Assembly (NCBI GenBank): GCA_018266295.1
Contig: JAFEAQ010000011.1
Location: 1-64,000 of the forward strand
Direction: 5' to 3'
Length of the DNA stretch: 64,000 nt
From: Bdellovibrionales bacterium
GTDB lineage: Bacteria > Bdellovibrionota > Bdellovibrionia > Bdellovibrionales > Bdellovibrionaceae
Positions 1 through 64,000 of the stretch are shown here, piece after piece. A program made the position numbers and the translations under genes. The stretch's first letter is position 1. Each line of letters starts with the position of its first letter. Below the pieces are notes generated by a model. It saw nothing but the letters and a program-made list of their open reading frames with translations, was not told the origin of the DNA and did no database searches.

Positions 1-161
1 GAATATTTACCGGATCTTTACAGGTCTTTGACAGGGCCTAGGACTAACTATCGAACAGTTTATTGCGGTCGATGTGGTAAGGTCGTGCCAGAACACTTCA
101 GAAGCCCGACCTTGCCTTGAGGAGAACCCGAGATGGTATTGGGTTTGCTTTGAGTGAGAGG

Positions 162-716
162 ATGTTAAAGCCCCGTCGATTTCAGAGCGATCAACGATTT
201 TTCCATCTAAATTCCGGACTGAGCCCCCGGACATGGCGGACAACAAAGCCCCACGAGCGCTGGAAAATCTTCTGCCAAGCTCTGAACAACATCCAATTCC
301 GCAGCGACCTCGCCGCCCACGCCTTCGTGCTAATGGACACGCACTTTCATATTTTATTCTCCACCCGTTCGATGAAGGAGCGCGCACTAGCAGAGGAATT
401 CCACCAGCATCTGAGTGCGCTCTGCAATTGCACATGGGACGCACTGGAAGTGCCGCTATACTGCGAGTCCATCCTGAGCGCCGAGTACTACAAGCGAGCC
501 TACAAGTACATCTACCGAAACCCCGTCGAAGCGGGAATGTGTTCGCGCGCGGAAGACTACGAATTCAGCAGCCTACGCGGCCTCCTAGGCCGGGTGAATC
601 TGCAAGTGCCAGTGATCGATAATATGGGTTTGATCTTTGGCCCGAAGAAAATACTGACGTGGTTGAATGAGAAAGAAGAGGAGCCTCAGCTCCCCTTCAT
701 TGATACTAGTACTTAA
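162..716 (+). CDS. RAYT/TnpA_REP-like Y1 HUH nuclease
   Basis: This is a single-domain Y1 (IS200-like) HUH endonuclease of the REP-associated tyrosine transposase type. The metal-binding histidine pair is in FVLMDTHFHILF (about residues 55-66). The catalytic tyrosine is expected in the later segment YKYIYRNPVEAGM, which matches the Y..NPV.AG signature of the family. Such proteins nick and join single-stranded DNA at short palindromic repeats and are usually single-copy, domesticated genes rather than active insertion sequences. I chose the ATG at 162 (184 aa). A TTG at 117 would add 15 residues, but family members usually begin with a short M..RR.F start. No terminal inverted repeats are seen around it. 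The stop lies inside the convergent collar gene, so the two genes overlap by 11 bp. Confidence 0.8.
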   Translation: MLKPRRFQSDQRFFHLNSGLSPRTWRTTKPHERWKIFCQALNNIQFRSDLAAHAFVLMDTHFHILFSTRSMKERALAEEFHQHLSALCNCTWDALEVPLYCESILSAEYYKRAYKYIYRNPVEAGMCSRAEDYEFSSLRGLLGRVNLQVPVIDNMGLIFGPKKILTWLNEKEEEPQLPFIDTST

Positions 717-1452
717 TGATAAAGTTGACGTAGGCGTTTCTAGGGCGAGTTTCACTGCCACCATCAGCCGCGGTGTAAACTGAGCCACCAACACCACCAT
801 TACCAGGCTTATTCAAAAATTGTGCAACATTGTTAAATCCGCCAGTTCCTGTATAACCATTTGAACCCTCTGTAATATAGTGAGAGTGCGACTTGTATGC
901 CTCTGCCTGAATAGATCCAACGGAAGCGCCAATGTTTCCACCACTATTCATTGCCGAACGAGAACTATAGTTTGGATCTTTTGTTGCGTCTGACGTTGCA
1001 CCTCGCAAGAACTGCCCTCTTAAATCTGGAACGTTGAATGTGCCGGTTGGGTAAGTCCCTGAACCCCCATATGCATACTTTAACGTTGATGGATCCCAGA
1101 GAGCTTGAGCCAACTCAGGATAATCAACAGCATTGTAGGAAGCGCCATTGCACAGCAAATATCCTGCTGGTGCCGTCGTACCGCCAAACGCAGAAATCAC
1201 ACCCGCAGGAGTTGAAGCTTCACTGCTCAGTAACTCAATCCAAGCACCATTAATTCTTGCCCACAAGCCCGGTGTTTTTGGACCACTATCTGGCTTTTGA
1301 TAGACGATATCGCCATCGTGAGCATCAGCTACCTGATCCACATCTTTCACAGTTGGCGCACCAAAGTTTAAGCTCTTAACGCCATACTGATTTGCCAGCA
1401 CGATTCCACTACAAATCAAAAGACCTGCAGACATCATTATAATTTTCTTCAT
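706..1452 (-). CDS. Secreted phage-tail-collar domain protein (copy 1)
   Basis: The protein has 248 aa. Residues 1-20 form a Sec signal peptide. About residues 28-78 form a module (LNFGAPTV, then DGDIVYQ, then W..INGAWIEL) that is shared with the proteins at 6220 and 34864. The C-terminal part is a phage tail collar domain: GVISAFGGTTAPAGYLLCNG, then the diagnostic FNVPDLRGQFLRG, and the terminal ETRPRNAYVNFIIKY. In phages this fold sits in trimeric tail fibres. A signal peptide with no neighbouring phage genes points to an exported or surface protein of the host. An excellent AAGGAGG ribosome site precedes the ATG. The gene has its own promoter of the type shared by the three family members, and its 3' end overlaps the RAYT gene. 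Confidence 0.85.
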   Translation of the reverse strand: MKKIIMMSAGLLICSGIVLANQYGVKSLNFGAPTVKDVDQVADAHDGDIVYQKPDSGPKTPGLWARINGAWIELLSSEASTPAGVISAFGGTTAPAGYLLCNGASYNAVDYPELAQALWDPSTLKYAYGGSGTYPTGTFNVPDLRGQFLRGATSDATKDPNYSSRSAMNSGGNIGASVGSIQAEAYKSHSHYITEGSNGYTGTGGFNNVAQFLNKPGNGGVGGSVYTAADGGSETRPRNAYVNFIIKY

Positions 1453-1482
1453 AAATCCTCCTTGAAATAGATTTGTCAGGAG

Positions 1483-1511
1483 AACATATAAACGTGTTTA
1501 TAAACTAACAA
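1483..1511 (-). promoter_or_regulatory. Shared-family promoter, copy A
   Basis: On the minus strand this reads TTGTTA, a 17-bp spacer, then TATGTT, ending 31 bp before the collar gene ATG. The spacer begins with the perfect 10-bp palindrome GTTTATAAAC. The same arrangement with identical spacing precedes the genes at 6220 and 34864. The boxes fit a housekeeping-type promoter and the palindrome is a plausible operator. Confidence 0.7.
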
Positions 1512-1625
1512 TGTTTATTTTAGAGCGTTCGAAAAACTAGACGTTTTTTCGCAAACGCAGCATGCCCATATTTTCAACAACATAGGCATACTGAAATTTA
1601 TAAAAGTATTTAGAAAGTTAAGAGC

Positions 1626-2597
1626 TTAAAGACTTTTTTCCCACTCGAAGGTGGTTTTACAGATGAGATCGATGTTGTCGCACTTAGGTTTCCAAGCAAA
1701 CGCTTTTTGCGCCTTGGTAGAATCAGCAACAAAGCCGACAGGATCCCCTTCGCGACGAGCGCCCTCTTTAACGGCAAACTGCTTTCCAGAAACTTTTTGC
1801 ATCGCTCTGATTACATCACGAACAGAAAAGCCGTGGCCGTAACCGACGTTATAAATATGAGAAGCACTTTCTTGATTCAAAGATTCCAACGCTAGCACAT
1901 GTACATCTGCTAAATCATCGACATGAATATAGTCACGAATGCCTGTGCCGTCTGGGGTTGGATAATCAGTACCAAAAATTTCAACATGATCTTTTTTGCC
2001 AGCGGCGACTTCGCCCGCAACTTTAATCAGGCTTGTGGCCCCCGCAGTTCGCTGTCCGTTATTTCCTTTCAACGAAGCCCCTGCCACATTGAAGTAACGA
2101 AGAATCACATAGCGAAGATCGTGAGCATTCGCTCCGTCTTGAATCACTCGTTCTGACATCAACTTGCTGGCGCCATACGGGTTCAGCGGTGCCGTCGGCA
2201 CATCCTCAGTTACAAGAAACTCTTTGGGATTTCCATAAACTGCTGCTGTTGAAGAGAAAATAAACTTATTAACACCGGCAGCCTTACAAGCCTCAAGCAC
2301 ACGAATCGTTCCGAGCACATTGTTCTCATAGTACTCTAGAGGCTTTTCCACAGACTCCGGTGCTACCAACTTTGCAGCGAAATGAATAACGCCTTCAATT
2401 TGGTGATCACGCAAAGCTTTAGCGACGAGTGCCATATCTCTGACATCGCCAACAACGAGAGGAACACTCTCAGGTACTGCAACTCGAAACCCTGTCGACA
2501 AGTTATCAAAGACAACCGGATAATGTCCTGCTTCGATCAGTTTTTGAACTGTATGGGAGCCAATGTAACCAGCTCCACCAGTGACAAGCACTTTCAT
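1626..2597 (-). CDS. galE: UDP-glucose 4-epimerase
   Basis: The 323-aa short-chain dehydrogenase-type epimerase interconverts UDP-glucose and UDP-galactose (or the N-acetyl forms) in the cytoplasm. The NAD-binding loop GGAGYIGSH is at residues 7-15. The catalytic Ser/Tyr/Lys set is visible in FSSTAAVYG and NPYGASK, and the length is normal for GalE. GGGGAAG lies 4-5 bp ahead of the ATG. The ATG is one base from the stop of the initiating glycosyltransferase, so the two are probably co-transcribed. In this position it supplies UDP-Gal or UDP-GalNAc to the polysaccharide locus. Substrate preference cannot be read from the sequence. Confidence 0.93.
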   Translation of the reverse strand: MKVLVTGGAGYIGSHTVQKLIEAGHYPVVFDNLSTGFRVAVPESVPLVVGDVRDMALVAKALRDHQIEGVIHFAAKLVAPESVEKPLEYYENNVLGTIRVLEACKAAGVNKFIFSSTAAVYGNPKEFLVTEDVPTAPLNPYGASKLMSERVIQDGANAHDLRYVILRYFNVAGASLKGNNGQRTAGATSLIKVAGEVAAGKKDHVEIFGTDYPTPDGTGIRDYIHVDDLADVHVLALESLNQESASHIYNVGYGHGFSVRDVIRAMQKVSGKQFAVKEGARREGDPVGFVADSTKAQKAFAWKPKCDNIDLICKTTFEWEKSL

Positions 2598-2598
2598 A

Positions 2599-3939
2599 CT
2601 ATCTTCCCCGTCCTAAAACCACGACGCTGATGGTTTTTAAAACAATGATGAAATCCAAAAAGAGAGAATAATTTTTAATATAGAAAAGATCGTACTGAAG
2701 TTTTTCTTTCGAGTCTTCAACGCTGGCCCCATAAGGATAGAGCACTTGAGCCCATCCTGTGATTCCAGGGCGAACAAGATGGCGAAGATTGTAGAATGGA
2801 ATTTGTTTCTCGAGCTCTTTATTAAATTCAGGTCGCTCCGGACGAGGACCGATGAAGCTCATATCACCGCGGAAAACATTCCAAAGCTGAGGGAGTTCAT
2901 CCAAACGTGTCAGGCGGATAAACTTACCGACGCGAGTAATGCGAGAGTCATTTGTGCTGGCCCATTTCGCGCCATCCTTCTCAGCATCAGTGCGCATTGA
3001 GCGGAATTTATAAATCACGAAATCTTCGCCATCAACACCCGTACGAACCTGGCTATAGACTGCAGGACCTTTGGATTCGAGCTTCACCGCAATGGCGGTT
3101 AGAAGCATGAATGGCCAAGTTACTAATAACAAAAGCGAGGACAGGAAAACATCAGCCAGACGCTTAATACGAAGCCCTACGGGGTTGTGAACAAGGCCGA
3201 AGCCCTCAGAAAGTACAAACCAATCATGCTCAAGATAGTAGATCGGAACTTTTCTCCAAGTGTTCTCATAAAAGAGCGAAAGATCTTGCACAAACTGTCC
3301 TGAGAAGCGTGCTTGCATTAAAGTCGGTCCAAGCTCCTGATTTAACTCCTGAGAAGTCGTTGCAATCACAAGGGAGTGCCAAACTTTTTCGAGTTGTATC
3401 TGCAACTCCTTCCACTGAGATTGGGCAAGAATAGTAATTTTGCCTGCAAAAGAGTTCTTTTTCAGATCCTGCAGAAGCTGTTGGTGAATTTTATCATTCA
3501 CAACGAAAAGCCAATCCGCATTTGCCCGAATCTGTTGGTAAGACTTCATCAGAGCCAAACGGTAAACGGCCGAAACTATATAGAAACCTGAAAGACTACC
3601 TAATAGGACACCACGCCCAAAGAGGCCCGTACGATCTTTACTCAGCAAATAGTTGATCAAGATAACTGATATAAAACTGATGACTACTGCGATCGCTTGG
3701 CGAAATAAAATGGTCCAGGGCTTGAGATCACGGTCCAAATCATAGCAGCCAAAGATATAAAGACCCGAAAGCGTCAGAAAAGTAACAAACCAAAGCCCAC
3801 GCGTTTCGAGAACGGCAGAGTCGATGGCTCCAATACGCAAATAATAAACCAATGCACTGATAGCCAAAAAGACAAAGGCATCCCAAAGCATGATGAGGGA
3901 TTTAGATTTTGGAGTCAGCGAGGGCCTAATCTTTAGCAT
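2599..3939 (-). CDS. Initiating polyprenyl glycosylphosphotransferase (WbaP/EpsE type)
   Basis: The 446-aa integral membrane enzyme transfers a sugar-1-phosphate from a nucleotide sugar to undecaprenyl phosphate, the first membrane step of glycan assembly. The N-terminal half has four or five membrane segments and a central variable domain. The C-terminal catalytic half begins near residue 270 with a re-entrant hydrophobic helix. It carries the family signatures VYKFRSM-like (VIYKFRSMRTDAE), TRLDELPQLWNVFRGDMSFIGPRPE and RPGITGWAQV. Length fits the large two-part family (about 450-480 aa) rather than the short WcaJ-core forms. galE follows directly. A weak ribosome site precedes the ATG at 3939. 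Confidence 0.92.
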   Translation of the reverse strand: MLKIRPSLTPKSKSLIMLWDAFVFLAISALVYYLRIGAIDSAVLETRGLWFVTFLTLSGLYIFGCYDLDRDLKPWTILFRQAIAVVISFISVILINYLLSKDRTGLFGRGVLLGSLSGFYIVSAVYRLALMKSYQQIRANADWLFVVNDKIHQQLLQDLKKNSFAGKITILAQSQWKELQIQLEKVWHSLVIATTSQELNQELGPTLMQARFSGQFVQDLSLFYENTWRKVPIYYLEHDWFVLSEGFGLVHNPVGLRIKRLADVFLSSLLLLVTWPFMLLTAIAVKLESKGPAVYSQVRTGVDGEDFVIYKFRSMRTDAEKDGAKWASTNDSRITRVGKFIRLTRLDELPQLWNVFRGDMSFIGPRPERPEFNKELEKQIPFYNLRHLVRPGITGWAQVLYPYGASVEDSKEKLQYDLFYIKNYSLFLDFIIVLKTISVVVLGRGR

Positions 3940-3980
3940 AGACCGAATTTAATGGGATGCGGCGAACAATGCAAGCTCTG

Positions 3981-4694
3981 TTAGCCCAAATACTTCTTAC
4001 GGATCTTCAAAATATCACGGAAAACACGCAGAATTTCTTTATAAACCTTCACCTTAGAGCCTGGTACGTCTTCCCATTTACGGAGAGGGTATTCCACCAG
4101 AAGTTTGCCTTTAAGACGCAGCATAATCTCGACGTCAAAAATCCAGTTACTGAGGAAGCTTTCACCGAATGCAGTTTCAACATGCTCCATACGGAAGAGC
4201 TTTGCCCCACATTGGGAGTCATAAGACTCCACCTTAAGGAGAATCCCTATAACCGTCGCAAACCCACGCCCCAGATAGTGACGTTTTGTTGAACGTATAA
4301 TTTTACTACCAAGGCGATACACGCGGCTTCCCCAGATAGAATCGACTTTTTCTGAGTACATTTTCGAATAGAGCACCATATTAGGAACTTCCCAAAGAGG
4401 CGTCGCCAAGTCAGCGTCCCAGAACCCTACCCAATCGGCTTTTGACAAAGTCGGATGTTTTGCAACATGCAGCATGCCTTCACGAACTGCGGCCGCTTTA
4501 CCACCGTTCTTAGGACAACGGTGGACGTGAAGGTTTGACTTCCCCTGGATGAATTTTTGAATCATCTGAACGGTATTGTCTTTAGACCCGTCGTCGACAA
4601 AAACAATCTGCATTTCCCCCTGAGCACCTTCTTCAAAGGCTTCAAGATCCAAGCGTTTCTCTTCGTTATAACATGGCACAACAAGAACAATCAT
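3981..4694 (-). CDS. GT2 glycosyltransferase, dolichyl/polyprenyl-phosphate hexose synthase-like
   Basis: The 237-aa GT-A enzyme has the family start VVPCYNEEKRLD, the nucleotide-binding VDDGSKDNT (about residues 34-42) and the metal-binding WDADLATP (about 93-100). The later segment DSQCGAKLFR, then NWIFDVEIMLRLK, is typical of dolichyl-phosphate glucose synthases (DPG subfamily). That suggests it charges a polyprenyl phosphate with one sugar for use by GT-C membrane transferases, of which two candidates lie nearby at 7159 and 12342. No membrane segment is seen at its C-terminus. It is transcribed with galE and the initiating transferase but separated from the latter by 41 bp. Confidence 0.85.
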   Translation of the reverse strand: MIVLVVPCYNEEKRLDLEAFEEGAQGEMQIVFVDDGSKDNTVQMIQKFIQGKSNLHVHRCPKNGGKAAAVREGMLHVAKHPTLSKADWVGFWDADLATPLWEVPNMVLYSKMYSEKVDSIWGSRVYRLGSKIIRSTKRHYLGRGFATVIGILLKVESYDSQCGAKLFRMEHVETAFGESFLSNWIFDVEIMLRLKGKLLVEYPLRKWEDVPGSKVKVYKEILRVFRDILKIRKKYLG

Positions 4695-4807
4695 AAGGCT
4701 CTCTATCGATGTTATTAAGGCGATGACTTGTTGATCTTAGCAGTTGAACTTCGCAATTGCCTAGACCAAAATCAGCTTCACAAGACTTCACGGCTTAGGA
4801 TTTAAAA

Positions 4808-6082
4808 ATGTCTACGAATTCAGCAAAAATATCTCACGTCACCGGCATTCTTTTGCTTCTGTTTGCGATTTCAACCCTGGTTTCCCAAAGCTTGATGGAT
4901 TTGTTTTCCACGCTTTTATGCCTTTATCTAGCTTTTCAGTGGCTTATGGCTAAAAAGCAAAACCGTGACTTTCAGGCTGTTCAAAAAATGGGTTTCGATT
5001 GGCTCTGGCTTGCGTGGTTTGTGGTATGTGCAATTGGCTTTGCGCTCAATCGACCTCCTCCTCCTGAAACTCCTGAAAATTTTTGGATGGCTCGGCTTGT
5101 TGAGTTTAAGTGGATCTTCATCTTGTACTTTATGGTGGGCGGACTTCATCTCGCGAAATTTAAAGAAGATTCTATGAAGTGGTTCAATGGGGCCGTTCTC
5201 CTCTGCTCTGCCTACGCGATTGTAGATTATTTTCTTCAGGTACAAAATGCGACGCCGACGGATGATGTTCGTTTAGGAGGGCTATTTCAGTTCTCGATGA
5301 CATATGCCCACTCTTACGGAATTTTCTTTTGTGCTCTTTTGGGACTATTCTTTGAAATTAGCAAAACTTTGCCACCCAAAAAGAGATTGTTTTATCTATG
5401 CACACTCATCGTGCTTGGCTTATCGGTACTCCTGACTTACACGCGTGGAGTTTGGATTGCTGCTTTTGTGTCCGTGATTGCAATTAGCTTTTTATGGCGT
5501 GTTAGAAACGGGTTCATCGCTATCATCGCTTGCAGCCTAGGCGCTGCGGTTTTGTATTTTGCGGTTCCTTCAGTCAAAAACCGCGTGGACTTTACAGCAA
5601 AAATTGCCGATGCCAGCACGGCAAAGCAAACTTATGACTCTGAACGCGTGGTTCTTTGGAAAACCAATCTGATGATTTTCAAAGATCACCCTTGGTTTGG
5701 TACCGGCTATGGTCAAAATAAATTTCATCTTCACGAGTACTATGAAAAGCAAGGGCTTCCAAAAGATCAATTCATCGGGCATGCCCACAATCAATATCTA
5801 CACTTGCTAGCGGGAACTGGGGTTCTCGGACTGCTATGCTACTTAGGACTCTTAGGAACTATGGCAGTGATGACCCTAGTCGCTTTTTTAAAAATCCCAA
5901 AAGAGAATTTATTTTATAAAGGTTTAGCTCTTGGCGCTCTCGGCGGGCAGATCTGTTTTGCAGTTGGGAGCCTGACTGAATCAAACTTTGAACACTCCAA
6001 AGTTCGCTTCGCGATTATGTTCATGTGGGCGATCGGCCTTTGGCTCTGGCAAGAAACCAAACAGAAAAAAGCACTTCCCTAA
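4808..6082 (+). CDS. O-antigen ligase/polymerase family membrane protein (WaaL/Wzy_C)
   Basis: The 424-aa protein has about ten to twelve membrane segments. A periplasmic loop before the last group of helices holds FGTGYGQNKF and then GHAHNQYLHLLAGTGVLG. This is the H.HN..L....G..G signature of the Wzy_C/O-antigen ligase family. Members either join lipid-linked glycan to an acceptor (WaaL) or polymerise repeat units (Wzy), and sequence alone does not decide which. With a Wzx-type flippase at 26739 it could act as the polymerase. With the ABC exporter it could act as the ligase. It is transcribed divergently from the GT2 gene at 4694. Confidence 0.85.
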   Translation: MSTNSAKISHVTGILLLLFAISTLVSQSLMDLFSTLLCLYLAFQWLMAKKQNRDFQAVQKMGFDWLWLAWFVVCAIGFALNRPPPPETPENFWMARLVEFKWIFILYFMVGGLHLAKFKEDSMKWFNGAVLLCSAYAIVDYFLQVQNATPTDDVRLGGLFQFSMTYAHSYGIFFCALLGLFFEISKTLPPKKRLFYLCTLIVLGLSVLLTYTRGVWIAAFVSVIAISFLWRVRNGFIAIIACSLGAAVLYFAVPSVKNRVDFTAKIADASTAKQTYDSERVVLWKTNLMIFKDHPWFGTGYGQNKFHLHEYYEKQGLPKDQFIGHAHNQYLHLLAGTGVLGLLCYLGLLGTMAVMTLVAFLKIPKENLFYKGLALGALGGQICFAVGSLTESNFEHSKVRFAIMFMWAIGLWLWQETKQKKALP

Positions 6083-6154
6083 ATTTGCACAAAACCTCAG
6101 CATGATGCCCCTCCGCCAAAAGGTCCGGACACATCGCGCGCGCCTTTAAAATAA

Positions 6155-6183
6155 TTGTTAGTTTATAAATAAATTAATATTTT
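6155..6183 (+). promoter_or_regulatory. Shared-family promoter, copy B
   Basis: TTGTTA, a 17-bp spacer starting GTTTATAAAT, then TATTTT. It lies 36 bp ahead of the glycine-rich protein ATG and has the same layout as copies A and C. The spacer palindrome has one mismatch here. Confidence 0.68.
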
Positions 6184-6219
6184 ACCAATTCAACAAAACA
6201 TCTAAGGAAGGATGACTGT

Positions 6220-7110
6220 ATGAAAAATGTTTTTGGTAAAACGACTCTTATGATTGCTATGGGTCTAATAGCACTCTCTGCGAACGCAGGCCCTTATCGA
6301 CCGATGATTGGTTCGGGCTTTTCTGCTCCGAATATTAATGGCGAGGGTAATGTTTCAAATGCTCAGCCCGGAGACATTATCTATGATACAGGCGATGGGG
6401 CATTCAAAGGCTATGATGGATCTGCTTGGCAACCTTTTAGTGCAAGTACTGCGACATTTACTCCGCCTAAAGTTACGGTCCTCACCTCAACCTCAAGCTC
6501 TACCTTCAATACAACAGGACAACCGCTCTATCTAAAAATTCGCATGGTAGGTGGAGGCGGCGGAGGCGCTGGCGTTGGCACAGGAACAACCGGTGGAGAC
6601 GGTGGAAATGGGCAAGCAACTTCGTTCGGCCCAATAGCAACACCATCTTTGTTCACAGCTAACGGCGGACATGGAGGCACTCATAATGGCGGCCCAGGAG
6701 GCTCTGGTGGCAGCGTCTCTGTCCCTGGAGGGATCAATGGATTCGGCAGAATTGGCGGCTATGGAAGTGCTGCGATTCAATCAAATATTTCTAATGTGTC
6801 AGCTGCTGGTGGCGGCGGAGCAGCCTCTCCACTCGGAGGCGCCGGAGGTGGTGCTGCAGCCTCTAGCCAAGGCGTCAGCGCTCAGGCCAACACAGGATCA
6901 GGAGGCGGAGGTGCTGGAGCTCTGAATGCGACAAATGGAGCTGCCGGAGGTGGAGCAGGTGGATACATTGAAGCCACTATTTCTACCCCAGCTTCATCTT
7001 ATACTTATGCTGTAGGTGCCGGCGGCTCTGTTGGTAGCTCCGGCACAAGTGGATTCACAGGAGGAGCCGGAGCAGACGGCGTCATCATTGTTGAGGAATA
7101 CTATCAGTAG
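6220..7110 (+). CDS. Secreted glycine-rich protein with the shared N-terminal module
   Basis: The 296-aa protein has a signal peptide ending near ALSANA (residue 23). The shared module follows (FSAPNI, then SNAQPGDIIYDTGDGAFKGY, then W), aligning with the collar proteins at 706 and 34864. From about residue 110 to the end the protein is a glycine-rich domain of GGGGGAG, GGDGG and GGAG runs interspersed with short beta-like segments (YLKIRMVGGG, SYTYAVGAGG), ending GADGVIIVEEYY. This pattern resembles the glycine-rich receptor-binding domains of some phage tail-tip adhesins. That is an analogy from composition, not a domain assignment. It has an AAGGAAGG ribosome site, its own promoter and a strong bidirectional terminator, so it is a single-gene unit inside the polysaccharide locus. 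Confidence 0.78.
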   Translation: MKNVFGKTTLMIAMGLIALSANAGPYRPMIGSGFSAPNINGEGNVSNAQPGDIIYDTGDGAFKGYDGSAWQPFSASTATFTPPKVTVLTSTSSSTFNTTGQPLYLKIRMVGGGGGGAGVGTGTTGGDGGNGQATSFGPIATPSLFTANGGHGGTHNGGPGGSGGSVSVPGGINGFGRIGGYGSAAIQSNISNVSAAGGGGAASPLGGAGGGAAASSQGVSAQANTGSGGGGAGALNATNGAAGGGAGGYIEATISTPASSYTYAVGAGGSVGSSGTSGFTGGAGADGVIIVEEYYQ

Positions 7111-7122
7111 TAGATAGGTTTT

Positions 7123-7157
7123 AAATATAAAGACGCCTTACAGGCGTCTTTATATTT
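7123..7157. terminator. Bidirectional rho-independent terminator
   Basis: A perfect 16-bp stem (AAATATAAAGACGCCT with its complement) encloses a 3-base TAC loop. It has A-rich and T-rich flanks on both sides and lies between the convergent genes ending at 7110 and 7159. Confidence 0.92.
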
Positions 7158-7158
7158 T

Positions 7159-8586
7159 TCATCTAATTCTTACCCAACGCACTCTGTAAAAACCTGCTAC
7201 CGATTGGTTAATCCAATCGGTAGGATCTTTCTCAAGCTCTGAAAAAAACAAAGTCTCCGGTCTTTGCCGAAGTGGCTCAAATACTATCTCAGAATTAGGA
7301 TTCGCACTCTCTAGAACATCGATTCTCTCTTGTTGTTGCAAAGCATAGTCCCTAGCTCTAAATAAAAGATCTGCCCAAGCAACCCCATGATTGCTGACCA
7401 CAAAAAAGCTTAATAACAAAAGCACTACTTGAGTATTTCTTCCTAACCAATTTGGCAAACGTTGATAAAAAGATAAGAACTGACCGTTCTTTGCCCAAAT
7501 CCACTGGCAATACATGCAAAGAGTGAACAGAACGTATATAAAGCAAAGAATATTCATCGCCCTTCTTGGCGGCGCCCCTCCAATAGCCCAATGAGCAGGG
7601 GCCAAAAATAAAAAAACCAAACTTAAGAAGAAAAATAAAGTCAGCCAACGAGTTTGCTTAGTGTAAAAACCTGTAGGCACTTTCCCCTTCACCTTTTCGA
7701 TCTCCGGAATCAGCAACCAAAGGAAAAGTAACAACGGTATTTTCAGATACCTGATGAAAATCTCAAAAAAAAGCCCCAACGGTCTAAAAAGAGTAAAGAG
7801 AACGTCATGATTTCCTTGAAATTGAGACGAACGAACAGCATTCCCTGGAGCTTTATAGACAAAATAAAAACTGAGAAGACCCACAAAAAAAGGAAACAAC
7901 AAAGCGGCATCAATACGTTTCATTTTTTTTGCAAAAAATATTTCGATAGCAAAAATAAAATAAAGCCAAACCAACACCAGAGTTTCGTTAAATCCCGCCA
8001 ATAAGAAGGAAATAACTGAAAGCATAAACGCAAGAATCCATTTTTTTTCTTCTAAGTGAACTTGAGCGAGGCCATTAACAATCGAAATTTTTCTCACTCT
8101 CAGATAAAGACCTATTCCCAGAAGGAATACAATAAATGCATAAGTGTAGTTCACAACTCCGGCATACCAATGAAATGCTTCAGAAATACTCGGCATCTCC
8201 GACAAAAAAACTGTCGTAACTAAAATCGAAAATCCCAAACTTGTTTTTCTATCTAAAAGATTTATCGTCAAAGAGTTTAAAAACCATATGCAGACACCGA
8301 ACAAAAAAGAAAATGTGGTTATGCCAATGAGCTTGTAGCCTACATAGGACTTAAAAGTTATCGGGCTTACGCTTAGGACCGCTGTTGAAACAAACCTGCC
8401 AGACCATTGGGTGTACCAATCAACTTGCGCTTGCCAAAAGCCTTTTTGGAGCATTGGGACCGCATAAGTAAAATCATCTGCACTAGGAAAGTTAAAAAAT
8501 CCCAGAAATAGATAAGGAGTGAGGACACACAAACATAAGGTAACAACTTTTTTCCAATACATACTCGTGCCTGTTAGATTAGACAT
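7159..8586 (-). CDS. Multi-pass membrane protein, DUF6056/GT-C-like
   Basis: The 475-aa protein has about eleven membrane helices. The first external loop carries FPSADDFTYAVP, about residues 33-44. An acidic pair just after helix 1 is the usual catalytic position of GT-C lipid-dependent glycosyltransferases and of the DUF6056 membrane family. The following W..WSGRF segment also recalls DUF6056. It may transfer a sugar from a polyprenyl carrier on the periplasmic side, but the substrate is unknown. A second in-frame ATG eight codons in (MYWKK), with AGG upstream, could be the true start. The gene follows the GT4 gene with a 1-bp gap, so the two form an operon. Confidence 0.7.
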   Translation of the reverse strand: MSNLTGTSMYWKKVVTLCLCVLTPYLFLGFFNFPSADDFTYAVPMLQKGFWQAQVDWYTQWSGRFVSTAVLSVSPITFKSYVGYKLIGITTFSFLFGVCIWFLNSLTINLLDRKTSLGFSILVTTVFLSEMPSISEAFHWYAGVVNYTYAFIVFLLGIGLYLRVRKISIVNGLAQVHLEEKKWILAFMLSVISFLLAGFNETLVLVWLYFIFAIEIFFAKKMKRIDAALLFPFFVGLLSFYFVYKAPGNAVRSSQFQGNHDVLFTLFRPLGLFFEIFIRYLKIPLLLFLWLLIPEIEKVKGKVPTGFYTKQTRWLTLFFFLSLVFLFLAPAHWAIGGAPPRRAMNILCFIYVLFTLCMYCQWIWAKNGQFLSFYQRLPNWLGRNTQVVLLLLSFFVVSNHGVAWADLLFRARDYALQQQERIDVLESANPNSEIVFEPLRQRPETLFFSELEKDPTDWINQSVAGFYRVRWVRIR

Positions 8587-8587
8587 T

Positions 8588-9553
8588 TCAGGACTTAAAT
8601 ATTTCTAGCGCCTGGGCATTGAACTTTTCAATAGTAAACTGCCGAGCAAATTCATATCCCTGAATTCCTAGATCTCTATTTCCATACAGCAAATCAACAG
8701 TTTTCTTAAGATCCGCAGGATTTGAACAAATTCCCTGCCCTCCTCCGGCAAGGAGTTCCCCCATGCCGCCGGATCCAGAACCAATGACTGGAGTTTTTAA
8801 CAGCATCGCTTCATGTGCCACGCGGTTCCAGCCTTCCTTAAATTGCGAGTATGTAACAACAAGACCCGCAGCCTTCATCAGGCACAAATAATCACGATGT
8901 TTCAGTTTTAAATTCAGAACTGGAAGGTCGATGTCACTATTTCCTGAGGTGATTAAGAAATAGTCTGTATCTTTAAGCGCTTCGTAAACCAAGTCAGCAC
9001 CTTTTTTCTTCTGTGCATTTCCAATATAGACCACTTTTTTACCATGCAGCTGATAGCGCTCTTTAAAGGCATCAACTTCATTGTCAGAAATTTCAAACTG
9101 TGACAGATCAAAACTACAATAAAGCAGCTCAATATTTTTAAAACCGAGTCCGGAATAAAATTCCTGCCAATATTTAGCAATTACAATTATCTTGTGAATA
9201 TTATTTCGGCTCGAGATCATCGATTGAAGGCCCCAAGAATGATGCAACTTCACCAACGGATGCGAATAAGCTGTATCAAAATGGTAGGCTATAACAACTT
9301 GCTTCGGTTCTGGTCCAATAAAGAATGTATGATTCATTGGCCGCAAAACATAATCAAATTCCATCCCTAGACGTTGGATTTTCTTAAGATTATAGATATA
9401 TTTTGGCAGGCCTGCGATTTTTCCTAAACTAGGGTCTACGGGATTAAAAGTAGATACCGTATGCTGTTGCTGCAGAGCTGCCTCAAGCTCATCCTCATAA
9501 AGGTCCCCGCCGTATTTTTTTGTTGTTCCGATAACTCTTAAAATTGAGGACAT
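8588..9553 (-). CDS. GT4 family glycosyltransferase
   Basis: The 321-aa GT-B fold protein is short for GT4. The C-terminal nucleotide-sugar half begins near KVVYIGNAQKKKGADLVYEAL. It ends with the EGWNRVAHEAMLLKTPVIGSGSGGMGELL segment, where the E..N...EAM glutamates contact the donor ribose and phosphates. The N-terminal acceptor half is compact. It is cytoplasmic and presumably adds one sugar to the lipid-linked glycan. It heads a two-gene unit with the membrane protein downstream and is divergent from the methyltransferase at 9686. Donor and acceptor cannot be deduced. Confidence 0.82.
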   Translation of the reverse strand: MSSILRVIGTTKKYGGDLYEDELEAALQQQHTVSTFNPVDPSLGKIAGLPKYIYNLKKIQRLGMEFDYVLRPMNHTFFIGPEPKQVVIAYHFDTAYSHPLVKLHHSWGLQSMISSRNNIHKIIVIAKYWQEFYSGLGFKNIELLYCSFDLSQFEISDNEVDAFKERYQLHGKKVVYIGNAQKKKGADLVYEALKDTDYFLITSGNSDIDLPVLNLKLKHRDYLCLMKAAGLVVTYSQFKEGWNRVAHEAMLLKTPVIGSGSGGMGELLAGGGQGICSNPADLKKTVDLLYGNRDLGIQGYEFARQFTIEKFNAQALEIFKS

Positions 9554-9599
9554 TTTATACCCGCGCTTAGTAAATTAAAAAACTAAATGTATGCATAGA

Positions 9600-9615
9600 G
9601 TTGCGCTGGCGCAAC
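9600..9615. promoter_or_regulatory. Perfect palindrome in a divergent promoter region
   Basis: GTTGCGC, TG, GCGCAAC lies between the divergent genes starting at 9553 (minus) and 9686 (plus). There is no T-tract, so an operator is more likely than a terminator. No regulator is identified. Confidence 0.4.
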
Positions 9616-9685
9616 ATTCTTTCTTGATTGACGACACCAGCTTAAGCTCCCATCATAAAACTACTTTTTGCTTACAAGAGGATTT

Positions 9686-10579
9686 ATGGTTAACTCTGAA
9701 ATCGATCATCAAATTAAGTATCTATCTCAGCGATTTAGTGCCGGCGTCGCGAGAGAAAATGAAGCAAACGCCTCATTTGCAAAAGACCATTCTTTCTTTG
9801 TAGAAAACTGCAAGTCACCGATGGAATATTATGAAGATGGGGTCTCCAACGCATATATTGAATACCCTGAGTTCTTAAAACAATATCCAGGTAAAAAACT
9901 TAAAATATTAGATATTGGAGTTGGACGCGGCGAGTCTTCGGTGTATCTAGCATCGCTTGGACATCAAGTTTTCTCGATTGAACCAAGTAAAGACTTTTGC
10001 AGGCTCATAGCTCAAATAAAAAATAAATTCTCACTCAATATCACCCCAGTCTGCAGTGTTGCTGAAGAAATGGGTCAGCTCAATGAATCCAATTTTGACT
10101 TAGTGATTTTCAACTCTAGCCTCCATCATTGCGACAATCCTGACATTGCTTTGCATCAAGCATATTTGATGCTTAAACCAAATGGAAAAGTCTTCTTAAG
10201 CTCAGAAATTCAGCTAAAGCCTTGGGTCAATAAAAGCGCGTGGTATCGACGCCTGGAAACTCATCCCGAGGAAATGGGACACTACGGCGGAAATGAGCAC
10301 GCCTATTTCAATTGGGAGTATTCTCGAATGCTCAAAGGAGCAGGTTTTCAAAAGGTGGACACATTTCCATCTGTTCAGTTTTTAAGGCCACTTGTGAGAA
10401 TTGCACTCGAGCTTAAATCAGACCGCTATAATCCTTTAAAGGGAACCGCTGGTTTTAAGTATTTTCTTAGGATCATGTATTATTTTGCAGCAAGTGTCGT
10501 TGCAAACAACCATTGGCTTTTTCAACCACTCGCAAAATTGTCTCTTCTGCCCGGCCAGTATGTGGGAGAAAAGCTTTAA
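9686..10579 (+). CDS. Class I SAM-dependent methyltransferase
   Basis: The 297-aa protein has the SAM-binding motif I LDIGVGRGESSVYLA, the acidic motif II FSIEPS and a post-motif LVIFNSSLHHCDNP, as in the UbiE/Methyltransf_11 group. The C-terminal part after the SSEIQLKPW segment is probably acceptor-specific. Given its neighbours it is likely to methylate a sugar or a terminal residue of the glycan. In many ABC-exported glycans a terminal methyl group stops chain growth and marks it for Wzt, which would fit its place just ahead of wzm/wzt. I chose the ATG at 9686 because AAGAGGA lies just upstream. A TTG at 9668 would add six residues. Confidence 0.8.
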   Translation: MVNSEIDHQIKYLSQRFSAGVARENEANASFAKDHSFFVENCKSPMEYYEDGVSNAYIEYPEFLKQYPGKKLKILDIGVGRGESSVYLASLGHQVFSIEPSKDFCRLIAQIKNKFSLNITPVCSVAEEMGQLNESNFDLVIFNSSLHHCDNPDIALHQAYLMLKPNGKVFLSSEIQLKPWVNKSAWYRRLETHPEEMGHYGGNEHAYFNWEYSRMLKGAGFQKVDTFPSVQFLRPLVRIALELKSDRYNPLKGTAGFKYFLRIMYYFAASVVANNHWLFQPLAKLSLLPGQYVGEKL

Positions 10580-10612
10580 TTTGTTAAAAATGCGGCAGCC
10601 CTTATTATTTTA

Positions 10613-10642
10613 TTGATACTCCGTACCAGGTAACACTATTAT
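10613..10642 (+). promoter_or_regulatory. Predicted sigma70-type promoter for wzm/wzt
   Basis: TTGATA and TATTAT are separated by 18 bp in the 111-bp gap before wzm. Predicted transcription starts about 42 bp ahead of the ATG at 10691. Confidence 0.5.
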
Positions 10643-10690
10643 CAGCTCGAAGTTGCCTCCGAGAAAAATCAAACTGAGAGTTCCAACCCA

Positions 10691-11509
10691 ATGGTCAAAT
10701 CGGGTTTAAATACATCAATATATAATCAAATTAAGACTGAGATTAGTGAAGCCTACCGTTTCCGTTACGTTACATTAGCTTTTGTATCAACCAATTTGAA
10801 GCTGCGCTATCGCAGGTCCTCTCTTGGATTCATTTGGACCGTCTTAGCACCTATGCTCCACTACATTCTTATTGGGTGTGTTTTTACGTTGTTAATGTCT
10901 CAAAGAAGACCCGACTATTTCGTATATTATTTTTCAGGGGCACTTTTTTTTGCGATTATTGCCGGAGTTTTGAACAAAGCACCAACGATCTTTATTGCCA
11001 ATGAACACTTCATTAAAAAGATCTATGTTCCTAAGTTAACATTTGTAATGAATGTCGTGAGTATAGAAGTCGTTAACTTCTTCCTGTCGGGCACGTCACT
11101 TATTGTTCTTGGTCTTATAATTGGTAAGTTTACTCCATCTTTTTATGTTTTTCTCTCTTTCGTACCGGTGATCCTTGCAGCTATGGCGCTTTTGGGACTT
11201 ACGTGCATTATTAGTGTCGCAAGCGTATATTTCCGTGATTTCATTCATATCATCCCTGTTGTTGTGCAGGCCGCTTTCTTTGCAACACCTATTGTTTATG
11301 ACGAAACAATGATTCCTCAGTCTTACCATTGGCTCATCTACTACAACCCAGTCTATTACTTCTTAAAAATGTTTCGAATGCCTCTTTTAGAACAGGCGGC
11401 GGCACCAATAAATTACTATATTTTCGGCTTCAGCTTTTCAGCTGTGTGTCTTATCGTTGGCCTTTTAACCGTTAAAAAATTCGATAATCGAATCGTATTT
11501 AAGCTCTAG
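10691..11509 (+). CDS. wzm: Polysaccharide ABC exporter permease (Wzm)
   Basis: The 272-aa ABC-2 type permease has six membrane helices. The N-terminal amphipathic stretch NLKLRYRRSSLGFIWTVLAPMLHY is typical of O-antigen and teichoic-acid exporters. It exports lipid-linked glycan to the periplasm together with the ATPase encoded 3 bp downstream. Length and helix layout match Wzm/TagG. It begins an apparent operon that continues through the ATPase and probably the large GT-C-like protein and the cassette to 18226. Confidence 0.9.
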   Translation: MVKSGLNTSIYNQIKTEISEAYRFRYVTLAFVSTNLKLRYRRSSLGFIWTVLAPMLHYILIGCVFTLLMSQRRPDYFVYYFSGALFFAIIAGVLNKAPTIFIANEHFIKKIYVPKLTFVMNVVSIEVVNFFLSGTSLIVLGLIIGKFTPSFYVFLSFVPVILAAMALLGLTCIISVASVYFRDFIHIIPVVVQAAFFATPIVYDETMIPQSYHWLIYYNPVYYFLKMFRMPLLEQAAAPINYYIFGFSFSAVCLIVGLLTVKKFDNRIVFKL

Positions 11510-11512
11510 ATT

Positions 11513-12274
11513 ATGCAAAATCACACTCCGGTTTCCATAAAACTAAATGATGTTTCTCTCGTATATGATCTTCATCACGATCGAACTAACAATCTCAAAG
11601 AATACATAGTCAATTTGCTTTCTCGACGCTCTTACGTCGATAAGCGCAAAGATGTATTGCATGCCTTAAATCATATCAATTTGGAGATTAATGAGGGCGA
11701 CAGACTCGGAATTATTGGACTTAACGGAGCTGGGAAAAGCACTCTTCTTAAAGTCATTTCTGGAATTTTAAAGCCAACCTCAGGTGAGATCATTGTTCAT
11801 GGCCATGTTCAGCCACTGATTGAGATAGGTGCCGGATTCGACCCAGAATTCACAGGACGAGAGAATATCTATTTAAACGGCTATATGCTCGGATTTACAA
11901 AGAAGCAAATCCAAGCAAAAGAACAAGAAATTATTGATTTTACTGAGCTGGGCCACTTTATTGACACCCCCATAAAATACTATTCCTCCGGAATGTCGGT
12001 ACGTCTTGCCTTTACAATCGCAACAATGATCGAGCCGGAAGTTCTTGTTTTCGACGAAATGCTCAGTGCTGGAGATGCCGTATTTATTCAAAAGGCACAA
12101 AAAAGGCTGAACGCAATCTTAGATAAAGCCAAAATTATTGTCTTAGTTTCTCATGATTTAAACATGATCAAAAATCTCTGCAATAAAGCCATTGTCGTGA
12201 ATAAAGGCGAAATACAGTTTTTAGGCCCTACTCAAGAAGCTATTGATCTATACTTAAAAAATACGATCCAATAA
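11513..12274 (+). CDS. wzt: Polysaccharide ABC exporter ATPase (Wzt)
   Basis: The 253-aa ATPase has Walker A GLNGAGKST, the signature YSSGMSVRLAF and Walker B VLVFDEMLSAGD, all as in Wzt/TagH-type ATPases. The H-loop is VLVSHDL. It energises export of lipid-linked polysaccharide through Wzm. It lacks the extra C-terminal carbohydrate-binding domain (about 150-200 aa) found in Wzt proteins that read a methyl or phosphate terminator. Chain-length control would therefore have to work another way despite the methyltransferase next door. Confidence 0.92.
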   Translation: MQNHTPVSIKLNDVSLVYDLHHDRTNNLKEYIVNLLSRRSYVDKRKDVLHALNHINLEINEGDRLGIIGLNGAGKSTLLKVISGILKPTSGEIIVHGHVQPLIEIGAGFDPEFTGRENIYLNGYMLGFTKKQIQAKEQEIIDFTELGHFIDTPIKYYSSGMSVRLAFTIATMIEPEVLVFDEMLSAGDAVFIQKAQKRLNAILDKAKIIVLVSHDLNMIKNLCNKAIVVNKGEIQFLGPTQEAIDLYLKNTIQ

Positions 12275-12341
12275 TCATCACGCGAGATATTTAATAGGCA
12301 TTGCGTTCAGCAAATTCTTTGACTAGATTTGTTGAATTCCT

Positions 12342-14423
12342 ATGAGTTTTCAAAAAATTACGAATTTTTGCATTAGAAATTCGACCTCTCTTCTATACGC
12401 TTTATTCATAGTCTTCATCATTTTTAATGAAGTAAATTTATATAAATTTTTGCTCCAGCTGCCGAGGCCTCAGATCTCAGTCCTCAGCTTTGCACAACGA
12501 TGTGTATGCTATGGCTCCTTTGCTTTGTTTTTATATTTAAGTCGTCGCAATAAGGGCCCACTCCTCAGAGTTTTTAGCCTAGCACTGGGCCTAACTAGTC
12601 TTTTTTATGCCGAACGGCTCATTCAGCCTTACCTATTCCAAGACGATTATTATCATTACTTAGCAATTATCCGAGGTCATTTTTTCGATGGTCTTTTCAT
12701 TCCATTTGTTGACCACGTTTCTCCCATTTGGCGTTTAGTTCAGTTTCTGAACCTCAAGGCTTTTGGCACTTATTTTGGTATAGCCACTTTACCATTTATC
12801 GGTGCCACTATTATGGCACTTTCTGCGACGGCTCTTTACTTTTCGCTTTCAAAATTAAAAACAGGTTATGCATTGCTCTTCACTCTGTTGCTGATCTCAT
12901 ATCCTGGCTATCGCAGTATTCTATTTTGGATCAGTACAAATGCCATCGCTCTTAGTTCTATTTTTGGCATTTTCACGCTTTATTTCAGTCAAAGATTTTT
13001 AGAAGACAAAGAACCTCAACGGAAACACCTAGCATACATATTCTTCCTCTCGTGCCTGAGTTTTTTCTCTTGGACCACTGGCCTCGTCTACCCCATATTT
13101 GTAGCCTCAATCGCAGTATTTAATTTTATTTTTAAGACATTTTTCGACAAAGATTTTAATTTTAAAAGAAATTTAAATGTTTTCGTCGCGTCGACCGCAA
13201 GCCTGGGTATTTTCACCATCACTCGCATTATCTCATATAAGGTATATACGCCAAAATTCACTACGAATTTGCTCTGGATTAAAAACGGACTTGAACACGG
13301 CTATGAGCAAAACTTTTTCCGCCCATTCGTTTGGCCTTTCCTTTCTGTTATCGACAGTCTTCTGCTTAGAGGAGGCTTTAACATCGAGCAAGATTTCAAC
13401 CGTTTTTGGTTTCTTCTTGGATCGGGAGTCGCTCTTTGTGCTCTCGTTTACCTTGTAGGTTTTGCCTTCAAGAACAAGTATCTCATTTATGCATACAATT
13501 TTGCCTTTTTGAGCTTCGCCGTCGTTTTTGTAAAAAGAGGAATGGGTTCCATCTCTCATACGGGAATGCATGGATATACATCGTATGCGATTCAAAACGA
13601 CTGGTACCGAATTTCGGCTTGGGCCGGAGTGTTGTTTTTTTTAGCTCTGGCACTATCAAGAGTCACGAGTGAAAAACTCAAAAAAACCTTTAAAAAAACC
13701 CTTGTTGGTATATTGGTCGTCTTTATGTACTATTCACTCCATTTCTCAACGCGTGTGAATCATCTCGCCGACATTAATCTGGCAAACTCCTCTCAATGGG
13801 CCGCTGCAAAATGCGTTAGCGAGCTCCCCTGGCCACCTGCCTATTTTTATTACGCATCTGCTAATATTTTTGCCCCTATGAGAGGGGCAAACCCAGGTAA
13901 TTATTGGTTAGGATACGAGCCTTCTTGGTTTGATATTGCAGCAGCTGGAAACAATGCAGACATTAAATTTGATATCAACAAGAGCAAACAGCTCATAAAT
14001 GACATCAATCACAACTGTTCTGAAGATTATTTAAATGATTTATCTAAAAAATATGCATTTTCGACCAGCAAATATAGCTCAGAAATGGCTGATGAAGCGG
14101 TACAACTCCAAATAGAAAAACAGCAGAATCTAGTAAACGCACAGCTTCCAAATTCACCTAACTCCTGCCCTTGGAGCCGCTATCAATTATTGGAGATTAA
14201 ACTATCCCCTATTAGACATAATACAAATTCTCAGATATCAATATCGCTTGAGAAAGAGATTAATTTTAGCTTTGAGCTAGCTGCTGAAGAGAAGCTCCTT
14301 ACATTGGATTTAAGGGTGCTACCGCCCGACAACCAGTGTAATAAAAACTTAGCTTTAAAAGTCCAGCCCGATGACTATGAAATATTGAGTATAAAAGCTA
14401 TCAGGTATTTAGATAAGGATTAA
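12342..14423 (+). CDS. Large GT-C-like membrane protein of unknown substrate
   Basis: The 693-aa protein has about eleven or twelve membrane helices in the first 480 residues, followed by a soluble C-terminal domain of about 210 residues. The loop after helix 3 contains FQDDYYHY (about residues 105-112). Paired acidic residues there are the hallmark of GT-C and Pmt-like lipid-dependent glycosyltransferases. The C-terminal part includes a beta-rich end (FELAAEEKLLTLDLRVLPP) that I do not recognise. It is probably a periplasmic glycosyltransferase that uses a polyprenyl-phosphate sugar, possibly made by the GT2 at 3981 or the one at 15512. The cupin gene starts one base after its stop. Confidence 0.68.
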   Translation: MSFQKITNFCIRNSTSLLYALFIVFIIFNEVNLYKFLLQLPRPQISVLSFAQRCVCYGSFALFLYLSRRNKGPLLRVFSLALGLTSLFYAERLIQPYLFQDDYYHYLAIIRGHFFDGLFIPFVDHVSPIWRLVQFLNLKAFGTYFGIATLPFIGATIMALSATALYFSLSKLKTGYALLFTLLLISYPGYRSILFWISTNAIALSSIFGIFTLYFSQRFLEDKEPQRKHLAYIFFLSCLSFFSWTTGLVYPIFVASIAVFNFIFKTFFDKDFNFKRNLNVFVASTASLGIFTITRIISYKVYTPKFTTNLLWIKNGLEHGYEQNFFRPFVWPFLSVIDSLLLRGGFNIEQDFNRFWFLLGSGVALCALVYLVGFAFKNKYLIYAYNFAFLSFAVVFVKRGMGSISHTGMHGYTSYAIQNDWYRISAWAGVLFFLALALSRVTSEKLKKTFKKTLVGILVVFMYYSLHFSTRVNHLADINLANSSQWAAAKCVSELPWPPAYFYYASANIFAPMRGANPGNYWLGYEPSWFDIAAAGNNADIKFDINKSKQLINDINHNCSEDYLNDLSKKYAFSTSKYSSEMADEAVQLQIEKQQNLVNAQLPNSPNSCPWSRYQLLEIKLSPIRHNTNSQISISLEKEINFSFELAAEEKLLTLDLRVLPPDNQCNKNLALKVQPDDYEILSIKAIRYLDKD

Positions 14424-14424
14424 A

Positions 14425-14751
14425 ATGAATACATACGATATCAGTAAGATGACAAAAGGATGGTTCATTGGCGATTTCCAGCCCAATGTTTTTCACTCTA
14501 AAGATTTTGAAGTCGCAGTAAAATACTACAAAGCTGGCGATAAAGAAGGAAAGCATCTTCATAAAATTTCGACAGAATATACGATGATAGCAAGCGGTAG
14601 AGTGAAAATGAATAGTATCACTTACGCGGCCGGCGCCATTATCGAAATTCAACCAAATGAAGCAACTGACTTTGAGGCTCTAGAAGACACTATTACTGTT
14701 GTTGTAAAAGTCCCAAGCTCTCAAAATGACAAATACCTGGTGGAGAACTAA
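14425..14751 (+). CDS. Small cupin-fold protein
   Basis: The 108-aa single-domain cupin has the metal-binding motif 1 around GKHLHKISTEYTMIASG (H.H followed by E). A second conserved strand region is AGAIIEIQPNEATDFEAL, where the usual histidine is not obvious. It is placed immediately ahead of two nucleotidyltransferases in a tightly packed cassette. It could be an isomerase or epimerase, or a binding subunit. Neither the reaction nor the metal is readable from the sequence. The gene is separated from the next by 2 bp. Confidence 0.65.
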   Translation: MNTYDISKMTKGWFIGDFQPNVFHSKDFEVAVKYYKAGDKEGKHLHKISTEYTMIASGRVKMNSITYAAGAIIEIQPNEATDFEALEDTITVVVKVPSSQNDKYLVEN

Positions 14752-14753
14752 TC

Positions 14754-15515
14754 ATGATCAATATCGTAATTCCAATGGCTGGCCGTGGTAGTCGTTTCGC
14801 ACAAAAAGGCTATACTCTTCCAAAACCTCTTATCGGCGTTCACGACATCCCTATGATTCGCTTGGTAATTCAAAACCTGACCCCAAGCGAAGATCACAGA
14901 TTTATCTTCCTAGCCCTTAAAGAGCACATTGATCAATATGGCCTGAATGAAAAACTCAAAGATTGGGCTGGAAAGCAATCTATTATTGTTCCAGTAACGG
15001 CAGTTACTGAAGGCGCCGCTTGCACCGTCCTCCTAGCAAAAGAATATATTAATAACCAAGACCAACTCATGATTGCTAATAGCGACCAATGGATCGATTT
15101 TGACATTAATGACTATTTGAAAAAAATGTCGAGCGAGAAACTCGATGGTTTGATCATGACTATGTTCGCGGATGACCCTAAATGGTCATTTGTAAAAATG
15201 AGTGGACCTCTTGTCACTGAAGTTGCAGAGAAAAAAGTAATTTCAAATGAAGCAACTGTTGGTATCTATAACTTTAAACATGGTTCAGATTTCGTACAGT
15301 ATGCTGAGCAGATGATCGATAAAAACCTTCGCGTGAACAATGAATTCTATGTTGCCCCTGTCTACAACGAGCTCGTTGAAAAAGGCCAAAAAATCTCTAT
15401 CTACAATATCGGGTCTGAGTTTGACGGTATGTACGGGCTTGGTATTCCAGACGATCTGAATAAATTCTTAGCTTCAAATATCTCTCAAAAGGCGATTGAA
15501 AGAATATCTCGATGA
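14754..15515 (+). CDS. Sugar/alditol-phosphate nucleotidyltransferase (paralogue 1)
   Basis: The 253-aa enzyme is a Rossmann-like nucleotidylyltransferase. It begins IVIPMAGRGSRFAQKGYTLP, then KPLI, the classic G.G.R...KP loop that binds the NTP and the phosphosugar. TEGAACTVLLA and ANSDQWIDFD supply the nucleotide contact and the metal-binding acidic residue. It activates a phosphorylated compound as an NDP derivative; the base and substrate are unknown. A clear paralogue (17501) ends the same cassette, which implies two activated compounds or a heteromeric pair. Its 3' end overlaps the GT2 gene by 4 bp. Confidence 0.82.
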   Translation: MINIVIPMAGRGSRFAQKGYTLPKPLIGVHDIPMIRLVIQNLTPSEDHRFIFLALKEHIDQYGLNEKLKDWAGKQSIIVPVTAVTEGAACTVLLAKEYINNQDQLMIANSDQWIDFDINDYLKKMSSEKLDGLIMTMFADDPKWSFVKMSGPLVTEVAEKKVISNEATVGIYNFKHGSDFVQYAEQMIDKNLRVNNEFYVAPVYNELVEKGQKISIYNIGSEFDGMYGLGIPDDLNKFLASNISQKAIERISR

Positions 15516-16231
15516 CTGAATCCCTGAGTCTCGTTATTCCCCTTTGGAATGAAGAAAAAAACATTCCGTCTCTCATCGAGAGCATTCAAAACAGCGGGCT
15601 CTCACTCAGTGAGAACTTCGAGCTCATATTGGTGAATAATGGTTCTCAAGATCAAACTGGTTATCTAATAGATCAAGCTGCCAAAACAAGACCTTGGATT
15701 CATAACGTACATCTCGATAGAAATCTAAATTATGGTGGTGGCATCCAAGTCGGTATCGAAAAGAGTAAAAACAATTTTGTTGGTTTTATTCCTGGAGACT
15801 TACAAGTCGCACCTAGTGACGTTGTCGTTCTCTGGGAAACTTGCCTAAATATGATAAAAAATGGGCAAAAAGAATTTTTAGTAAAAGGCTTTCGAGCTAA
15901 ACGCTATGATGGCATTAGTATTCAGTTTGTTAGCTTCGTCTACACTTTTCTAGCAAATCTCATTCTAAAAATTCACACTAAAGACTTGAATGCGCTTCCA
16001 AAAATTTTCAACAAAAGTCTTTACTTTAAAATCCATGGCACAAAGATCAATACTTTCGTTTTTGATGCCCAAATGATGTTAACTGCAAAACAGCAAAACA
16101 CAGCTGTCTATGAACTTCCAGTAATGTTTCACGCTCGCCGAGAAGGTGTTTCAAGCTGGTCTGGGAAAAGAATGAAAGTTTATTTTCAATCATTTAGATT
16201 ATTACTGAAACTTAGAAGAGAGAATTACTAA
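15512..16231 (+). CDS. GT2 glycosyltransferase, polyprenyl-phosphate transferase-like
   Basis: The 239-aa GT-A enzyme has LVIPLWNEEKNIP, VNNGSQDQT and the metal site PGDLQVAP (Asp in GD in place of the usual D.D). Residues after about 130 include the hydrophobic FVSFVYTFLANLILKIHTKDLNALPKIF, the shape of DPM1-like enzymes that act at the membrane. It may use one of the activated compounds produced by the flanking nucleotidyltransferases. It starts inside the end of the preceding gene (ATGA) and is followed after 6 bp by the phosphodiesterase-like gene. Confidence 0.78.
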   Translation: MTESLSLVIPLWNEEKNIPSLIESIQNSGLSLSENFELILVNNGSQDQTGYLIDQAAKTRPWIHNVHLDRNLNYGGGIQVGIEKSKNNFVGFIPGDLQVAPSDVVVLWETCLNMIKNGQKEFLVKGFRAKRYDGISIQFVSFVYTFLANLILKIHTKDLNALPKIFNKSLYFKIHGTKINTFVFDAQMMLTAKQQNTAVYELPVMFHARREGVSSWSGKRMKVYFQSFRLLLKLRRENY

Positions 16232-16237
16232 AATCAC

Positions 16238-16876
16238 ATGGTCGACATACTTGCTCACAGAGGCTACTGGATAGATCCTTCAGAAAAGAACACACTTGTC
16301 GCTTTTAAAAGAGCACTTGATAATGATTTTGGGATTGAAACGGACTTTAGAGATCGAGAAGGACGTTTATTTGTCGCCCATGATGTGAACGACAAAAACA
16401 TCATGCTGGCGGAAGATTTTTTTTCTCTACCTAAAATATCTATGGTTCCACTGGCTTTAAACATCAAGGCCGACGGCCTGCAAACTTTACTTAAAGAATC
16501 CCTATCTCGTTATAATATTACCAACTACTTTCTTTTTGATGCCAGCATTCCTGACCTGCTTGTCGCCGTAGCAAAAGAATTAAATAGCTACTCTAGGCTA
16601 AGCGAATACGAAGGATTTTCCGCCGTAGATGAAAAAACTAGTGGCTTTTGGCTCGACCAATTCCATGGCCTTTGGTTTACCGAAGCGTATATACGCACTA
16701 TTTTGAGCTCGAATAAGAAAATATGTATAGTGTCTTCAGAGCTTCATAAGCGAGACCACATACCTCTTTGGAACACACTAAAGAAAATATACAGAGACAT
16801 TCCTAAAAATCTGGCTCAAAATATGCAAGTTTGCACAGACTACCCTTTGGAATTTAGAGGATTTTTAAATGAGTAA
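16238..16876 (+). CDS. Glycerophosphodiester phosphodiesterase-like protein
   Basis: The 212-aa protein opens with ILAHRGYW, then EKNTLVAFKRALDNDFGIETDFRDREGRLFVAHD. These are the HRG, E.NT, E.D and HD residues that form the metal site and catalytic pair of GDPD TIM-barrel phosphodiesterases. The remainder is shorter than usual (240-300 aa), and the later strands are hard to match, so the barrel may be reduced. In this cassette it may cleave or transfer a phosphodiester-linked group rather than scavenge phospholipid. It overlaps the HAD gene by 8 bp. No signal peptide is present, so it acts in the cytoplasm. Confidence 0.72.
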   Translation: MVDILAHRGYWIDPSEKNTLVAFKRALDNDFGIETDFRDREGRLFVAHDVNDKNIMLAEDFFSLPKISMVPLALNIKADGLQTLLKESLSRYNITNYFLFDASIPDLLVAVAKELNSYSRLSEYEGFSAVDEKTSGFWLDQFHGLWFTEAYIRTILSSNKKICIVSSELHKRDHIPLWNTLKKIYRDIPKNLAQNMQVCTDYPLEFRGFLNE

Positions 16877-17504
16877 AGTTAAAGCGGTTCTTTTCGATAT
16901 GGATGGTGTACTTATCGACGCTAAAGATTGGCACTATGAAGCCCTTAATCGCGCGCTAGCAATTTTTGGCATGGAAATCTCTCGATATGATCATTTGGTC
17001 ACCTATGATGGTCTTCCTACAAAAAAGAAGTTAGAAATGCTCAGTAAAGAACGTGGTTTACCTAGAGATCTACATAGCTTCTTGAACGATCTTAAACAGC
17101 AATATACTTTTGAGCTTATTCATCAGAAGTGTAAACCAGTTTTCAAACATCAGTACGCGCTCTCTAAGCTAAAGCAGGAAGGCTATAAAATAGCAGTTTG
17201 TTCGAACTCCATTCGTAAAACTATTGAATTGATGATGGAGAAAGCAGACCTCACTCCATATCTTGATTTAATTGTTTCCAATCAGGATGTTAAAAATGGC
17301 AAACCAAACCCTGAAATCTATCTCAAGGCTATGACTCATTTCGACCTCAAGCCAGAACAGTGTTTAATTCTTGAGGATAACCAACATGGAATTGAAGCAG
17401 CGATCGCAAGCGGTGGTCATTTATTGAAAATTGAAACTGTAAACGACGTAAATATCGCCAATATCCACAACCGTCTCAAAAATCTCGCAGAGGGTAAGCA
17501 ATGA
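16869..17504 (+). CDS. HAD-superfamily phosphatase/phosphomutase-like
   Basis: The 211-aa HAD subfamily I protein has motif I LFDMDGVLID (nucleophile Asp and general acid Asp), a four-helix cap domain after residue 15, motif II VCSNS, a lysine in KNGKPNPEIY and motif IV LILEDNQHGIEAA. This layout is that of beta-phosphoglucomutase and small-sugar phosphatases. It would remove or move a phosphate on the intermediate handled by the flanking nucleotidyltransferases. It overlaps its upstream neighbour by 8 bp and the downstream nucleotidyltransferase by 4 bp, indicating tight translational coupling. Confidence 0.82.
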   Translation: MSKVKAVLFDMDGVLIDAKDWHYEALNRALAIFGMEISRYDHLVTYDGLPTKKKLEMLSKERGLPRDLHSFLNDLKQQYTFELIHQKCKPVFKHQYALSKLKQEGYKIAVCSNSIRKTIELMMEKADLTPYLDLIVSNQDVKNGKPNPEIYLKAMTHFDLKPEQCLILEDNQHGIEAAIASGGHLLKIETVNDVNIANIHNRLKNLAEGKQ

Positions 17505-18226
17505 TTAGAATTTTAATTCCAATGGCTGGGAAATCTAAATTTTTTAGCGAAGAGGGTTCTCAATTCCCTAAACCGCTGATTGAGGTCAAAGGCCAGCCGA
17601 TTATTCAACACACAGTTGAATGCCTTTCAAAGGTCAGAGAAGCGCACCAATTTATCTTTGTGGTTAATAAAGATGACGTCGAAAAATACCATATTCATAA
17701 CACTTTAAAGCTGTTAACCAGCGAACAATCAGTAATTGTATCACAAAATGGCAATACAAAAGGCGCCGCATGTACTTGCCTTCTCGCTGTAGAGCATATC
17801 AACGGTGAAGAGGAACTTATCATCTCTAATTCAGATCAGAAAATAGATGCTGATTTGAATACTCTAATTTCTAATTTTAGAAAACTGAACGCTGATGCAG
17901 GCGTTGTTTATTTTGAGTCTGTACATCCACAATGGTCTTATGTAAAACTTGAAGGCGACCACGCAGTAACAGAGGCAGCTGAAAAAAATCCTATCTCTAA
18001 AAACGCCATTGCCGGATTCTACTACTTCAAAAAAGGTAAATATTTTGTAGACTCAGCTAAAGCTAGTATTTCAAAAGATGCGCAGGTCAATGGACTCTAT
18101 TTTATCGCTCCAACTTTAAATGAGATGATTTTAAAGGCACAGAAGGTTGTAGCGCTAAAAATTCCAAATAGCGAATACCACTCTTTTTATTCTTGGGATA
18201 AAATTAAGGAATTTGAAAAAAAGTAG
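17501..18226 (+). CDS. Sugar/alditol-phosphate nucleotidyltransferase (paralogue 2)
   Basis: The 241-aa paralogue of the 14754 product has matching landmarks: ILIPMAGKSKFFSEEG with KPLIEV, NTKGAACTCLLAVEHI and SNSDQKIDAD. The loop reads GKSKFF rather than GRGSRF, so the usual invariant arginine position is altered. This could change nucleotide preference or indicate a regulatory subunit. It is last in the 14425-18226 cassette. After it lies a 145-bp convergent gap in which I see no clear terminator. Confidence 0.78.
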   Translation: MIRILIPMAGKSKFFSEEGSQFPKPLIEVKGQPIIQHTVECLSKVREAHQFIFVVNKDDVEKYHIHNTLKLLTSEQSVIVSQNGNTKGAACTCLLAVEHINGEEELIISNSDQKIDADLNTLISNFRKLNADAGVVYFESVHPQWSYVKLEGDHAVTEAAEKNPISKNAIAGFYYFKKGKYFVDSAKASISKDAQVNGLYFIAPTLNEMILKAQKVVALKIPNSEYHSFYSWDKIKEFEKK

Positions 18227-18371
18227 CTCATAATAACCCAAGCTATCTCTTTAAAAATCTGATCGAAACAAATATTTCTTTGTTGTATTGGTATCTTATT
18301 AGGACCACTGGTTAACATTAGTTTTTAAAGAAGAATTTACCTATTACCTGCTATAAATAATGATAATAGTT

Positions 18372-19568
18372 TCAAGAAAGAAGCTGAGATACCGACGAGT
18401 ATTCTGAAAATATTTTTTTTGCTCTTTCTTCAAAAAAATTCGAATCTTTGTACTTGGATAAGTTTATTAAACATCTCTCCAGAGCTTTTGTTAACTCAAC
18501 AATGCTATCTGCGTCCCCAGAAATTTCTGGAAAAAAATTAATTTCCCCACATGCACCTCCGCTTGATGTCACACAAGGTTTGCCAAAAGATTGAGCTTCT
18601 AGAATCGGCAAGCCCAAACCCTCATAAATGCTCGGAAAAAAAAGTACATCAGCACTTTTATACTGCTCCTCAAGAACCCTGTCAGTACTATTGACATGCC
18701 ATCTAAAATCAATCCCCGCTGCTGAAAACCGTTTCAAATTATAAAAAATTTCCGAGAGCTCCATCCTTGGCCCGCCTACAAATGACACACTAAAAGAAAA
18801 AGATTTTTTGAGATTTAAAAGCGCTTCTACGCCCTTCAAAAAATTTTTTCTAGCATCAAAGAAATTTACACAAAGTATTTCATAAGGCCCTTCTTGATTG
18901 TCTTTTAAATTCCCTGTCGGACGCGAAACTAAACTAAAAGAGAAAGGGATAACAGCGTAGTCTCGGCTAGATGATTTAGAGTACTTTCTCATCATCTGGA
19001 AGTCGGCCATCGTATGCCTTGAAATATGGCTAATAGCCACACAATTATTAAGATAGTACTCAAAGCCAACTTTATGAAGAAACGCAAATTTAATAAGAGG
19101 ATCACTTGCTCCGACGAATTTAAGTTTTCCTAAAGAGATTAAGTTTGGAATGATATCGTATACGATACCGATAGAATTTTGAACAATAGGAAATCTCTCC
19201 GAAACAGCCCACGGAGCTGTTAAAATTACTCTATAGTATGTTTCTAAATCATCAATCACGTATTTTTTATCGTAGAAGTCCTTTGTTTCTTGATGCACCC
19301 AAGAAGTATAAACGTGCTTTTCATGCAATTTATCGGCAGTAATAATGACATCTTCGCGCTCCTCACAAAAAGATTCTGCATAAATCTCTTCGAAGGTTTT
19401 ACCTCTAAAAGAAATCTTAATAATTTTATTGTCATCTGCTATCGCCCAATCAGCTTGAAATCCAAGCTTAATAATTTCCTGAAAATAAAATTTGATAACT
19501 CTGCGCACACCAATGTGAGAATTTAAAAAATCTTTTGAAACTACAAAAAGTATTTTATTAGACATCAC
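18372..19568 (-). CDS. GT4 family glycosyltransferase
   Basis: The 398-aa GT-B protein has the C-terminal donor site VLFFPSIYEGLGLPILEAQSFGKPCVTSSGGACGEI, with the E....E pair of retaining GT4 enzymes. The N-terminus (ILFVVSKDFLNSHIGVRRV) is typical of mannosyl- or rhamnosyl-transferases acting on surface glycans. Start codons are stacked as GTGATG, and the GTG at 19568 overlaps the stop of the upstream gene. It is the last gene of a minus-strand run from gmd to here and lies in the most A+T-rich part of the locus. Confidence 0.82.
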   Translation of the reverse strand: MMSNKILFVVSKDFLNSHIGVRRVIKFYFQEIIKLGFQADWAIADDNKIIKISFRGKTFEEIYAESFCEEREDVIITADKLHEKHVYTSWVHQETKDFYDKKYVIDDLETYYRVILTAPWAVSERFPIVQNSIGIVYDIIPNLISLGKLKFVGASDPLIKFAFLHKVGFEYYLNNCVAISHISRHTMADFQMMRKYSKSSSRDYAVIPFSFSLVSRPTGNLKDNQEGPYEILCVNFFDARKNFLKGVEALLNLKKSFSFSVSFVGGPRMELSEIFYNLKRFSAAGIDFRWHVNSTDRVLEEQYKSADVLFFPSIYEGLGLPILEAQSFGKPCVTSSGGACGEINFFPEISGDADSIVELTKALERCLINLSKYKDSNFFEERAKKIFSEYSSVSQLLS

Positions 19569-20920
19569 TTTCTCTTTGCCAAAAATAAGTAGTGTACCTT
19601 TTTAAGGTACCAAACAATAAGAGGTGCTCGCTGGCTAAAAAATTGTTTCATAAGAGGATATACATATTTTTTATTAAGTAGGTATAAGAACTTAATTACC
19701 TTAAACAAAATCTTTTTAGCCAAGTAATTTATTCTCATAAGAATAGTTACTCTTCTAATAGAATATTCCTTACCCGTTACATCAGTAAATCCAATATATT
19801 TAAGATTTTCTGAATATGGATATCTTGTAGTATGAGGGTCAAACTTTAATACAGGTAAAGGTGTTGAATTGCCATGGTCAGATAGAATTGTCGCTTTTGA
19901 GGATATATTTAATCTTAGCGGAATTCCGTCATGGTATAATCTCTTTGAAAGCTCAAAATCACCATCTTTAGAACTAAAAATTAGGTGATTCCATTCATTT
20001 TTTATCAGAATCTCTCTTTTAGCAATAAAAATTCCGTTTAAACAAAATGCATCCTCTACATAGTTATCATATGCCAACAGGCTCTTAGAATTTGTTAGCC
20101 ATGTAAGTCCGACTGTTAACCAATCTAAATAACGGCTGCCTGACATCGTTTCTGTTTTAATGCTAACAAAAGAAAAACCATAACCGAAGTTCGAAAACCC
20201 CGTAAAAAAATCACTATCAATACTGATCGGATCATCAGCAAATAAAATATTTTGAAATTTCATATTTTGAACAAGAAAATTTTTAACAAGCGAAAAATTA
20301 ATATCACTTTCATCTGAGTAAGATGGCATTTTCAAAAAACGCACTCCAGTTTTGTCTGAAATGCTCTCTATCTCGTCGCCATATACTAAAAACTCAAACT
20401 CAGGCCTATTTTTAGCCTCAACAACACTTTCATAAAACTCAACAATTTTAACTGAGTTGTTATGATTTATAACCCCAAACGACCAGGCATCTGAGATTTG
20501 AAATAAGTTCCTTTTTAGGTTAATGGAAATCTGCGTATAACCGTCTTCAAAAACATTTTCATCTAACAACTGAACATTTTGCCCAAAACGAGTAAAAATA
20601 AAATTTTTAAGCCTCGCGGAAGTTAGGAAATGTGTCGCTAAGAACTTTAAATGTAACGTGCCTCCACTTGGTGATATTAAATTAAAACACTCATCGAGTA
20701 TGAGTGGCCAAAATCTTGAAGCGGCAATATTTTTCTCAAAGTAGTATACATTTGAAAACTTACCCTGGTAGCTTGCAGGCGATCGAAATGAGGAGTCAAG
20801 GTAGTTAAATTGAAAAAATGGCATTTTGGGAATTGGAGGATATTGCCCAATCCAAACCTCATCATATAAACCACCTTGAGTGCTTTCGACATTATTTATA
20901 TTCACTTCATCTCGAGTCAT
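19565..20920 (-). CDS. Two-domain protein: degenerate methyltransferase-like plus GT-A-like
   Basis: The 451-aa protein aligns over most of its length with residues 1-400 of the next gene (20917). About residues 45-125 hold SRFWPLILDECFNLISPSGGTLHLKF, reminiscent of the last strands of a Rossmann methyltransferase without a SAM-binding glycine motif. About residues 150-330 look like a GT-A fold (QNILFADDPISIDSDFFTGFSNFGYGFSF, then GIFIAKREIL, then GDFELSKRL). The C-terminus is very basic and hydrophobic (NYLAKKILFKVIKFLYLL), probably membrane-associating. I do not recognise a named family. Base composition is strongly A+T rich. It has ATGA overlaps with both neighbours. Confidence 0.6.
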   Translation of the reverse strand: MTRDEVNINNVESTQGGLYDEVWIGQYPPIPKMPFFQFNYLDSSFRSPASYQGKFSNVYYFEKNIAASRFWPLILDECFNLISPSGGTLHLKFLATHFLTSARLKNFIFTRFGQNVQLLDENVFEDGYTQISINLKRNLFQISDAWSFGVINHNNSVKIVEFYESVVEAKNRPEFEFLVYGDEIESISDKTGVRFLKMPSYSDESDINFSLVKNFLVQNMKFQNILFADDPISIDSDFFTGFSNFGYGFSFVSIKTETMSGSRYLDWLTVGLTWLTNSKSLLAYDNYVEDAFCLNGIFIAKREILIKNEWNHLIFSSKDGDFELSKRLYHDGIPLRLNISSKATILSDHGNSTPLPVLKFDPHTTRYPYSENLKYIGFTDVTGKEYSIRRVTILMRINYLAKKILFKVIKFLYLLNKKYVYPLMKQFFSQRAPLIVWYLKKVHYLFLAKRK

Positions 20921-23349
20921 ACTATTAGCTCAGACGGACGGGACCTGCGTTTTGCGGACTCATAGGCTTGTTGAATTTTACTGATAGCATCACTTGTATC
21001 TGGCTCAGCCCAGAACTGCAGCCGCTCTTCGCCACTACTAACCCAAATAAAGTCAGTTGCTTTCACTGGAACCAAATTGAATTTCACTGGGAAAATAAGA
21101 GACGACCATCTTTCTTTACGCTTAATATCGTTAGACCCCGACCAATCAGTCATCACAACTAAATTTCCAACCTCTGCAGTTTCGGCACAATTCAAGCCAT
21201 AGCCTTCAGACCTATGAAGAGATATATAGCAGTCACAAGACCTCTTTAATCCTATCTGCTCTTCATAACTAGTCTGTTTCTGTTCTAAAACAATAATGTT
21301 ATTTTTAAACTTCGACTTAATCTCTGCTTTAAAGGTCTCGTAAGCTGTATTCATAGTCGATTCCTGGATTTTAGGAAGATGAATATAGAGAACTAATGCG
21401 GCATCATCTTTGTTAATCGCTTCTCCAAAACATCTAATCACCGCATCTTGATTTTTTCTCGCTCCGCCAGAAGAAAATGAATAGGAGGCAAGGAATAAAA
21501 CTTTATCCTTAGGCAACCGAAAATAAGATCGGTCATATTTACGTCCATAAGAAGCATCAATCTGCACGTTTAAATCAAATGTACTTACGTTTAAGTTTGC
21601 ATCAACACTTTTGATTGCATCTCTCACAAAATCTGAGCCAGCCCAAATTTCATCTGGATATCGCAAATTAACGAATAATCGCTTCGGAATTTTTGGCAAC
21701 TCCCAAAAGGTGTAGTTAATATTATAGCGTCTCTGAAGAATTTTTCTTAAACGAGAAAAGTTTGCCTGATTAAATGGAAATCCATCGGAAAGGATATTGA
21801 TTCCGTATAAAGGCTCTTTGGAAACATACTTCTCGAGGTCAGGGAAATCTTGTTTCATATTTGAATGATCATGGGGAAATATATTGCATATTGCAACCGG
21901 CACACCTTCACGAATGAGTTGCCTAGCCATATAGCAAGTGGCATTGAACACTCCGCCTTCAACGAAATTGGTAATAATGTTCACACCACTGCTAATTTGT
22001 GGTCTTTGCTTTTTTACTTTTAGTTTCCATCTAGCCTCCCAATATTTCGAGTTAATGGAGGCAATCACCCTATTTGAAAAAAACTTTTTTTTTACCTGAC
22101 TTTTAAGAAAGGCGTTAGTTTTCTTAATACCCTTCTTAAAAATTTCTTTCCAAGGCACTCTTCCTATGTTGCGTACCGCATACGACTTAACCAAAACTTT
22201 AATAACTTTCAACAAAACTCTAGAGGGGAAATCACTTGGTGGTACTTCAAGTATTTTCCATATGCTATTCGCGCCAGCAATATTCTTTTCAAGATCACTT
22301 AGGTTAGAAACAACAAATGCATTCGTCAGATGATCCGGAACATCGGTTCTTGAAGATGAATGCATATTGAATCTAGGGACAATTTTCGCATCCAACATGA
22401 CTCTTGTTAGTTCCACGTCCTCAGCTTGGTTATGAAAAATAGCATCATTGAATGGAATTTCTTTAAATAAAGTTGTCTTACCAACAAGAAGGCCGCCATT
22501 TAGATAATGAGAATGCCAAGACTTCTTATAGTCAGTGCATTCTGAAATCTGTCCCCAGATCAGCTCTCCCTTATCGTCGATAGAGCAATATGCAGGATAA
22601 TTCTTGCCACTAGCATGATATTGCCTAATCGTTAAGAAATCGAAATCGTAGCCGTACTTTTCAAACCCAGTAAAAAAATCTGAATTCAAAATATAACGAT
22701 CATGTAAAAGCATGATATTTTCATGCTTTGCCATATTCACAATATCATTTTTTTTGCGACAAATATCAGCGTACAACGGACTATAAGCTTTGCTATTGTA
22801 GACCACCTGATATTTGTCTAAAATACTTGAGTAAGGCCCGCAAATAATAATCTCGTGTTCGGGTCCACCAAAATCGCGAACAGATTTACAGAAATCTTCG
22901 ACAAGCTCGGGTTTTTTACCCTGAGTCAGCATTCCAAAAGTCCATATTTTCTTTGGAGGCTGATACTGTGTTCTCTCAATTTTATAGGTATTAATAATAA
23001 CGGGTGCGGAAATCTTTTCGTATATGAGTTCGGACTTCACTCCATACTTTCGGTATAAAAAGCTCTTTACCGCTGGAATCGAAATAAACTCATTTTGAAC
23101 ATAAGAAAATGTCAAAGTTCCTTGGCTTGGCAAAAGACGGATCATTTCATCAAGACGAATTTTCCAGCCAAGATCATTAAGAGGCTTTTCCAAACTCCAA
23201 ACAAAATCAAAACTTCCTTGCATCTCAGCCGGTGGCCGGAAATCAAGGGTTGATGAAAGATCAAAATTCACTGATTTAATTTCAGAGCTTTCACCATCCC
23301 AAAAGTGGCGGCCGCTTGATGAGGATAATTGCTTTAAAAATTCTTCCAC
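20917..23349 (-). CDS. Three-domain glycosyltransferase: methyltransferase-like, GT-A-like, GT4
   Basis: The protein has 810 aa. About residues 45-130 look like the tail of a methyltransferase fold (DEMIRLLPSQGTLTFSY). Residues 140-370 are a GT-A-like domain (ENIMLLHDRYILNSDFFTGFEKYGYDFDFL, then NGGLLVGKTTLF, then AEDVELTRVMLD). Residues 460-800 are a GT-B/GT4 domain with CDCYISLHRSEGYGLNCAETAEVGNLVV. The first two domains are paralogous to the 19565 product. Two transferase domains suggest a bifunctional enzyme that adds two sugars or builds a repeat. The start is GTG with AGAGGA 5 bp upstream. The downstream gene overlaps by 4 bp. Confidence 0.7.
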   Translation of the reverse strand: MEEFLKQLSSSSGRHFWDGESSEIKSVNFDLSSTLDFRPPAEMQGSFDFVWSLEKPLNDLGWKIRLDEMIRLLPSQGTLTFSYVQNEFISIPAVKSFLYRKYGVKSELIYEKISAPVIINTYKIERTQYQPPKKIWTFGMLTQGKKPELVEDFCKSVRDFGGPEHEIIICGPYSSILDKYQVVYNSKAYSPLYADICRKKNDIVNMAKHENIMLLHDRYILNSDFFTGFEKYGYDFDFLTIRQYHASGKNYPAYCSIDDKGELIWGQISECTDYKKSWHSHYLNGGLLVGKTTLFKEIPFNDAIFHNQAEDVELTRVMLDAKIVPRFNMHSSSRTDVPDHLTNAFVVSNLSDLEKNIAGANSIWKILEVPPSDFPSRVLLKVIKVLVKSYAVRNIGRVPWKEIFKKGIKKTNAFLKSQVKKKFFSNRVIASINSKYWEARWKLKVKKQRPQISSGVNIITNFVEGGVFNATCYMARQLIREGVPVAICNIFPHDHSNMKQDFPDLEKYVSKEPLYGINILSDGFPFNQANFSRLRKILQRRYNINYTFWELPKIPKRLFVNLRYPDEIWAGSDFVRDAIKSVDANLNVSTFDLNVQIDASYGRKYDRSYFRLPKDKVLFLASYSFSSGGARKNQDAVIRCFGEAINKDDAALVLYIHLPKIQESTMNTAYETFKAEIKSKFKNNIIVLEQKQTSYEEQIGLKRSCDCYISLHRSEGYGLNCAETAEVGNLVVMTDWSGSNDIKRKERWSSLIFPVKFNLVPVKATDFIWVSSGEERLQFWAEPDTSDAISKIQQAYESAKRRSRPSELIV

Positions 23350-23397
23350 TTGAGTCCTCTTCTCTAAAAGTTACTCACTCTCGCTATCCAAAATAGC

Positions 23398-25279
<1,882 letters not shown>

Positions 25280-25305
25280 TCACTCTAAACAATGTCAATA
25301 TTTAC

Positions 25306-26742
25306 TTAGGTTAAAACACTCTTATAAACACTCCTAGAATAGTCTTTCCAAGATGCTGCATTTTCGCCGATTTGCTGATTCAGCTGAAACTTCTGAGTAG
25401 TGCAATCCAAGAAATCTTGCATGGCCTGAGAAATCGACTCTACACTACCCGGCTCCACCAAATAGTATGTCTTTACAAAGTTACTACAGACGTCTCGCAT
25501 TGCGCTATTATTCGAAGTAATAACCGGTAGAGAAAACTCATTAGCTTCAATAATAGGCAAGCCAAACCCCTCTACCAGTGATGGATATACCGCGCACCAG
25601 CTTCTCAGTAGGATATCCTCTAGCTCCTTATCGCCAACATTGTGCATAAAACGGATTGGAACACCCTTCTTCTGCAGTCCGCTGATTTTTTTCCAAAACT
25701 CTTCTTCGACCCAACCAACCTTGCCAATACACAAAATTTCGAACTGGTAACCGTCATTTTTCAGCTTTTCAGCTGCTAGCGCCAAACGTAAATGATTCTT
25801 TCTAGGTTCAATAGTACTGACATAGACAAAAGTCGGAACTTTAAACTTGTCTCTACTTTCAATATCAGTATGACGAACGAAAGGGAGATACAGGGATTCT
25901 ACCTTAGGAATAGCAACTGCATTTTCACGTTTCCAGCCGTCCAAGTAGAACTTTACCTGATCTGCACTATACTCGCTGATTGCAATAACTTTATCAGAAA
26001 TTCGAACGATTCGCATGTAGTTGAGAAACTCACGAGAGACTTCAACAAGCTCAGGATGATAAATGGGAATAAGATCGTACAGAATAACACTCAACTGAAC
26101 GTTGAAAAAACGCTTCATTGCTAAGTATTGGTCTGCCCTACCCTTTTCATATATTAACTCAGGCAAAAGTATTTTCATTCCATCTATTGGCTTTAACGGA
26201 ACTAGATCAAAACATCTTTTTTTACGCATGCGAATCTTGCGCACAATTCCTGGCTTAGCGCCCTCGAGCCCTTCTTTTAGTTCAGAAAAGAGCCCCACTT
26301 CACTTAAAGAATTTAAAGATGAACTTAAAGAACGGCTTACAAAACGAAGAACCTTGTACAATAGATCGTTTGCAAATGTGCGGATTCCAGGAGCTCTTTG
26401 CATTGGGCCAGAAGTGGGATTCATACGCTCTAAGAACTGCCGCTTCTCGATATCCGTTAGAACAACAAAACCATTGATATCAAAGTCATAACGAATGAGT
26501 TCAAAGGTCACTTTGTCTTCAACAAAACTCTGTACAATTTTTCTCGCAACCTTTTGAATTCCTGTAACTATGGGGCACGAGTCCGTATCCGTCACATCAA
26601 TATAGATGGTCGAGCTAGAGGCAATATGAGGCCCCCGAATCCTAGCGCGCGTTTTTCCAGGTATCTTCTTGAGCTCATAGCTTGAAAGTGAAGGCAGACG
26701 AAACTGATTGTCGATAAACTCTAAAATTTCACTTTGGTTCAT
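25306..26742 (-). CDS. GT4 family glycosyltransferase with N-terminal extension
   Basis: The 478-aa protein has a GT4 C-terminal half: FVYVSTIEPRKNHLRLALAAEKL (donor domain start), then CAVYPSLVEGFGLPIIEANEFSLPVITSNNSAMRDV with the E...E pair. This is the mannosyl/rhamnosyl-transferase type often found with gmd. About 60 extra N-terminal residues precede the first Rossmann strand (TIYIDVTDTDSCPIVTGIQKVARKIV). The ATG overlaps the stop of the upstream flippase gene (ATGA). In context it probably transfers the GDP-6-deoxy sugar. Confidence 0.85.
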   Translation of the reverse strand: MNQSEILEFIDNQFRLPSLSSYELKKIPGKTRARIRGPHIASSSTIYIDVTDTDSCPIVTGIQKVARKIVQSFVEDKVTFELIRYDFDINGFVVLTDIEKRQFLERMNPTSGPMQRAPGIRTFANDLLYKVLRFVSRSLSSSLNSLSEVGLFSELKEGLEGAKPGIVRKIRMRKKRCFDLVPLKPIDGMKILLPELIYEKGRADQYLAMKRFFNVQLSVILYDLIPIYHPELVEVSREFLNYMRIVRISDKVIAISEYSADQVKFYLDGWKRENAVAIPKVESLYLPFVRHTDIESRDKFKVPTFVYVSTIEPRKNHLRLALAAEKLKNDGYQFEILCIGKVGWVEEEFWKKISGLQKKGVPIRFMHNVGDKELEDILLRSWCAVYPSLVEGFGLPIIEANEFSLPVITSNNSAMRDVCSNFVKTYYLVEPGSVESISQAMQDFLDCTTQKFQLNQQIGENAASWKDYSRSVYKSVLT

Positions 26743-27980
26743 ACTGTCCTAAAATAACTAATGATTCTATAGATTAAAGAAGATCCTGAAACTACTAACG
26801 GAACTAGAATAGAAATCCAGAGTCCCGCCTCAATTGTAATTGCCGCTGCAAAATAGAATGTTGCACAAACGTATAGCAAAAGTATTGCCACATATTTTAT
26901 CAATGCAAAAATATATTCCTGCTTCAAAAAGTCATAATTTTGGTCGACCCAAAAAAACGTATTTGAAATGACCATTAGAGAACCGATTCCAAGCAATGAA
27001 AGTCCGTGCAAATATTTTTCACCAAAAAACCTTACAAGAAGGCTAACGGGGCTTAAGTAAATAATCAATGCCAAGCCAAACGAAATCATCAAGGTTACGC
27101 CTACAATCTTGGCAAATCGGATATTAAACAATTTTAAACTTTGTGTTAAAGTATTTGCGAGAACACTATAATTGGCCCCCAGTATAATAACACCTAGCAT
27201 GGTAGCGGGCTCTACAAGCTTGACTACAAGCTGAAAGTTTCCGAAGTCCTCTTTAGATAGGTATTCGGCGATGACCAACGAAATAACTCGTGACTGAAAC
27301 ACACTTATGAAGGCCAAAAGAGAAAGAAAAAATCCCCCTTTTAAGATTTTCAAAAACTCACTAGGCTCAATCCTCTTACTCGTCTTTATGCCTATTTTTC
27401 TTCCAATCGCCCACTGTTGATATGTTGAGCATATCCCCTGCACTGGAGATGTGAAACACAGCAGAAAAATATTGGCTTTCAAAGCTGCTGCTAAAATACG
27501 TGCAATATTGAGGGAGATACTCTGAACAATCGCTATTTTTTGCGCAACATGGTTTAAAAGCCTTTGATCGCAAATGACTGCCACGTAGTCATTAAAGCGG
27601 AATAGAAAGCGGATGCTTGCAATAGCTAGCAACAGCCAGAATGCTCTTTCCGGAGAGAAGACGAAGCCGAACAAGCAAACTAAAAATAAAATCATAAAAA
27701 TGACAATATTTTGCCAAAACCACAAGGAAGTTACGGTTGTCTCCTTGTCTGGATTTGACGCGAGATAATTTCTCAGATGAGTGGGGTTTACGAATGCAAA
27801 GGCTTCAAAGATTGTAAGGTAACTCATCACTAGCTGATATGTACCAAAAATATCTGGAGAGAAACTTCGCGCCAGATAGGAGGTCGCCGCAAATGCTAGA
27901 GCGTATCTCAAAAACGTATTGAGATTCGCCCAAAAAATATTCCGTAAAATAAGAGCTTTATGCGATTTAAACTCGCTCAT
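26739..27980 (-). CDS. Oligosaccharide flippase family protein (Wzx-like)
   Basis: The 413-aa protein has about twelve membrane helices with basic loops. It starts HKALILRNIFWANLNTFLRYALAFAATSYLARSFSPDIFGTYQLVMSY, the usual opening of polysaccharide-synthesis flippases of the MOP superfamily. It should move lipid-linked repeat units across the inner membrane. Its presence beside a Wzm/Wzt exporter means two different export routes in one locus. It overlaps hddA by 14 bp upstream and the GT4 gene by 4 bp downstream. Confidence 0.83.
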   Translation of the reverse strand: MSEFKSHKALILRNIFWANLNTFLRYALAFAATSYLARSFSPDIFGTYQLVMSYLTIFEAFAFVNPTHLRNYLASNPDKETTVTSLWFWQNIVIFMILFLVCLFGFVFSPERAFWLLLAIASIRFLFRFNDYVAVICDQRLLNHVAQKIAIVQSISLNIARILAAALKANIFLLCFTSPVQGICSTYQQWAIGRKIGIKTSKRIEPSEFLKILKGGFFLSLLAFISVFQSRVISLVIAEYLSKEDFGNFQLVVKLVEPATMLGVIILGANYSVLANTLTQSLKLFNIRFAKIVGVTLMISFGLALIIYLSPVSLLVRFFGEKYLHGLSLLGIGSLMVISNTFFWVDQNYDFLKQEYIFALIKYVAILLLYVCATFYFAAAITIEAGLWISILVPLVVSGSSLIYRIISYFRTV

Positions 27981-28965
27981 CTACATTCGTTTCATCAAAG
28001 TAAATGACTTTTGAGCCTTCTTGCTCGACTTTAAAATTCAATTTCTCTAAACCTAGCGCGGCCTGCAAATTTACCGCTTTTTCCGGAGGGCAAATAAATA
28101 GTAGAAACCCTCCACCACCAGCACCAAGAAGTTTACCTCCCCACGCCCCTGCCTTCATACCACGTTCGTAAGCCTCATCAATTTCCGGATTTGAAATCTT
28201 ACTTGCCATCTGCTTTTTGTAAAGCCAGTTCTGATGCAATAGCTCTCCAAGCTCTTGCCACTGACCTGCATACAGTAAATCACGAGCTTTGAATACAGAT
28301 GCAACCATCTGCTGCATCATTTTGAACTTCTCATCACTTTGCATATTGCTCTTCTGCTCATTCAGAACAGATGACGTTGAACGTGTCTGGCCCGTATAAA
28401 ACAAATGCATGTGCGACTGGAATTGCTGAAAAACTTTCTGACTTAAGTTAACTTGCTCAACCTCAACAAAGCCGTTGGTATTGAATTTAAAAATATTAAT
28501 ACCACCGAAAGCAGCAGCATACTGATCTTGCTTGCCAATAGGCTCTTTCAACTTTTCAATCTCGATACTGCACGCCTCTTCAGCCAATCGTTGCTTAGGA
28601 ACGAATTTATTATGACGAGCATAGAGGTTCTGCAACAATCCGACTGTAAAACAAGAGCTAGACCCCATTCCCGTTCCAGCCGGAATATCAGCAATAGAGC
28701 TTAACTCTACCCCACCCTTCATTTTAAACTGCAGAAAAACTTCGCGAATAATCGGATGATTAATATCACGCGGGTCATTCACTGTCTCAGTGCGTGAGTA
28801 CTTCGCGCGAATTTTATCTTTTTCAAAAAAGTTATGAACCGAAAGATACATGTACTTATCGATCGTAAAGCTAAGAACAGCCCCTGGCGATTGAGAGTAA
28901 AAGGCCTCAAGATCTGAGCCGCCACCAAAAAGACTGATACGGAAAGGCGTTTTTGTCATAATCAT
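27967..28965 (-). CDS. hddA: D-glycero-D-manno-heptose 7-phosphate kinase-like GHMP kinase
   Basis: The 332-aa GHMP-superfamily kinase starts MTKTPFRISLFGGGSDLEAFY, a signature seen in HddA and related sugar kinases. The phosphate-binding loop is IPAGTGMGSSSCFTVG, and GAWGGKLLGAGGGGFLLF is motif 3. It phosphorylates heptose-7-phosphate at C1 to the 1,7-bisphosphate. The assignment is supported by the fused phosphatase/guanylyltransferase directly upstream (ATGA overlap) and gmhA just beyond, which together complete the pathway. A fucokinase-like role is possible from the family alone. Confidence 0.88.
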   Translation of the reverse strand: MIMTKTPFRISLFGGGSDLEAFYSQSPGAVLSFTIDKYMYLSVHNFFEKDKIRAKYSRTETVNDPRDINHPIIREVFLQFKMKGGVELSSIADIPAGTGMGSSSCFTVGLLQNLYARHNKFVPKQRLAEEACSIEIEKLKEPIGKQDQYAAAFGGINIFKFNTNGFVEVEQVNLSQKVFQQFQSHMHLFYTGQTRSTSSVLNEQKSNMQSDEKFKMMQQMVASVFKARDLLYAGQWQELGELLHQNWLYKKQMASKISNPEIDEAYERGMKAGAWGGKLLGAGGGGFLLFICPPEKAVNLQAALGLEKLNFKVEQEGSKVIYFDETNVDERV

Positions 28966-30332
28966 AGTTGCAGATCCTTTCGAGGGAGAATGCCCTCCGC
29001 CAAAATATACTCTACAGCTTCCAAAAGGCCTGAGCAGATTTTTTCTGGTTCAACAGCTTTAGCCTCTTTGTAGGGATATCCCTCGCCGCCAGTTACGCCA
29101 ACAGTTCTCAGCTGGAATGTCTTCCCACACTCAACATCCCGCCAAGTGTCGCCGACCATCCAAGAATGAGGTCGATCAATATTAAACTCTGAACTCGCCG
29201 CCTTCAGCATACCCGTTTTAGGTTTTCTGCAATCGCAGTCGACTTTCAACTCTGGACGCTCGCCGGGAAATCCTTTTTCTGGATGATGTGGGCAATAGTA
29301 AATGCGCTCGACCCAGGCTCCAGACTCCCCAAGCAATGTCTCCATCTTTGCATGAATGAAGTGCAAGTCTTTTTCAGACAGATAGCCTTTGGCAATCATA
29401 GGTTGATTTGTCACGACAACAACGAGATAGCCTGCACGATTCAATTTACGAATCGCATCAGCCGCACCTTCACGCAGTTTCACATCTTCGCTTTTGTGGA
29501 TATCTGGAACGTATTGAAGAATCACTCCATCTCTATCCAAAAATACTGTAGGGCGTGGGTATGAGACTCTCAGGCGCTGAACTTTGCCGCTCTCCCAATC
29601 GTCACGAACCTTCTTAAGACGATCTGGCGTACCCATATCTTTCAGATACTCAGGGGAATTGAAGGCCATCACGTTTTTCTTAAGAACCATTTCCGGAAAG
29701 ATATCTCTTGCTAAATCACCACGGAAGCCCTCTGGGATCATTTCAAAAACTTCCGGAGGCAATATGTAGACAGCCGCATTCACAAGATTACGAGCTATCA
29801 AACCTGGAGCATGGGGCTTTGTGATAAATTTTAAAATTCGGTTGGCCTCATCAACATCTACCAAATCAGAATCATAGGGATGATCATTCGGATGAACAAC
29901 CAACGTCGCAAATGCTTTACTGTTGGCATGAAAGGCCGCAGCTTTATCAAGACTCAAAGAAGCTACGAGATCGCCATAGACCACCCAAAAAGGTTTATGG
30001 ATTTTTCCCTGGAGCTGTTTCAACGCACCGGCAGTTCCCAAAGGCTCCGTCTCTTCGATGATCTCTACAGACAATCCCCATCGACTCCCATCGCCAAAAT
30101 AATCGCGAATATGTTGAGCCATGTAGCCGGTCAGTAAAATGACTTTCTTAATTCCGAACTCTTTCAGCCACTCTACTTGGCGCTCTAGGAGTGGCTTTCC
30201 TGCAATATCAATCATTGGTTTAGGCAGGTTTTTTGCCATTTCGCCAAGACGAGTTCCCTTGCCTCCGGCCAAAATGACCGCGATTTCAGGAATAGCACTG
30301 TGATTTTCAGAAGATACTGGCGAAAAATTCAT
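28962..30332 (-). CDS. Fusion of heptose-1-P guanylyltransferase (HddC-like) and heptose bisphosphate phosphatase (GmhB-like)
   Basis: The 456-aa protein has two enzymes in one chain. Residues 15-255 are a nucleotidyltransferase (ILAGGKGTRLGEM with PKPM, VVYGDLVAS as the metal-binding D). Residues 260-440 are a HAD phosphatase (FLDRDGVIL, VVTNQP, then the cysteine/histidine zinc-binding cluster YYCPHHPEKG...DCDCRKPKTGML, then MVGDTWRD), the layout of GmhB. Consecutive steps of GDP-heptose synthesis are thus joined, although the order in the chain is the reverse of the order in the pathway. The ATG at 30332 is preferred. Longer starts reach into the divergent gmhA promoter. Confidence 0.88.
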   Translation of the reverse strand: MNFSPVSSENHSAIPEIAVILAGGKGTRLGEMAKNLPKPMIDIAGKPLLERQVEWLKEFGIKKVILLTGYMAQHIRDYFGDGSRWGLSVEIIEETEPLGTAGALKQLQGKIHKPFWVVYGDLVASLSLDKAAAFHANSKAFATLVVHPNDHPYDSDLVDVDEANRILKFITKPHAPGLIARNLVNAAVYILPPEVFEMIPEGFRGDLARDIFPEMVLKKNVMAFNSPEYLKDMGTPDRLKKVRDDWESGKVQRLRVSYPRPTVFLDRDGVILQYVPDIHKSEDVKLREGAADAIRKLNRAGYLVVVVTNQPMIAKGYLSEKDLHFIHAKMETLLGESGAWVERIYYCPHHPEKGFPGERPELKVDCDCRKPKTGMLKAASSEFNIDRPHSWMVGDTWRDVECGKTFQLRTVGVTGGEGYPYKEAKAVEPEKICSGLLEAVEYILAEGILPRKDLQL

Positions 30333-30406
30333 CCTATTGTATTTAAATTGAATCTGCATACATAGCAAGATTGCTTTTGAGGAAAACTCTCTGCTATTGT
30401 CAGTCC

Positions 30407-31024
30407 ATGCAAGCTGATCCACGCACTAAAAATATCTGGTTTAATTCGACTTCCTTAAACACTTATTTTTCCGACTATAAAAAGGCTTTAGCCCAAGCTA
30501 TGGAGACTATTCCCCAGGCCGAAATGGAAAAAGCCCATAAAGTGATGGTGGATGTCGCAAAACGTGGCGGCACTTTCTTTGTTGCAGGCAATGGCGGCTC
30601 CTCTGCCATCGCAGACCATCTTTGCTGCGACTGGACAAAAGGGACCTACGGAGAAAATCTCCTCCCTTTAAGAACGACTTCTTTAGGTGCTAACGCTGCT
30701 CTTATGACGGCTATCGGCAATGACTTTGGCTATGACGAAGTCTTTTCTCGCCACCTCAAAATGATGGCAAAGCCAACAGATGCCCTTTTCGTTATTTCTT
30801 CGTCCGGCAACAGCCCTAACATCGTCAATGCCATTAAAATGGCCCAAGAATTGGGCATTCCGAGTATTGCGCTGACAGGTTTTGCCGGCGGAAAAGCAAA
30901 AGACCTAGCAACTGTGAAAATTCACGTTGAGTACTCGAACTACGCGATTGTTGAGGACTGCCATCAGGCGGCGATGCAAGCGCTGGCGCAATACTTCTTT
31001 GCAGCTCAATCACCTCAGAAATAA
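30407..31024 (+). CDS. gmhA: Sedoheptulose-7-phosphate isomerase
   Basis: The 205-aa SIS-domain isomerase converts sedoheptulose-7-phosphate to D-glycero-D-manno-heptose-7-phosphate. FVAGNGGSSAIADHLCCDWTKG and FVISSSGNSPNIVNAI form the sugar-phosphate sites, and EDCHQAAMQAL provides the conserved C-terminal glutamate and histidine. I use the ATG at 30407. A TTG at 30371 has GAGGAAA nearby and would add twelve residues, so the start is uncertain. It is divergent from the GmhB/HddC fusion across about 75 bp, so both arms of the pathway may share a control region. The GT2 gene begins in the stop codon. Confidence 0.9.
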   Translation: MQADPRTKNIWFNSTSLNTYFSDYKKALAQAMETIPQAEMEKAHKVMVDVAKRGGTFFVAGNGGSSAIADHLCCDWTKGTYGENLLPLRTTSLGANAALMTAIGNDFGYDEVFSRHLKMMAKPTDALFVISSSGNSPNIVNAIKMAQELGIPSIALTGFAGGKAKDLATVKIHVEYSNYAIVEDCHQAAMQALAQYFFAAQSPQK

Positions 31025-31797
31025 TGACGGCAGCTCACTTAACTCCAAATCTCGTTTCCATCGTCACTCCTGCTTATAACTCTGCAGCAACGATGGAAGC
31101 TACAATTCAATCCGTCTTAAGCCAAACGCACCAATCTTGGGAATTACTTGTCGTTATCGATCAGGGCACAAAAGATGCAACTCCTGATATTGTTTTAAAC
31201 TACTCCGCAACAGATCCACGTATTCGCCTTTTAAAAGTACCTCAAGGCAAAGGTTTGGCACTCTCTCGCAACTACGCTCTTTCCCAAGCTAGAGGGCAAT
31301 ATGTGGCCTTTTTAGATAGTGACGACGTTTGGTTACCAGAAAAGCTCGAAAAGCAACTTGAGCATCTGAAGAAGAATAATGGAGCCTTTGCGACCCATCG
31401 CTATCGCCGAATGTCCTTTGATGAAAAAACCGTGGGACATTTATTAAACGTCCCCGCGAAAATCACCTACAAAGATCTTTTAGTAAACAATGTAATCGGC
31501 TGTCTCACTGTCCTTGTTGATCAATCCCAAACAGGTCCTCTGCAATTTGAGGAGACTAAGCACGAAGACTTTTTACTTTGGTTGAGTCTCTTAAAAAGAG
31601 GCTTTGACTGTTATGGACTTCAAGAGGATCTAGCTCGCTATCGTATTGTTCCGAGCTCTCGATCCGCGAACAAGTTCGAAATGGCTGCGGTTCGCTGGAA
31701 GATTCTTAGAAAACATGAGAGGCTTAATGTTTTTTCAAGCCTCTATTATCTGAGTGGCTATGTCGCCACATCGCTGAACAAGTATAAGCAGTTTTAA
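31024..31797 (+). CDS. GT2 family glycosyltransferase
   Basis: The 257-aa GT-A enzyme has VSIVTPAYNSAATMEATIQSVLSQTH, the metal-binding FLDSDDVWLPEKL and the base region HEDFLLWLSLLKRG (ED catalytic pair). This is close to WcaA/CpsI-like transferases of exopolysaccharide loci. It begins at the last base of gmhA (TAATG) and overlaps manC tail-to-tail by 4 bp. It may use GDP-heptose, given the coupling with gmhA, but donor specificity is not visible. Confidence 0.85.
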   Translation: MTAAHLTPNLVSIVTPAYNSAATMEATIQSVLSQTHQSWELLVVIDQGTKDATPDIVLNYSATDPRIRLLKVPQGKGLALSRNYALSQARGQYVAFLDSDDVWLPEKLEKQLEHLKKNNGAFATHRYRRMSFDEKTVGHLLNVPAKITYKDLLVNNVIGCLTVLVDQSQTGPLQFEETKHEDFLLWLSLLKRGFDCYGLQEDLARYRIVPSSRSANKFEMAAVRWKILRKHERLNVFSSLYYLSGYVATSLNKYKQF

Positions 31798-33161
31798 GTC
31801 CTTGCATAGTCGTCTTGATAGCGAACGATATCATCTTCCCCGAAGTAAGAACCACTTTGAACTTCGATGAACTCCAGAGGCGTCTCACTCGTATTGCGAA
31901 TACGGTGCTTCGCTCCTACCGGAATGAAAACATGCTTTCCGTAGCTCACTGGAATGACCTCGTCATTTAGAACAACTTCGCCCCTACCCTTCACAACAAC
32001 CCAATGCTCTGAACGGTTGTTGTGAGATTGATAACTCAACTGGGCTTTTGGATCCACAGTGATCACCTTAGATTTGTAATACTCGGTATCATTCAAAATT
32101 CTGTACTGTCCCCACGGACGAATCTCAAAATTATGATCTTTCACTTTTTGACTACCTGCTTTTGAAAGCTGATCGACTACATTCTTTACTTTTTCAGTCT
32201 CACCTTTTTTCGCAACAACAAGGGCATCTTCGGTATCAATGACCACTAAGTCATCAACGCCAATAAAGGCATACGTTTTATCTTTCATTCCAGCTAGGGC
32301 ATTGTTAGTCGCTTCTACTTGAATTTTTTCACCTTCAAAGTCCCCGTTCAAATTAACTAAGGCATCCCAACTTCCAATATCACTCCAAGAAAAACTGCAT
32401 GGAACGCAAGTGTGGGATTCCAACTTTTCCATAATGCCGTAATCGATACTTTGACTTGGACATTTAGAATAGATCTCTTTCAAGTTACTATGATCAACTT
32501 CAAGATCTTCTATCGCTTGCCACAACTCAGGCATGTGCTTTTTAAACTCGGCAATCAAAGTAGAAACTTTGAAAATGAACATGCCGGCGTTCCAAACGAA
32601 GTTGCCCTTTTCCAAAAATTCAATAGCCTTTTCAAGAGCTGGTTTTTCACGGAAACCAATTGCACAAAGCCCCTCAATGCCGCCAACGCCTTTTCCTTGG
32701 AGTTCAATATAACCGTATCCAGTTGACGGAAGGGTTGGCTTGATGCCTAGGGTAACGATTTGACCACTCTTTGCGATCTCTTCAGCCGCACGAACATGTT
32801 GATGAAATAGAGACGCATCTGGAATGTAGTGATCGGCAGGAAAGACACCCACGACCTCTTCAGACTGTCCACTCATCTCAAAGTTTTTACAGAGCAATGC
32901 AATCGCCGGTGCAGTATTCATCGCAAAAGGTTCATAGATTACGCGCTCAGCACTTTGTCCAATTTCTTTAAGGCTTTTCTCAGTTAGTACTTTTAACGCT
33001 TCTGTCGTAATAACCCAAGGGTTTCCTAGAGGCTGAAGTCGTTTGTAGGTTTTCACAAAAAGCGACTCATCTAAAATTTTTGAAAATTGTTTTGGACATG
33101 CCTTTCGAGAAACAGGCCACAAACGAGTGCCACTACCACCTGAAATAATCACTGGAATCAT
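31794..33161 (-). CDS. manC: Mannose-1-phosphate guanylyltransferase / mannose-6-phosphate isomerase
   Basis: The 455-aa bifunctional enzyme has an N-terminal nucleotidyltransferase domain with ISGGSGTRLWPVSRKACPKQF and VFPADHYI, plus FVWNAGMFIF and SIDYGIMEK. The C-terminal cupin (from about residue 345) is a type II phosphomannose isomerase domain: EIRPWGQYRIL, then QSHNNRSEHWVVVKGRGEVVL, then IPVGAKHRIRN. It makes mannose-6-phosphate and GDP-mannose, while the divergent phosphomannomutase at 33316 performs the middle step. AGGGGG precedes the ATG. Confidence 0.95.
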   Translation of the reverse strand: MIPVIISGGSGTRLWPVSRKACPKQFSKILDESLFVKTYKRLQPLGNPWVITTEALKVLTEKSLKEIGQSAERVIYEPFAMNTAPAIALLCKNFEMSGQSEEVVGVFPADHYIPDASLFHQHVRAAEEIAKSGQIVTLGIKPTLPSTGYGYIELQGKGVGGIEGLCAIGFREKPALEKAIEFLEKGNFVWNAGMFIFKVSTLIAEFKKHMPELWQAIEDLEVDHSNLKEIYSKCPSQSIDYGIMEKLESHTCVPCSFSWSDIGSWDALVNLNGDFEGEKIQVEATNNALAGMKDKTYAFIGVDDLVVIDTEDALVVAKKGETEKVKNVVDQLSKAGSQKVKDHNFEIRPWGQYRILNDTEYYKSKVITVDPKAQLSYQSHNNRSEHWVVVKGRGEVVLNDEVIPVSYGKHVFIPVGAKHRIRNTSETPLEFIEVQSGSYFGEDDIVRYQDDYART

Positions 33162-33315
33162 CTATCCCCCTGGGAGATTAAAAAATGCTATAGATCAGGG
33201 GCTAAAGCCAATAGATTTACAGCAAACGCACTATGTCAGGTTGGAGACTGATATGTTTACCTTGTCAGCTTTTTAAAGCAACAATAGAAACCCTTTGAAT
33301 GAAAGGTTTGCATTT

Positions 33316-34734
33316 ATGGCTCTTAAATTCGGCACTAGTGGAGTTCGCGGATTAGTTACAGAACTGACTGATTCAGAAGTTTATCTATTTACATTGTCAT
33401 TTTTAAAGCACGCTGAATCTCTAGGTCAAACCTCCGCTGTTGCGTTAGCTCACGACCTTCGAGAAAGCAGCCCACAAATTCAAAAAGCCGCCATCCGTGC
33501 TATTCACGATTTCGGCCGTAAAGCCATCCTCTGTGGTAAAATTCCCACACCGGCACTAGCATACTACACTAAGAAAAAGAGCTGTTTGGCAGTGATGATT
33601 ACAGGAAGTCACATTCCCGCTGATCGTAACGGGATTAAATTCTACCTGGAAACCGGTGAGACCCTCAAAGCAGATGATCAAGCTATCTACGAAATTTATG
33701 AGAGTCTTAAGAAAGCCTTTCCTGGGTTGCCTCCGATAAAGAACGTCACGCCAGAAAACGCAGAAAAAGAGGCACGCGGACTATACATTCAGCGCTACTT
33801 GGATTTCTTCCCTCCAAATATACTTTCCGGAAAAAGACTGTTGTTTTATCAGCACTCTTCAGTCGCTCGAGATCTTTATCCTGAAATTTTAGAGCAACTT
33901 GGCGCTGAAGTGATTCGTGTCGGGTTCTCAGAGACTTTCATACCAGTAGATACCGAAGCCGTTGATGCCGTGGATAAGTTCGGAGGCTGGATAAAAGAAC
34001 ACAAGGCAGATGCATTGATTAGTACTGATGGCGATGCCGACAGACCTCTCTTTGTTGATGCTGGGGGCTCCGTCATCCCAGGAGATAAGATCGGTACTCT
34101 TGCCAGTATGTATCTCGGCTGTGAAGCAATCGCTCTTCCTATTAGCTGCAATTCAGGCATTGCAGAAATGAAAAACTTTAAGAAAGTCAGTTTAACAAAA
34201 ATTGGTTCACCTTTTGTTGTTCAGGCTCTTAACGAACTTGAAAAAGAATTCGACTCCGTTGGAGGCTTTGAAGCTAATGGCGGATACCTTTTACAGTCTG
34301 ATGTGACTCTGGAGGGCAGAAAACTAGAATCTCTGCCAACAAGAGATGCGGTACTTCCAGTTATTTCTTTACTGGCACTCGCTAAAAAACATTCGTTAAA
34401 GACAAATGAGATTACAAGTCTGCTACCGAAAATTTATACTTCTAGTGGTCTAATTAAAAATTTTCCTACCGAAAAGAGCTTAGGAATTCTAGAAACCGCG
34501 AAAATGGATACAGTAAAGTTTTTCTCTAACTTGCTGAAAGATCAAAATCTTACCTTACTTGACGTGAATACTCTTGACGGGCTTCGCTGTAGGTTTAAAG
34601 GGGATGTAGTTATCCACCTTCGTCCCTCTGGAAATGCCCCTGAGTTCCGTTGCTATATCGAAGCACCAACGCAAGCTAGAGCTGACGAGCTTTGCGCGAA
34701 GACTACCGAAGCCCTCAAGGAAACATCGGCTTAA
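33316..34734 (+). CDS. Phosphomannomutase/phosphoglucomutase family enzyme
   Basis: The 472-aa alpha-D-phosphohexomutase has the start ALKFGTSGVRG, the phosphoserine loop MITGSHIPADRNGIKFY, the metal loop STDGDADRPLFVD, the sugar loop GGFEANGGYLL and the phosphate-binding tail LRPSGNAPEFRCYIEA. It interconverts mannose-6-P and mannose-1-P for GDP-mannose made by the adjacent ManC. The serine loop reads TGSHIP rather than TASHNP, an altered but functional-looking variant. The ATG at 33316 has GAAAGG 9 bp upstream. Confidence 0.9.
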   Translation: MALKFGTSGVRGLVTELTDSEVYLFTLSFLKHAESLGQTSAVALAHDLRESSPQIQKAAIRAIHDFGRKAILCGKIPTPALAYYTKKKSCLAVMITGSHIPADRNGIKFYLETGETLKADDQAIYEIYESLKKAFPGLPPIKNVTPENAEKEARGLYIQRYLDFFPPNILSGKRLLFYQHSSVARDLYPEILEQLGAEVIRVGFSETFIPVDTEAVDAVDKFGGWIKEHKADALISTDGDADRPLFVDAGGSVIPGDKIGTLASMYLGCEAIALPISCNSGIAEMKNFKKVSLTKIGSPFVVQALNELEKEFDSVGGFEANGGYLLQSDVTLEGRKLESLPTRDAVLPVISLLALAKKHSLKTNEITSLLPKIYTSSGLIKNFPTEKSLGILETAKMDTVKFFSNLLKDQNLTLLDVNTLDGLRCRFKGDVVIHLRPSGNAPEFRCYIEAPTQARADELCAKTTEALKETSA

Positions 34735-34800
34735 TTCTTCAGCAAACCTGTAAATTTTCTTTCGCGCTGTCGCCAAAAGGTCTAGCTCTTGTTTTAAACA

Positions 34801-34829
34801 TTGTAAGTTTATAAACAGAAAAATATGTT
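34801..34829 (+). promoter_or_regulatory. Shared-family promoter, copy C
   Basis: TTGTAA, a 17-bp spacer starting with the perfect palindrome GTTTATAAAC, then TATGTT. It lies 34 bp before the collar gene ATG. The preceding AACA and the palindrome are identical to copy A. Confidence 0.7.
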
Positions 34830-34863
34830 CTTCAGACAACAAAACACTATCAAGGAGGATAGA

Positions 34864-35550
34864 ATGAAGAAATATATTTTTAGTGCAATTTTCGTGATGG
34901 TCACTTCAGCACTTTACGTAAACGCTCAGAGCAACATTATGTCTCTGAACTTTATTGCCCCGCAAATTGATGATCGCAGCTATGTATCAAACCCACAACC
35001 TGGCGAAATCGTATTTGACTCTGGCGCCAATGCTTTTTATGGACATGACTCAACTGCCTGGACTCAATTAGGTACAACAGCTGGGAGCTCAATGCCTTCT
35101 GGAGCTATCGTTCCATTCGCTGGCTCTACAGCTCCAACAGGCTTCCTCCTTGCAGATGGGTCAGCAGTTAGCCGTACCACCTACTCCGCTCTTTTCGCTA
35201 TTATTGGCACAACATATGGTGCGGGAGACGGATCTACTACATTCAACCTGCCAGACTTAAGAGGTATCTTCGTTCGTGGTGCTGGAACACAAACAGTCGG
35301 TTCTATTTCATACACTGGTACTTTGGCATCTAAGCAAAACGACCAACTTCAGGGACATACACATGGATATGGTTCAAATACTAATACAGGAAGTGGGCCT
35401 TACTTAAACTTCGGGACAAATGCTTCATCTGATACAACTATGCGAAGCAATACATTGGGCCTTAACTCCGACGGCTCTAATGGGACTCCAAGAGCTGGAG
35501 CAGAAACTCGTCCAGCCAACATTTCTCTCACTTACATTATTAAAATCTAG
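34864..35550 (+). CDS. Secreted phage-tail-collar domain protein (copy 2)
   Basis: The 228-aa protein has a signal peptide ending near VNAQS (residue 20), the shared module (MSLNFIAPQI, then SNPQPGEIVFDSGANAFYG, then W), and a tail collar domain with SGAIVPFAGSTAPTGFLLAD, FNLPDLRGIFVRG and AETRPANISLTYIIKI. It matches the copy at 706 in architecture, while the loops inside the collar differ greatly, as expected for binding tips. The start is set by AAGGAGGA at 34851-34858, 5-6 bp before the ATG. It stands alone with its own promoter and a hairpin downstream. It marks the right edge of the polysaccharide region, as copy 1 marks the left. Confidence 0.85.
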   Translation: MKKYIFSAIFVMVTSALYVNAQSNIMSLNFIAPQIDDRSYVSNPQPGEIVFDSGANAFYGHDSTAWTQLGTTAGSSMPSGAIVPFAGSTAPTGFLLADGSAVSRTTYSALFAIIGTTYGAGDGSTTFNLPDLRGIFVRGAGTQTVGSISYTGTLASKQNDQLQGHTHGYGSNTNTGSGPYLNFGTNASSDTTMRSNTLGLNSDGSNGTPRAGAETRPANISLTYIIKI

Positions 35551-35561
35551 ATCCTTTATTA

Positions 35562-35591
35562 ACACGCGAGGGCGCCTAACCTCTCGCGTGT
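35562..35591 (+). terminator. Hairpin after collar gene, possible terminator
   Basis: ACACGCGAG and CTCGCGTGT pair as a perfect 9-bp stem around a 12-base loop, 12 bp after the stop. There is only a weak pyrimidine tail, so intrinsic termination is uncertain. Confidence 0.55.
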
Positions 35592-35686
35592 CTCAATCTG
35601 AGACTCCCACCTCGCACCCAGCTCATTTCCCCTCTGAAAACACGATTTTTCAACCTAGAGTATTTATTCTAATCTAAAATAAGAGT

Positions 35687-36598
35687 ATGTATATCGATGC
35701 TTACTCCGTCATTGTCCAGAAGGATTTCGATGGGGGAGATTCCCTCCAGCGTGAGGGTATGTATGCCTTCGGTAAAAAGCTTCGATATAATTCCACCGAC
35801 AATAAAATCTATCTCGCGCCGCCTGCTTCTCGGCGGATTGCTTCGACCGATGTGATGGATAATTTTGAAGTTCAGCCAGGGATTTATGTTCGGCATCCCG
35901 ATCACTTGAAATGGTATTCAAATCCCGACACGACCTCTCGCGATCAGCTCCTGCCTGTGATCGCCTACTGTGCCGCTTACGAAGATTATCCCCGCCTCTG
36001 GCGGCTCTTTAAAGCCACCGCCCAGCGTGGGTTCTTTGCGCAAAACACTCTTCGCATCGGCGAAGGTGAAACCGATACGAAACTGCCCGATCCTATGCAC
36101 CTCAATATCGCCCAGTTCATTCGTGCCGGCGGCTGGTGGACCGCGCCCCTTTATCCGCTGCTCTTCGTGTTTGATTCTTATGAACTTGTTGGCACCGTCC
36201 TCGCAGCCCTGCCACTGCATTTTAAAGATGACCATTGGGTTCCGCGAAAGAAAAATCAGAACGACGTCGATGATAACAACATCGTTATTCAACACCTCAT
36301 GGCTGCCGTCTATAAACCGACGCCCATCTCAGAGCTGAATCGCTATCTTTACTCTATCTTAAGGCCTGTGAATTATGGCAACACCCTGCTCGGAGAAAAG
36401 AATCCCGTCATGGGGGCCCTTCGCTGGTATCATCGCAGTGAATACGGTGGCGAAGGCAATCCTGAGATTGCCGAGCTTTACCGACCCCTTGTTGAAAAAT
36501 ATTTTACTTATCAAACTCCGCGCGAATTTATTGCGGAGCTCGTAGAGAAATTTGAATCCCGGGATGTTTTCGTCGCTATCAATCGCGACTATTACTGA
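35687..36598 (+). CDS. Conserved-looking protein of unknown function
   Basis: The 303-aa soluble protein has no signal peptide or membrane segment. I do not recognise it. It is rich in tryptophan, tyrosine and proline, with regularly spaced helical stretches (LLPVIAYCAAYEDYPRLWRL, YPLLFVFDSYELVGTVLAAL, NIVIQHLMAAVYKPTPISELNRYLYSIL). This could be a helical-hairpin repeat or an alpha/alpha barrel. Aromatic segments such as GGWWTAP and LRWYHRSEYGGEG recall carbohydrate-active folds, but no catalytic motif can be named. It is a lone gene converging with yheU (7-bp overlap). GC is higher than in the polysaccharide locus, so it belongs to the chromosomal background. Confidence 0.65.
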   Translation: MYIDAYSVIVQKDFDGGDSLQREGMYAFGKKLRYNSTDNKIYLAPPASRRIASTDVMDNFEVQPGIYVRHPDHLKWYSNPDTTSRDQLLPVIAYCAAYEDYPRLWRLFKATAQRGFFAQNTLRIGEGETDTKLPDPMHLNIAQFIRAGGWWTAPLYPLLFVFDSYELVGTVLAALPLHFKDDHWVPRKKNQNDVDDNNIVIQHLMAAVYKPTPISELNRYLYSILRPVNYGNTLLGEKNPVMGALRWYHRSEYGGEGNPEIAELYRPLVEKYFTYQTPREFIAELVEKFESRDVFVAINRDYY

Positions 36599-36858
36599 TG
36601 ACGGCGCTGCAACTTTGCCCACTCGTGAGCCGTCACAATGCCGACAGTCTCCGTATTCGGATCAAACACAATCTTTACGTCGCCCTTTGCGAGTTGCTTT
36701 TCGACCTGTGTGACTTTCGTTTCGAAACCCACTTCTTCGCGGCCGTAATCTGTGCCTTCGCGCAGAATGAAGCTCTCGATGATCGCGCGGATGGTATCCT
36801 CGTTTAAGGCATCCAAAGGAACTTCGACTGGGGGTTGTGATTCTTTTTCGATATCCAT
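36592..36858 (-). CDS. yheU: YheU family protein (UPF0270)
   Basis: The 88-aa small acidic protein has the YheU core EVPLDALNEDTIRAIIESFI followed by REGTDYG, then KVTQVEKQLAKGDVKIVFD. In Escherichia coli and other bacteria YheU is a conserved single-domain protein of uncertain function. The N-terminal dozen residues are an extension relative to typical members (about 70-75 aa). No ribosome site is obvious. It faces the palindrome-rich gap 36859-37152. Confidence 0.82.
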   Translation of the reverse strand: MDIEKESQPPVEVPLDALNEDTIRAIIESFILREGTDYGREEVGFETKVTQVEKQLAKGDVKIVFDPNTETVGIVTAHEWAKLQRRHQ

Positions 36859-36955
36859 AGAGTCACAGTATCAGACACCTTCGCCCTTTTCACCAAAGAA
36901 GCTACTACGCTCCTCTTCATGACGTCCCTGAAGCCCCGCACCACAAATATGGGAA

Positions 36956-36970
36956 CTATATCGGATATAG
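36956..36970. repeat. 15-bp perfect palindrome
   Basis: CTATATC, G, GATATAG. It sits about 100 bp upstream of yheU, in a gap that also contains CCGGA...TCCGG (36979-37003) and the inverted repeat at 37022-37066. It is probably a protein-binding site. Confidence 0.6.
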
Positions 36971-37021
36971 CTCATATTCCGGATAGACATTTCGAAATCC
37001 GGTCAATTCCTCATTCAAAGA

Positions 37022-37066
37022 GCCTTGAATAGCCCCTTCTCAGGCACGCTCGTTGCTATTCAAGGC
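37022..37066. repeat. 12-bp perfect inverted repeat
   Basis: GCCTTGAATAGC at 37022-37033 and its complement at 37055-37066 flank a 21-base loop. There is no T-tract. It could be a REP-like or operator element upstream of the toxin-antitoxin promoter. Confidence 0.6.
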
Positions 37067-37103
37067 CGCTATGAAGTCTTTTATATCTCAAATACAAATC
37101 CTA

Positions 37104-37141
37104 TTGACGTATAAATTAAAATACGGTATATTTTTATATAC
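37104..37141 (+). promoter_or_regulatory. Toxin-antitoxin promoter with overlapping operator palindrome
   Basis: TTGACG (37104-37109) and TATATT (37127-37132) are 17 bp apart, a strong sigma70 match. The -10 lies within GTATAT, TTTT, ATATAC (37126-37141), a 6-bp perfect inverted repeat suited to autorepression by the downstream antitoxin. The toxin ATG follows at 37153 with TTAGG upstream. Confidence 0.65.
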
Positions 37142-37152
37142 GTTAGGTTTTT

Positions 37153-37459
37153 ATGCCTAGCTGGAAAGTTAGAATAACTACCAAAGTCAGAGACTGAGCT
37201 ACATCAGCTTCTAATCAACGGATCTATCACAAAAAGTGATATTAAGGCTCTCCTGCGCTGGGTGGATGAGATGGAAGAATTTGGCCCAGATCATATTGCT
37301 AGCTCTAGAGAATGGCATGACCATGCATTAGAACGAACCTGGCGAGGTTATAGATCTTCTGCCTTTAGTAAATCTGGAAGAGTGATTTACCGAGTTTTCG
37401 AAACCACGGTTATTGTCGAAGTTCATCGAGTCACAGCAGATCACAACTACAGAAAGTAG
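37153..37459 (+). pseudogene. RelE/HigB-YafQ-type toxin gene with a frameshift
   Basis: From the ATG at 37153 the frame reads MPSWKVRITTKVRD and then stops at 37195-37197. The next frame, open after a stop at 37175-37177, continues the same protein (ELHQLLINGSITKSDIKALL, then RWVDEMEEFGPDHI) to the stop at 37457-37459. The latter part holds the toxin core: the WHDHALERTWRGYRSSAF segment, GRVIYRVFETTVIVEVHRV and the final DHNYRK. One base too many between about 37178 and 37194 would explain the break. Intact relatives are about 100 aa and begin with the W.V short strand seen in the first frame. The promoter, ribosome site and antitoxin all look intact. A sequencing error or programmed slippage cannot be excluded. 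Confidence 0.72.
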
Positions 37460-37467
37460 AGGTGCCC

Positions 37468-37794
37468 ATGAAAGATATGAGAAAAGTACTCCATGATATT
37501 TTAGATGAAGATCTTTCTCCGGGCGAAGCCCTTAGAGCACTCAGGATTAAAAATGGGATTTCTCAAGACGATCTTCAAGAAATTACCGGCATCGCAAGAA
37601 CCAATATAAGCGCCCTAGAGAATGGACGACTTGATCTGACTGCGCATTACGCCGTCATTTTCGCCGTCGCACTAAAGACCCATCCCGCCGATCTCCTCTT
37701 CCCCAACGGCAAATATGAAAAAAACTCCGAAGTTCGGCAAATCGAGAAAAAAGCCGAAGCCTTTCTAAAAAAACGCGTTGCCAATGGGAAATGA
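37468..37794 (+). CDS. XRE-family antitoxin (HigA-like)
   Basis: The 108-aa helix-turn-helix protein has SPGEALRALRIKNGISQDDL, then QEITGIARTNISALENGRLDLTAHYAVIFAVALKT, a standard XRE/Cro domain at about residues 17-72, followed by a basic tail. The order toxin then antitoxin is that of higBA loci. It probably neutralises the (now broken) toxin and represses the promoter at 37104 by binding its palindrome. The start ATG at 37468 has AGAGG 5 bp upstream. A GTG at 37462 lies inside that ribosome site and is less likely. Confidence 0.85.
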   Translation: MKDMRKVLHDILDEDLSPGEALRALRIKNGISQDDLQEITGIARTNISALENGRLDLTAHYAVIFAVALKTHPADLLFPNGKYEKNSEVRQIEKKAEAFLKKRVANGK

Positions 37795-37803
37795 AGTGAA
37801 CAA

Positions 37804-38586
37804 CTAGCCGAAACGTCCTGTGATGTAGTTCTCCGTACGCGTGTCGTTCGGAGTCGTAAAGATCTGATCCGTATCGCCGAACTCGATCACTTCGCCCAAG
37901 TACATGTACGCCGTATAGTCCGCCGTCCGCGCTGCTTGATGCAAGTTATGGGTCACCATCACGATCGTGATTTCACGCTTTAATTCTGTAATCAATTCTT
38001 CGATATGTGCTGTTGAAATCGGATCCAAGGCGCTTGTTGGTTCATCGAGAAGCAAAATCTCTGGCTCCGTCGCCAAAGCACGTGCGATACACAGGCGCTG
38101 CTGCTGACCGCCCGACATATCCGTTGCATGCGAATTCAAACGGTCCTTCACTTCGTTCCACAGACCCGCCTGCTGCAAAGATTTTACTACGCGCTCTTCG
38201 ATGAAGCTCTTCTTACGCACGCCACGGACTTTTAAACCGTACGCCACGTTTTCAAAGATCGTCTTCGGAAATGGATTTGGCTTTTGGAAAACCATGCCGA
38301 TACGCATGCGCACTTCCATCGGATCAATCTCTTTACCCAAGATATTGCGTGCACCCGGATGAAGAACGATCTCGCCCTGGTAGTTCGCCGTCGCATACAA
38401 ATCATGCATACGGTTAAAACAACGCAAAAGCGTGGTTTTGCCACAGCCTGAAGGACCGATCAATGCCGTCATACGGTTTTCATAAATCGGCAAAGACACG
38501 CTCTTTAAAACCTGCTTAGGGCCATAGAAGAAATTTAAGTTTTTAACTTCCGCGCGCAAGGACGCCGGCATCTGTTTCGTATTCAT
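37804..38586 (-). CDS. pstB: Phosphate ABC transporter ATP-binding protein
   Basis: The 260-aa ATPase has Walker [10 protein letters not shown], the PstB-typical [10 protein letters not shown]-loop [20 protein letters not shown], signature [14 protein letters not shown] and Walker [14 protein letters not shown]. It powers high-affinity phosphate uptake with PstC and PstA. It is the last gene of pstSCAB. No phoU follows, unlike in many bacteria; the antitoxin gene converges 9 bp away. Confidence 0.96.
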
Positions 38587-38589
38587 AAA

Positions 38590-39528
38590 TTACCACTTCA
38601 TCTTCTTGCGGAAACGGTAGCGGATATAAATCGCAATCCCGTTAAGCAGCAAAGTCATCAAGAGCAGGACAATCCCCGTCGCCGCCGCGTTCACGTGGAA
38701 CTCCTCTTGCGGACGCGAGAGCCAGTTAAACATCTGAATCGGCAAAGCCGTGAAAGGATCCTTCAACCACTGGAAACTCACAAAAGGAAAGTCCGGCTTC
38801 ACTGGCGACGTCGGCAAGAAAGCCACAAACGTCAATGCCCCAATTGTGATAATCGGCGCGGTCTCGCCGATCGCGCGCGACAGAGAGATAATCACGCCCG
38901 TCATAATACCGCCTGAAGAGTACGGCAGGATGTGATACCGAATCGTCTGCCACTTACTCGCACCCACAGCGTAACTCGCCTCGCGGATCGAGTTCGGAAT
39001 CGCCCGGATTGCTTCACGCGTGGTCACGATCACAATCGGCAAAACCAACAGCCCTAAGGTGAGGCCCGCCGTCAAAATACTGTGACCAAGGCCAAGCTTG
39101 TAAACGAAAATCCCCAGCGCCATCAGACCAAAAGTGATCGATGGAATTCCCGCTAGATTTAAAATATTCAACTCAATCAACTGAGTGACCCAGTTTTTCG
39201 GAGCGTACTCTTCCAAATACGTACCCGCCGCAACTCCGACAGGAATCGCGCAGAATGCGGTGGTCAGCATAATGCAAAGACTCCCCACCCAGGCCGACAA
39301 AATACCGGCACGCTCGGCAAAGCGCGAAGGGAAGTTCGTAAAGAACTCGTAAGAAAGTCTCGGCCCACCCGTCATCGCAAGATCAACGACAAGAGCCAGC
39401 AAAGTAATCAAAGCAAAAAGCAAAGACATTAGGCCCGCAAACGCAAAAAGACGGTCGCGGAATTTACGTCCTCGGATATTTCCTAAAAGCTCTTCCTGGT
39501 CGCGCTGAGGCGCAGTCAATGATTGCAT
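38590..39528 (-). CDS. pstA: Phosphate ABC transporter permease PstA
   Basis: The 312-aa protein has six predicted helices. The permease EAA loop is at IRAIPNSIREASYAVGASKWQTIRYHILPYSSGGIMTG. The N-terminal cytoplasmic stretch leads to a first helix (FAGLMSLLFALITLLALVVDLAM) and a long periplasmic loop with FFTNFPSRFAERAGILSAW, as in PstA. Only 3 bp separate it from pstB and 2 bp from pstC, so translation is coupled. It forms the inner-membrane channel with PstC. Confidence 0.95.
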   Translation of the reverse strand: MQSLTAPQRDQEELLGNIRGRKFRDRLFAFAGLMSLLFALITLLALVVDLAMTGGPRLSYEFFTNFPSRFAERAGILSAWVGSLCIMLTTAFCAIPVGVAAGTYLEEYAPKNWVTQLIELNILNLAGIPSITFGLMALGIFVYKLGLGHSILTAGLTLGLLVLPIVIVTTREAIRAIPNSIREASYAVGASKWQTIRYHILPYSSGGIMTGVIISLSRAIGETAPIITIGALTFVAFLPTSPVKPDFPFVSFQWLKDPFTALPIQMFNWLSRPQEEFHVNAAATGIVLLLMTLLLNGIAIYIRYRFRKKMKW

Positions 39529-39530
39529 CC

Positions 39531-40475
39531 CTAGCCTCCCGTCTCGGAGTACTTCTTACGAAGCCACATACCTAAAATATTAAAACTTAAAGTCACAATC
39601 AGCAAAGTTAAACCCGCCACATAGATAGAGCGATAACCAAGAGAGCCATAAGGCAAATCACCCATGCTAACCTGCACGATAAACGCCGTGATCGTGGCTG
39701 AAGGTTCCAGAGGATTCAGTGTCAAATTCGGCTGAAGACCCGCCGCGATTGCCACGACCATGGTTTCACCCAAGGCGCGCGAAATTCCCAGAATGTAAGC
39801 CGAGGTCACGCCGGAGAAAGCCGAAGGAATCACCACACGAAACACCGTCTGAAAGCGTGAAGCTCCCATGGCAAAAGAGGCCTCACGAAGATGATTTGCA
39901 ACACTTCTCATCGCGTCTTCGCTGAGGGAGCTCACGTAAGGAACAATCATGATCCCCATCACAAGTCCCGCACTCAGAACATTAAAGCCGCCCATTTCTG
40001 GGAAAACCTTCTGAAGCAATGGCGTGACAAAAGTCAAAGCGAAGAAGCCATAAACAACCGTCGGAACCGCGGCCAGCATCTCAAGAATTGGTTTTAAAAT
40101 TTCACGGGCGCGAGGTGCCGAGTACTCGCTCAAGTAAGCCGCCGTGATCGTTCCAAGTGGGATCGCTACCAAAAGTGCAATGAAGGTTGTCAGGAAGGTG
40201 CCACAGAGAAGCGGCCAGATCCCATAGTGAGCATTATCAAAAAGCGGAGTCCACTCGGTATCACCGAAGAACTGCTTCAACGAAACCGTTTGGAAAAATG
40301 GCAAAGCCTCCGACACCAAAATAAAGACGATCCCCACAGTGACAAGGACACTAGAGGCTGCAGCAGCGAATAAAATCGCCTCAATCGATCGTTCTTTTAA
40401 ACGACGAAGCCGCCGAACCGGATGGTTGGCGGCAGTGAATTCTGAAAGCTTTCGCGAATTACTACTTTTTGGCAT
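39531..40475 (-). CDS. pstC: Phosphate ABC transporter permease PstC
   Basis: The 314-aa protein has six helices. The EAA loop is MRSVANHLREASFAMGASRFQTVFRVVIPSAFSGV, and the early periplasmic segment FFGDTEWTPLFDNAHYGIWPLLCGTFLTT is diagnostic of PstC. The N-terminus is long and basic (RRLRRLKERSIEAI), which is common in the family. It partners PstA and is 12 bp after pstS on the transcript. Confidence 0.95.
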   Translation of the reverse strand: MPKSSNSRKLSEFTAANHPVRRLRRLKERSIEAILFAAAASSVLVTVGIVFILVSEALPFFQTVSLKQFFGDTEWTPLFDNAHYGIWPLLCGTFLTTFIALLVAIPLGTITAAYLSEYSAPRAREILKPILEMLAAVPTVVYGFFALTFVTPLLQKVFPEMGGFNVLSAGLVMGIMIVPYVSSLSEDAMRSVANHLREASFAMGASRFQTVFRVVIPSAFSGVTSAYILGISRALGETMVVAIAAGLQPNLTLNPLEPSATITAFIVQVSMGDLPYGSLGYRSIYVAGLTLLIVTLSFNILGMWLRKKYSETGG

Positions 40476-40487
40476 CGTTGACTGTAA

Positions 40488-41492
40488 TTACTGTACAGCT
40501 TCCTTTTTCATAAGTTCTTCGATTTTCAAACCGATCTCTGAGTGACCGCCGAAAACTGTTCCCAATTTTTTCTTTTCTACGTGGCCCAAGGCCATTTCGT
40601 ATACTTTAGCTGGGAGCGGAACATATTTCACCTGAGAAACGATGCTTGGAGCGTTCTTTAAGTAAAATTTTACGAAATCTTGAACTTCGGTCTTCTTCAA
40701 AGAAGCTTCGCTCACATAGATAAAGATAGGACGAGACAGTGGGAAGTAAGCACCGGTTTCCACAGTTTCTTTCGAAGGTGTTACGGCCTTGTTCTTCATA
40801 GGAGATTTGTCACCGCCCACAACTGGAACAAGCTTCAATTTACCTTTTGATTCTTCATAATAAGCAAGACCTGTGTAAGCCAAACCGTTTTTGTCAGCCG
40901 CAACACCGGCTGCTGCCGTATTGTGGTTTGCACTTGAAGCGTAGTCACCGCGGCTTGCTTTAGATTTACCAACAACAGCTTCAGTGAAGTAATCGAAAGT
41001 TCCGTTGTCAGAACCTGGGCCGAAGAGTTTCAAAGGCTGATCTGGCCAAGCTGGATTAACTTGTTTCCAAGTCGTGATCTTTCCTTGAGCTTCGGGCTCC
41101 CACATTTTTTTGAGTTCTTCTACTGTGATTTCTTTCAACCAAGTATTTTTAGGATTTACAGTGATTGCGATCGCATCGAAAGCCACTGGAAGCTCGATGT
41201 ATTTGATCCCCGCTTTTTTGCAAGTTTCCATTTCAGCAGATTGAATGGGGCGCGAAGCATCTTGAATGTCTGTTTCGCCGCGGCAGAATTTTTTGAAGCC
41301 GCCACCAGTGCCTGAAACACCCACAGTGACACGAACTTTGCCTTTTTGTGCCGCTTGGAACTCTTCTGCCATCCCTTCAGTAATTGGGAATACAGTACTT
41401 GATCCATCAATGTTGATCACAGACTGAGCTTTGGCGTGAACACCAGCAAACAAAAGAATTGCGCTAAATATTGCACCACTGAACAATTTCAT
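40488..41492 (-). CDS. pstS: Periplasmic phosphate-binding protein
   Basis: The 334-aa protein has a signal peptide ending near VHAKAQS. The phosphate site is seen in [46 protein letters not shown] and [19 protein letters not shown]. It captures phosphate in the periplasm and hands it to PstCA. The ATG at 41492 has GAGG 7-8 bp upstream; the longer frame start has none. A Pho-box-like repeat lies about 50 bp upstream, so induction under phosphate limitation is likely. Confidence 0.95.
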
Positions 41493-41543
41493 AGACACCT
41501 CGTAAATTTGCAGCCACAGTATCACCGTGATTTCCCTTCGTCT

Positions 41544-41561
41544 TGTTAGGGTTTTATTAGG
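41544..41561 (-). promoter_or_regulatory. Pho-box-like direct repeat upstream of pstS
   Basis: On the minus strand CCTAATA, AAAC, CCTAACA gives two 7-bp direct repeats spaced by 4 bp, the 7-4-7 geometry of PhoB boxes. The sequence deviates from the enteric CTGTCAT. It lies 52 bp ahead of the pstS ATG. Confidence 0.5.
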
Positions 41562-41678
41562 ATTATTTCGGGCTGCGTTATCACTTTTTACGCCTTATCT
41601 CGAATAAAGCGTCACCCCAAGCAGCCTCTAAAGTAAAATCCCCTCCTCGATGAAGTTTTACATTAAGATGTGATACCA

Positions 41679-42815
41679 ATGACGGAAAATAATGCCTTAA
41701 ACCATTTGAATCTATGCTTAAAAACTGCACGCATGGGCGTTTGGGAATCCACACTTTCTAAAACTCCTCTTGTGGGAGCTGACGTCAAGTGGGACGACGA
41801 AGTTCGTGCCATGCATGGTGTCCCTGCGGATTATAAGGGCGATGTGATGGAGTGGTACTTCAAACACCTCCACCCCGAAGATCAGTCCGATATCAGCGCA
41901 AAAGTGGCGCACATCTTTGATAAAGCAACCGTCGGAAGAACTGTCTCATTCACTTATCGCTTTATCTGGCCAAACGGAGACCTTCATTACATTGAAATGC
42001 ATGCAGGAGTCGACGGCCTTCTTCCTGATGGCAGACTTAAAATTTACGGCCTTGCTCGCGATATCACGCAAGATGTTCTCAGACAAAAACTGATCGAAGA
42101 TCAAAAAAACCGCCTCTTGAGCGCCTCTCGGATGGCGGTCCTCGGCGAGATCTCAAGCGGTATCGCCCACGAAATCAATAATCCTCTCACGGTGATTCAA
42201 GCGCGCTCCTTCCAGCTGCAACAGATGTGCGAAAACGGCAACCTCGATGCTGCAAAGATTAAATCAGCGGCGGAGAGCATCAGTAAAACCGGCGACAAGA
42301 TTGCAAAGATCATCAAATCTCTACGCGCGTTTGCGCACGGCCAAGAAAGCGATCCCGTAGATAAAATCAATGTGCACGAGCTCATTCAAGAGACCCTCGA
42401 TTTTTGCAAAGTTCGTTTCTACAATCATGGCATTGACGTGCGCCTCGGAGCCATTCCGGAGCACCTCGAGTTTGAATGCCGCCTGACTCAAATTGAAGAA
42501 GCTCTTTTAAGTATTTTCAATAATGCCCACGACGCCATCATGGGTCTTTCTGACAAATGGATTTTGATCGAAGCTTTTGATAAAGATCAGGACATCGAAA
42601 TTCACGTCACCGACTCCGGTCATGGCATTTCTGACGACATCGCTGACAAGATGATGCTGCCGTTTTTCTCGACAAAAGAAATCGGCAAAGGCATGGGCTT
42701 GGGACTTTGTATCGCAGCTGAAATCGTGAACAAGCATCACGGCAAACTGACCTACGACCGCTCAAGCCAGAACACTCGATTCGTTATCAGCATCCCTAAA
42801 GCACAACCTCGTTGA
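41679..42815 (+). CDS. PAS-domain sensor histidine kinase (orphan)
   Basis: The 378-aa cytoplasmic kinase has no membrane segment. Residues 10-135 are a PAS/PAC domain (MGVWESTL, then FTYRFIWPNGDLHYIEMHAGV, then YGLARDITQ). The H-box is GEISSGIAHEINNPLTVI, the N-box NNAHDAI, G1 DSGHGIS, the F/G2 region FFSTKEIGKGMGLGLCI. This is the NtrB-like HPK4 subtype. No response regulator or receiver domain is adjacent. It is divergent from pstS and could sense phosphate-linked redox or energy state, but that is only context. The first ATG is used; a GTG three codons upstream is possible. Confidence 0.9.
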   Translation: MTENNALNHLNLCLKTARMGVWESTLSKTPLVGADVKWDDEVRAMHGVPADYKGDVMEWYFKHLHPEDQSDISAKVAHIFDKATVGRTVSFTYRFIWPNGDLHYIEMHAGVDGLLPDGRLKIYGLARDITQDVLRQKLIEDQKNRLLSASRMAVLGEISSGIAHEINNPLTVIQARSFQLQQMCENGNLDAAKIKSAAESISKTGDKIAKIIKSLRAFAHGQESDPVDKINVHELIQETLDFCKVRFYNHGIDVRLGAIPEHLEFECRLTQIEEALLSIFNNAHDAIMGLSDKWILIEAFDKDQDIEIHVTDSGHGISDDIADKMMLPFFSTKEIGKGMGLGLCIAAEIVNKHHGKLTYDRSSQNTRFVISIPKAQPR

Positions 42816-42870
42816 TGTCATTTTGACTCCAAAAAAGAAGGCCCTTCATTTGCAATAACCCCCTCTGTGC

Positions 42871-42887
42871 GTGACTAAAAAAGTCAC
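42871..42887. repeat. Short inverted repeat before DUF4360 gene
   Basis: GTGACT, AAAAA, AGTCAC lies 18 bp ahead of the ATG at 42906, immediately before the AAGGAG ribosome site. It may be an operator or a 5' leader hairpin. Confidence 0.35.
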
Positions 42888-42905
42888 CTTGAAGGAGTTT
42901 TTGCA

Positions 42906-43607
42906 ATGAAACCGGCTTGGAAAGAATTACTCATCGCTGTGAACGGAGCTTTTCTGTTTCTGTTGATTCTGCTCGCGACAGAAATGGCGTTAGGTCAATC
43001 TGCAGAGGTGCCAGAACGCGCCCGTATTCTTTCAGTCCAAACCGACGGAACTGGCTGCGAGGCGACTCAGACTGCCGTGAGCCTTTCTCCGGACTTGATG
43101 GATCTTTCCGTTTTGTTTTCCAATTTTAATCTTGAACTCGGCGCCGGCACTCCGGACCCCAATAATATTTTGGTGAACAAAAACTGCCAGATCCGGGTTG
43201 AGATTGAAACGCCTGCAGGCTGGGCTCTGTCGGTAAAGTCGGTGGATTACCGCGGCTATGCACACCTCCCCGTGGGCGCCATCGCAAGGCACCGCTTTTC
43301 TTATCGCACGGACGGCATGCAAACTGTGATGCTGAGAGAAGCTCCGCTACAAGGTCCTCTCGATCAGGATTATTTTTTTCGTTTAGAACAATCCGCCCAG
43401 GAAAGACCGTTTACTCCGTGCGGTCCTCCGAACATTCGTCTTCGTTTAGGCTCGCACATGGTTTTGCGTTACCCACTCAAGGAGCAACGTCGTAACGGGG
43501 CTGACCGCGAAACTGCGATCTTGAGTCTTGATAGCGCTGACGTGAGCCTTAAGCAGGATTTCCAATTAGAATGGAAACGCTGTGGACGTAAAGCCGGTTT
43601 AAAGTAA
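42906..43607 (+). CDS. Secreted DUF4360-like protein
   Basis: The 233-aa protein has an N-terminal hydrophobic export segment (LIAVNGAFLFLLILLATEMALG). The mature part follows the DUF4360 layout: GTGCEATQTAVSLSPDLMDLSVLFSNF, then NKNCQIRVEIETPAGWALSVKSVDYRGYAHLPVGAIA, then CGPPNIRLRLGSHMVLR. The four cysteines could form two disulfides. Function is unknown; family members are small exported proteins in fungi and bacteria, including predatory bacteria. A consensus AAGGAG site precedes the ATG. It is followed after 10 bp by the histidine phosphatase, possibly co-transcribed. Confidence 0.8.
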   Translation: MKPAWKELLIAVNGAFLFLLILLATEMALGQSAEVPERARILSVQTDGTGCEATQTAVSLSPDLMDLSVLFSNFNLELGAGTPDPNNILVNKNCQIRVEIETPAGWALSVKSVDYRGYAHLPVGAIARHRFSYRTDGMQTVMLREAPLQGPLDQDYFFRLEQSAQERPFTPCGPPNIRLRLGSHMVLRYPLKEQRRNGADRETAILSLDSADVSLKQDFQLEWKRCGRKAGLK

Positions 43608-43617
43608 TACTTAAGGA

Positions 43618-44217
43618 ATGAAACGAAGCCTTTATCTTATTCGCCATGGCCAAACAGATTGGAATGTTCAACGTAAAATGCAGGGGCACACAAACATCCC
43701 CTTAAACGAACTCGGCCGCAACCAAGCGCGCTCGATTCAGAGTTTTTTCCTCAATAATCCCGTTGAAAAAGTATTTAGCAGTGATTTAGATCGTGCTTTT
43801 CAAACGGCGGAGATTGCCACAAGCTCCAAAAGTATTATCAAGCTAGAGGGCCTGCGTGAGGTGAATCTTGGCTCGATCGAAGGCAGCACTGAACCTGAGA
43901 TCGTTGCAAAGCATGGCGCAGAAGCTTGGCAGAGGTGGATTTCCTTAGACCCCAAGGCGAACTACGCATTTCCAGGTGGCGAAACTCACCAACAATCGCT
44001 TCAAAGAATCATCGATAATTTAAAATATTTGTTTTTGAATCATGAATTTAAAAAGGCCGCGGTTTGCACCCACGGCCTTCTGATTCGTCGCTTGGCTCAT
44101 CATTTGCGACCGGACTATACAGAGCTTTTACCAATTCCAAATTGCGGGATCTACGAAGTCGAATGGAAGGAAGAGCGTCTTCACTTCCATGGCTTGATTC
44201 ACGATCCTAGCGTATAA
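43618..44217 (+). CDS. Histidine phosphatase family protein
   Basis: The 199-aa enzyme of the phosphoglycerate-mutase-like branch has the catalytic LIRHGQTDWN (His9), an arginine in SSDLDRAFQTAEIA, the acid in LREVNLGSIEGSTEPEI and the second histidine in VCTHGLLIRRL. Members dephosphorylate small metabolites (GpmB, CobC and related); specificity is not visible. A CobC-like role is conceivable because a cobalamin adenosyltransferase is at 59713, but the genes are 15 kb apart. The 3' end overlaps the convergent lipoprotein gene by 11 bp. Confidence 0.87.
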   Translation: MKRSLYLIRHGQTDWNVQRKMQGHTNIPLNELGRNQARSIQSFFLNNPVEKVFSSDLDRAFQTAEIATSSKSIIKLEGLREVNLGSIEGSTEPEIVAKHGAEAWQRWISLDPKANYAFPGGETHQQSLQRIIDNLKYLFLNHEFKKAAVCTHGLLIRRLAHHLRPDYTELLPIPNCGIYEVEWKEERLHFHGLIHDPSV

Positions 44218-44770
44218 CGCTGACGCCGCCAGGATTAGCGATAAGACCATTCTTGGTTTGGCGAACCGGCACTCTAAAGACTTTGCCCGTTTTCATTTTG
44301 TAAAATGTCTGAGTAACTTCATCAGAAAGACTATTGAAGACCACTTGTGATTTTTGTGATTTTCGCGTTTTTGCTGCTGTTTTTTCTGCGAGGGCTTCCC
44401 CGGCCCAACCACACTCACCAACCTTCAAGTTTTCACCGCGATCCCCGGCAGGCTTGCTTGCCGAACGGAATTCGTAACGGATATTGTTTTGATCAATCAA
44501 ACCTTGGCCGTTCGTGCCCGCGCTCCAGTCATAGTGAAAACGCTTCTTGCTCGCTTTACAGATAAGATAATTATCAACAGACGCTTTCTTCGGAAGCGTG
44601 CGCGTGATTTCAATCGGTGCTTCTGGCTTTGCAGTTTCTACTGCGGCCACGGTGGATACTGGCGCAATAGCTGGTGGGGTGTTTGTTGTTACAGACGAAG
44701 TGCTTGCGCATCCGACGAGAGACAATAAGACAGCGGCTGATAACTGAAGTTTCAATCCTTGAAAAATCAC
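44207..44770 (-). CDS. Predicted lipoprotein of unknown function
   Basis: The 187-aa protein has a signal sequence with lipobox LSLVGC and a Thr/Ser/Pro linker (STSSVTTNTPPAIAPV). A small globular part (about residues 60-187) has the pattern YLICKASKKRFHYDWSAGTNGQGLID, then VGECGWAGEALAE. Two cysteines remain after lipidation. Location is probably the outer membrane. The start is GTG with AGGAG 6 bp upstream. I do not recognise the domain. Confidence 0.78.
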   Translation of the reverse strand: MIFQGLKLQLSAAVLLSLVGCASTSSVTTNTPPAIAPVSTVAAVETAKPEAPIEITRTLPKKASVDNYLICKASKKRFHYDWSAGTNGQGLIDQNNIRYEFRSASKPAGDRGENLKVGECGWAGEALAEKTAAKTRKSQKSQVVFNSLSDEVTQTFYKMKTGKVFRVPVRQTKNGLIANPGGVSVIR

Positions 44771-44792
44771 GTTGGCTCCTAACGCTAATAGA

Positions 44793-45536
44793 TCAAGGTC
44801 TATTTTCGCGTAGGTCTTTCAGAGCGTTCAAGCAAAAATAGCTATAAGCTAGACTGGCAAATGTCGGCACCACGACGAAGGCCAAGGGCAAGTAGTTCAT
44901 AAATCCTAAGATGATGCCCAAGACGTAAAGATAGCCACGATTTTCACGTTCTAGACGCTTGCGTTCATCCGCACTCGCATAATCCTGTAGCACATCGTAA
45001 ACAAAAATATTCTTATTTAAATACGCGCTTAAGATCACAGGGATAGCAATAGCAAAACCCGGCAGCAACCACAGCGGCAATGAGACCATCAAAAGTGCGA
45101 AATAGATGAATCCCACTTTCAGTGAATTCATGACGCTGACAAAGTTACTCCCACCGCGGAGTTTTTGAAGATTCGGGAAATCTTTCTTCTCAATGATTCG
45201 TAAAATAAATGGAAGTAAAACCATCGACACAAGCAAAATCGCGAGCAAATACGAAAATGGCAGAATCACCAGCATTGCGACAAGCATCATCACGATGTAA
45301 GAGACGGACGACAGAGTTCCCTCACTGAGAATCTGCCATTTCTGAGAAACGTATTCTGAAACCCATGAATGTTGAAAAGCACCGCTTGCGGTGGCAATCC
45401 ACCAAGTGCCGGCTGTGAAAAAAACGATTGCGGCAATAACGAGCGCGAGTAAAAAAGGCACGAATACTAAAATCAAAATCCTTATATCAAGACAAGCTTC
45501 GAAGGATTGTTTCAGCGCTCTAAAAACTTTATTCAT
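44793..45536 (-). CDS. EI24/CysZ-like membrane protein
   Basis: The 247-aa protein has four or five long hydrophobic segments. It matches the EI24 (CysZ, DUF540) outline: F.AL..SFEACLD at the start, FILRIIEKKDFP in mid-protein, FGILL-like LLPGFAIAIPVILSAYLN and the late LRENRGYLYVLGIILGFMNYLPLAFVVVPTFASLAYSY. CysZ proteins take up sulfate in gammaproteobacteria. In this phylum the substrate is not established, and no sulfur assimilation genes are nearby. It lies 22 bp after the next upstream minus-strand genes' end region, possibly one transcript from 47923. Confidence 0.78.
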   Translation of the reverse strand: MNKVFRALKQSFEACLDIRILILVFVPFLLALVIAAIVFFTAGTWWIATASGAFQHSWVSEYVSQKWQILSEGTLSSVSYIVMMLVAMLVILPFSYLLAILLVSMVLLPFILRIIEKKDFPNLQKLRGGSNFVSVMNSLKVGFIYFALLMVSLPLWLLPGFAIAIPVILSAYLNKNIFVYDVLQDYASADERKRLERENRGYLYVLGIILGFMNYLPLAFVVVPTFASLAYSYFCLNALKDLRENRP

Positions 45537-45553
45537 TGAAATTTTGTACTCTT

Positions 45554-46330
45554 TTAGCCGCCGGTTTGCAAGCGACGGTACTCGTCAAGAGCTGTGCGCA
45601 AACTCTGAGCCGTCGTTGAGTTTGACGGCATGCTACGAGCCAAGCCCTCATACCCCGGATAGCTCTGCGAGTTGATAAATGACAAGATCTTTTTCGCCGC
45701 CGCTTCAGATGAAAACACACTCCCCTGACCGAGAAGATCGCGCAAATAAGTATGAACCGTCGCTTCTTCCGAAGTTCCCACATAACGTTTCATCTCATTC
45801 ATGGCTTGATCGACCAAAAGAGGATCCGTAGTGTCACCCATGGCTTGAACGATGGCCTGCAAATTCTCTGAAGATGGCGGAAGAGCCGAGAACATATTCA
45901 GCGCCTGCTCTTGAACATACTCGTCATCGCTATTGATAAACTCAAGGGCCAAGATTTGCATCTCGCCTGAGTTCTTCGGATCAACACCGTATTTTGTACG
46001 ATAGTCATTCAAAAGACTTTTTAGCGTCTGCCCCACGGAGATTTCATAGGATTTTGGATCCGTGTGAGGATAGTCGCACTTTTCAGTCGTATAGCACTCT
46101 TTCGTTTCGCGAATTGCTTGAAGCAAAGCCTCGCGGTCGCTGACCGATTTCGGCTTTGGTGTCTCGGGAGTTTTTGGCTGAGACGATGGCTGACGCTGCA
46201 TCTTTTGCACCGGCTCGAGATCCTCCGGCAAGCTCACAGTCCCCGCAGGACGTGTACGCATCTGCCACGCCATCAGCAGGACTACAGCAATTGCACCGAT
46301 CGTCAGGCTTTTAGAGCTGTCTTTTTTCAT
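45554..46330 (-). CDS. Inner-membrane anchored HEAT-like protein
   Basis: The 258-aa protein has a single N-terminal anchor (LTIGAIAVVLLMAWQMRTR), a Pro-rich linker, and a helical C-terminal domain. That domain has repeating 30-residue units (MQILALEFINSDDEYVQEQALNMFSALPPS, then QAIVQAMGDTTDPLLVDQAMNEMKRYV), which resemble HEAT repeats. The domain faces the periplasm. The start at 46330 has AGGAG 6 bp upstream; the ATG at 46336 touches the AGGAG and is unlikely. It is 9 bp downstream of the transglycosylase stop, so they are probably co-expressed in cell-wall work. Confidence 0.7.
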   Translation of the reverse strand: MKKDSSKSLTIGAIAVVLLMAWQMRTRPAGTVSLPEDLEPVQKMQRQPSSQPKTPETPKPKSVSDREALLQAIRETKECYTTEKCDYPHTDPKSYEISVGQTLKSLLNDYRTKYGVDPKNSGEMQILALEFINSDDEYVQEQALNMFSALPPSSENLQAIVQAMGDTTDPLLVDQAMNEMKRYVGTSEEATVHTYLRDLLGQGSVFSSEAAAKKILSFINSQSYPGYEGLARSMPSNSTTAQSLRTALDEYRRLQTGG

Positions 46331-46339
46331 ACCCATCTC

Positions 46340-47923
46340 CTAGCGTTGCACTTCTGTCCACTCGGAGGTCGTATCCGTCGGCAATAAGAGTCCCGTATAA
46401 ATGTACCCTGTTTGACCTTGATAAGTGACGCGGTAATAGACTTTGTTGTTGCTGTCTTCGATGAAGACTTCCTGTACTTGCAGCTGAGTGCCCTTAGGAA
46501 TTAAGCGAATCAAGGTGCCACCAGGAGTCGTTCTGTGATTTACGCCGGCTGAATTCACAACCTTCACGTACTCGCCGGCCTTCGCAAGCGTGCTTGGCAA
46601 ATTGCTATTTGTCGCAACCACCGCCCACGTAAGGTAGTCGGTTTTATTGCCACCGAAAACATAACCCTCTTTGCCTTGATAATTCACTTTGTAGTAACGC
46701 TCATTATCAGGCGCACTCCGAAGCTCGAAATCAAGAACGGTCACGACTTGATCTTTAGGGACCATACTAACGATACCGCCGCCCGGGCTTGCGCGCAGAT
46801 TGGTATTTTTTTGAATCTCAATATTGGTACCGACGGGATAAAGAGTGCTTTCATAGCTCTTACAAAGGGCATGACGATCCTGATTCGCCGGCGAGTAACT
46901 TGCCAGAACCGTGTCCTTCACCGCTGTTGCTTCATCAACACTGTAGGGACTGATTTGTTTGAGGCAAATCGCATCGCGCGCCTCCGTCACACAAGAGGCC
47001 TTTGAATTACTAATGACACAGTAAGGACCTGCAGAACTTTTATAAAGCACGCCGGACTTCAAGGCCGGAGCTTCCGTGCCTGATCCAGGCGCTGGGCAGT
47101 TTTCTTTTTTCTCAATCAAGCAAGCCACATCAATCGAGGCTTTCTTGTTCGGATTTGTCCCGTATTTTTCCCAAAGACGTTTACTGTAGTGAGTATAGAA
47201 GTTTTTATCGTTCTGCGCCCACTTGTCATTAGGATCCGTCCAGCGGCAGATCTTGCCAGAGCCTCCATTGTAGGCCGCCCACGAAGCACGAATGCGTGCT
47301 TCGTAGTTCGTGGCAGACTTCACGCAGGTTTGCGACGGAGCTTTCTCCCAGTTTTTATAGAAGATATCCATCGCGTAAGTCAGATTGGTGATGAGGTTCC
47401 AAGCCGTGCCGTTTGTAACCGCCGGAAAGTGCGCACGGTCATCAATTTGCATCATCCCATGACCATGACCGTAATCGCCTCTCATCATCTTCAGACGAGC
47501 ATCTGTGGCTTTACGATAGTGACTCCAGTAACTCTCATGACTGGCCGTCGCTTGAATACCGAGCACCCACCAAGAAACCTCGGTGGAGGATACTGTCGGT
47601 TTACGTTTCTTAAGGTAATAAGCAGCCGCCTCTTTAATGACGGCATTCATCTCATCAACATAACGAGAACGCTCCGTCGAGGCCGCCGTGTCGCTATAGA
47701 TGAGCTGTCCGTAGTTGCCGGTGACATACTTATCATCACCAAAGGCATTGGCGTTACAGGCTTGTGGAGCTCGACCATAGTTATATTCACCACCCACACG
47801 ATCATTACATTTGTAGTAATCCGCCGTCGCCGCACTGGCCGCAAACGGAGTTCCCGAAACAACCGCAAAACCCAAGCCCAGAGCCAAAACCGTCTTAAAA
47901 AGAGAATAGTTTTTTGTTTCCAT
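46340..47923 (-). CDS. Lytic transglycosylase-like protein with two SH3b domains
   Basis: The 527-aa protein has a signal peptide (to about residue 30). At residues 110-260 is a lysozyme-like SLT domain: ATASHESYWSHY (catalytic Glu in the ES motif), GHGMMQIDDRAHF (the GLMQ equivalent) and WAAYNGGSGKICRW (the AYN.G equivalent). Two bacterial SH3 domains follow at about 375-440 and 455-520 (NTNLRASPGGGIVSMVPKDQ...GYVFGG and GVNHRTTPGGTLIRLIPKGTQ...GYIYTG), which usually bind peptidoglycan stem peptides. It would cleave glycan strands in its own wall or, in a predator, in prey wall; which one cannot be told from sequence. Confidence 0.82.
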   Translation of the reverse strand: METKNYSLFKTVLALGLGFAVVSGTPFAASAATADYYKCNDRVGGEYNYGRAPQACNANAFGDDKYVTGNYGQLIYSDTAASTERSRYVDEMNAVIKEAAAYYLKKRKPTVSSTEVSWWVLGIQATASHESYWSHYRKATDARLKMMRGDYGHGHGMMQIDDRAHFPAVTNGTAWNLITNLTYAMDIFYKNWEKAPSQTCVKSATNYEARIRASWAAYNGGSGKICRWTDPNDKWAQNDKNFYTHYSKRLWEKYGTNPNKKASIDVACLIEKKENCPAPGSGTEAPALKSGVLYKSSAGPYCVISNSKASCVTEARDAICLKQISPYSVDEATAVKDTVLASYSPANQDRHALCKSYESTLYPVGTNIEIQKNTNLRASPGGGIVSMVPKDQVVTVLDFELRSAPDNERYYKVNYQGKEGYVFGGNKTDYLTWAVVATNSNLPSTLAKAGEYVKVVNSAGVNHRTTPGGTLIRLIPKGTQLQVQEVFIEDSNNKVYYRVTYQGQTGYIYTGLLLPTDTTSEWTEVQR

Positions 47924-47982
47924 GAGTGCCTATCGGCACCCCAAACATCGACTTAACTACCCCCACCCCAAGTCTAGACCAG

Positions 47983-48111
47983 GTGCCAGGTCCTGTTTCT
48001 GGTCGCTGCGCATTAAGTAGAACATAACTACAAGCACACGATGAACTCTCATCTGATTAAAAAAGACCGAAGCTCAGATTGCGCAACGCAACTGGAAACA
48101 GGACCTGGCAC
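47983..48111. repeat. 17-bp perfect inverted repeat, extended imperfect hairpin (REP/MITE-like)
   Basis: GTGCCAGGTCCTGTTTC at 47983-47999 and its complement at 48095-48111 are perfect. Pairing continues imperfectly inward (GTCGCTGCGCAtt against aaTTGCGCAACGCAAC on the right arm), giving a long hairpin of about 129 nt with no coding capacity. The rest of the gap 47924-48237 holds a small CGGAGG/CCTCCG hairpin (48144-48161) and the act terminator. It may be a mobile non-autonomous repeat served by a RAYT such as the one at 162. Confidence 0.72.
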
Positions 48112-48188
48112 TTTTTGTGGGGCGTGCCCTAGAGGTTTCTTACCGGAGGCAGACTCCTCCGATTCCGAATCCTCGTTCAAGGCATAAA

Positions 48189-48215
48189 AAAACCCGGGTA
48201 CGAAGCCCGGGTTTT
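48189..48215 (-). terminator. Rho-independent terminator of the act operon
   Basis: AAAACCCGGG, a 7-base loop, then CCCGGGTTTT makes a 10-bp stem. A run of T follows on the minus strand, 23 bp after the actF stop. Confidence 0.92.
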
Positions 48216-48237
48216 CAAAGTCACTCAAAACGAGGAA

Positions 48238-49440
48238 CTAGTAAGTAACGTGGTGAGTGATCGCCTCTTGCATACGAGGATCTTTCAGAGCCACGATGCT
48301 GTTCTTCGTGAAGAAGCGGAAAAGAACAAACAAGAAGAGACCTGCAAAACCCAAGAACATACCGATTTCCCAGAGACCGAAAGTCACTTGGCCATCGTAG
48401 AAGTTCGGGTAAACCATCCAGTAGATATCAAGGTATTGCATCACAAGGATCAAACCAGAAACTACCAACAAGTGATTCTCGTTACGTTTTGCAGCTTTTG
48501 GAAGAAGAGCCAAGAACGGAACGATGAATCGGAAGATCAACAACGCCATAGAAAGACCCATCCAGCCATTCTGAGCGCGCATGATGTAGTATTCAGTTTC
48601 TTCAGGGATGTTAGCGTACCAAATCAACATGAATTGAGAGAACGCAATATAAGCCCAGAATACTGTGAAACCCTTCATGAACTTAGCCAAGTCATGGTAG
48701 TGGTCTTCAGTCACATAGCCTTTAACCAAACCAGAACGCTTCATGAAGATCGCAATTGGAATGATGATCGCAAAGAATGACTGGAACAAACCTGCAAAGC
48801 AGTAGATCCCGAAGATCGTGCTGTACCAAGTTGGCAAGAGCGACATCAACATATCAACGCTGAACAAAGAGAACGTGATCGCGAAGAATAAGGTGAAGCC
48901 GATAGAGTAACCAACGTTTTTATGAGTCAAAGACTCATCGCCAGACTTATCTTGCTTAAGTGAATTTCCAACCAAGACTTGGCGGAAAGCAACCATCCCC
49001 AAACCGAAAACCAACAAACGGATCACCAAGAATGTGGTGTTCAAGTAAGTTGTTTTAGTTTGCAAAAGAGCGCTCTCAGCCACTCTCTCGTGGTCAGCCC
49101 ATGGGTAGAGGTATTTCAAACCCAAGAGAAGGATCAAGCTTGTTACAACCATCACTGGGATATAAGCAGTCATACCCTCAGCGTAACGGCGAACAGACAC
49201 ACTCCAGCCGGCTTTAGCCAAGTTTTGGATTGCCGACCAGAAAAGGCCGCCCAAGCCAACACAGGCAAAGAAGAAGAATGCAACTAAGTAAGAAGTCCAC
49301 ATTCTGTCTTGGTTTTTCAAAAGACCGAAGATGAATGTAATCAGACCGATTGCGATGAAAACGTAGCTGGTCATTTGCAGAGCTTTTGGAGCCTGGAATT
49401 TACCAACGTGAAGATCGTGGTGGTGATTTGATGCTGCCAT
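48238..49440 (-). CDS. actF: Alternative complex III membrane subunit ActF
   Basis: The 400-aa integral membrane protein has about ten helices, a smaller relative of the NrfD-like ActC. Features are MTSYVFIAIGLITFIFGLL near the start, RRYAEGMTAYIPVMVVTSLIL, and a late FMKGFTVFWAYIAFSQFMLIWYANIPEETEYY, which is characteristic of ActF. It belongs to the quinol-oxidising alternative complex III, which replaces the bc1 complex in many non-proteobacterial-type respiratory chains. It is last in the operon, 9 bp after actE and followed by a terminator. No terminal oxidase subunits are in this window downstream of it. Confidence 0.9.
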   Translation of the reverse strand: MAASNHHHDLHVGKFQAPKALQMTSYVFIAIGLITFIFGLLKNQDRMWTSYLVAFFFFACVGLGGLFWSAIQNLAKAGWSVSVRRYAEGMTAYIPVMVVTSLILLLGLKYLYPWADHERVAESALLQTKTTYLNTTFLVIRLLVFGLGMVAFRQVLVGNSLKQDKSGDESLTHKNVGYSIGFTLFFAITFSLFSVDMLMSLLPTWYSTIFGIYCFAGLFQSFFAIIIPIAIFMKRSGLVKGYVTEDHYHDLAKFMKGFTVFWAYIAFSQFMLIWYANIPEETEYYIMRAQNGWMGLSMALLIFRFIVPFLALLPKAAKRNENHLLVVSGLILVMQYLDIYWMVYPNFYDGQVTFGLWEIGMFLGFAGLFLFVLFRFFTKNSIVALKDPRMQEAITHHVTY

Positions 49441-49449
49441 ATCTAAAAC

Positions 49450-50001
49450 CTACTTAGATTCTTTTTGTAAGAAACGAATATAGTTAACAACTTGCCAACG
49501 GTAAGCTTGCGGAATGTGAGAAGCATAAGGACCCATCACACCCTGCCCTTCTGTGATCACATGGTAAATGTGACCATCTGGCCAGCCTTTGATTTTATCA
49601 GTCATGATTGAAGGTGGTTTCAAAGCCATGTTTTTAACAACATTGGAATCTGGATTTCCAGCTCCGGCTTGGCCGTGACAAACTGCACAGTTCGTTTCGA
49701 AGTATTTTTGACCTACTTTCAAAACGTCTGGAGACATATTGCCTGCCAATGGATTTGCCTGCTTAGAGCCGCCTTCGATATCACCCTTGTATTTGTACGG
49801 AGTGAAACCTACAGGAACTGTGTGCTCTGCAGGAACTCTCATACCAGAGTGATTTGGTGAAGACTCGTCGTACTCCTGAGCTTTGATCGCCGGAGACTCC
49901 ATCATGTCTTGGATGATTTCAACGTTGGTTTTGTCACCCTTAGCTCCGCATGCTGAAAGTGCCAGAGCTGCTGCTGCCAAAGTAATCTTAGTCATTTTCA
50001 T
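49450..50001 (-). CDS. actE: Alternative complex III monohaem cytochrome c subunit ActE
   Basis: The 183-aa lipoprotein has lipobox LSACG and one haem motif CAVCHGQAGAG. The axial methionine is plausibly in VITEGQGVMGPYASHI, as in class I cytochromes c. ActE passes electrons from the complex to a downstream carrier or oxidase in the periplasm. The start overlaps the actD stop (TAATG) with GGCGGAG upstream. The cytochrome c maturation proteins needed are encoded just ahead of the operon. Confidence 0.92.
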   Translation of the reverse strand: MKMTKITLAAAALALSACGAKGDKTNVEIIQDMMESPAIKAQEYDESSPNHSGMRVPAEHTVPVGFTPYKYKGDIEGGSKQANPLAGNMSPDVLKVGQKYFETNCAVCHGQAGAGNPDSNVVKNMALKPPSIMTDKIKGWPDGHIYHVITEGQGVMGPYASHIPQAYRWQVVNYIRFLQKESK

Positions 50002-50527
50002 TAGTACTCCGCCACTTTTTTCACGTCAGAAGCACCCAACTCACGGAAGAAGCGTTCAATCTTAGCTTCGTCGTAGCCAGTGTCGTTTTGTGGGATGAAG
50101 ATTGCGAATTTATGTGAAGTCAGATCAGGATCGATCGTTGGCGGATCGATTTTTGGCATTTTCGTCGCGTAGAACAAAGCTGCTACGGAGCTCAATGCCG
50201 CAAACAAGATCGTCAACTCGAACATGATCGGAATGAACGCAGGCAATGAGAACGCCGGTTTACCACCAACATTGATTGGCCAGTTCACAGCCGAAGTCCA
50301 CCAAGTCAAAAGCAAACCGCTCGTCAAACCAACAACCCCCATCACCATAGTAACGTAAGGGATCCAAGATCTTTTGATACCGCAAGCTTCTTCCATACCG
50401 TGAACAGGATAAGGAGTAATAGCATCGAACTTTGTGTAGCCGCTTTCGCGAGTTTTAGCAGCAGCCTTAATCACTGCGTGCTCGTCAGTCCAGATACCGG
50501 CAATTCCGCCAATTCCAACTTTTGCCA

Positions 50528-50528
<1 letters not shown>
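50001..50528 (-). CDS. actD: Alternative complex III subunit ActD (DUF3341)
   Basis: The 175-aa protein has an N-terminal cytoplasmic domain (GIAGIWTDEHAVIKAAAKTRESGY, then FDAITPYPVHGMEEACGI, the DUF3341 signature) and two membrane helices (VTMVMGVVGLTSGLLLTWW and FIPIMFELTILFAALSSVAALF). A C-terminal tail (YDEAKIERFFRELGA) lies in the cytoplasm. It is a structural subunit. Both its start and its stop sit in TAATG overlaps with its neighbours, giving strict translational coupling. Confidence 0.93.
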
Positions 50529-51888
<1,360 letters not shown>

Positions 51889-51889
<1 letters not shown>

Positions 51890-54800
51890 TAGTGGCCGCC
51901 TTTCTCAGCAACGACTGTCTCTTTATCATTGTTGCGGATCTTAGAAAGATAACGAACTGAAGGAGCCGCATGCCACTCTTCGAGAAGAGCGTATGAACGC
52001 GGTTCATCTTTGAACATCTTAGCTACTTGGCTTTCAGGATCATTCAAATCGCCGAAAGTGATCGCTTGCGAAGGACATGCCGTTTGGCAGGCAGTTTTAA
52101 CATCGCCATCCTTCAACTTGCGGCCTTCCAATTTCGCTTTGTTCTTACCTTCTTTGATTCTGTGAACGCAGAAAGTACATTTTTCCATAACCCCGCGAGT
52201 ACGAACACCAACGTCTGGATTCAATGCCATGTGAGTCGGTTTTTCGATATTCTTCGCGTAATTGAACCAGTTAAAGCGACGAACTTTGTATGGACAGTTG
52301 TTCGAGCAGTAACGAGTACCAACGCAACGGTTGTAAACCATTTCATTCAAACCTTCGTCACTGTGAACAGTCGCAAGAACCGGGCACACAGTTTCGCAAG
52401 GAGCATTGTCACAGTGTTGGCACATAACCGGTTGGAATACCGCCAAAGCGTCTTCTGGCTTACCAACGAAGTAACGGTCGACACGCAACCAGTGCATTTC
52501 ACGGCCTTGCAATACGTATGTCTTACCAACAACTGGAATGTTATTCTCAGATTGGCAAGCCGTCATACAAGCAGAGCAGCCTGTGCATGTGTTCAAGTCA
52601 ACAGCCATACCCCATTTGTGACCATTGTATTGATGGCCAGACCAAATGTTCCATGTCTTGTGTCTGTGAACGCCGGCGTGTTCATCTTTCATGTAATCTT
52701 TGAGCGTTGCTTCCGCAACGATCATACGACCTTCCATGGAGTTGTTACCAGCTACGCATGCAAGGTTGTATTTCTTAGAAGTCTTCGTCAGAGTCGCTGG
52801 TTGGCCAGCGAAGATCGCGCCATTTTTTAGAGTCACGAACTCAAACATGTTCTTACCGATGCCGTTGGCTACTTTACCTGCTTTGGTGCGGCCGTAACCA
52901 ACTGCTACTGCAAAAACGTCGTCATGCAAGCCCGGCTGAATGTGAACTGGAAGCTCGACTTTTTTATCGCCGACTTTCAATTCAACAACCGTAGATTCCT
53001 TCAACGACAGTTTTTCTGCCGTCGCAATAGAAACGCTCACGTAGTTGTCCCAAACGATTTTAGTGACTGGATCTGGCAACTCTTGCAACCAAGGAACGTT
53101 TGCCAAAGTACCATCACCCATTTGAACTGTTGGATACAACACCAACTCGTAGCCAGAAGCATTTGTTGCTGGCTTGATAGAGCTAAAGGCATCTGCCTTG
53201 AATGAACGTGCTGAAGAAGATTTTACTTCGCCAACAGAACCTGTTTGCAGAACTTCATTCCAGAAGTCTTCGAAGCCTTTGCCTTTAGCAAATTTCGGCT
53301 GGATTTCTTCTTTCCAGTAGTTTCTCAAGTAGTCATAGAAAGTTTCGTAAGCAGTCAAACGCTTAGGACCCACGTTTGCCAAGTAAGCCCAAGTCATCAA
53401 AGTGAGTTGGAACGAACGAGTGTCATACATAGGACGGATGGCAGGTTGTTGAATCGCAAAAACGCCTTCAGCAAACTCTGCATCACCCCAAGTTTCCAAA
53501 GCATGGTTGTCCGGAGCGATGTAAGTCGCGTGCTCGCCCGTCTCGTCGATACGGTCGCCTGTGTAGACAACCATTTCAACTTTGCGAAGAGCTTCAACAA
53601 AGCCAGACTCTTGTGGAAGAGCATAAGCTGGATTTACACGGTGGATGATCAAAGTTTTCACTTTGCCCGCGTTCATATCCGCGATGAGTTTTTCCATATC
53701 AGCGTAAGAGGCTTTCATGCCTGGAACGCCGTTTTTCCCGTCAACAGTTTTGCCTTCGTTATCCAGCAAGCTGTTCAAGAAGTTCACAGCAATTTGCAAC
53801 TCGCGCGAACGAGAAGTCAAAGTCTGCAAACCACCCGCGACGACGAGAGACTCGCCTTTGTTTTCCCAAAGATCAGCCGCCACCTTGTTGAAGAGAGCTG
53901 GTTCGATACCCAATTTCTGAGCTGTGTTTGCGTAAGAAACGAGGCTTTCTTTGAATTTTTCATTGTTAGCGTAAGAAGAAACGCCTTTGTTCACAACAAG
54001 CGCGTTGATCAAACCCATCACAACATCGAGTTGCTGAGAAGGTTTAATTTTGAAGCGGATATCCGCATTTGCACCCGTGAGAGAGTAGCTAGAGTCAAAA
54101 GAAACCAATTTCGACATTTTCTTAGGATCTCTGCGACCTGCTGAAAACTGAGCCTGGAACTGAGTTGGATTCAACCAAGTACCCAAGAAATCTGCATCAA
54201 TAGAGACGATCATTTTAGCTTTGTCGAAACGGTAGTGAGGAACAACAGCTTCACCGTAAGAAGCTTTTTGACCTTCACGCAGCTCTTCACTTGCAAACGG
54301 CTCCCAAGAAACGTGGTCCGCTTTGAAAGCTTGTGCAAAGTCAGAAACAACTGCGCGAGTTGACGGAGAAGCAATGTTACCAGTCAAAACAACAGCGCCG
54401 CCCTTTTTCAACTGAGCAACGACTTTGTCATCTAAACCGTCCCATTTAACGCCCACTGTGTCCTTGTTGGTCTTCTTCTCATTGAAGATATTGTATTTAG
54501 GACCTTGGAGTCTCTCTGGATCGTAAAGATTCAAAAGAGCCGCCTGAGAACGAACGCTCAAGCCACCATGAGTAAGTGGGAACTGAGGGTTTGATTCAAT
54601 CTTTACCGGACGGCCTTCGCGTGTCTTAACCAAAACACCGAAGCCACCACTGCCGTCGAAGTATGTCGACGTGTAGAAGTTAGATACACCCAAAGTCACT
54701 TCTTCAGGTTGTTTGTTGTAAGGAACGATTTTTTGCACTGGACGGCGGATGCAACCTGCAGCTGACATCGCGAGAGACGCGCCCATCAACTTCAAGAATT

Positions 54801-55011
54801 CACGGCGTGCCCAACCGCCTTCGCCCGTGTCGCTTTCGCGCAATGGAGAAGACTGGAACTCCGTCTCAGCTTTTTTCAAAAACTCAGGATCATTGTTGTA
54901 ATGCTCGAGAGTCAGCCAGTAAGTATTGTCTCTTTCGATTTGCGGGCGCGCAGCTTTCTTTGCTGCCAATTCCGCTTCGCTATGCTCGTGATCGTGATTC
55001 ATTTCAGACAT
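51889..55011 (-). CDS. actB: Alternative complex III iron-sulfur/molybdopterin-like subunit ActB
   Basis: The 1040-aa protein has a Tat-like signal (RREFLKLMG at residues 69-77). A molybdopterin oxidoreductase-like domain spans roughly residues 100-750; in this family it has lost the cofactor. A C-terminal ferredoxin domain carries four cysteine clusters: [35 protein letters not shown] with CPYKVRR, and [11 protein letters not shown] with CQTACPSQ. These bind three 4Fe-4S centres and one 3Fe-4S centre in known complexes. The start ATG at 55011 has GGAAGG 4 bp upstream. A TTG at 55044 overlaps actA and is less likely. Confidence 0.93.
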
Positions 55012-55031
55012 GGTACCTTCCACAAACTCAA

Positions 55032-55550
55032 TTAGTGGTGACAAGTTGTACAGTTCAAAGGAGCTTTATTCTCTGGTTGACGGTGGCAGTTAATACACCA
55101 GCCCATCGAGAGATCCTGAACCTGAGTGATTTTTGCCATCTTCTCAACTTCGCCATGGCAAGTTTGGCAGTTCACACCTTTCGCAATATGCGCAGAGTGA
55201 TTGAAGTGCACGAAGTCAGGAAGCGCGTGAACGCGAACCCACTCGATAGAACCGCCCTTATCGTAAGCCTCACGCAATTTTTGAATGTGTGGGCTGTCCG
55301 TCTTCACTTGAAGATGGCAGTTCATGCATGTAGAGAGCGCCGGAATGTTTGAGTGGCGAGATCTCTCAACTTGGTTATGACAGTATTGACACTGAATTTG
55401 ATTTTTTGTGACGTGGATTTCGTGGCTGAAAGGAAGCGGCTGTTCTGGCGCGTATCCTTGGTTGTAGCCCCAACCCGGCTGAAATTTACATCCTGCAAGG
55501 CTCAACGCAAGTAGCCCCACTGCTGCAAAAGTTTTAAATACCCGATGCAT
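55032..55550 (-). CDS. actA: Alternative complex III pentahaem cytochrome c subunit ActA
   Basis: The 172-aa lipoprotein has a lipobox LSLAGC and five CXXCH motifs: CQYCH, CMNCH, CQTCH, CINCH and CTTCH. This matches the pentahaem ActA of known complexes. It collects electrons from the ActB iron-sulfur centres in the periplasm. The ATG at 55550 is preceded by AAGGAAG. A longer frame start at 55607 would put a charged segment ahead of the signal and is rejected. It begins actABCDEF. The 108-bp gap before it carries a TATGAT -10-like box without a clear -35. Confidence 0.93.
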   Translation of the reverse strand: MHRVFKTFAAVGLLALSLAGCKFQPGWGYNQGYAPEQPLPFSHEIHVTKNQIQCQYCHNQVERSRHSNIPALSTCMNCHLQVKTDSPHIQKLREAYDKGGSIEWVRVHALPDFVHFNHSAHIAKGVNCQTCHGEVEKMAKITQVQDLSMGWCINCHRQPENKAPLNCTTCHH

Positions 55551-55715
55551 AATCTTCCTTTGCCTGATGATTACAGAGATGTGCCCATGCGGAGAACGCG
55601 CGCGCACATCATAACAATTTTTCGATGGTTCCTATTTAAAAGCGGAATGCATGACTTGTCCACTCTCTTTTTGCAAACTTGATGAGAATTCAGAAGCTTA
55701 GCAGAAAAGCTCTGA

Positions 55716-57347
55716 CTATTTCTTCCGCACAAGTGATGCATAAATCACGAGCAAAAAGTGAGCGACAACAAACGCGGCGACATACTCAACACCGCCGGCG
55801 CCGAAGCCGTAAGAATGAAGCCCCGCGCCGAGCACGAAATTGACTCCGTACCAAGCCATGATGACAAGACTGAAAGTCACAACACCTGCGGCGATCATGC
55901 CGAAGTTGCGGAACCAGCCACCCAAGCGGCCGTGAAGCACTGCGAGATAGCCAAGCAAAGCAATCAACGCCCATGTTTCCTTTGGATCCCAACCCCAGAA
56001 GCGACCCCAGCTGTAGTCCGCCCAAATACCTCCCAGGATAATTCCGGGAGCCAAGAACGCGACACCGATTTGCATTGCTCTGTAGACGGAATTTGCGATG
56101 GCTTTGATCTTCTCGTGGTTCTTCTCTTCACCTTTAATATAGTAAATAAGACCGATATCCCCGAGAACAAACGCCAAGAAAAACGCGGCGTAACTGATTG
56201 TGATTGTCATTACGTGCACAGTCAGCCAGTAGTTACTACGAAGAACGGCCTCAAGCGGCTGAAGTGTTGGATCCAAAACCGCCGGCGCGGAATCGGCGAT
56301 GATCAATGCAACCATCGCCCCCAAAGTTCCGGCGAAGAAAATGAATCGGTACTTGTAAATGATTTCCAATATCGCCGCGAAGACCACAGCCCCCCAGGAC
56401 ATCCACACCACGGTTTCGTACATGTTGGTGACCGGAGCACGATCCATCAGATACATGCGCACGATGAAGCCAAAGGTGTGCAAAACAAAACCCAGGCTCG
56501 CAAAGGTCCAACCCAGTTTCATGAGGCCTGGCTTATTCATTGTCCACACCATCAAAACCATGACAGATGCCAACATATATAAGATGTAGGCCCAACGGAA
56601 CGGATGGAAGTGGTTGTAGAAAACTTCGAGGTTTACTTTAGAATCGTGGCTATAAGCTTCAGGATTATTGCTTTTTGCCACTTCTCTAAATTTGAGAACG
56701 CTTTCATCCAAGGCCTTCGCCGTTTGCTCTAACTGATCCGCCGGAGCATTCTGCGCAACGGCTCCAATACGATCGATGAAAGATTTTGTAAGATTGGCAA
56801 AGGCCTCTTGCTGGTTTCCTTGAAACTCCGCAACAGAAAGCCAGGTCTCACCCTCTTTTGGCGGGATGAGGCGCAGCATGTTGCCGCCGGCAATTTCACG
56901 GAAAACAATCAGCTGGTTTTCCAAACGCTGCAAAGCCTGGAAGTATGGAGTGAGTTTTTCTTTGGATTCGCGCTTGGCTTGAAGCTCTTGCTGAACCATT
57001 GGGAAGCGCTCATTGGCAAAAAGCTCTTCACCCGAGAAGTATCTTTGATCTGCCGGCAAGCCGAGAGCCTTCAAGACTTCGTGATTGCGAACTTCAAAGA
57101 TTTTTTTCCCCTGCCACGCGGTTGGGCTCAGCATCCAAGTGAAGATGATTTCAGAAGCGCCACGGCCTTCGAAGGTCGATTTACCATACACGATCTCAAG
57201 CATTTCTTTAGAGAAAGAATCGTAAGGCTTGATACGACCGGCATCCTGAACCGGCAAGTAAGAAAGAGCATCACCCGAGGCTGCGAAAGCGCCTTTGTAA
57301 ACGAGGAGTGAAATCAAAAGAATCAGAATGACTTGCAAACGTCTCAT
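55716..57347 (-). CDS. ccsA: Cytochrome c biogenesis protein, CcsA/ResC family
   Basis: The 543-aa protein has an N-terminal export segment and a large periplasmic domain (to about residue 240). Seven or eight membrane helices follow, with the haem-handling tryptophan-rich WD region DYSWGRFWGWDPKETWALI and conserved histidines (LTVHVMTITISY, AVLHGRLGG). It is the System II haem-exporting and ligating partner of ResB. The long periplasmic N-terminal domain makes it larger than plastid CcsA. It overlaps resB by 4 bp. Together they mature the six haem-binding sites of ActA and ActE. Confidence 0.9.
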   Translation of the reverse strand: MRRLQVILILLISLLVYKGAFAASGDALSYLPVQDAGRIKPYDSFSKEMLEIVYGKSTFEGRGASEIIFTWMLSPTAWQGKKIFEVRNHEVLKALGLPADQRYFSGEELFANERFPMVQQELQAKRESKEKLTPYFQALQRLENQLIVFREIAGGNMLRLIPPKEGETWLSVAEFQGNQQEAFANLTKSFIDRIGAVAQNAPADQLEQTAKALDESVLKFREVAKSNNPEAYSHDSKVNLEVFYNHFHPFRWAYILYMLASVMVLMVWTMNKPGLMKLGWTFASLGFVLHTFGFIVRMYLMDRAPVTNMYETVVWMSWGAVVFAAILEIIYKYRFIFFAGTLGAMVALIIADSAPAVLDPTLQPLEAVLRSNYWLTVHVMTITISYAAFFLAFVLGDIGLIYYIKGEEKNHEKIKAIANSVYRAMQIGVAFLAPGIILGGIWADYSWGRFWGWDPKETWALIALLGYLAVLHGRLGGWFRNFGMIAAGVVTFSLVIMAWYGVNFVLGAGLHSYGFGAGGVEYVAAFVVAHFLLVIYASLVRKK

Positions 57348-58768
57348 GACGGCTTTTCCTTTTTCGCTTTCTTCTTATAATAGAAGAGCAACAAGATCCC
57401 CAGGGACATAATGAAAGACCCGAGATACTTAATCCAACGGCCCGGATCCTGATTGACAGAAAATACGGAAGCCACCGGCTGACCCGTGTTCGGATCTTCT
57501 TCAAAACTTGCCTGGTAAATTGTAAATCCATTGTACTTCAGCGGCTCATTCATCGAGATCTGATGAGCATCGATGTTTGGTACGCCCACAACGCTTTTGT
57601 ATTCCATGGCTTTCCGCGTGCCCTGGTAGCGATCGATTTCGAATTTCTTTAACTGAATTGGAAAACCCAAATCCAAACGACGATTGCCGTAGCTCACGAT
57701 ATAAACCGCGTCGCTCGTGAAAAGCTTCACAGAGTCGTTCAAAAGCATCCAATGATCTTGGCCGTTAAAGTTAAACTTCACCGCCGAGGTCGTCAGTGGC
57801 GTCGGAGTTTCGCGATCCTGAAGATCCCACTCGTCTGTGGCTTGCGGCAAATACCTGAGCACGCGCACCTCAATCGGCATCTTCCAGCCCGGAGCAAAGG
57901 AATCCCCTTCGTTCACATGGCCTTTTTTAAGTGGAGCAACGGAATCTTTTTGAAAAACAACGTAGTTCACTCCACCCTTTTCGTCCGGCGTGAAAAAGAT
58001 CTCATTGGCACCATTGCCCGTTGCTGGAGCTGGGCCTAAGTGCAAAGCCGCTGGGCCGAAGTTATGAGTTGCCACATCATTCGGGCGACGCTGTACAAGC
58101 CACTCGATGGCGTTGACTTTAATATTTGGATTTTGCACTTGGAAACGAAGACCTGCGCCGTAGCGGCCATTTTTATCTTTAGGCTCAACCACTTTACGCG
58201 AAGGAAGAACATAGGGCTTGTAGTCGGTAAACTTGATGTCGGCGTTAAACGCCGCAATCGTCAGTGGCTTTTTGTCGGTCGGTGGATTTTTAAAAAAATC
58301 CACGTTTTGCTCAGCAAGCTTCGTGTAGCGATCACCATCGAAAGAACTATAAACCAAGATGTCTGTTTCAGGCACGATCACGTACTGGTTTTTATCGCCG
58401 ATGCCAACACGGATGCTGCCATCCAAGCCGAACTTCTGCGTGAGAATGGCCCCGAACATCAAAATCAAAATCCCGATGTGAGCAAAAACAAACGGCGCAT
58501 GGCGCGGCTTCCAAGGCCAGCGATCCACCATCACGGCAATCAAGTTCACCGCGAGGACTCCCATCACCGTGTACATCCAGAACGTATCGTAAACGAGTTT
58601 TTTGGCGGCGTTGGCATCGTACTTCGCTTCGACAAATGTTCCAACCGCGATCACCGTGGCGATCGCTGCGATAACAATCACCGCAAGCTTAAGAGAAGCT
58701 AAAAATTTAATCGTAGATTTTAAATAACGACGAACTTGGTTCGTGCGATCATCGGCAGATTGAGACAT
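57344..58768 (-). CDS. resB: Cytochrome c biogenesis protein ResB (Ccs1) family
   Basis: The 474-aa protein has helices near LKLAVIVIAAIATVIAVGTF, VMGVLAVNLIAVMVDRWPWKPRHAPFVFAHIGILILMFGAIL, and a last one near WIKYLGSFIMSLGILLLFYYKKK. Between them is a large periplasmic domain, as in ResB/Ccs1. FAHIGILILMFG holds a conserved histidine expected to bind haem. It acts with the CcsA protein encoded 4 bp overlapping downstream. The ATG at 58768 follows a 76-bp gap after the amidohydrolase. Confidence 0.9.
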   Translation of the reverse strand: MSQSADDRTNQVRRYLKSTIKFLASLKLAVIVIAAIATVIAVGTFVEAKYDANAAKKLVYDTFWMYTVMGVLAVNLIAVMVDRWPWKPRHAPFVFAHIGILILMFGAILTQKFGLDGSIRVGIGDKNQYVIVPETDILVYSSFDGDRYTKLAEQNVDFFKNPPTDKKPLTIAAFNADIKFTDYKPYVLPSRKVVEPKDKNGRYGAGLRFQVQNPNIKVNAIEWLVQRRPNDVATHNFGPAALHLGPAPATGNGANEIFFTPDEKGGVNYVVFQKDSVAPLKKGHVNEGDSFAPGWKMPIEVRVLRYLPQATDEWDLQDRETPTPLTTSAVKFNFNGQDHWMLLNDSVKLFTSDAVYIVSYGNRRLDLGFPIQLKKFEIDRYQGTRKAMEYKSVVGVPNIDAHQISMNEPLKYNGFTIYQASFEEDPNTGQPVASVFSVNQDPGRWIKYLGSFIMSLGILLLFYYKKKAKKEKPS

Positions 58769-58844
58769 GATGACAAATATTTAGCCCAGCTTATCCGGAA
58801 GGGCTAATCATATCGACCACAACGCTGCAAGTCAGCAGTGGCGA

Positions 58845-59657
58845 CTACTGAAGGCTCGGCAGATTTTGACTTATATATGTCAGGGCCACGTCGATTTTCG
58901 CGCGAATCTTTTCTGCCTCCGCCGGTTTCAACTTCTTGGTTGTTTCATCCATGTAGAGCGCGCGGTTCATTTCAACTTGGATTGCATGATGGTTTTTTGA
59001 CGGCTGGCCATAGACTTCACTGACCCGACCGCCAAAATATGGCCAGTTGTAACCGACTTTAAATCCGGCAATCACATAGGCTGCGATCACAAGATCACGG
59101 AACTTCGGATCACAGCTTTTGCCGTGACAGTCACTCACCACGATTTCTGCACGCTGCTCGCCGGGATCGCGATGCTCTTTGGTTCCCACCGACGGCATAC
59201 TATGAGCATCAATATGAAAAACTTTAGTGCGACCCGCAGCCTCGTAGTTTTCATAGAGTTTACGCACACTAGCATGAAATGGCTCGTAAATGAGTTCTAC
59301 TAATTCTTGATGAGTTTTTGCCGGGATCGGCTGCTTCATAAGCTGATGATTGTAAGTGGTGATCGCCCACAAAAAGCCGCGGCGATTCATGCCGGCCGGA
59401 TTGGCATTACCAATCACACTGCCCGCATCAATGTCTTCAGGGATACGATTGAGGTCGCCGGCGTAGCGATGCCATTCGGTTTTTGCGTAAGGAAGATGCA
59501 ATTTTTTAAGTGTCGGTTCGTAGAGGTAATCAACATAACGGTCCACGTCGCACATGAGGATTTCTTCAGGCAAACCGTTCAGCCAATTTGCTTGCGGGGG
59601 AACTTTTTCTCCGGAGTGCGGGATCGTCACTAAAAGTGAAGCCTGTGGAAGTTGCAT
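58845..59657 (-). CDS. N-formylglutamate amidohydrolase family protein
   Basis: The 270-aa zinc enzyme has ASLLVTIPHSGEKVP, DVDRYVDYLYE and VFHIDAHSMPSVG, plus NHHAIQVEMNRALYMDE, which together fit the FGase fold. Typical members hydrolyse N-formyl-L-glutamate in histidine breakdown or other N-acylated acids. No hut genes are in view, so the substrate is open; processing of amino acids from digested prey is possible. I chose the ATG at 59657, with AAGGAG 6 bp upstream. It is divergent from pduO by 55 bp. Confidence 0.87.
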   Translation of the reverse strand: MQLPQASLLVTIPHSGEKVPPQANWLNGLPEEILMCDVDRYVDYLYEPTLKKLHLPYAKTEWHRYAGDLNRIPEDIDAGSVIGNANPAGMNRRGFLWAITTYNHQLMKQPIPAKTHQELVELIYEPFHASVRKLYENYEAAGRTKVFHIDAHSMPSVGTKEHRDPGEQRAEIVVSDCHGKSCDPKFRDLVIAAYVIAGFKVGYNWPYFGGRVSEVYGQPSKNHHAIQVEMNRALYMDETTKKLKPAEAEKIRAKIDVALTYISQNLPSLQ

Positions 59658-59712
59658 TGTAAACTCCTTAGTGTCATGCTGAAGCTTATTCAAATCATAG
59701 ATTGAGTGAGCG

Positions 59713-60279
59713 ATGAAAGCAAAAATTTATACAAAAACCGGCGACAAAGGCACCACCCGTCTCGTGGATGGCTCCTGCGTTGAGAAATTCAACCCACGCG
59801 TCGAAGCCTATGGTACTGTTGACGAATTAAACTCTTATCTGGGTGTTGTTCGTGTCGGGCTGCAGAAACTCAACGACCTTCAATCTTTGGATCCGATCTT
59901 TGAAAAAATCCAGAATCAGCTTTTTAACCTCGGCAGCCTCTTGGCTTGCGCTGATGATGAAGTGTTTAAAAAACTGCCTTCGATTCAAGATCACCATGTG
60001 CGCATGCTTGAAGAGAAAATTGATGAACTCACTGCCGAGTTGCCCGAACTTCGCAATTTCGTTTTGCCGGCGGGTCACGAAACTGCGGCGCACTTACATG
60101 TGGCGCGCACTTTGTGCCGTCGCTCTGAGCGCCGCTCTGCTGAAGTGATGGTGAAAGATGAGCGCTATGCAACGAGCTTGCAGTACTTGAATCGCCTGAG
60201 CGATTTCTTGTTTGTCGCGGCTCGCTGGGTGAACTTAAAAACTCGTTTTGAAGATGTGCTTTGGAAAAAAACTGAATGA
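59713..60279 (+). CDS. pduO: Cob(I)alamin adenosyltransferase, PduO type
   Basis: The 188-aa enzyme adenosylates cob(I)alamin with ATP. The N-terminal ATP loop is IYTKTGDKGTTRLVDG, and GTVDELNSYLGVVRV and HVARTLCRRSERR carry the conserved binding residues. The C-terminal NRLSDFLFVAARW is the family end signature. Length is typical for single-domain PduO. It has no cobalamin neighbours; the next gene overlaps by 4 bp. Confidence 0.94.
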   Translation: MKAKIYTKTGDKGTTRLVDGSCVEKFNPRVEAYGTVDELNSYLGVVRVGLQKLNDLQSLDPIFEKIQNQLFNLGSLLACADDEVFKKLPSIQDHHVRMLEEKIDELTAELPELRNFVLPAGHETAAHLHVARTLCRRSERRSAEVMVKDERYATSLQYLNRLSDFLFVAARWVNLKTRFEDVLWKKTE

Positions 60280-61409
60280 GTATGAAACTCGAGGTTGCAA
60301 AACCCTCCGACAATCAAGCGATCTTAGAGTTCTTTAAGGGCTTCCCGATCAAAGGTGTTCTCGATATGAAAGTCGACCGCCGCGGGGATTTCTTTGGACC
60401 CTACGCTGTGGAGTCGGATCGCTTTCGCACGTACTTATTGCGTGACGATCAAGAAGCGATTCAAGGGATGGCCTCATTCATTATTAAAGATGTGATGATT
60501 CAAGGCGAACTAAAAACCGTCGCCTTCGGCCGCGATCTTCGCATTAGCAACAATCGCCGAGCCATTTTAGAGTGGTCTGATCACTTCGTGCCGACTCTGC
60601 AAGATATTACCAACACCTACGGTGCGCAGCACTTTTTTAGTGCTTTGAATCTGACGGAAACGACGGCGCTGAATGCATTTGTACGTCCCCGCAATTTGAA
60701 ACGTCTTCTGCCGCGCTACTTTAACTATCGCCGTTTAAATCTCGTGAGCTTGCACGGACGCTTTCCGTGGGCGAAGAACCCACTCCCGCATTTGCAGATC
60801 CGGAGCGGCTCTTCGGTCAATGCCGATGCTTTGATTTATTATCTGTCTGAGAAAAACAATTCTCGTAACTTAGCGACTTATTGGGATTCTTATAGCTTTT
60901 TCAAGCAGCTCCAGCGCTGGAGAGGTCTCAAGATTGAGGATTTCTTGATTGCGTTTGACCGCCATAACAACATCGTCGGCTGTTGCGCTCCGTGGAAGGC
61001 CGATGGAATTCAAGAGCTAGTTCCCCTGGATTACTCGCTGAAAGCCCATAATTTCCGCCAATTTTTGAAGTTCGGGAAGATTTTAGGATGGACCCGTCCT
61101 CTAACGAAGCCCTCGTACCGTCTACAGCTCGAAGAGCATTTGCAATTTCAGTATTTAACTCATCTTTTTGCTGAAAATGCGGATGTTTTCGAGTCGCTCC
61201 TGTGGACAGCCTACGACCGCGCTCGCTCTACAGACTTTTTAGTTTACTCTTATGGCCGTGAAGAAGTGATTTATCGCCGTCCGAGAACCTGGATTTCGGC
61301 CAAGATTCCCCATGGATTGTTTTGCATGGTGCCGCCGGATCAGAACGCTCCTGAGTTTTTGTCACCTTCGAACGACCTCCCTGTCAGTTTCGAAGCGTTT
61401 TTCGTGTAA
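60276..61409 (+). CDS. GNAT-like acyltransferase of unknown substrate
   Basis: The 377-aa cytoplasmic protein opens with a GNAT-like half: VAKPSDNQAILEFFKGFP, then QGMASFIIKDVMIQGELKTVAFGRDLRISNNRRAILEW. The RISNNRRA segment is in the place of the acetyl-CoA pyrophosphate loop (R/Q-X-X-G-X-G/A), but the glycines are missing, so binding may be altered. The second half (residues 170-377) has a further alpha/beta module ending with basic PRTWISAKIPHGLF. It is translationally coupled to pduO by an ATGA overlap. The function is unknown. Confidence 0.65.
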   Translation: MSMKLEVAKPSDNQAILEFFKGFPIKGVLDMKVDRRGDFFGPYAVESDRFRTYLLRDDQEAIQGMASFIIKDVMIQGELKTVAFGRDLRISNNRRAILEWSDHFVPTLQDITNTYGAQHFFSALNLTETTALNAFVRPRNLKRLLPRYFNYRRLNLVSLHGRFPWAKNPLPHLQIRSGSSVNADALIYYLSEKNNSRNLATYWDSYSFFKQLQRWRGLKIEDFLIAFDRHNNIVGCCAPWKADGIQELVPLDYSLKAHNFRQFLKFGKILGWTRPLTKPSYRLQLEEHLQFQYLTHLFAENADVFESLLWTAYDRARSTDFLVYSYGREEVIYRRPRTWISAKIPHGLFCMVPPDQNAPEFLSPSNDLPVSFEAFFV

Positions 61410-61511
61410 TGCCCATGCAATGTTGAGAACATAGGCGTTTTGCTTCCAAGAAAAATTGCCATAGAGTCATTCTCCGCTTTTAAATTGAAATTCTTTCGTT
61501 TATAAAGGCCG

Positions 61512-61544
61512 CACCTTGCGTTCAACAGTTTAAACATTGGGGAG
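61512..61544 (+). repeat. Direct repeat copy 1 (leader-like element)
   Basis: CACCTTGCGTTC is followed by AACAGTTTAA and then GGGGAG. It matches the element at 61919-61950, which is the leader of the gene at 61958. A -10-like TTATA box precedes both copies by about 10 bp. In this copy no ATG follows the purine-rich block. Confidence 0.65.
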
Positions 61545-61830
61545 ATTTCAGTTTTACTCTAATACTCATCTAGATCTCGTCTCCCACCAAAAAACCGCAG
61601 CACGTGACTACTTTGGTTATCATCCGAAGAGCGCTTGGTATTGTGGTTTTAATTTTTAGACGGTTTTGGCTGGCTAAGGACTCACGACTTGTTTCACATC
61701 TTGAGGGTCTAAAAGGCTAGCGCCCTTTCCGCAGAGGGGTTGTTTAAACCGTCTTGGTGGGGAGCCATCTGTCACTTCATGTTACGACAGAAAATTCAGG
61801 TGGCTCCTTGCCTCTTATCTACGTTTTAAA
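61512..61830 (+). ncRNA. Candidate structured non-coding RNA
   Basis: This is the middle of a 548-bp gene-free gap. A TTTATAAA box (61499-61506) sits just upstream of the putative 5' end. Inside are several complementary pairs: TTGGGGAGA with TCTCCC.CCAA (61537-61590), AGACGGTTT (61657-61665) with AAACCGTCT (61746-61754), and a nested hairpin GGAGCCA, TCTGTC, 12 bases, GACAGA, then TGGCTCC (61761-61807). No start codon with a ribosome site opens a convincing reading frame. The boundaries are guesses. It does not match tmRNA, RNase P, SRP RNA or c-di-GMP riboswitch signatures that I can recall. Confidence 0.45.
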
Positions 61831-61918
61831 CAATTGCCGATTGCAGCGAAAACTCAAATTCATATCAACGTTCTAAATTCTTCTTTGTGTTTCACAAGTT
61901 TTCCCTTATATCTCCGCC

Positions 61919-61950
61919 CACCTTGCGTTCTAACAATTTAATTTTGGGAG
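61919..61950 (+). repeat. Direct repeat copy 2, leader and RBS of the 61958 gene
   Basis: CACCTTGCGTTC, then TAACAATTTAA and TTTTGGGAG, 7 bp before the ATG. A possible promoter just upstream is TTGTGT, 16 bp, TATATC (61884-61911 region). It is similar to copy 1, which suggests a duplicated promoter-leader. Confidence 0.65.
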
Positions 61951-61957
61951 TCATCCT

Positions 61958-62500
61958 ATGAAAGTTCAAAAGACCTTTTTGGCGGTCTTATTGGCGTGTC
62001 TTTGCTTTAACTTCACAGCTACGGCTGGCGAATTCGACGGCGGAAGCCCTGAGTTCGACGAGAAACCAAATCCTAAATACTCTGAGGCAGAAATTCAGAG
62101 AAAAATCGAAAACGAAATGGCAATTGCCTGCTCTGGCAACCTCTGCAAAATCGTCGGCACTGATTCTCAAGGCGAATCTTGGACTGTGTCTTTCAACGTG
62201 GGCTACGGCGACCAAGTCAACAACGGTGGCGGCAACTCAATCTACATCGGTAGCGACAAAGGTTACAACAACGGCGGCAATATGTACGCTGGCGTGAACG
62301 TGACTTACAGAACCTACAAATGTCACTCAAACCTCTTGGTCACGCCGGCAGTTTACCGCTTCGTGAACACGTACATGTACAACATGGTGAACAGCGATGG
62401 CTCTACAAAGAGAAACTTCTCTCCTGCAGACCAAACTGTGATCTTGTTCTACACGACGATGTTGAACAAAGTTGAAGCTTGCAAAGATTCATCTAAGTAA
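61958..62500 (+). CDS. Exported protein of unknown function
   Basis: The 180-aa protein has a clear signal peptide (TFLAVLLACLCFNFTATAGEF). The mature part has a cysteine pair (IACSGNLCKIVG), a Gly/Asn-rich stretch (NNGGGNSIYIGSDKGYNNGGNMY) and a compact C-terminal helical region with KCHSN and VEACKD, so two disulfides are likely. I do not recognise the family. GGGAG precedes the ATG by 7 bp. It may be a small secreted or surface protein; the following gene also encodes an exported product. Confidence 0.75.
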   Translation: MKVQKTFLAVLLACLCFNFTATAGEFDGGSPEFDEKPNPKYSEAEIQRKIENEMAIACSGNLCKIVGTDSQGESWTVSFNVGYGDQVNNGGGNSIYIGSDKGYNNGGNMYAGVNVTYRTYKCHSNLLVTPAVYRFVNTYMYNMVNSDGSTKRNFSPADQTVILFYTTMLNKVEACKDSSK

Positions 62501-62540
62501 TCACTAGGAACTAATTTCTAGAATGTAATCTGAGGTTCCT

Positions 62541-64000
62541 ATGAATAGGGCGAGTGTCTTCACGCGCGGTCTTGTGGTCGCGTGCACGGTGGTGTTGTGT
62601 GCGTCTGCCATGGCGGCAGGTACGGCTCAATATTCTTCCATTGACTTAAATAACCTCCGCGTCACCAATCGCGCCCAATGTGCGATTGATTCCGAGACGC
62701 CGGCGGATTCGGCATTTCTAATTCTTGACGGCTTTAACTCCGGCAAGATGACTTACATGCTGGCAAGCTCGCTCGGCATGGACCCAGTGGCAATGTCCGC
62801 CGACGGAATGAAAGAGTTCCGTCTGGCCGTCAGCCACCTGACTCTGAAAATCATGCAGAAGCTTGAAAACGGCAACCTCCCGCTTCTGCCGATGAATCTT
62901 AAAACCAATCCGCTGAAGAATTATCAAAACGTTGTTCGTCTCTGCGATAAGAAACCCTACTGCGCAGATTTAAACGGCTACCTCAGCGGCATTTGGTCTC
63001 TCAGTGAAAATGAAAAAATCATCAGCAAAAGTCCTGAATGGAAGAAGCTTGATACTTTCTCATCAGCGAACTTCCTTCCGGCAAAAACTCTTGGCCGAAT
63101 TGGCTGCTACTATTTAAAACGATTCTCTCCCCTGCAAGGTCACTTACAAAATACCGGCCTTGATCAGGCCGTCCTTCAAGAGATGGCCGTCGCCGTGATG
63201 GAACAAGAAAAGTACATCACAACTTGCTACGATCAAGATCCGGAGCTCGATTCGCGAAATGCAGCGATGCAAATCGATTTGAAAGTGCTGAATCAAGATC
63301 AATGGAAAGCTTTCGGTTATGATTACTGGAATAGCGTAAAGATATATCTCTCGTGGGCGTGGCGTAATAGCGGTATTCCCTCCGAGATGAGTCAGCGCTT
63401 TGGCATTGTCTTTAAATCCATCGCTCTTGAAGAATCGATGATGTTCATTCCTAACGGCTGCAAGAGCATTACGAAGCCTGCTTGTGACAATGAACATATT
63501 TCGCTAAACAGCCTTCGTGAAATCGCAAAGGCCGGCGACAAGCCGACGGAACACAGTAACGATTCTCCGCAAAAACCAGAACAGGGACTCATTGAACACG
63601 GTGCCCGAGCTGTGAATGATGACTTTTTGGGAACTCAAGCCTACGATTCTGCCAGCGAATGGGTCGCGAACTTCCGCAAACACTTCGTCCAAAATCGTGG
63701 ATTGATGAAAACCCGATTGGCGACCGCTGTTCAGTTTATGAATATCTTGATGGAAAGCCTGACGGCTGAAGAAGTCGTTGAGTACGTCAAACCTTTGGCT
63801 CTGAACCCAAACCCAAGCTCGATCCAGCGCGATGAGCTTTACTACCTCTGCACTGAAATTCGTCTGGCAGGCGATAAGCGCATCGATTTCATGAAAACAG
63901 ATATCGATAATTTATCGCGGCTGAATTCGATGGAGAAGGCTTTCGAGTCTTCCCGTCATAGCATGACGGAGTTTGTGACTTACTTTGACAAGCTCGCCGT
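62541..64000 (+). CDS. Exported protein of unknown function, cut by the window end
   Basis: An open frame runs from the ATG at 62541 to the last base, at least 486 codons with no stop. The start reads MNRASVFTRGLVVACTVVLC with SAMAAG following, a good signal peptide. The mature part has several cysteines (NRAQCAIDS, RLCDKKPYC, RIGCYYL, TTCYDQD, PNGCKSITKPAC), implying periplasmic or extracellular folding, and long amphipathic helices (SMDPVAMSADGMKEFRLAVS region). No recognised domain. Only a weak AGG (TGAGGTTCCT) precedes the ATG. The gene sits 40 bp after the previous stop and may be co-transcribed with it. Confidence 0.8.
   Translation, partial: MNRASVFTRGLVVACTVVLCASAMAAGTAQYSSIDLNNLRVTNRAQCAIDSETPADSAFLILDGFNSGKMTYMLASSLGMDPVAMSADGMKEFRLAVSHLTLKIMQKLENGNLPLLPMNLKTNPLKNYQNVVRLCDKKPYCADLNGYLSGIWSLSENEKIISKSPEWKKLDTFSSANFLPAKTLGRIGCYYLKRFSPLQGHLQNTGLDQAVLQEMAVAVMEQEKYITTCYDQDPELDSRNAAMQIDLKVLNQDQWKAFGYDYWNSVKIYLSWAWRNSGIPSEMSQRFGIVFKSIALEESMMFIPNGCKSITKPACDNEHISLNSLREIAKAGDKPTEHSNDSPQKPEQGLIEHGARAVNDDFLGTQAYDSASEWVANFRKHFVQNRGLMKTRLATAVQFMNILMESLTAEEVVEYVKPLALNPNPSSIQRDELYYLCTEIRLAGDKRIDFMKTDIDNLSRLNSMEKAFESSRHSMTEFVTYFDKLA

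Follow-up and report, generated by a model that had tools for sequence, protein, structure and literature searches.

What do six tightly packed genes of a surface-glycan locus in a Bdellovibrionales bacterium make, and do they form a unit at all? The window, by which we mean the whole stretch of 64,000 nucleotides that was analyzed, carries them on its plus strand at 14425-18226, and the initial annotation had read them as a cassette for an activated substituent. All six open reading frames were found where it had placed them: a cupin of 108 aa (14425..14751, from the ORF listing), a nucleotidyltransferase of 253 aa matching PF00483 (NT1; 14754..15515), a DPM/ArnC/GtrB-like glycosyltransferase matching PF00535 (GT2; 15512..16231), a GDPD-like TIM barrel of 212 aa recognized from its AlphaFold fold (16238..16876), a HAD protein resembling beta-PGM and hexitol phosphatases (16869..17504; PF13419, and 131.9 bits against TIGR02009) and a paralogue of NT1 (NT2; 17501..18226; Pfam match, 43.9 bits). 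Pfam upheld the family calls for NT1, GT2, HAD and NT2, while those for the cupin and the GDPD-like protein stand as folds, from AlphaFold models, neither protein having a true match in Pfam or NCBIfam. Successive reading frames are spaced by +2, -4, +6, -8 and -4 bp; the overlaps of 4-8 bp once claimed for every junction occur at three of the five (4, 8 and 4 bp), the other two being gaps of 2 and 6 bp.

The transcription unit probably starts upstream, at the ABC exporter genes or earlier, because the stop of the preceding gene lies 1 bp before the cupin. That gene (12342..14423, plus strand) encodes a polytopic membrane protein of 693 aa with at least six hydrophobic segments and the motif QDDYYHY in an early loop; it has no Pfam match, and from its sequence it is a candidate GT-C-like protein. 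The exporter genes (10691..12274, plus strand) are ORFs assigned from sequence as the ABC-2 permease and ATPase of a Wzm/Wzt-type polysaccharide exporter. GC content at the locus is 38%, against about 45-50% over much of the remaining window. A separate heptose gene set lies at 27967-31024 of the same window.

The genes do belong together. With the GDPD-like protein family alone as bait, a scan of GTDB at one genome per species found 370 relatives, and the loci of the 80 best were used for the counts; these lean to close relatives, and the percentages are valid for this branch of the GDPD-like family. Core genes were counted with six-frame profiles, and ORF-based counts run low because the ORFs overlap. 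Among these best 80 of 370, spread over 14 named phyla, HAD was a neighbour of the GDPD-like gene in 78, NT2 in 76, NT1 in 71 and the cupin in 66, a grouping far beyond chance. The gene-neighbourhood check thus bore out the idea of a set conserved as such, with a core of five genes: GDPD-like, HAD, NT2, cupin and NT1. GT2, which had been counted as a member, has relatives close to the cassette in just 7 of the 73 loci of an ORF-based count and is better regarded as an add-on. The GDPD-like and HAD genes almost always abut or overlap across the 80 loci; 40 have the order GDPD-HAD-NT2-cupin-NT1, 10 have NT1-GDPD-HAD-NT2-cupin and another 10 GDPD-HAD-NT2-NT1-cupin. The window shows the common parts in rotation, as cupin-NT1, GT2 and then GDPD-HAD-NT2. 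In a sample of 291 genomes from the window's own phylum, 10 of the 11 with a GDPD-like gene of the window's type (E below about 1e-18) carry the HAD gene as well, always adjacent, at gaps of -5 to 74 bp (co-occurrence p ~1e-12).

Relatives of the GDPD-like gene also sit on 27 plasmid records, and HAD identity between phyla is about 60%, which together with a mixed tree suggests that the cassette has spread horizontally, although the tree alone is no proof. Some genomes carry HAD-NT1 fusions with no recognized GDPD-like neighbour, hence the GDPD step may be replaceable. Other Bdellovibrionota have a tandem NT-NT fusion, both halves of which look largely canonical, together with a GT2, a class II aldolase-like protein, a HAD, a shorter GDPD-like protein and a membrane protein fused to a uridine-kinase-like domain; this is probably a sister pathway.

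The initial annotation had taken the two nucleotidyltransferases as two activities, a reading that the active-site residues of NT2 do not favor. NT1 and NT2 are 40% identical. NT1 has the features of a PF00483 nucleotidyltransferase (GxGxR...PK, the Mg-binding Asp, EK and a C-terminal GxPxD), and its motifs GxGxRF, PKP, D111, E159-K160 and GxGxPxD234 are kept in about 97% of 65-66 members; we predict that it is a catalytic enzyme of the NDP-sugar type. Its nearest solved relative, 4evw, is itself uncharacterized. Over 70 members of the NT2 family, by contrast, both the GxGxR arginine and the C-terminal GxPxD with the second metal Asp are lost, while D112/Q113 are retained at about 81-84% and E161-K162, S166, A169, G172 and N207 at 97-99%; the family match stays above the cut-off despite the loss of motifs. 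NT2 is therefore predicted to be a non-catalytic partner of NT1. The two proteins form separate clades in the tree, each of them old, so the duplication is an old one, and a recent tandem duplication was ruled out. NT2-NT1 fusions occur in five loci (L100, L113, L124, L129 and L141), mostly alphaproteobacterial. The closest analogy is GMPPB/GMPPA, in which GMPPA is a non-catalytic regulator of GMPPB (PMC11228364): both cases pair an active with an apparently inactive paralogue, probably in a complex, as the fusions hint here. However, GMPPB/GMPPA belong to another subfamily, whereas NT1 and NT2 are of single-domain size and encoded in a bacterial operon, where regulation is suggested by analogy.

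The GDPD-like protein has no Pfam GDPD match at E 0.1 and no true match in NCBIfam, but its AlphaFold model (pLDDT 96) matches the GDPD 2pz0 with Z 20.2 and 2.4 Å over 194 residues (VIA); true GDPDs score Z of about 20 against this model, unrelated barrels about 12. H7, R8, E34, D36 and H48, which make up the HR, E.D and HD motifs with the catalytic histidine pair, are present in 56 of 56 aligned sequences, and K77 of the ExK motif is kept. In the same 56 of 56, however, the third metal-binding Glu is replaced by Asn (N75, a position assigned by motif and strand order rather than from an inspected superposition), which speaks against a canonical GDPD. In the short phage forms this position is mostly His. 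The family has an invariant set of its own (D79, D101, S122, W138, D140, S166, H170, R172, C199 and D201). Compared with canonical GDPDs (2pz0 of T. tengcongensis, GlpQ), it shares the TIM barrel, the HR, E.D and HD motifs and the Lys of ExK but differs in having Asn for Glu, a shorter chain (about 30 residues shorter than 2pz0) and a glycan operon as its setting. In the stretch from the HD motif to ExK, where GDPDs have the GDPD insertion, only 26 residues lie between H48 and N75. A GDPD barrel that keeps its catalytic histidines and has Asn in place of this Glu makes ordinary glycerophosphodiester hydrolysis unlikely; with the acid-base pair kept and the metal site altered, phosphoryl chemistry on a different substrate would be expected. 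The protein could also serve in hydrolytic housekeeping.

The other two core proteins are the HAD and the cupin. In the HAD protein D10, D12, S112, K145, E169 and D170 are conserved, and all four HAD motifs (DxD, S/T, K, ED) are present. Its closest group is the beta-PGM/hexitol phosphatases, with 3kbb, MtlD and bPGM as kin in the PDB, but it falls below every equivalog cut-off in NCBIfam (bPGM 100.3 against 189.4 bits) and scores below the 153.35 bits of the TIGR02009 subfamily. Pfam matches of the HAD to DUF families and of the cupin to M20_dimer were below cut-off and taken as chance. By sequence the cupin has no true match in Pfam, NCBIfam or the PDB, yet its metal-site motif H44-x-H46-x4-E51 is complete, with H44, H46 and E51 in 58 of 58 sequences. 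Its AF2 model (pLDDT 90) finds its most compact structural match in 7zvm, an archaeal phosphomannose isomerase of 104 residues (Z 11.3, rmsd 1.6, 85 residues). Because that match is tied with many other cupins, the predicted role as a sugar or sugar-phosphate isomerase-type enzyme is a lead.

The genes around the core point to the cell surface. GT2 has a GtrB-like phrog match and ArnC, sll0501 and DPMS as relatives in the PDB, and it is a candidate for making polyprenyl-P-X, where X is the activated unit. Homologues of the Wzm/Wzt-type exporter lie beside other cassettes, and a family of about 329 aa accompanies the cassette, at most a few genes away, in 30 of the examined loci; two of its members were tested, and both match Pfam WavE (PF07507). 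WavE occurs in only one of the 291 genomes of the phylum, where it sits in that genome's cassette locus, and is absent from the window's genome. Elsewhere, WavE-type proteins are candidates for the transferase; in the window GT2 and the GT-C-like membrane protein may together serve in their place. Across loci the cassette is accompanied by WavE, ABC exporters, sugar epimerases and glycosyltransferases; the biosynthetic genes that the loci have in common give no pointer to a single sugar.

Viruses carry a compact version. A scan of IMG/VR with the cupin profile gave 523 relatives, and in the 84 viral loci counted, some of which may be misassigned host DNA, NT1 was found in 70, HAD in 57 (fused to NT1 in most), the GDPD-like gene in 70 and NT2 in only 2. 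The viral GDPD-like protein is usually a short form of 147 aa, whose gene often overlaps the cupin by 4 bp; cyanophage S-CAM9, for example, has the HAD-NT1 fusion and the short GDPD-like protein, and one contig (L150/L196) has the cellular version. This repacking of the same four parts strongly supports a single functional unit in which NT2 is dispensable. Cupins, nucleotidyltransferases, HADs and glycosyltransferases have been reported together in glycan clusters of cyanophages and jumbo phages (Iyer et al. 2021; PMC7824862), but the nucleotidyltransferases there are of the HIGH type, we found no mention of a GDPD-like member, and the present set is not defined there.

As the initial annotation had held, the six proteins do not fit the pathways that come first to mind: they have no Pfam match to a TagD-type CTP_transf_like protein or TagF-type transferase (CDP-glycerol), to choline kinase or LicD (phosphocholine, Lic), or to the glutamine kinase or amidotransferase of O-methyl phosphoramidate (MeOPN) synthesis. 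The MeOPN, CDP-glycerol and fructose modules of Campylobacter capsules are alike as decoration modules in capsule loci, but their enzymes differ. A fructose or ketose product was dropped as a lead: the fructose branch of C. jejuni HS:1 depends on a single unrelated gene, HS1.08 (PMC7901785). The GDP-heptose cassette (GmhA, HddA, HddC-GmhB) resembles HAD-NT1 in that its HAD is fused or adjacent to a nucleotidyltransferase of PF00483; the present cassette differs in lacking a sugar kinase and a SIS isomerase and in adding a cupin and the GDPD-like barrel. An anti-phage defence system was rejected for want of a PADLOC model match. Naming the product from known O-antigens was likewise given up; no typed structure is assignable to the cassette because no E. 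coli genome has the Pantoea-type cassette at the DNA level. No curated model in Pfam, NCBIfam or PADLOC describes the whole set, and the open-licence PMC literature yielded no paper on it. The set looks like a nucleotide-sugar cassette of unusual composition, undescribed in the literature and libraries searched.

From the conservation, gene order, fusions, folds and active-site residues kept or lost, we infer the reactions, their order, an NT1-NT2 complex and the kind of unit that X would be. With somewhat better than even confidence, we propose that the cassette is a self-contained pathway from a central sugar or polyol phosphate to NDP-X for a cell-surface glycan, and the conserved neighbourhood supports the earlier reading of an activated-substituent cassette in a surface-glycan locus. 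The cupin would isomerize or cyclize the sugar, the GDPD-like barrel would perform phosphoryl chemistry on a substrate that is not an ordinary glycerophosphodiester but some other phosphodiester or a cyclic phosphate, and the HAD would take off or shift a phosphate right before activation. NT1 would then make NDP-X, most likely in complex with non-catalytic NT2, which would regulate or shape it. In this genome, polyprenyl phosphate would receive X through GT2; placing it would fall to the GT-C-like membrane protein, and export of the polymer to Wzm/Wzt. A more daring version, which we offer as speculation and think unlikely as it stands, has the barrel shift a phosphate within its substrate by way of a cyclic phosphodiester. 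The product, an anomeric or ketose/alditol phosphate of an unusual kind, would be activated by an NT1-NT2 heteromer with one dead subunit, and the system would have passed between phyla, with phages compacting it as a means to remodel the glycans of host or virion.

Several other readings must be weighed against this pathway. As the initial annotation had proposed, the cassette might make and transfer a decoration joined by a phosphodiester, such as glycerol-P or alditol-P, with the GDPD-like and HAD proteins trimming or recycling phosphodiesters and NT1 making a CDP-alditol. The retained GDPD fold and the kinship of the HAD to hexitol/beta-PGM phosphatases would suit this, but the six genes include no TagD-type (PF01467), TagF/LicD or choline/ethanolamine kinase member and the barrel has Asn for a metal Glu in 56 of 56 sequences, and we consider it improbable, if not greatly so. 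That NT2 is active after all, by an altered mechanism or on another substrate, so that two NDP donors are made, would account for the residues it keeps so well; given that its GxGxR arginine and second metal Asp are gone and that the phage version manages without it, this seems quite improbable.

It is also conceivable that biosynthesis needs only the cupin, HAD and NT1, with the barrel destroying a side product or surplus NDP-X and NT2 sensing it, as a form of quality control or feedback. The phage core is mostly HAD-NT1 plus cupin, and GMPPA regulates GMPPB in a like manner (PMC11228364), but the GDPD-like gene is found in more viral loci than would be expected of an optional editor, and we give this a low probability. 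Finally, every gene comes from a large superfamily and gene order varies, as might be expected if common surface-glycan genes had come to lie side by side by accident. The neighbourhood counts already contradict this: core co-occurrence in 66-78 of 80 loci over 14 phyla, the fusions and the separate arrangement of the genes in phages leave it hardly any likelihood.

The NDP-X pathway that we favor has consequences beyond this locus. Surface sugars that have yet to be identified hamper the interpretation of capsules, O-antigens and phage receptors, and a self-contained set of five genes that occurs in 14 phyla, on plasmids and, compacted, in hundreds of viral contigs would establish a new activated building block and serve as its genetic marker. 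The cassette also offers a GDPD-fold protein with an altered metal site and a bacterial, operon-encoded case in which an active nucleotidyltransferase has been retained alongside one that is apparently dead.

Relatives of the cassette cupin are present on hundreds of viral contigs, some of them 200-490 kb long. In the 84 viral loci read, which came from a cupin-profile scan of IMG/VR (L150-L233; for example, L154:6631-8734 and L194:6623-10268), the cupin relative is surrounded by glycosyltransferases and mostly accompanied by a fused HAD-NT1 protein and a GDPD-like protein of 147 aa, with frequent 4-bp overlaps. Within Bdellovibrionota, a sister architecture (L018, L019, L024 and L054-L057) comprises a tandem NT-NT fusion, a GT2, a membrane protein with a uridine-kinase-like domain, a class II aldolase-like protein, a HAD protein and a short GDPD-like protein.

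Some cassettes end with a third nucleotidyltransferase-like paralogue, NT3 (L048:6417-7118, L050:6306-7007, L017:12157-12852 and L103), whose sequences form a clade of their own. A SnoaL-like protein of ~111 aa intervenes between NT2 and the cupin at L016:7353-7754 and in seven other loci, and is apparently fused to NT2 in L068. Near the cassette in 10 loci lies a ~259-aa family with a C-terminal 'FPYHY' motif (for example, L058:12508-13287, L074:12112-12864 and L084:3192-3971); the one member scanned had no Pfam match.

On either side of the window's glycan island is a short secreted protein similar to those of phage tail collars (706-1452 and 34825-35550), and a glycine-rich secreted protein is encoded at 6220-7110. 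What looks like a GDP-heptose set, made up of an HddA-like kinase, a fusion of the HddC-GmhB type and a GmhA-like SIS protein, is accompanied by an epimerase and a gene resembling GDP-mannose 4,6-dehydratase (27967-31024 and 23398-25240), and this co-occurrence suggests a modified GDP-heptose.
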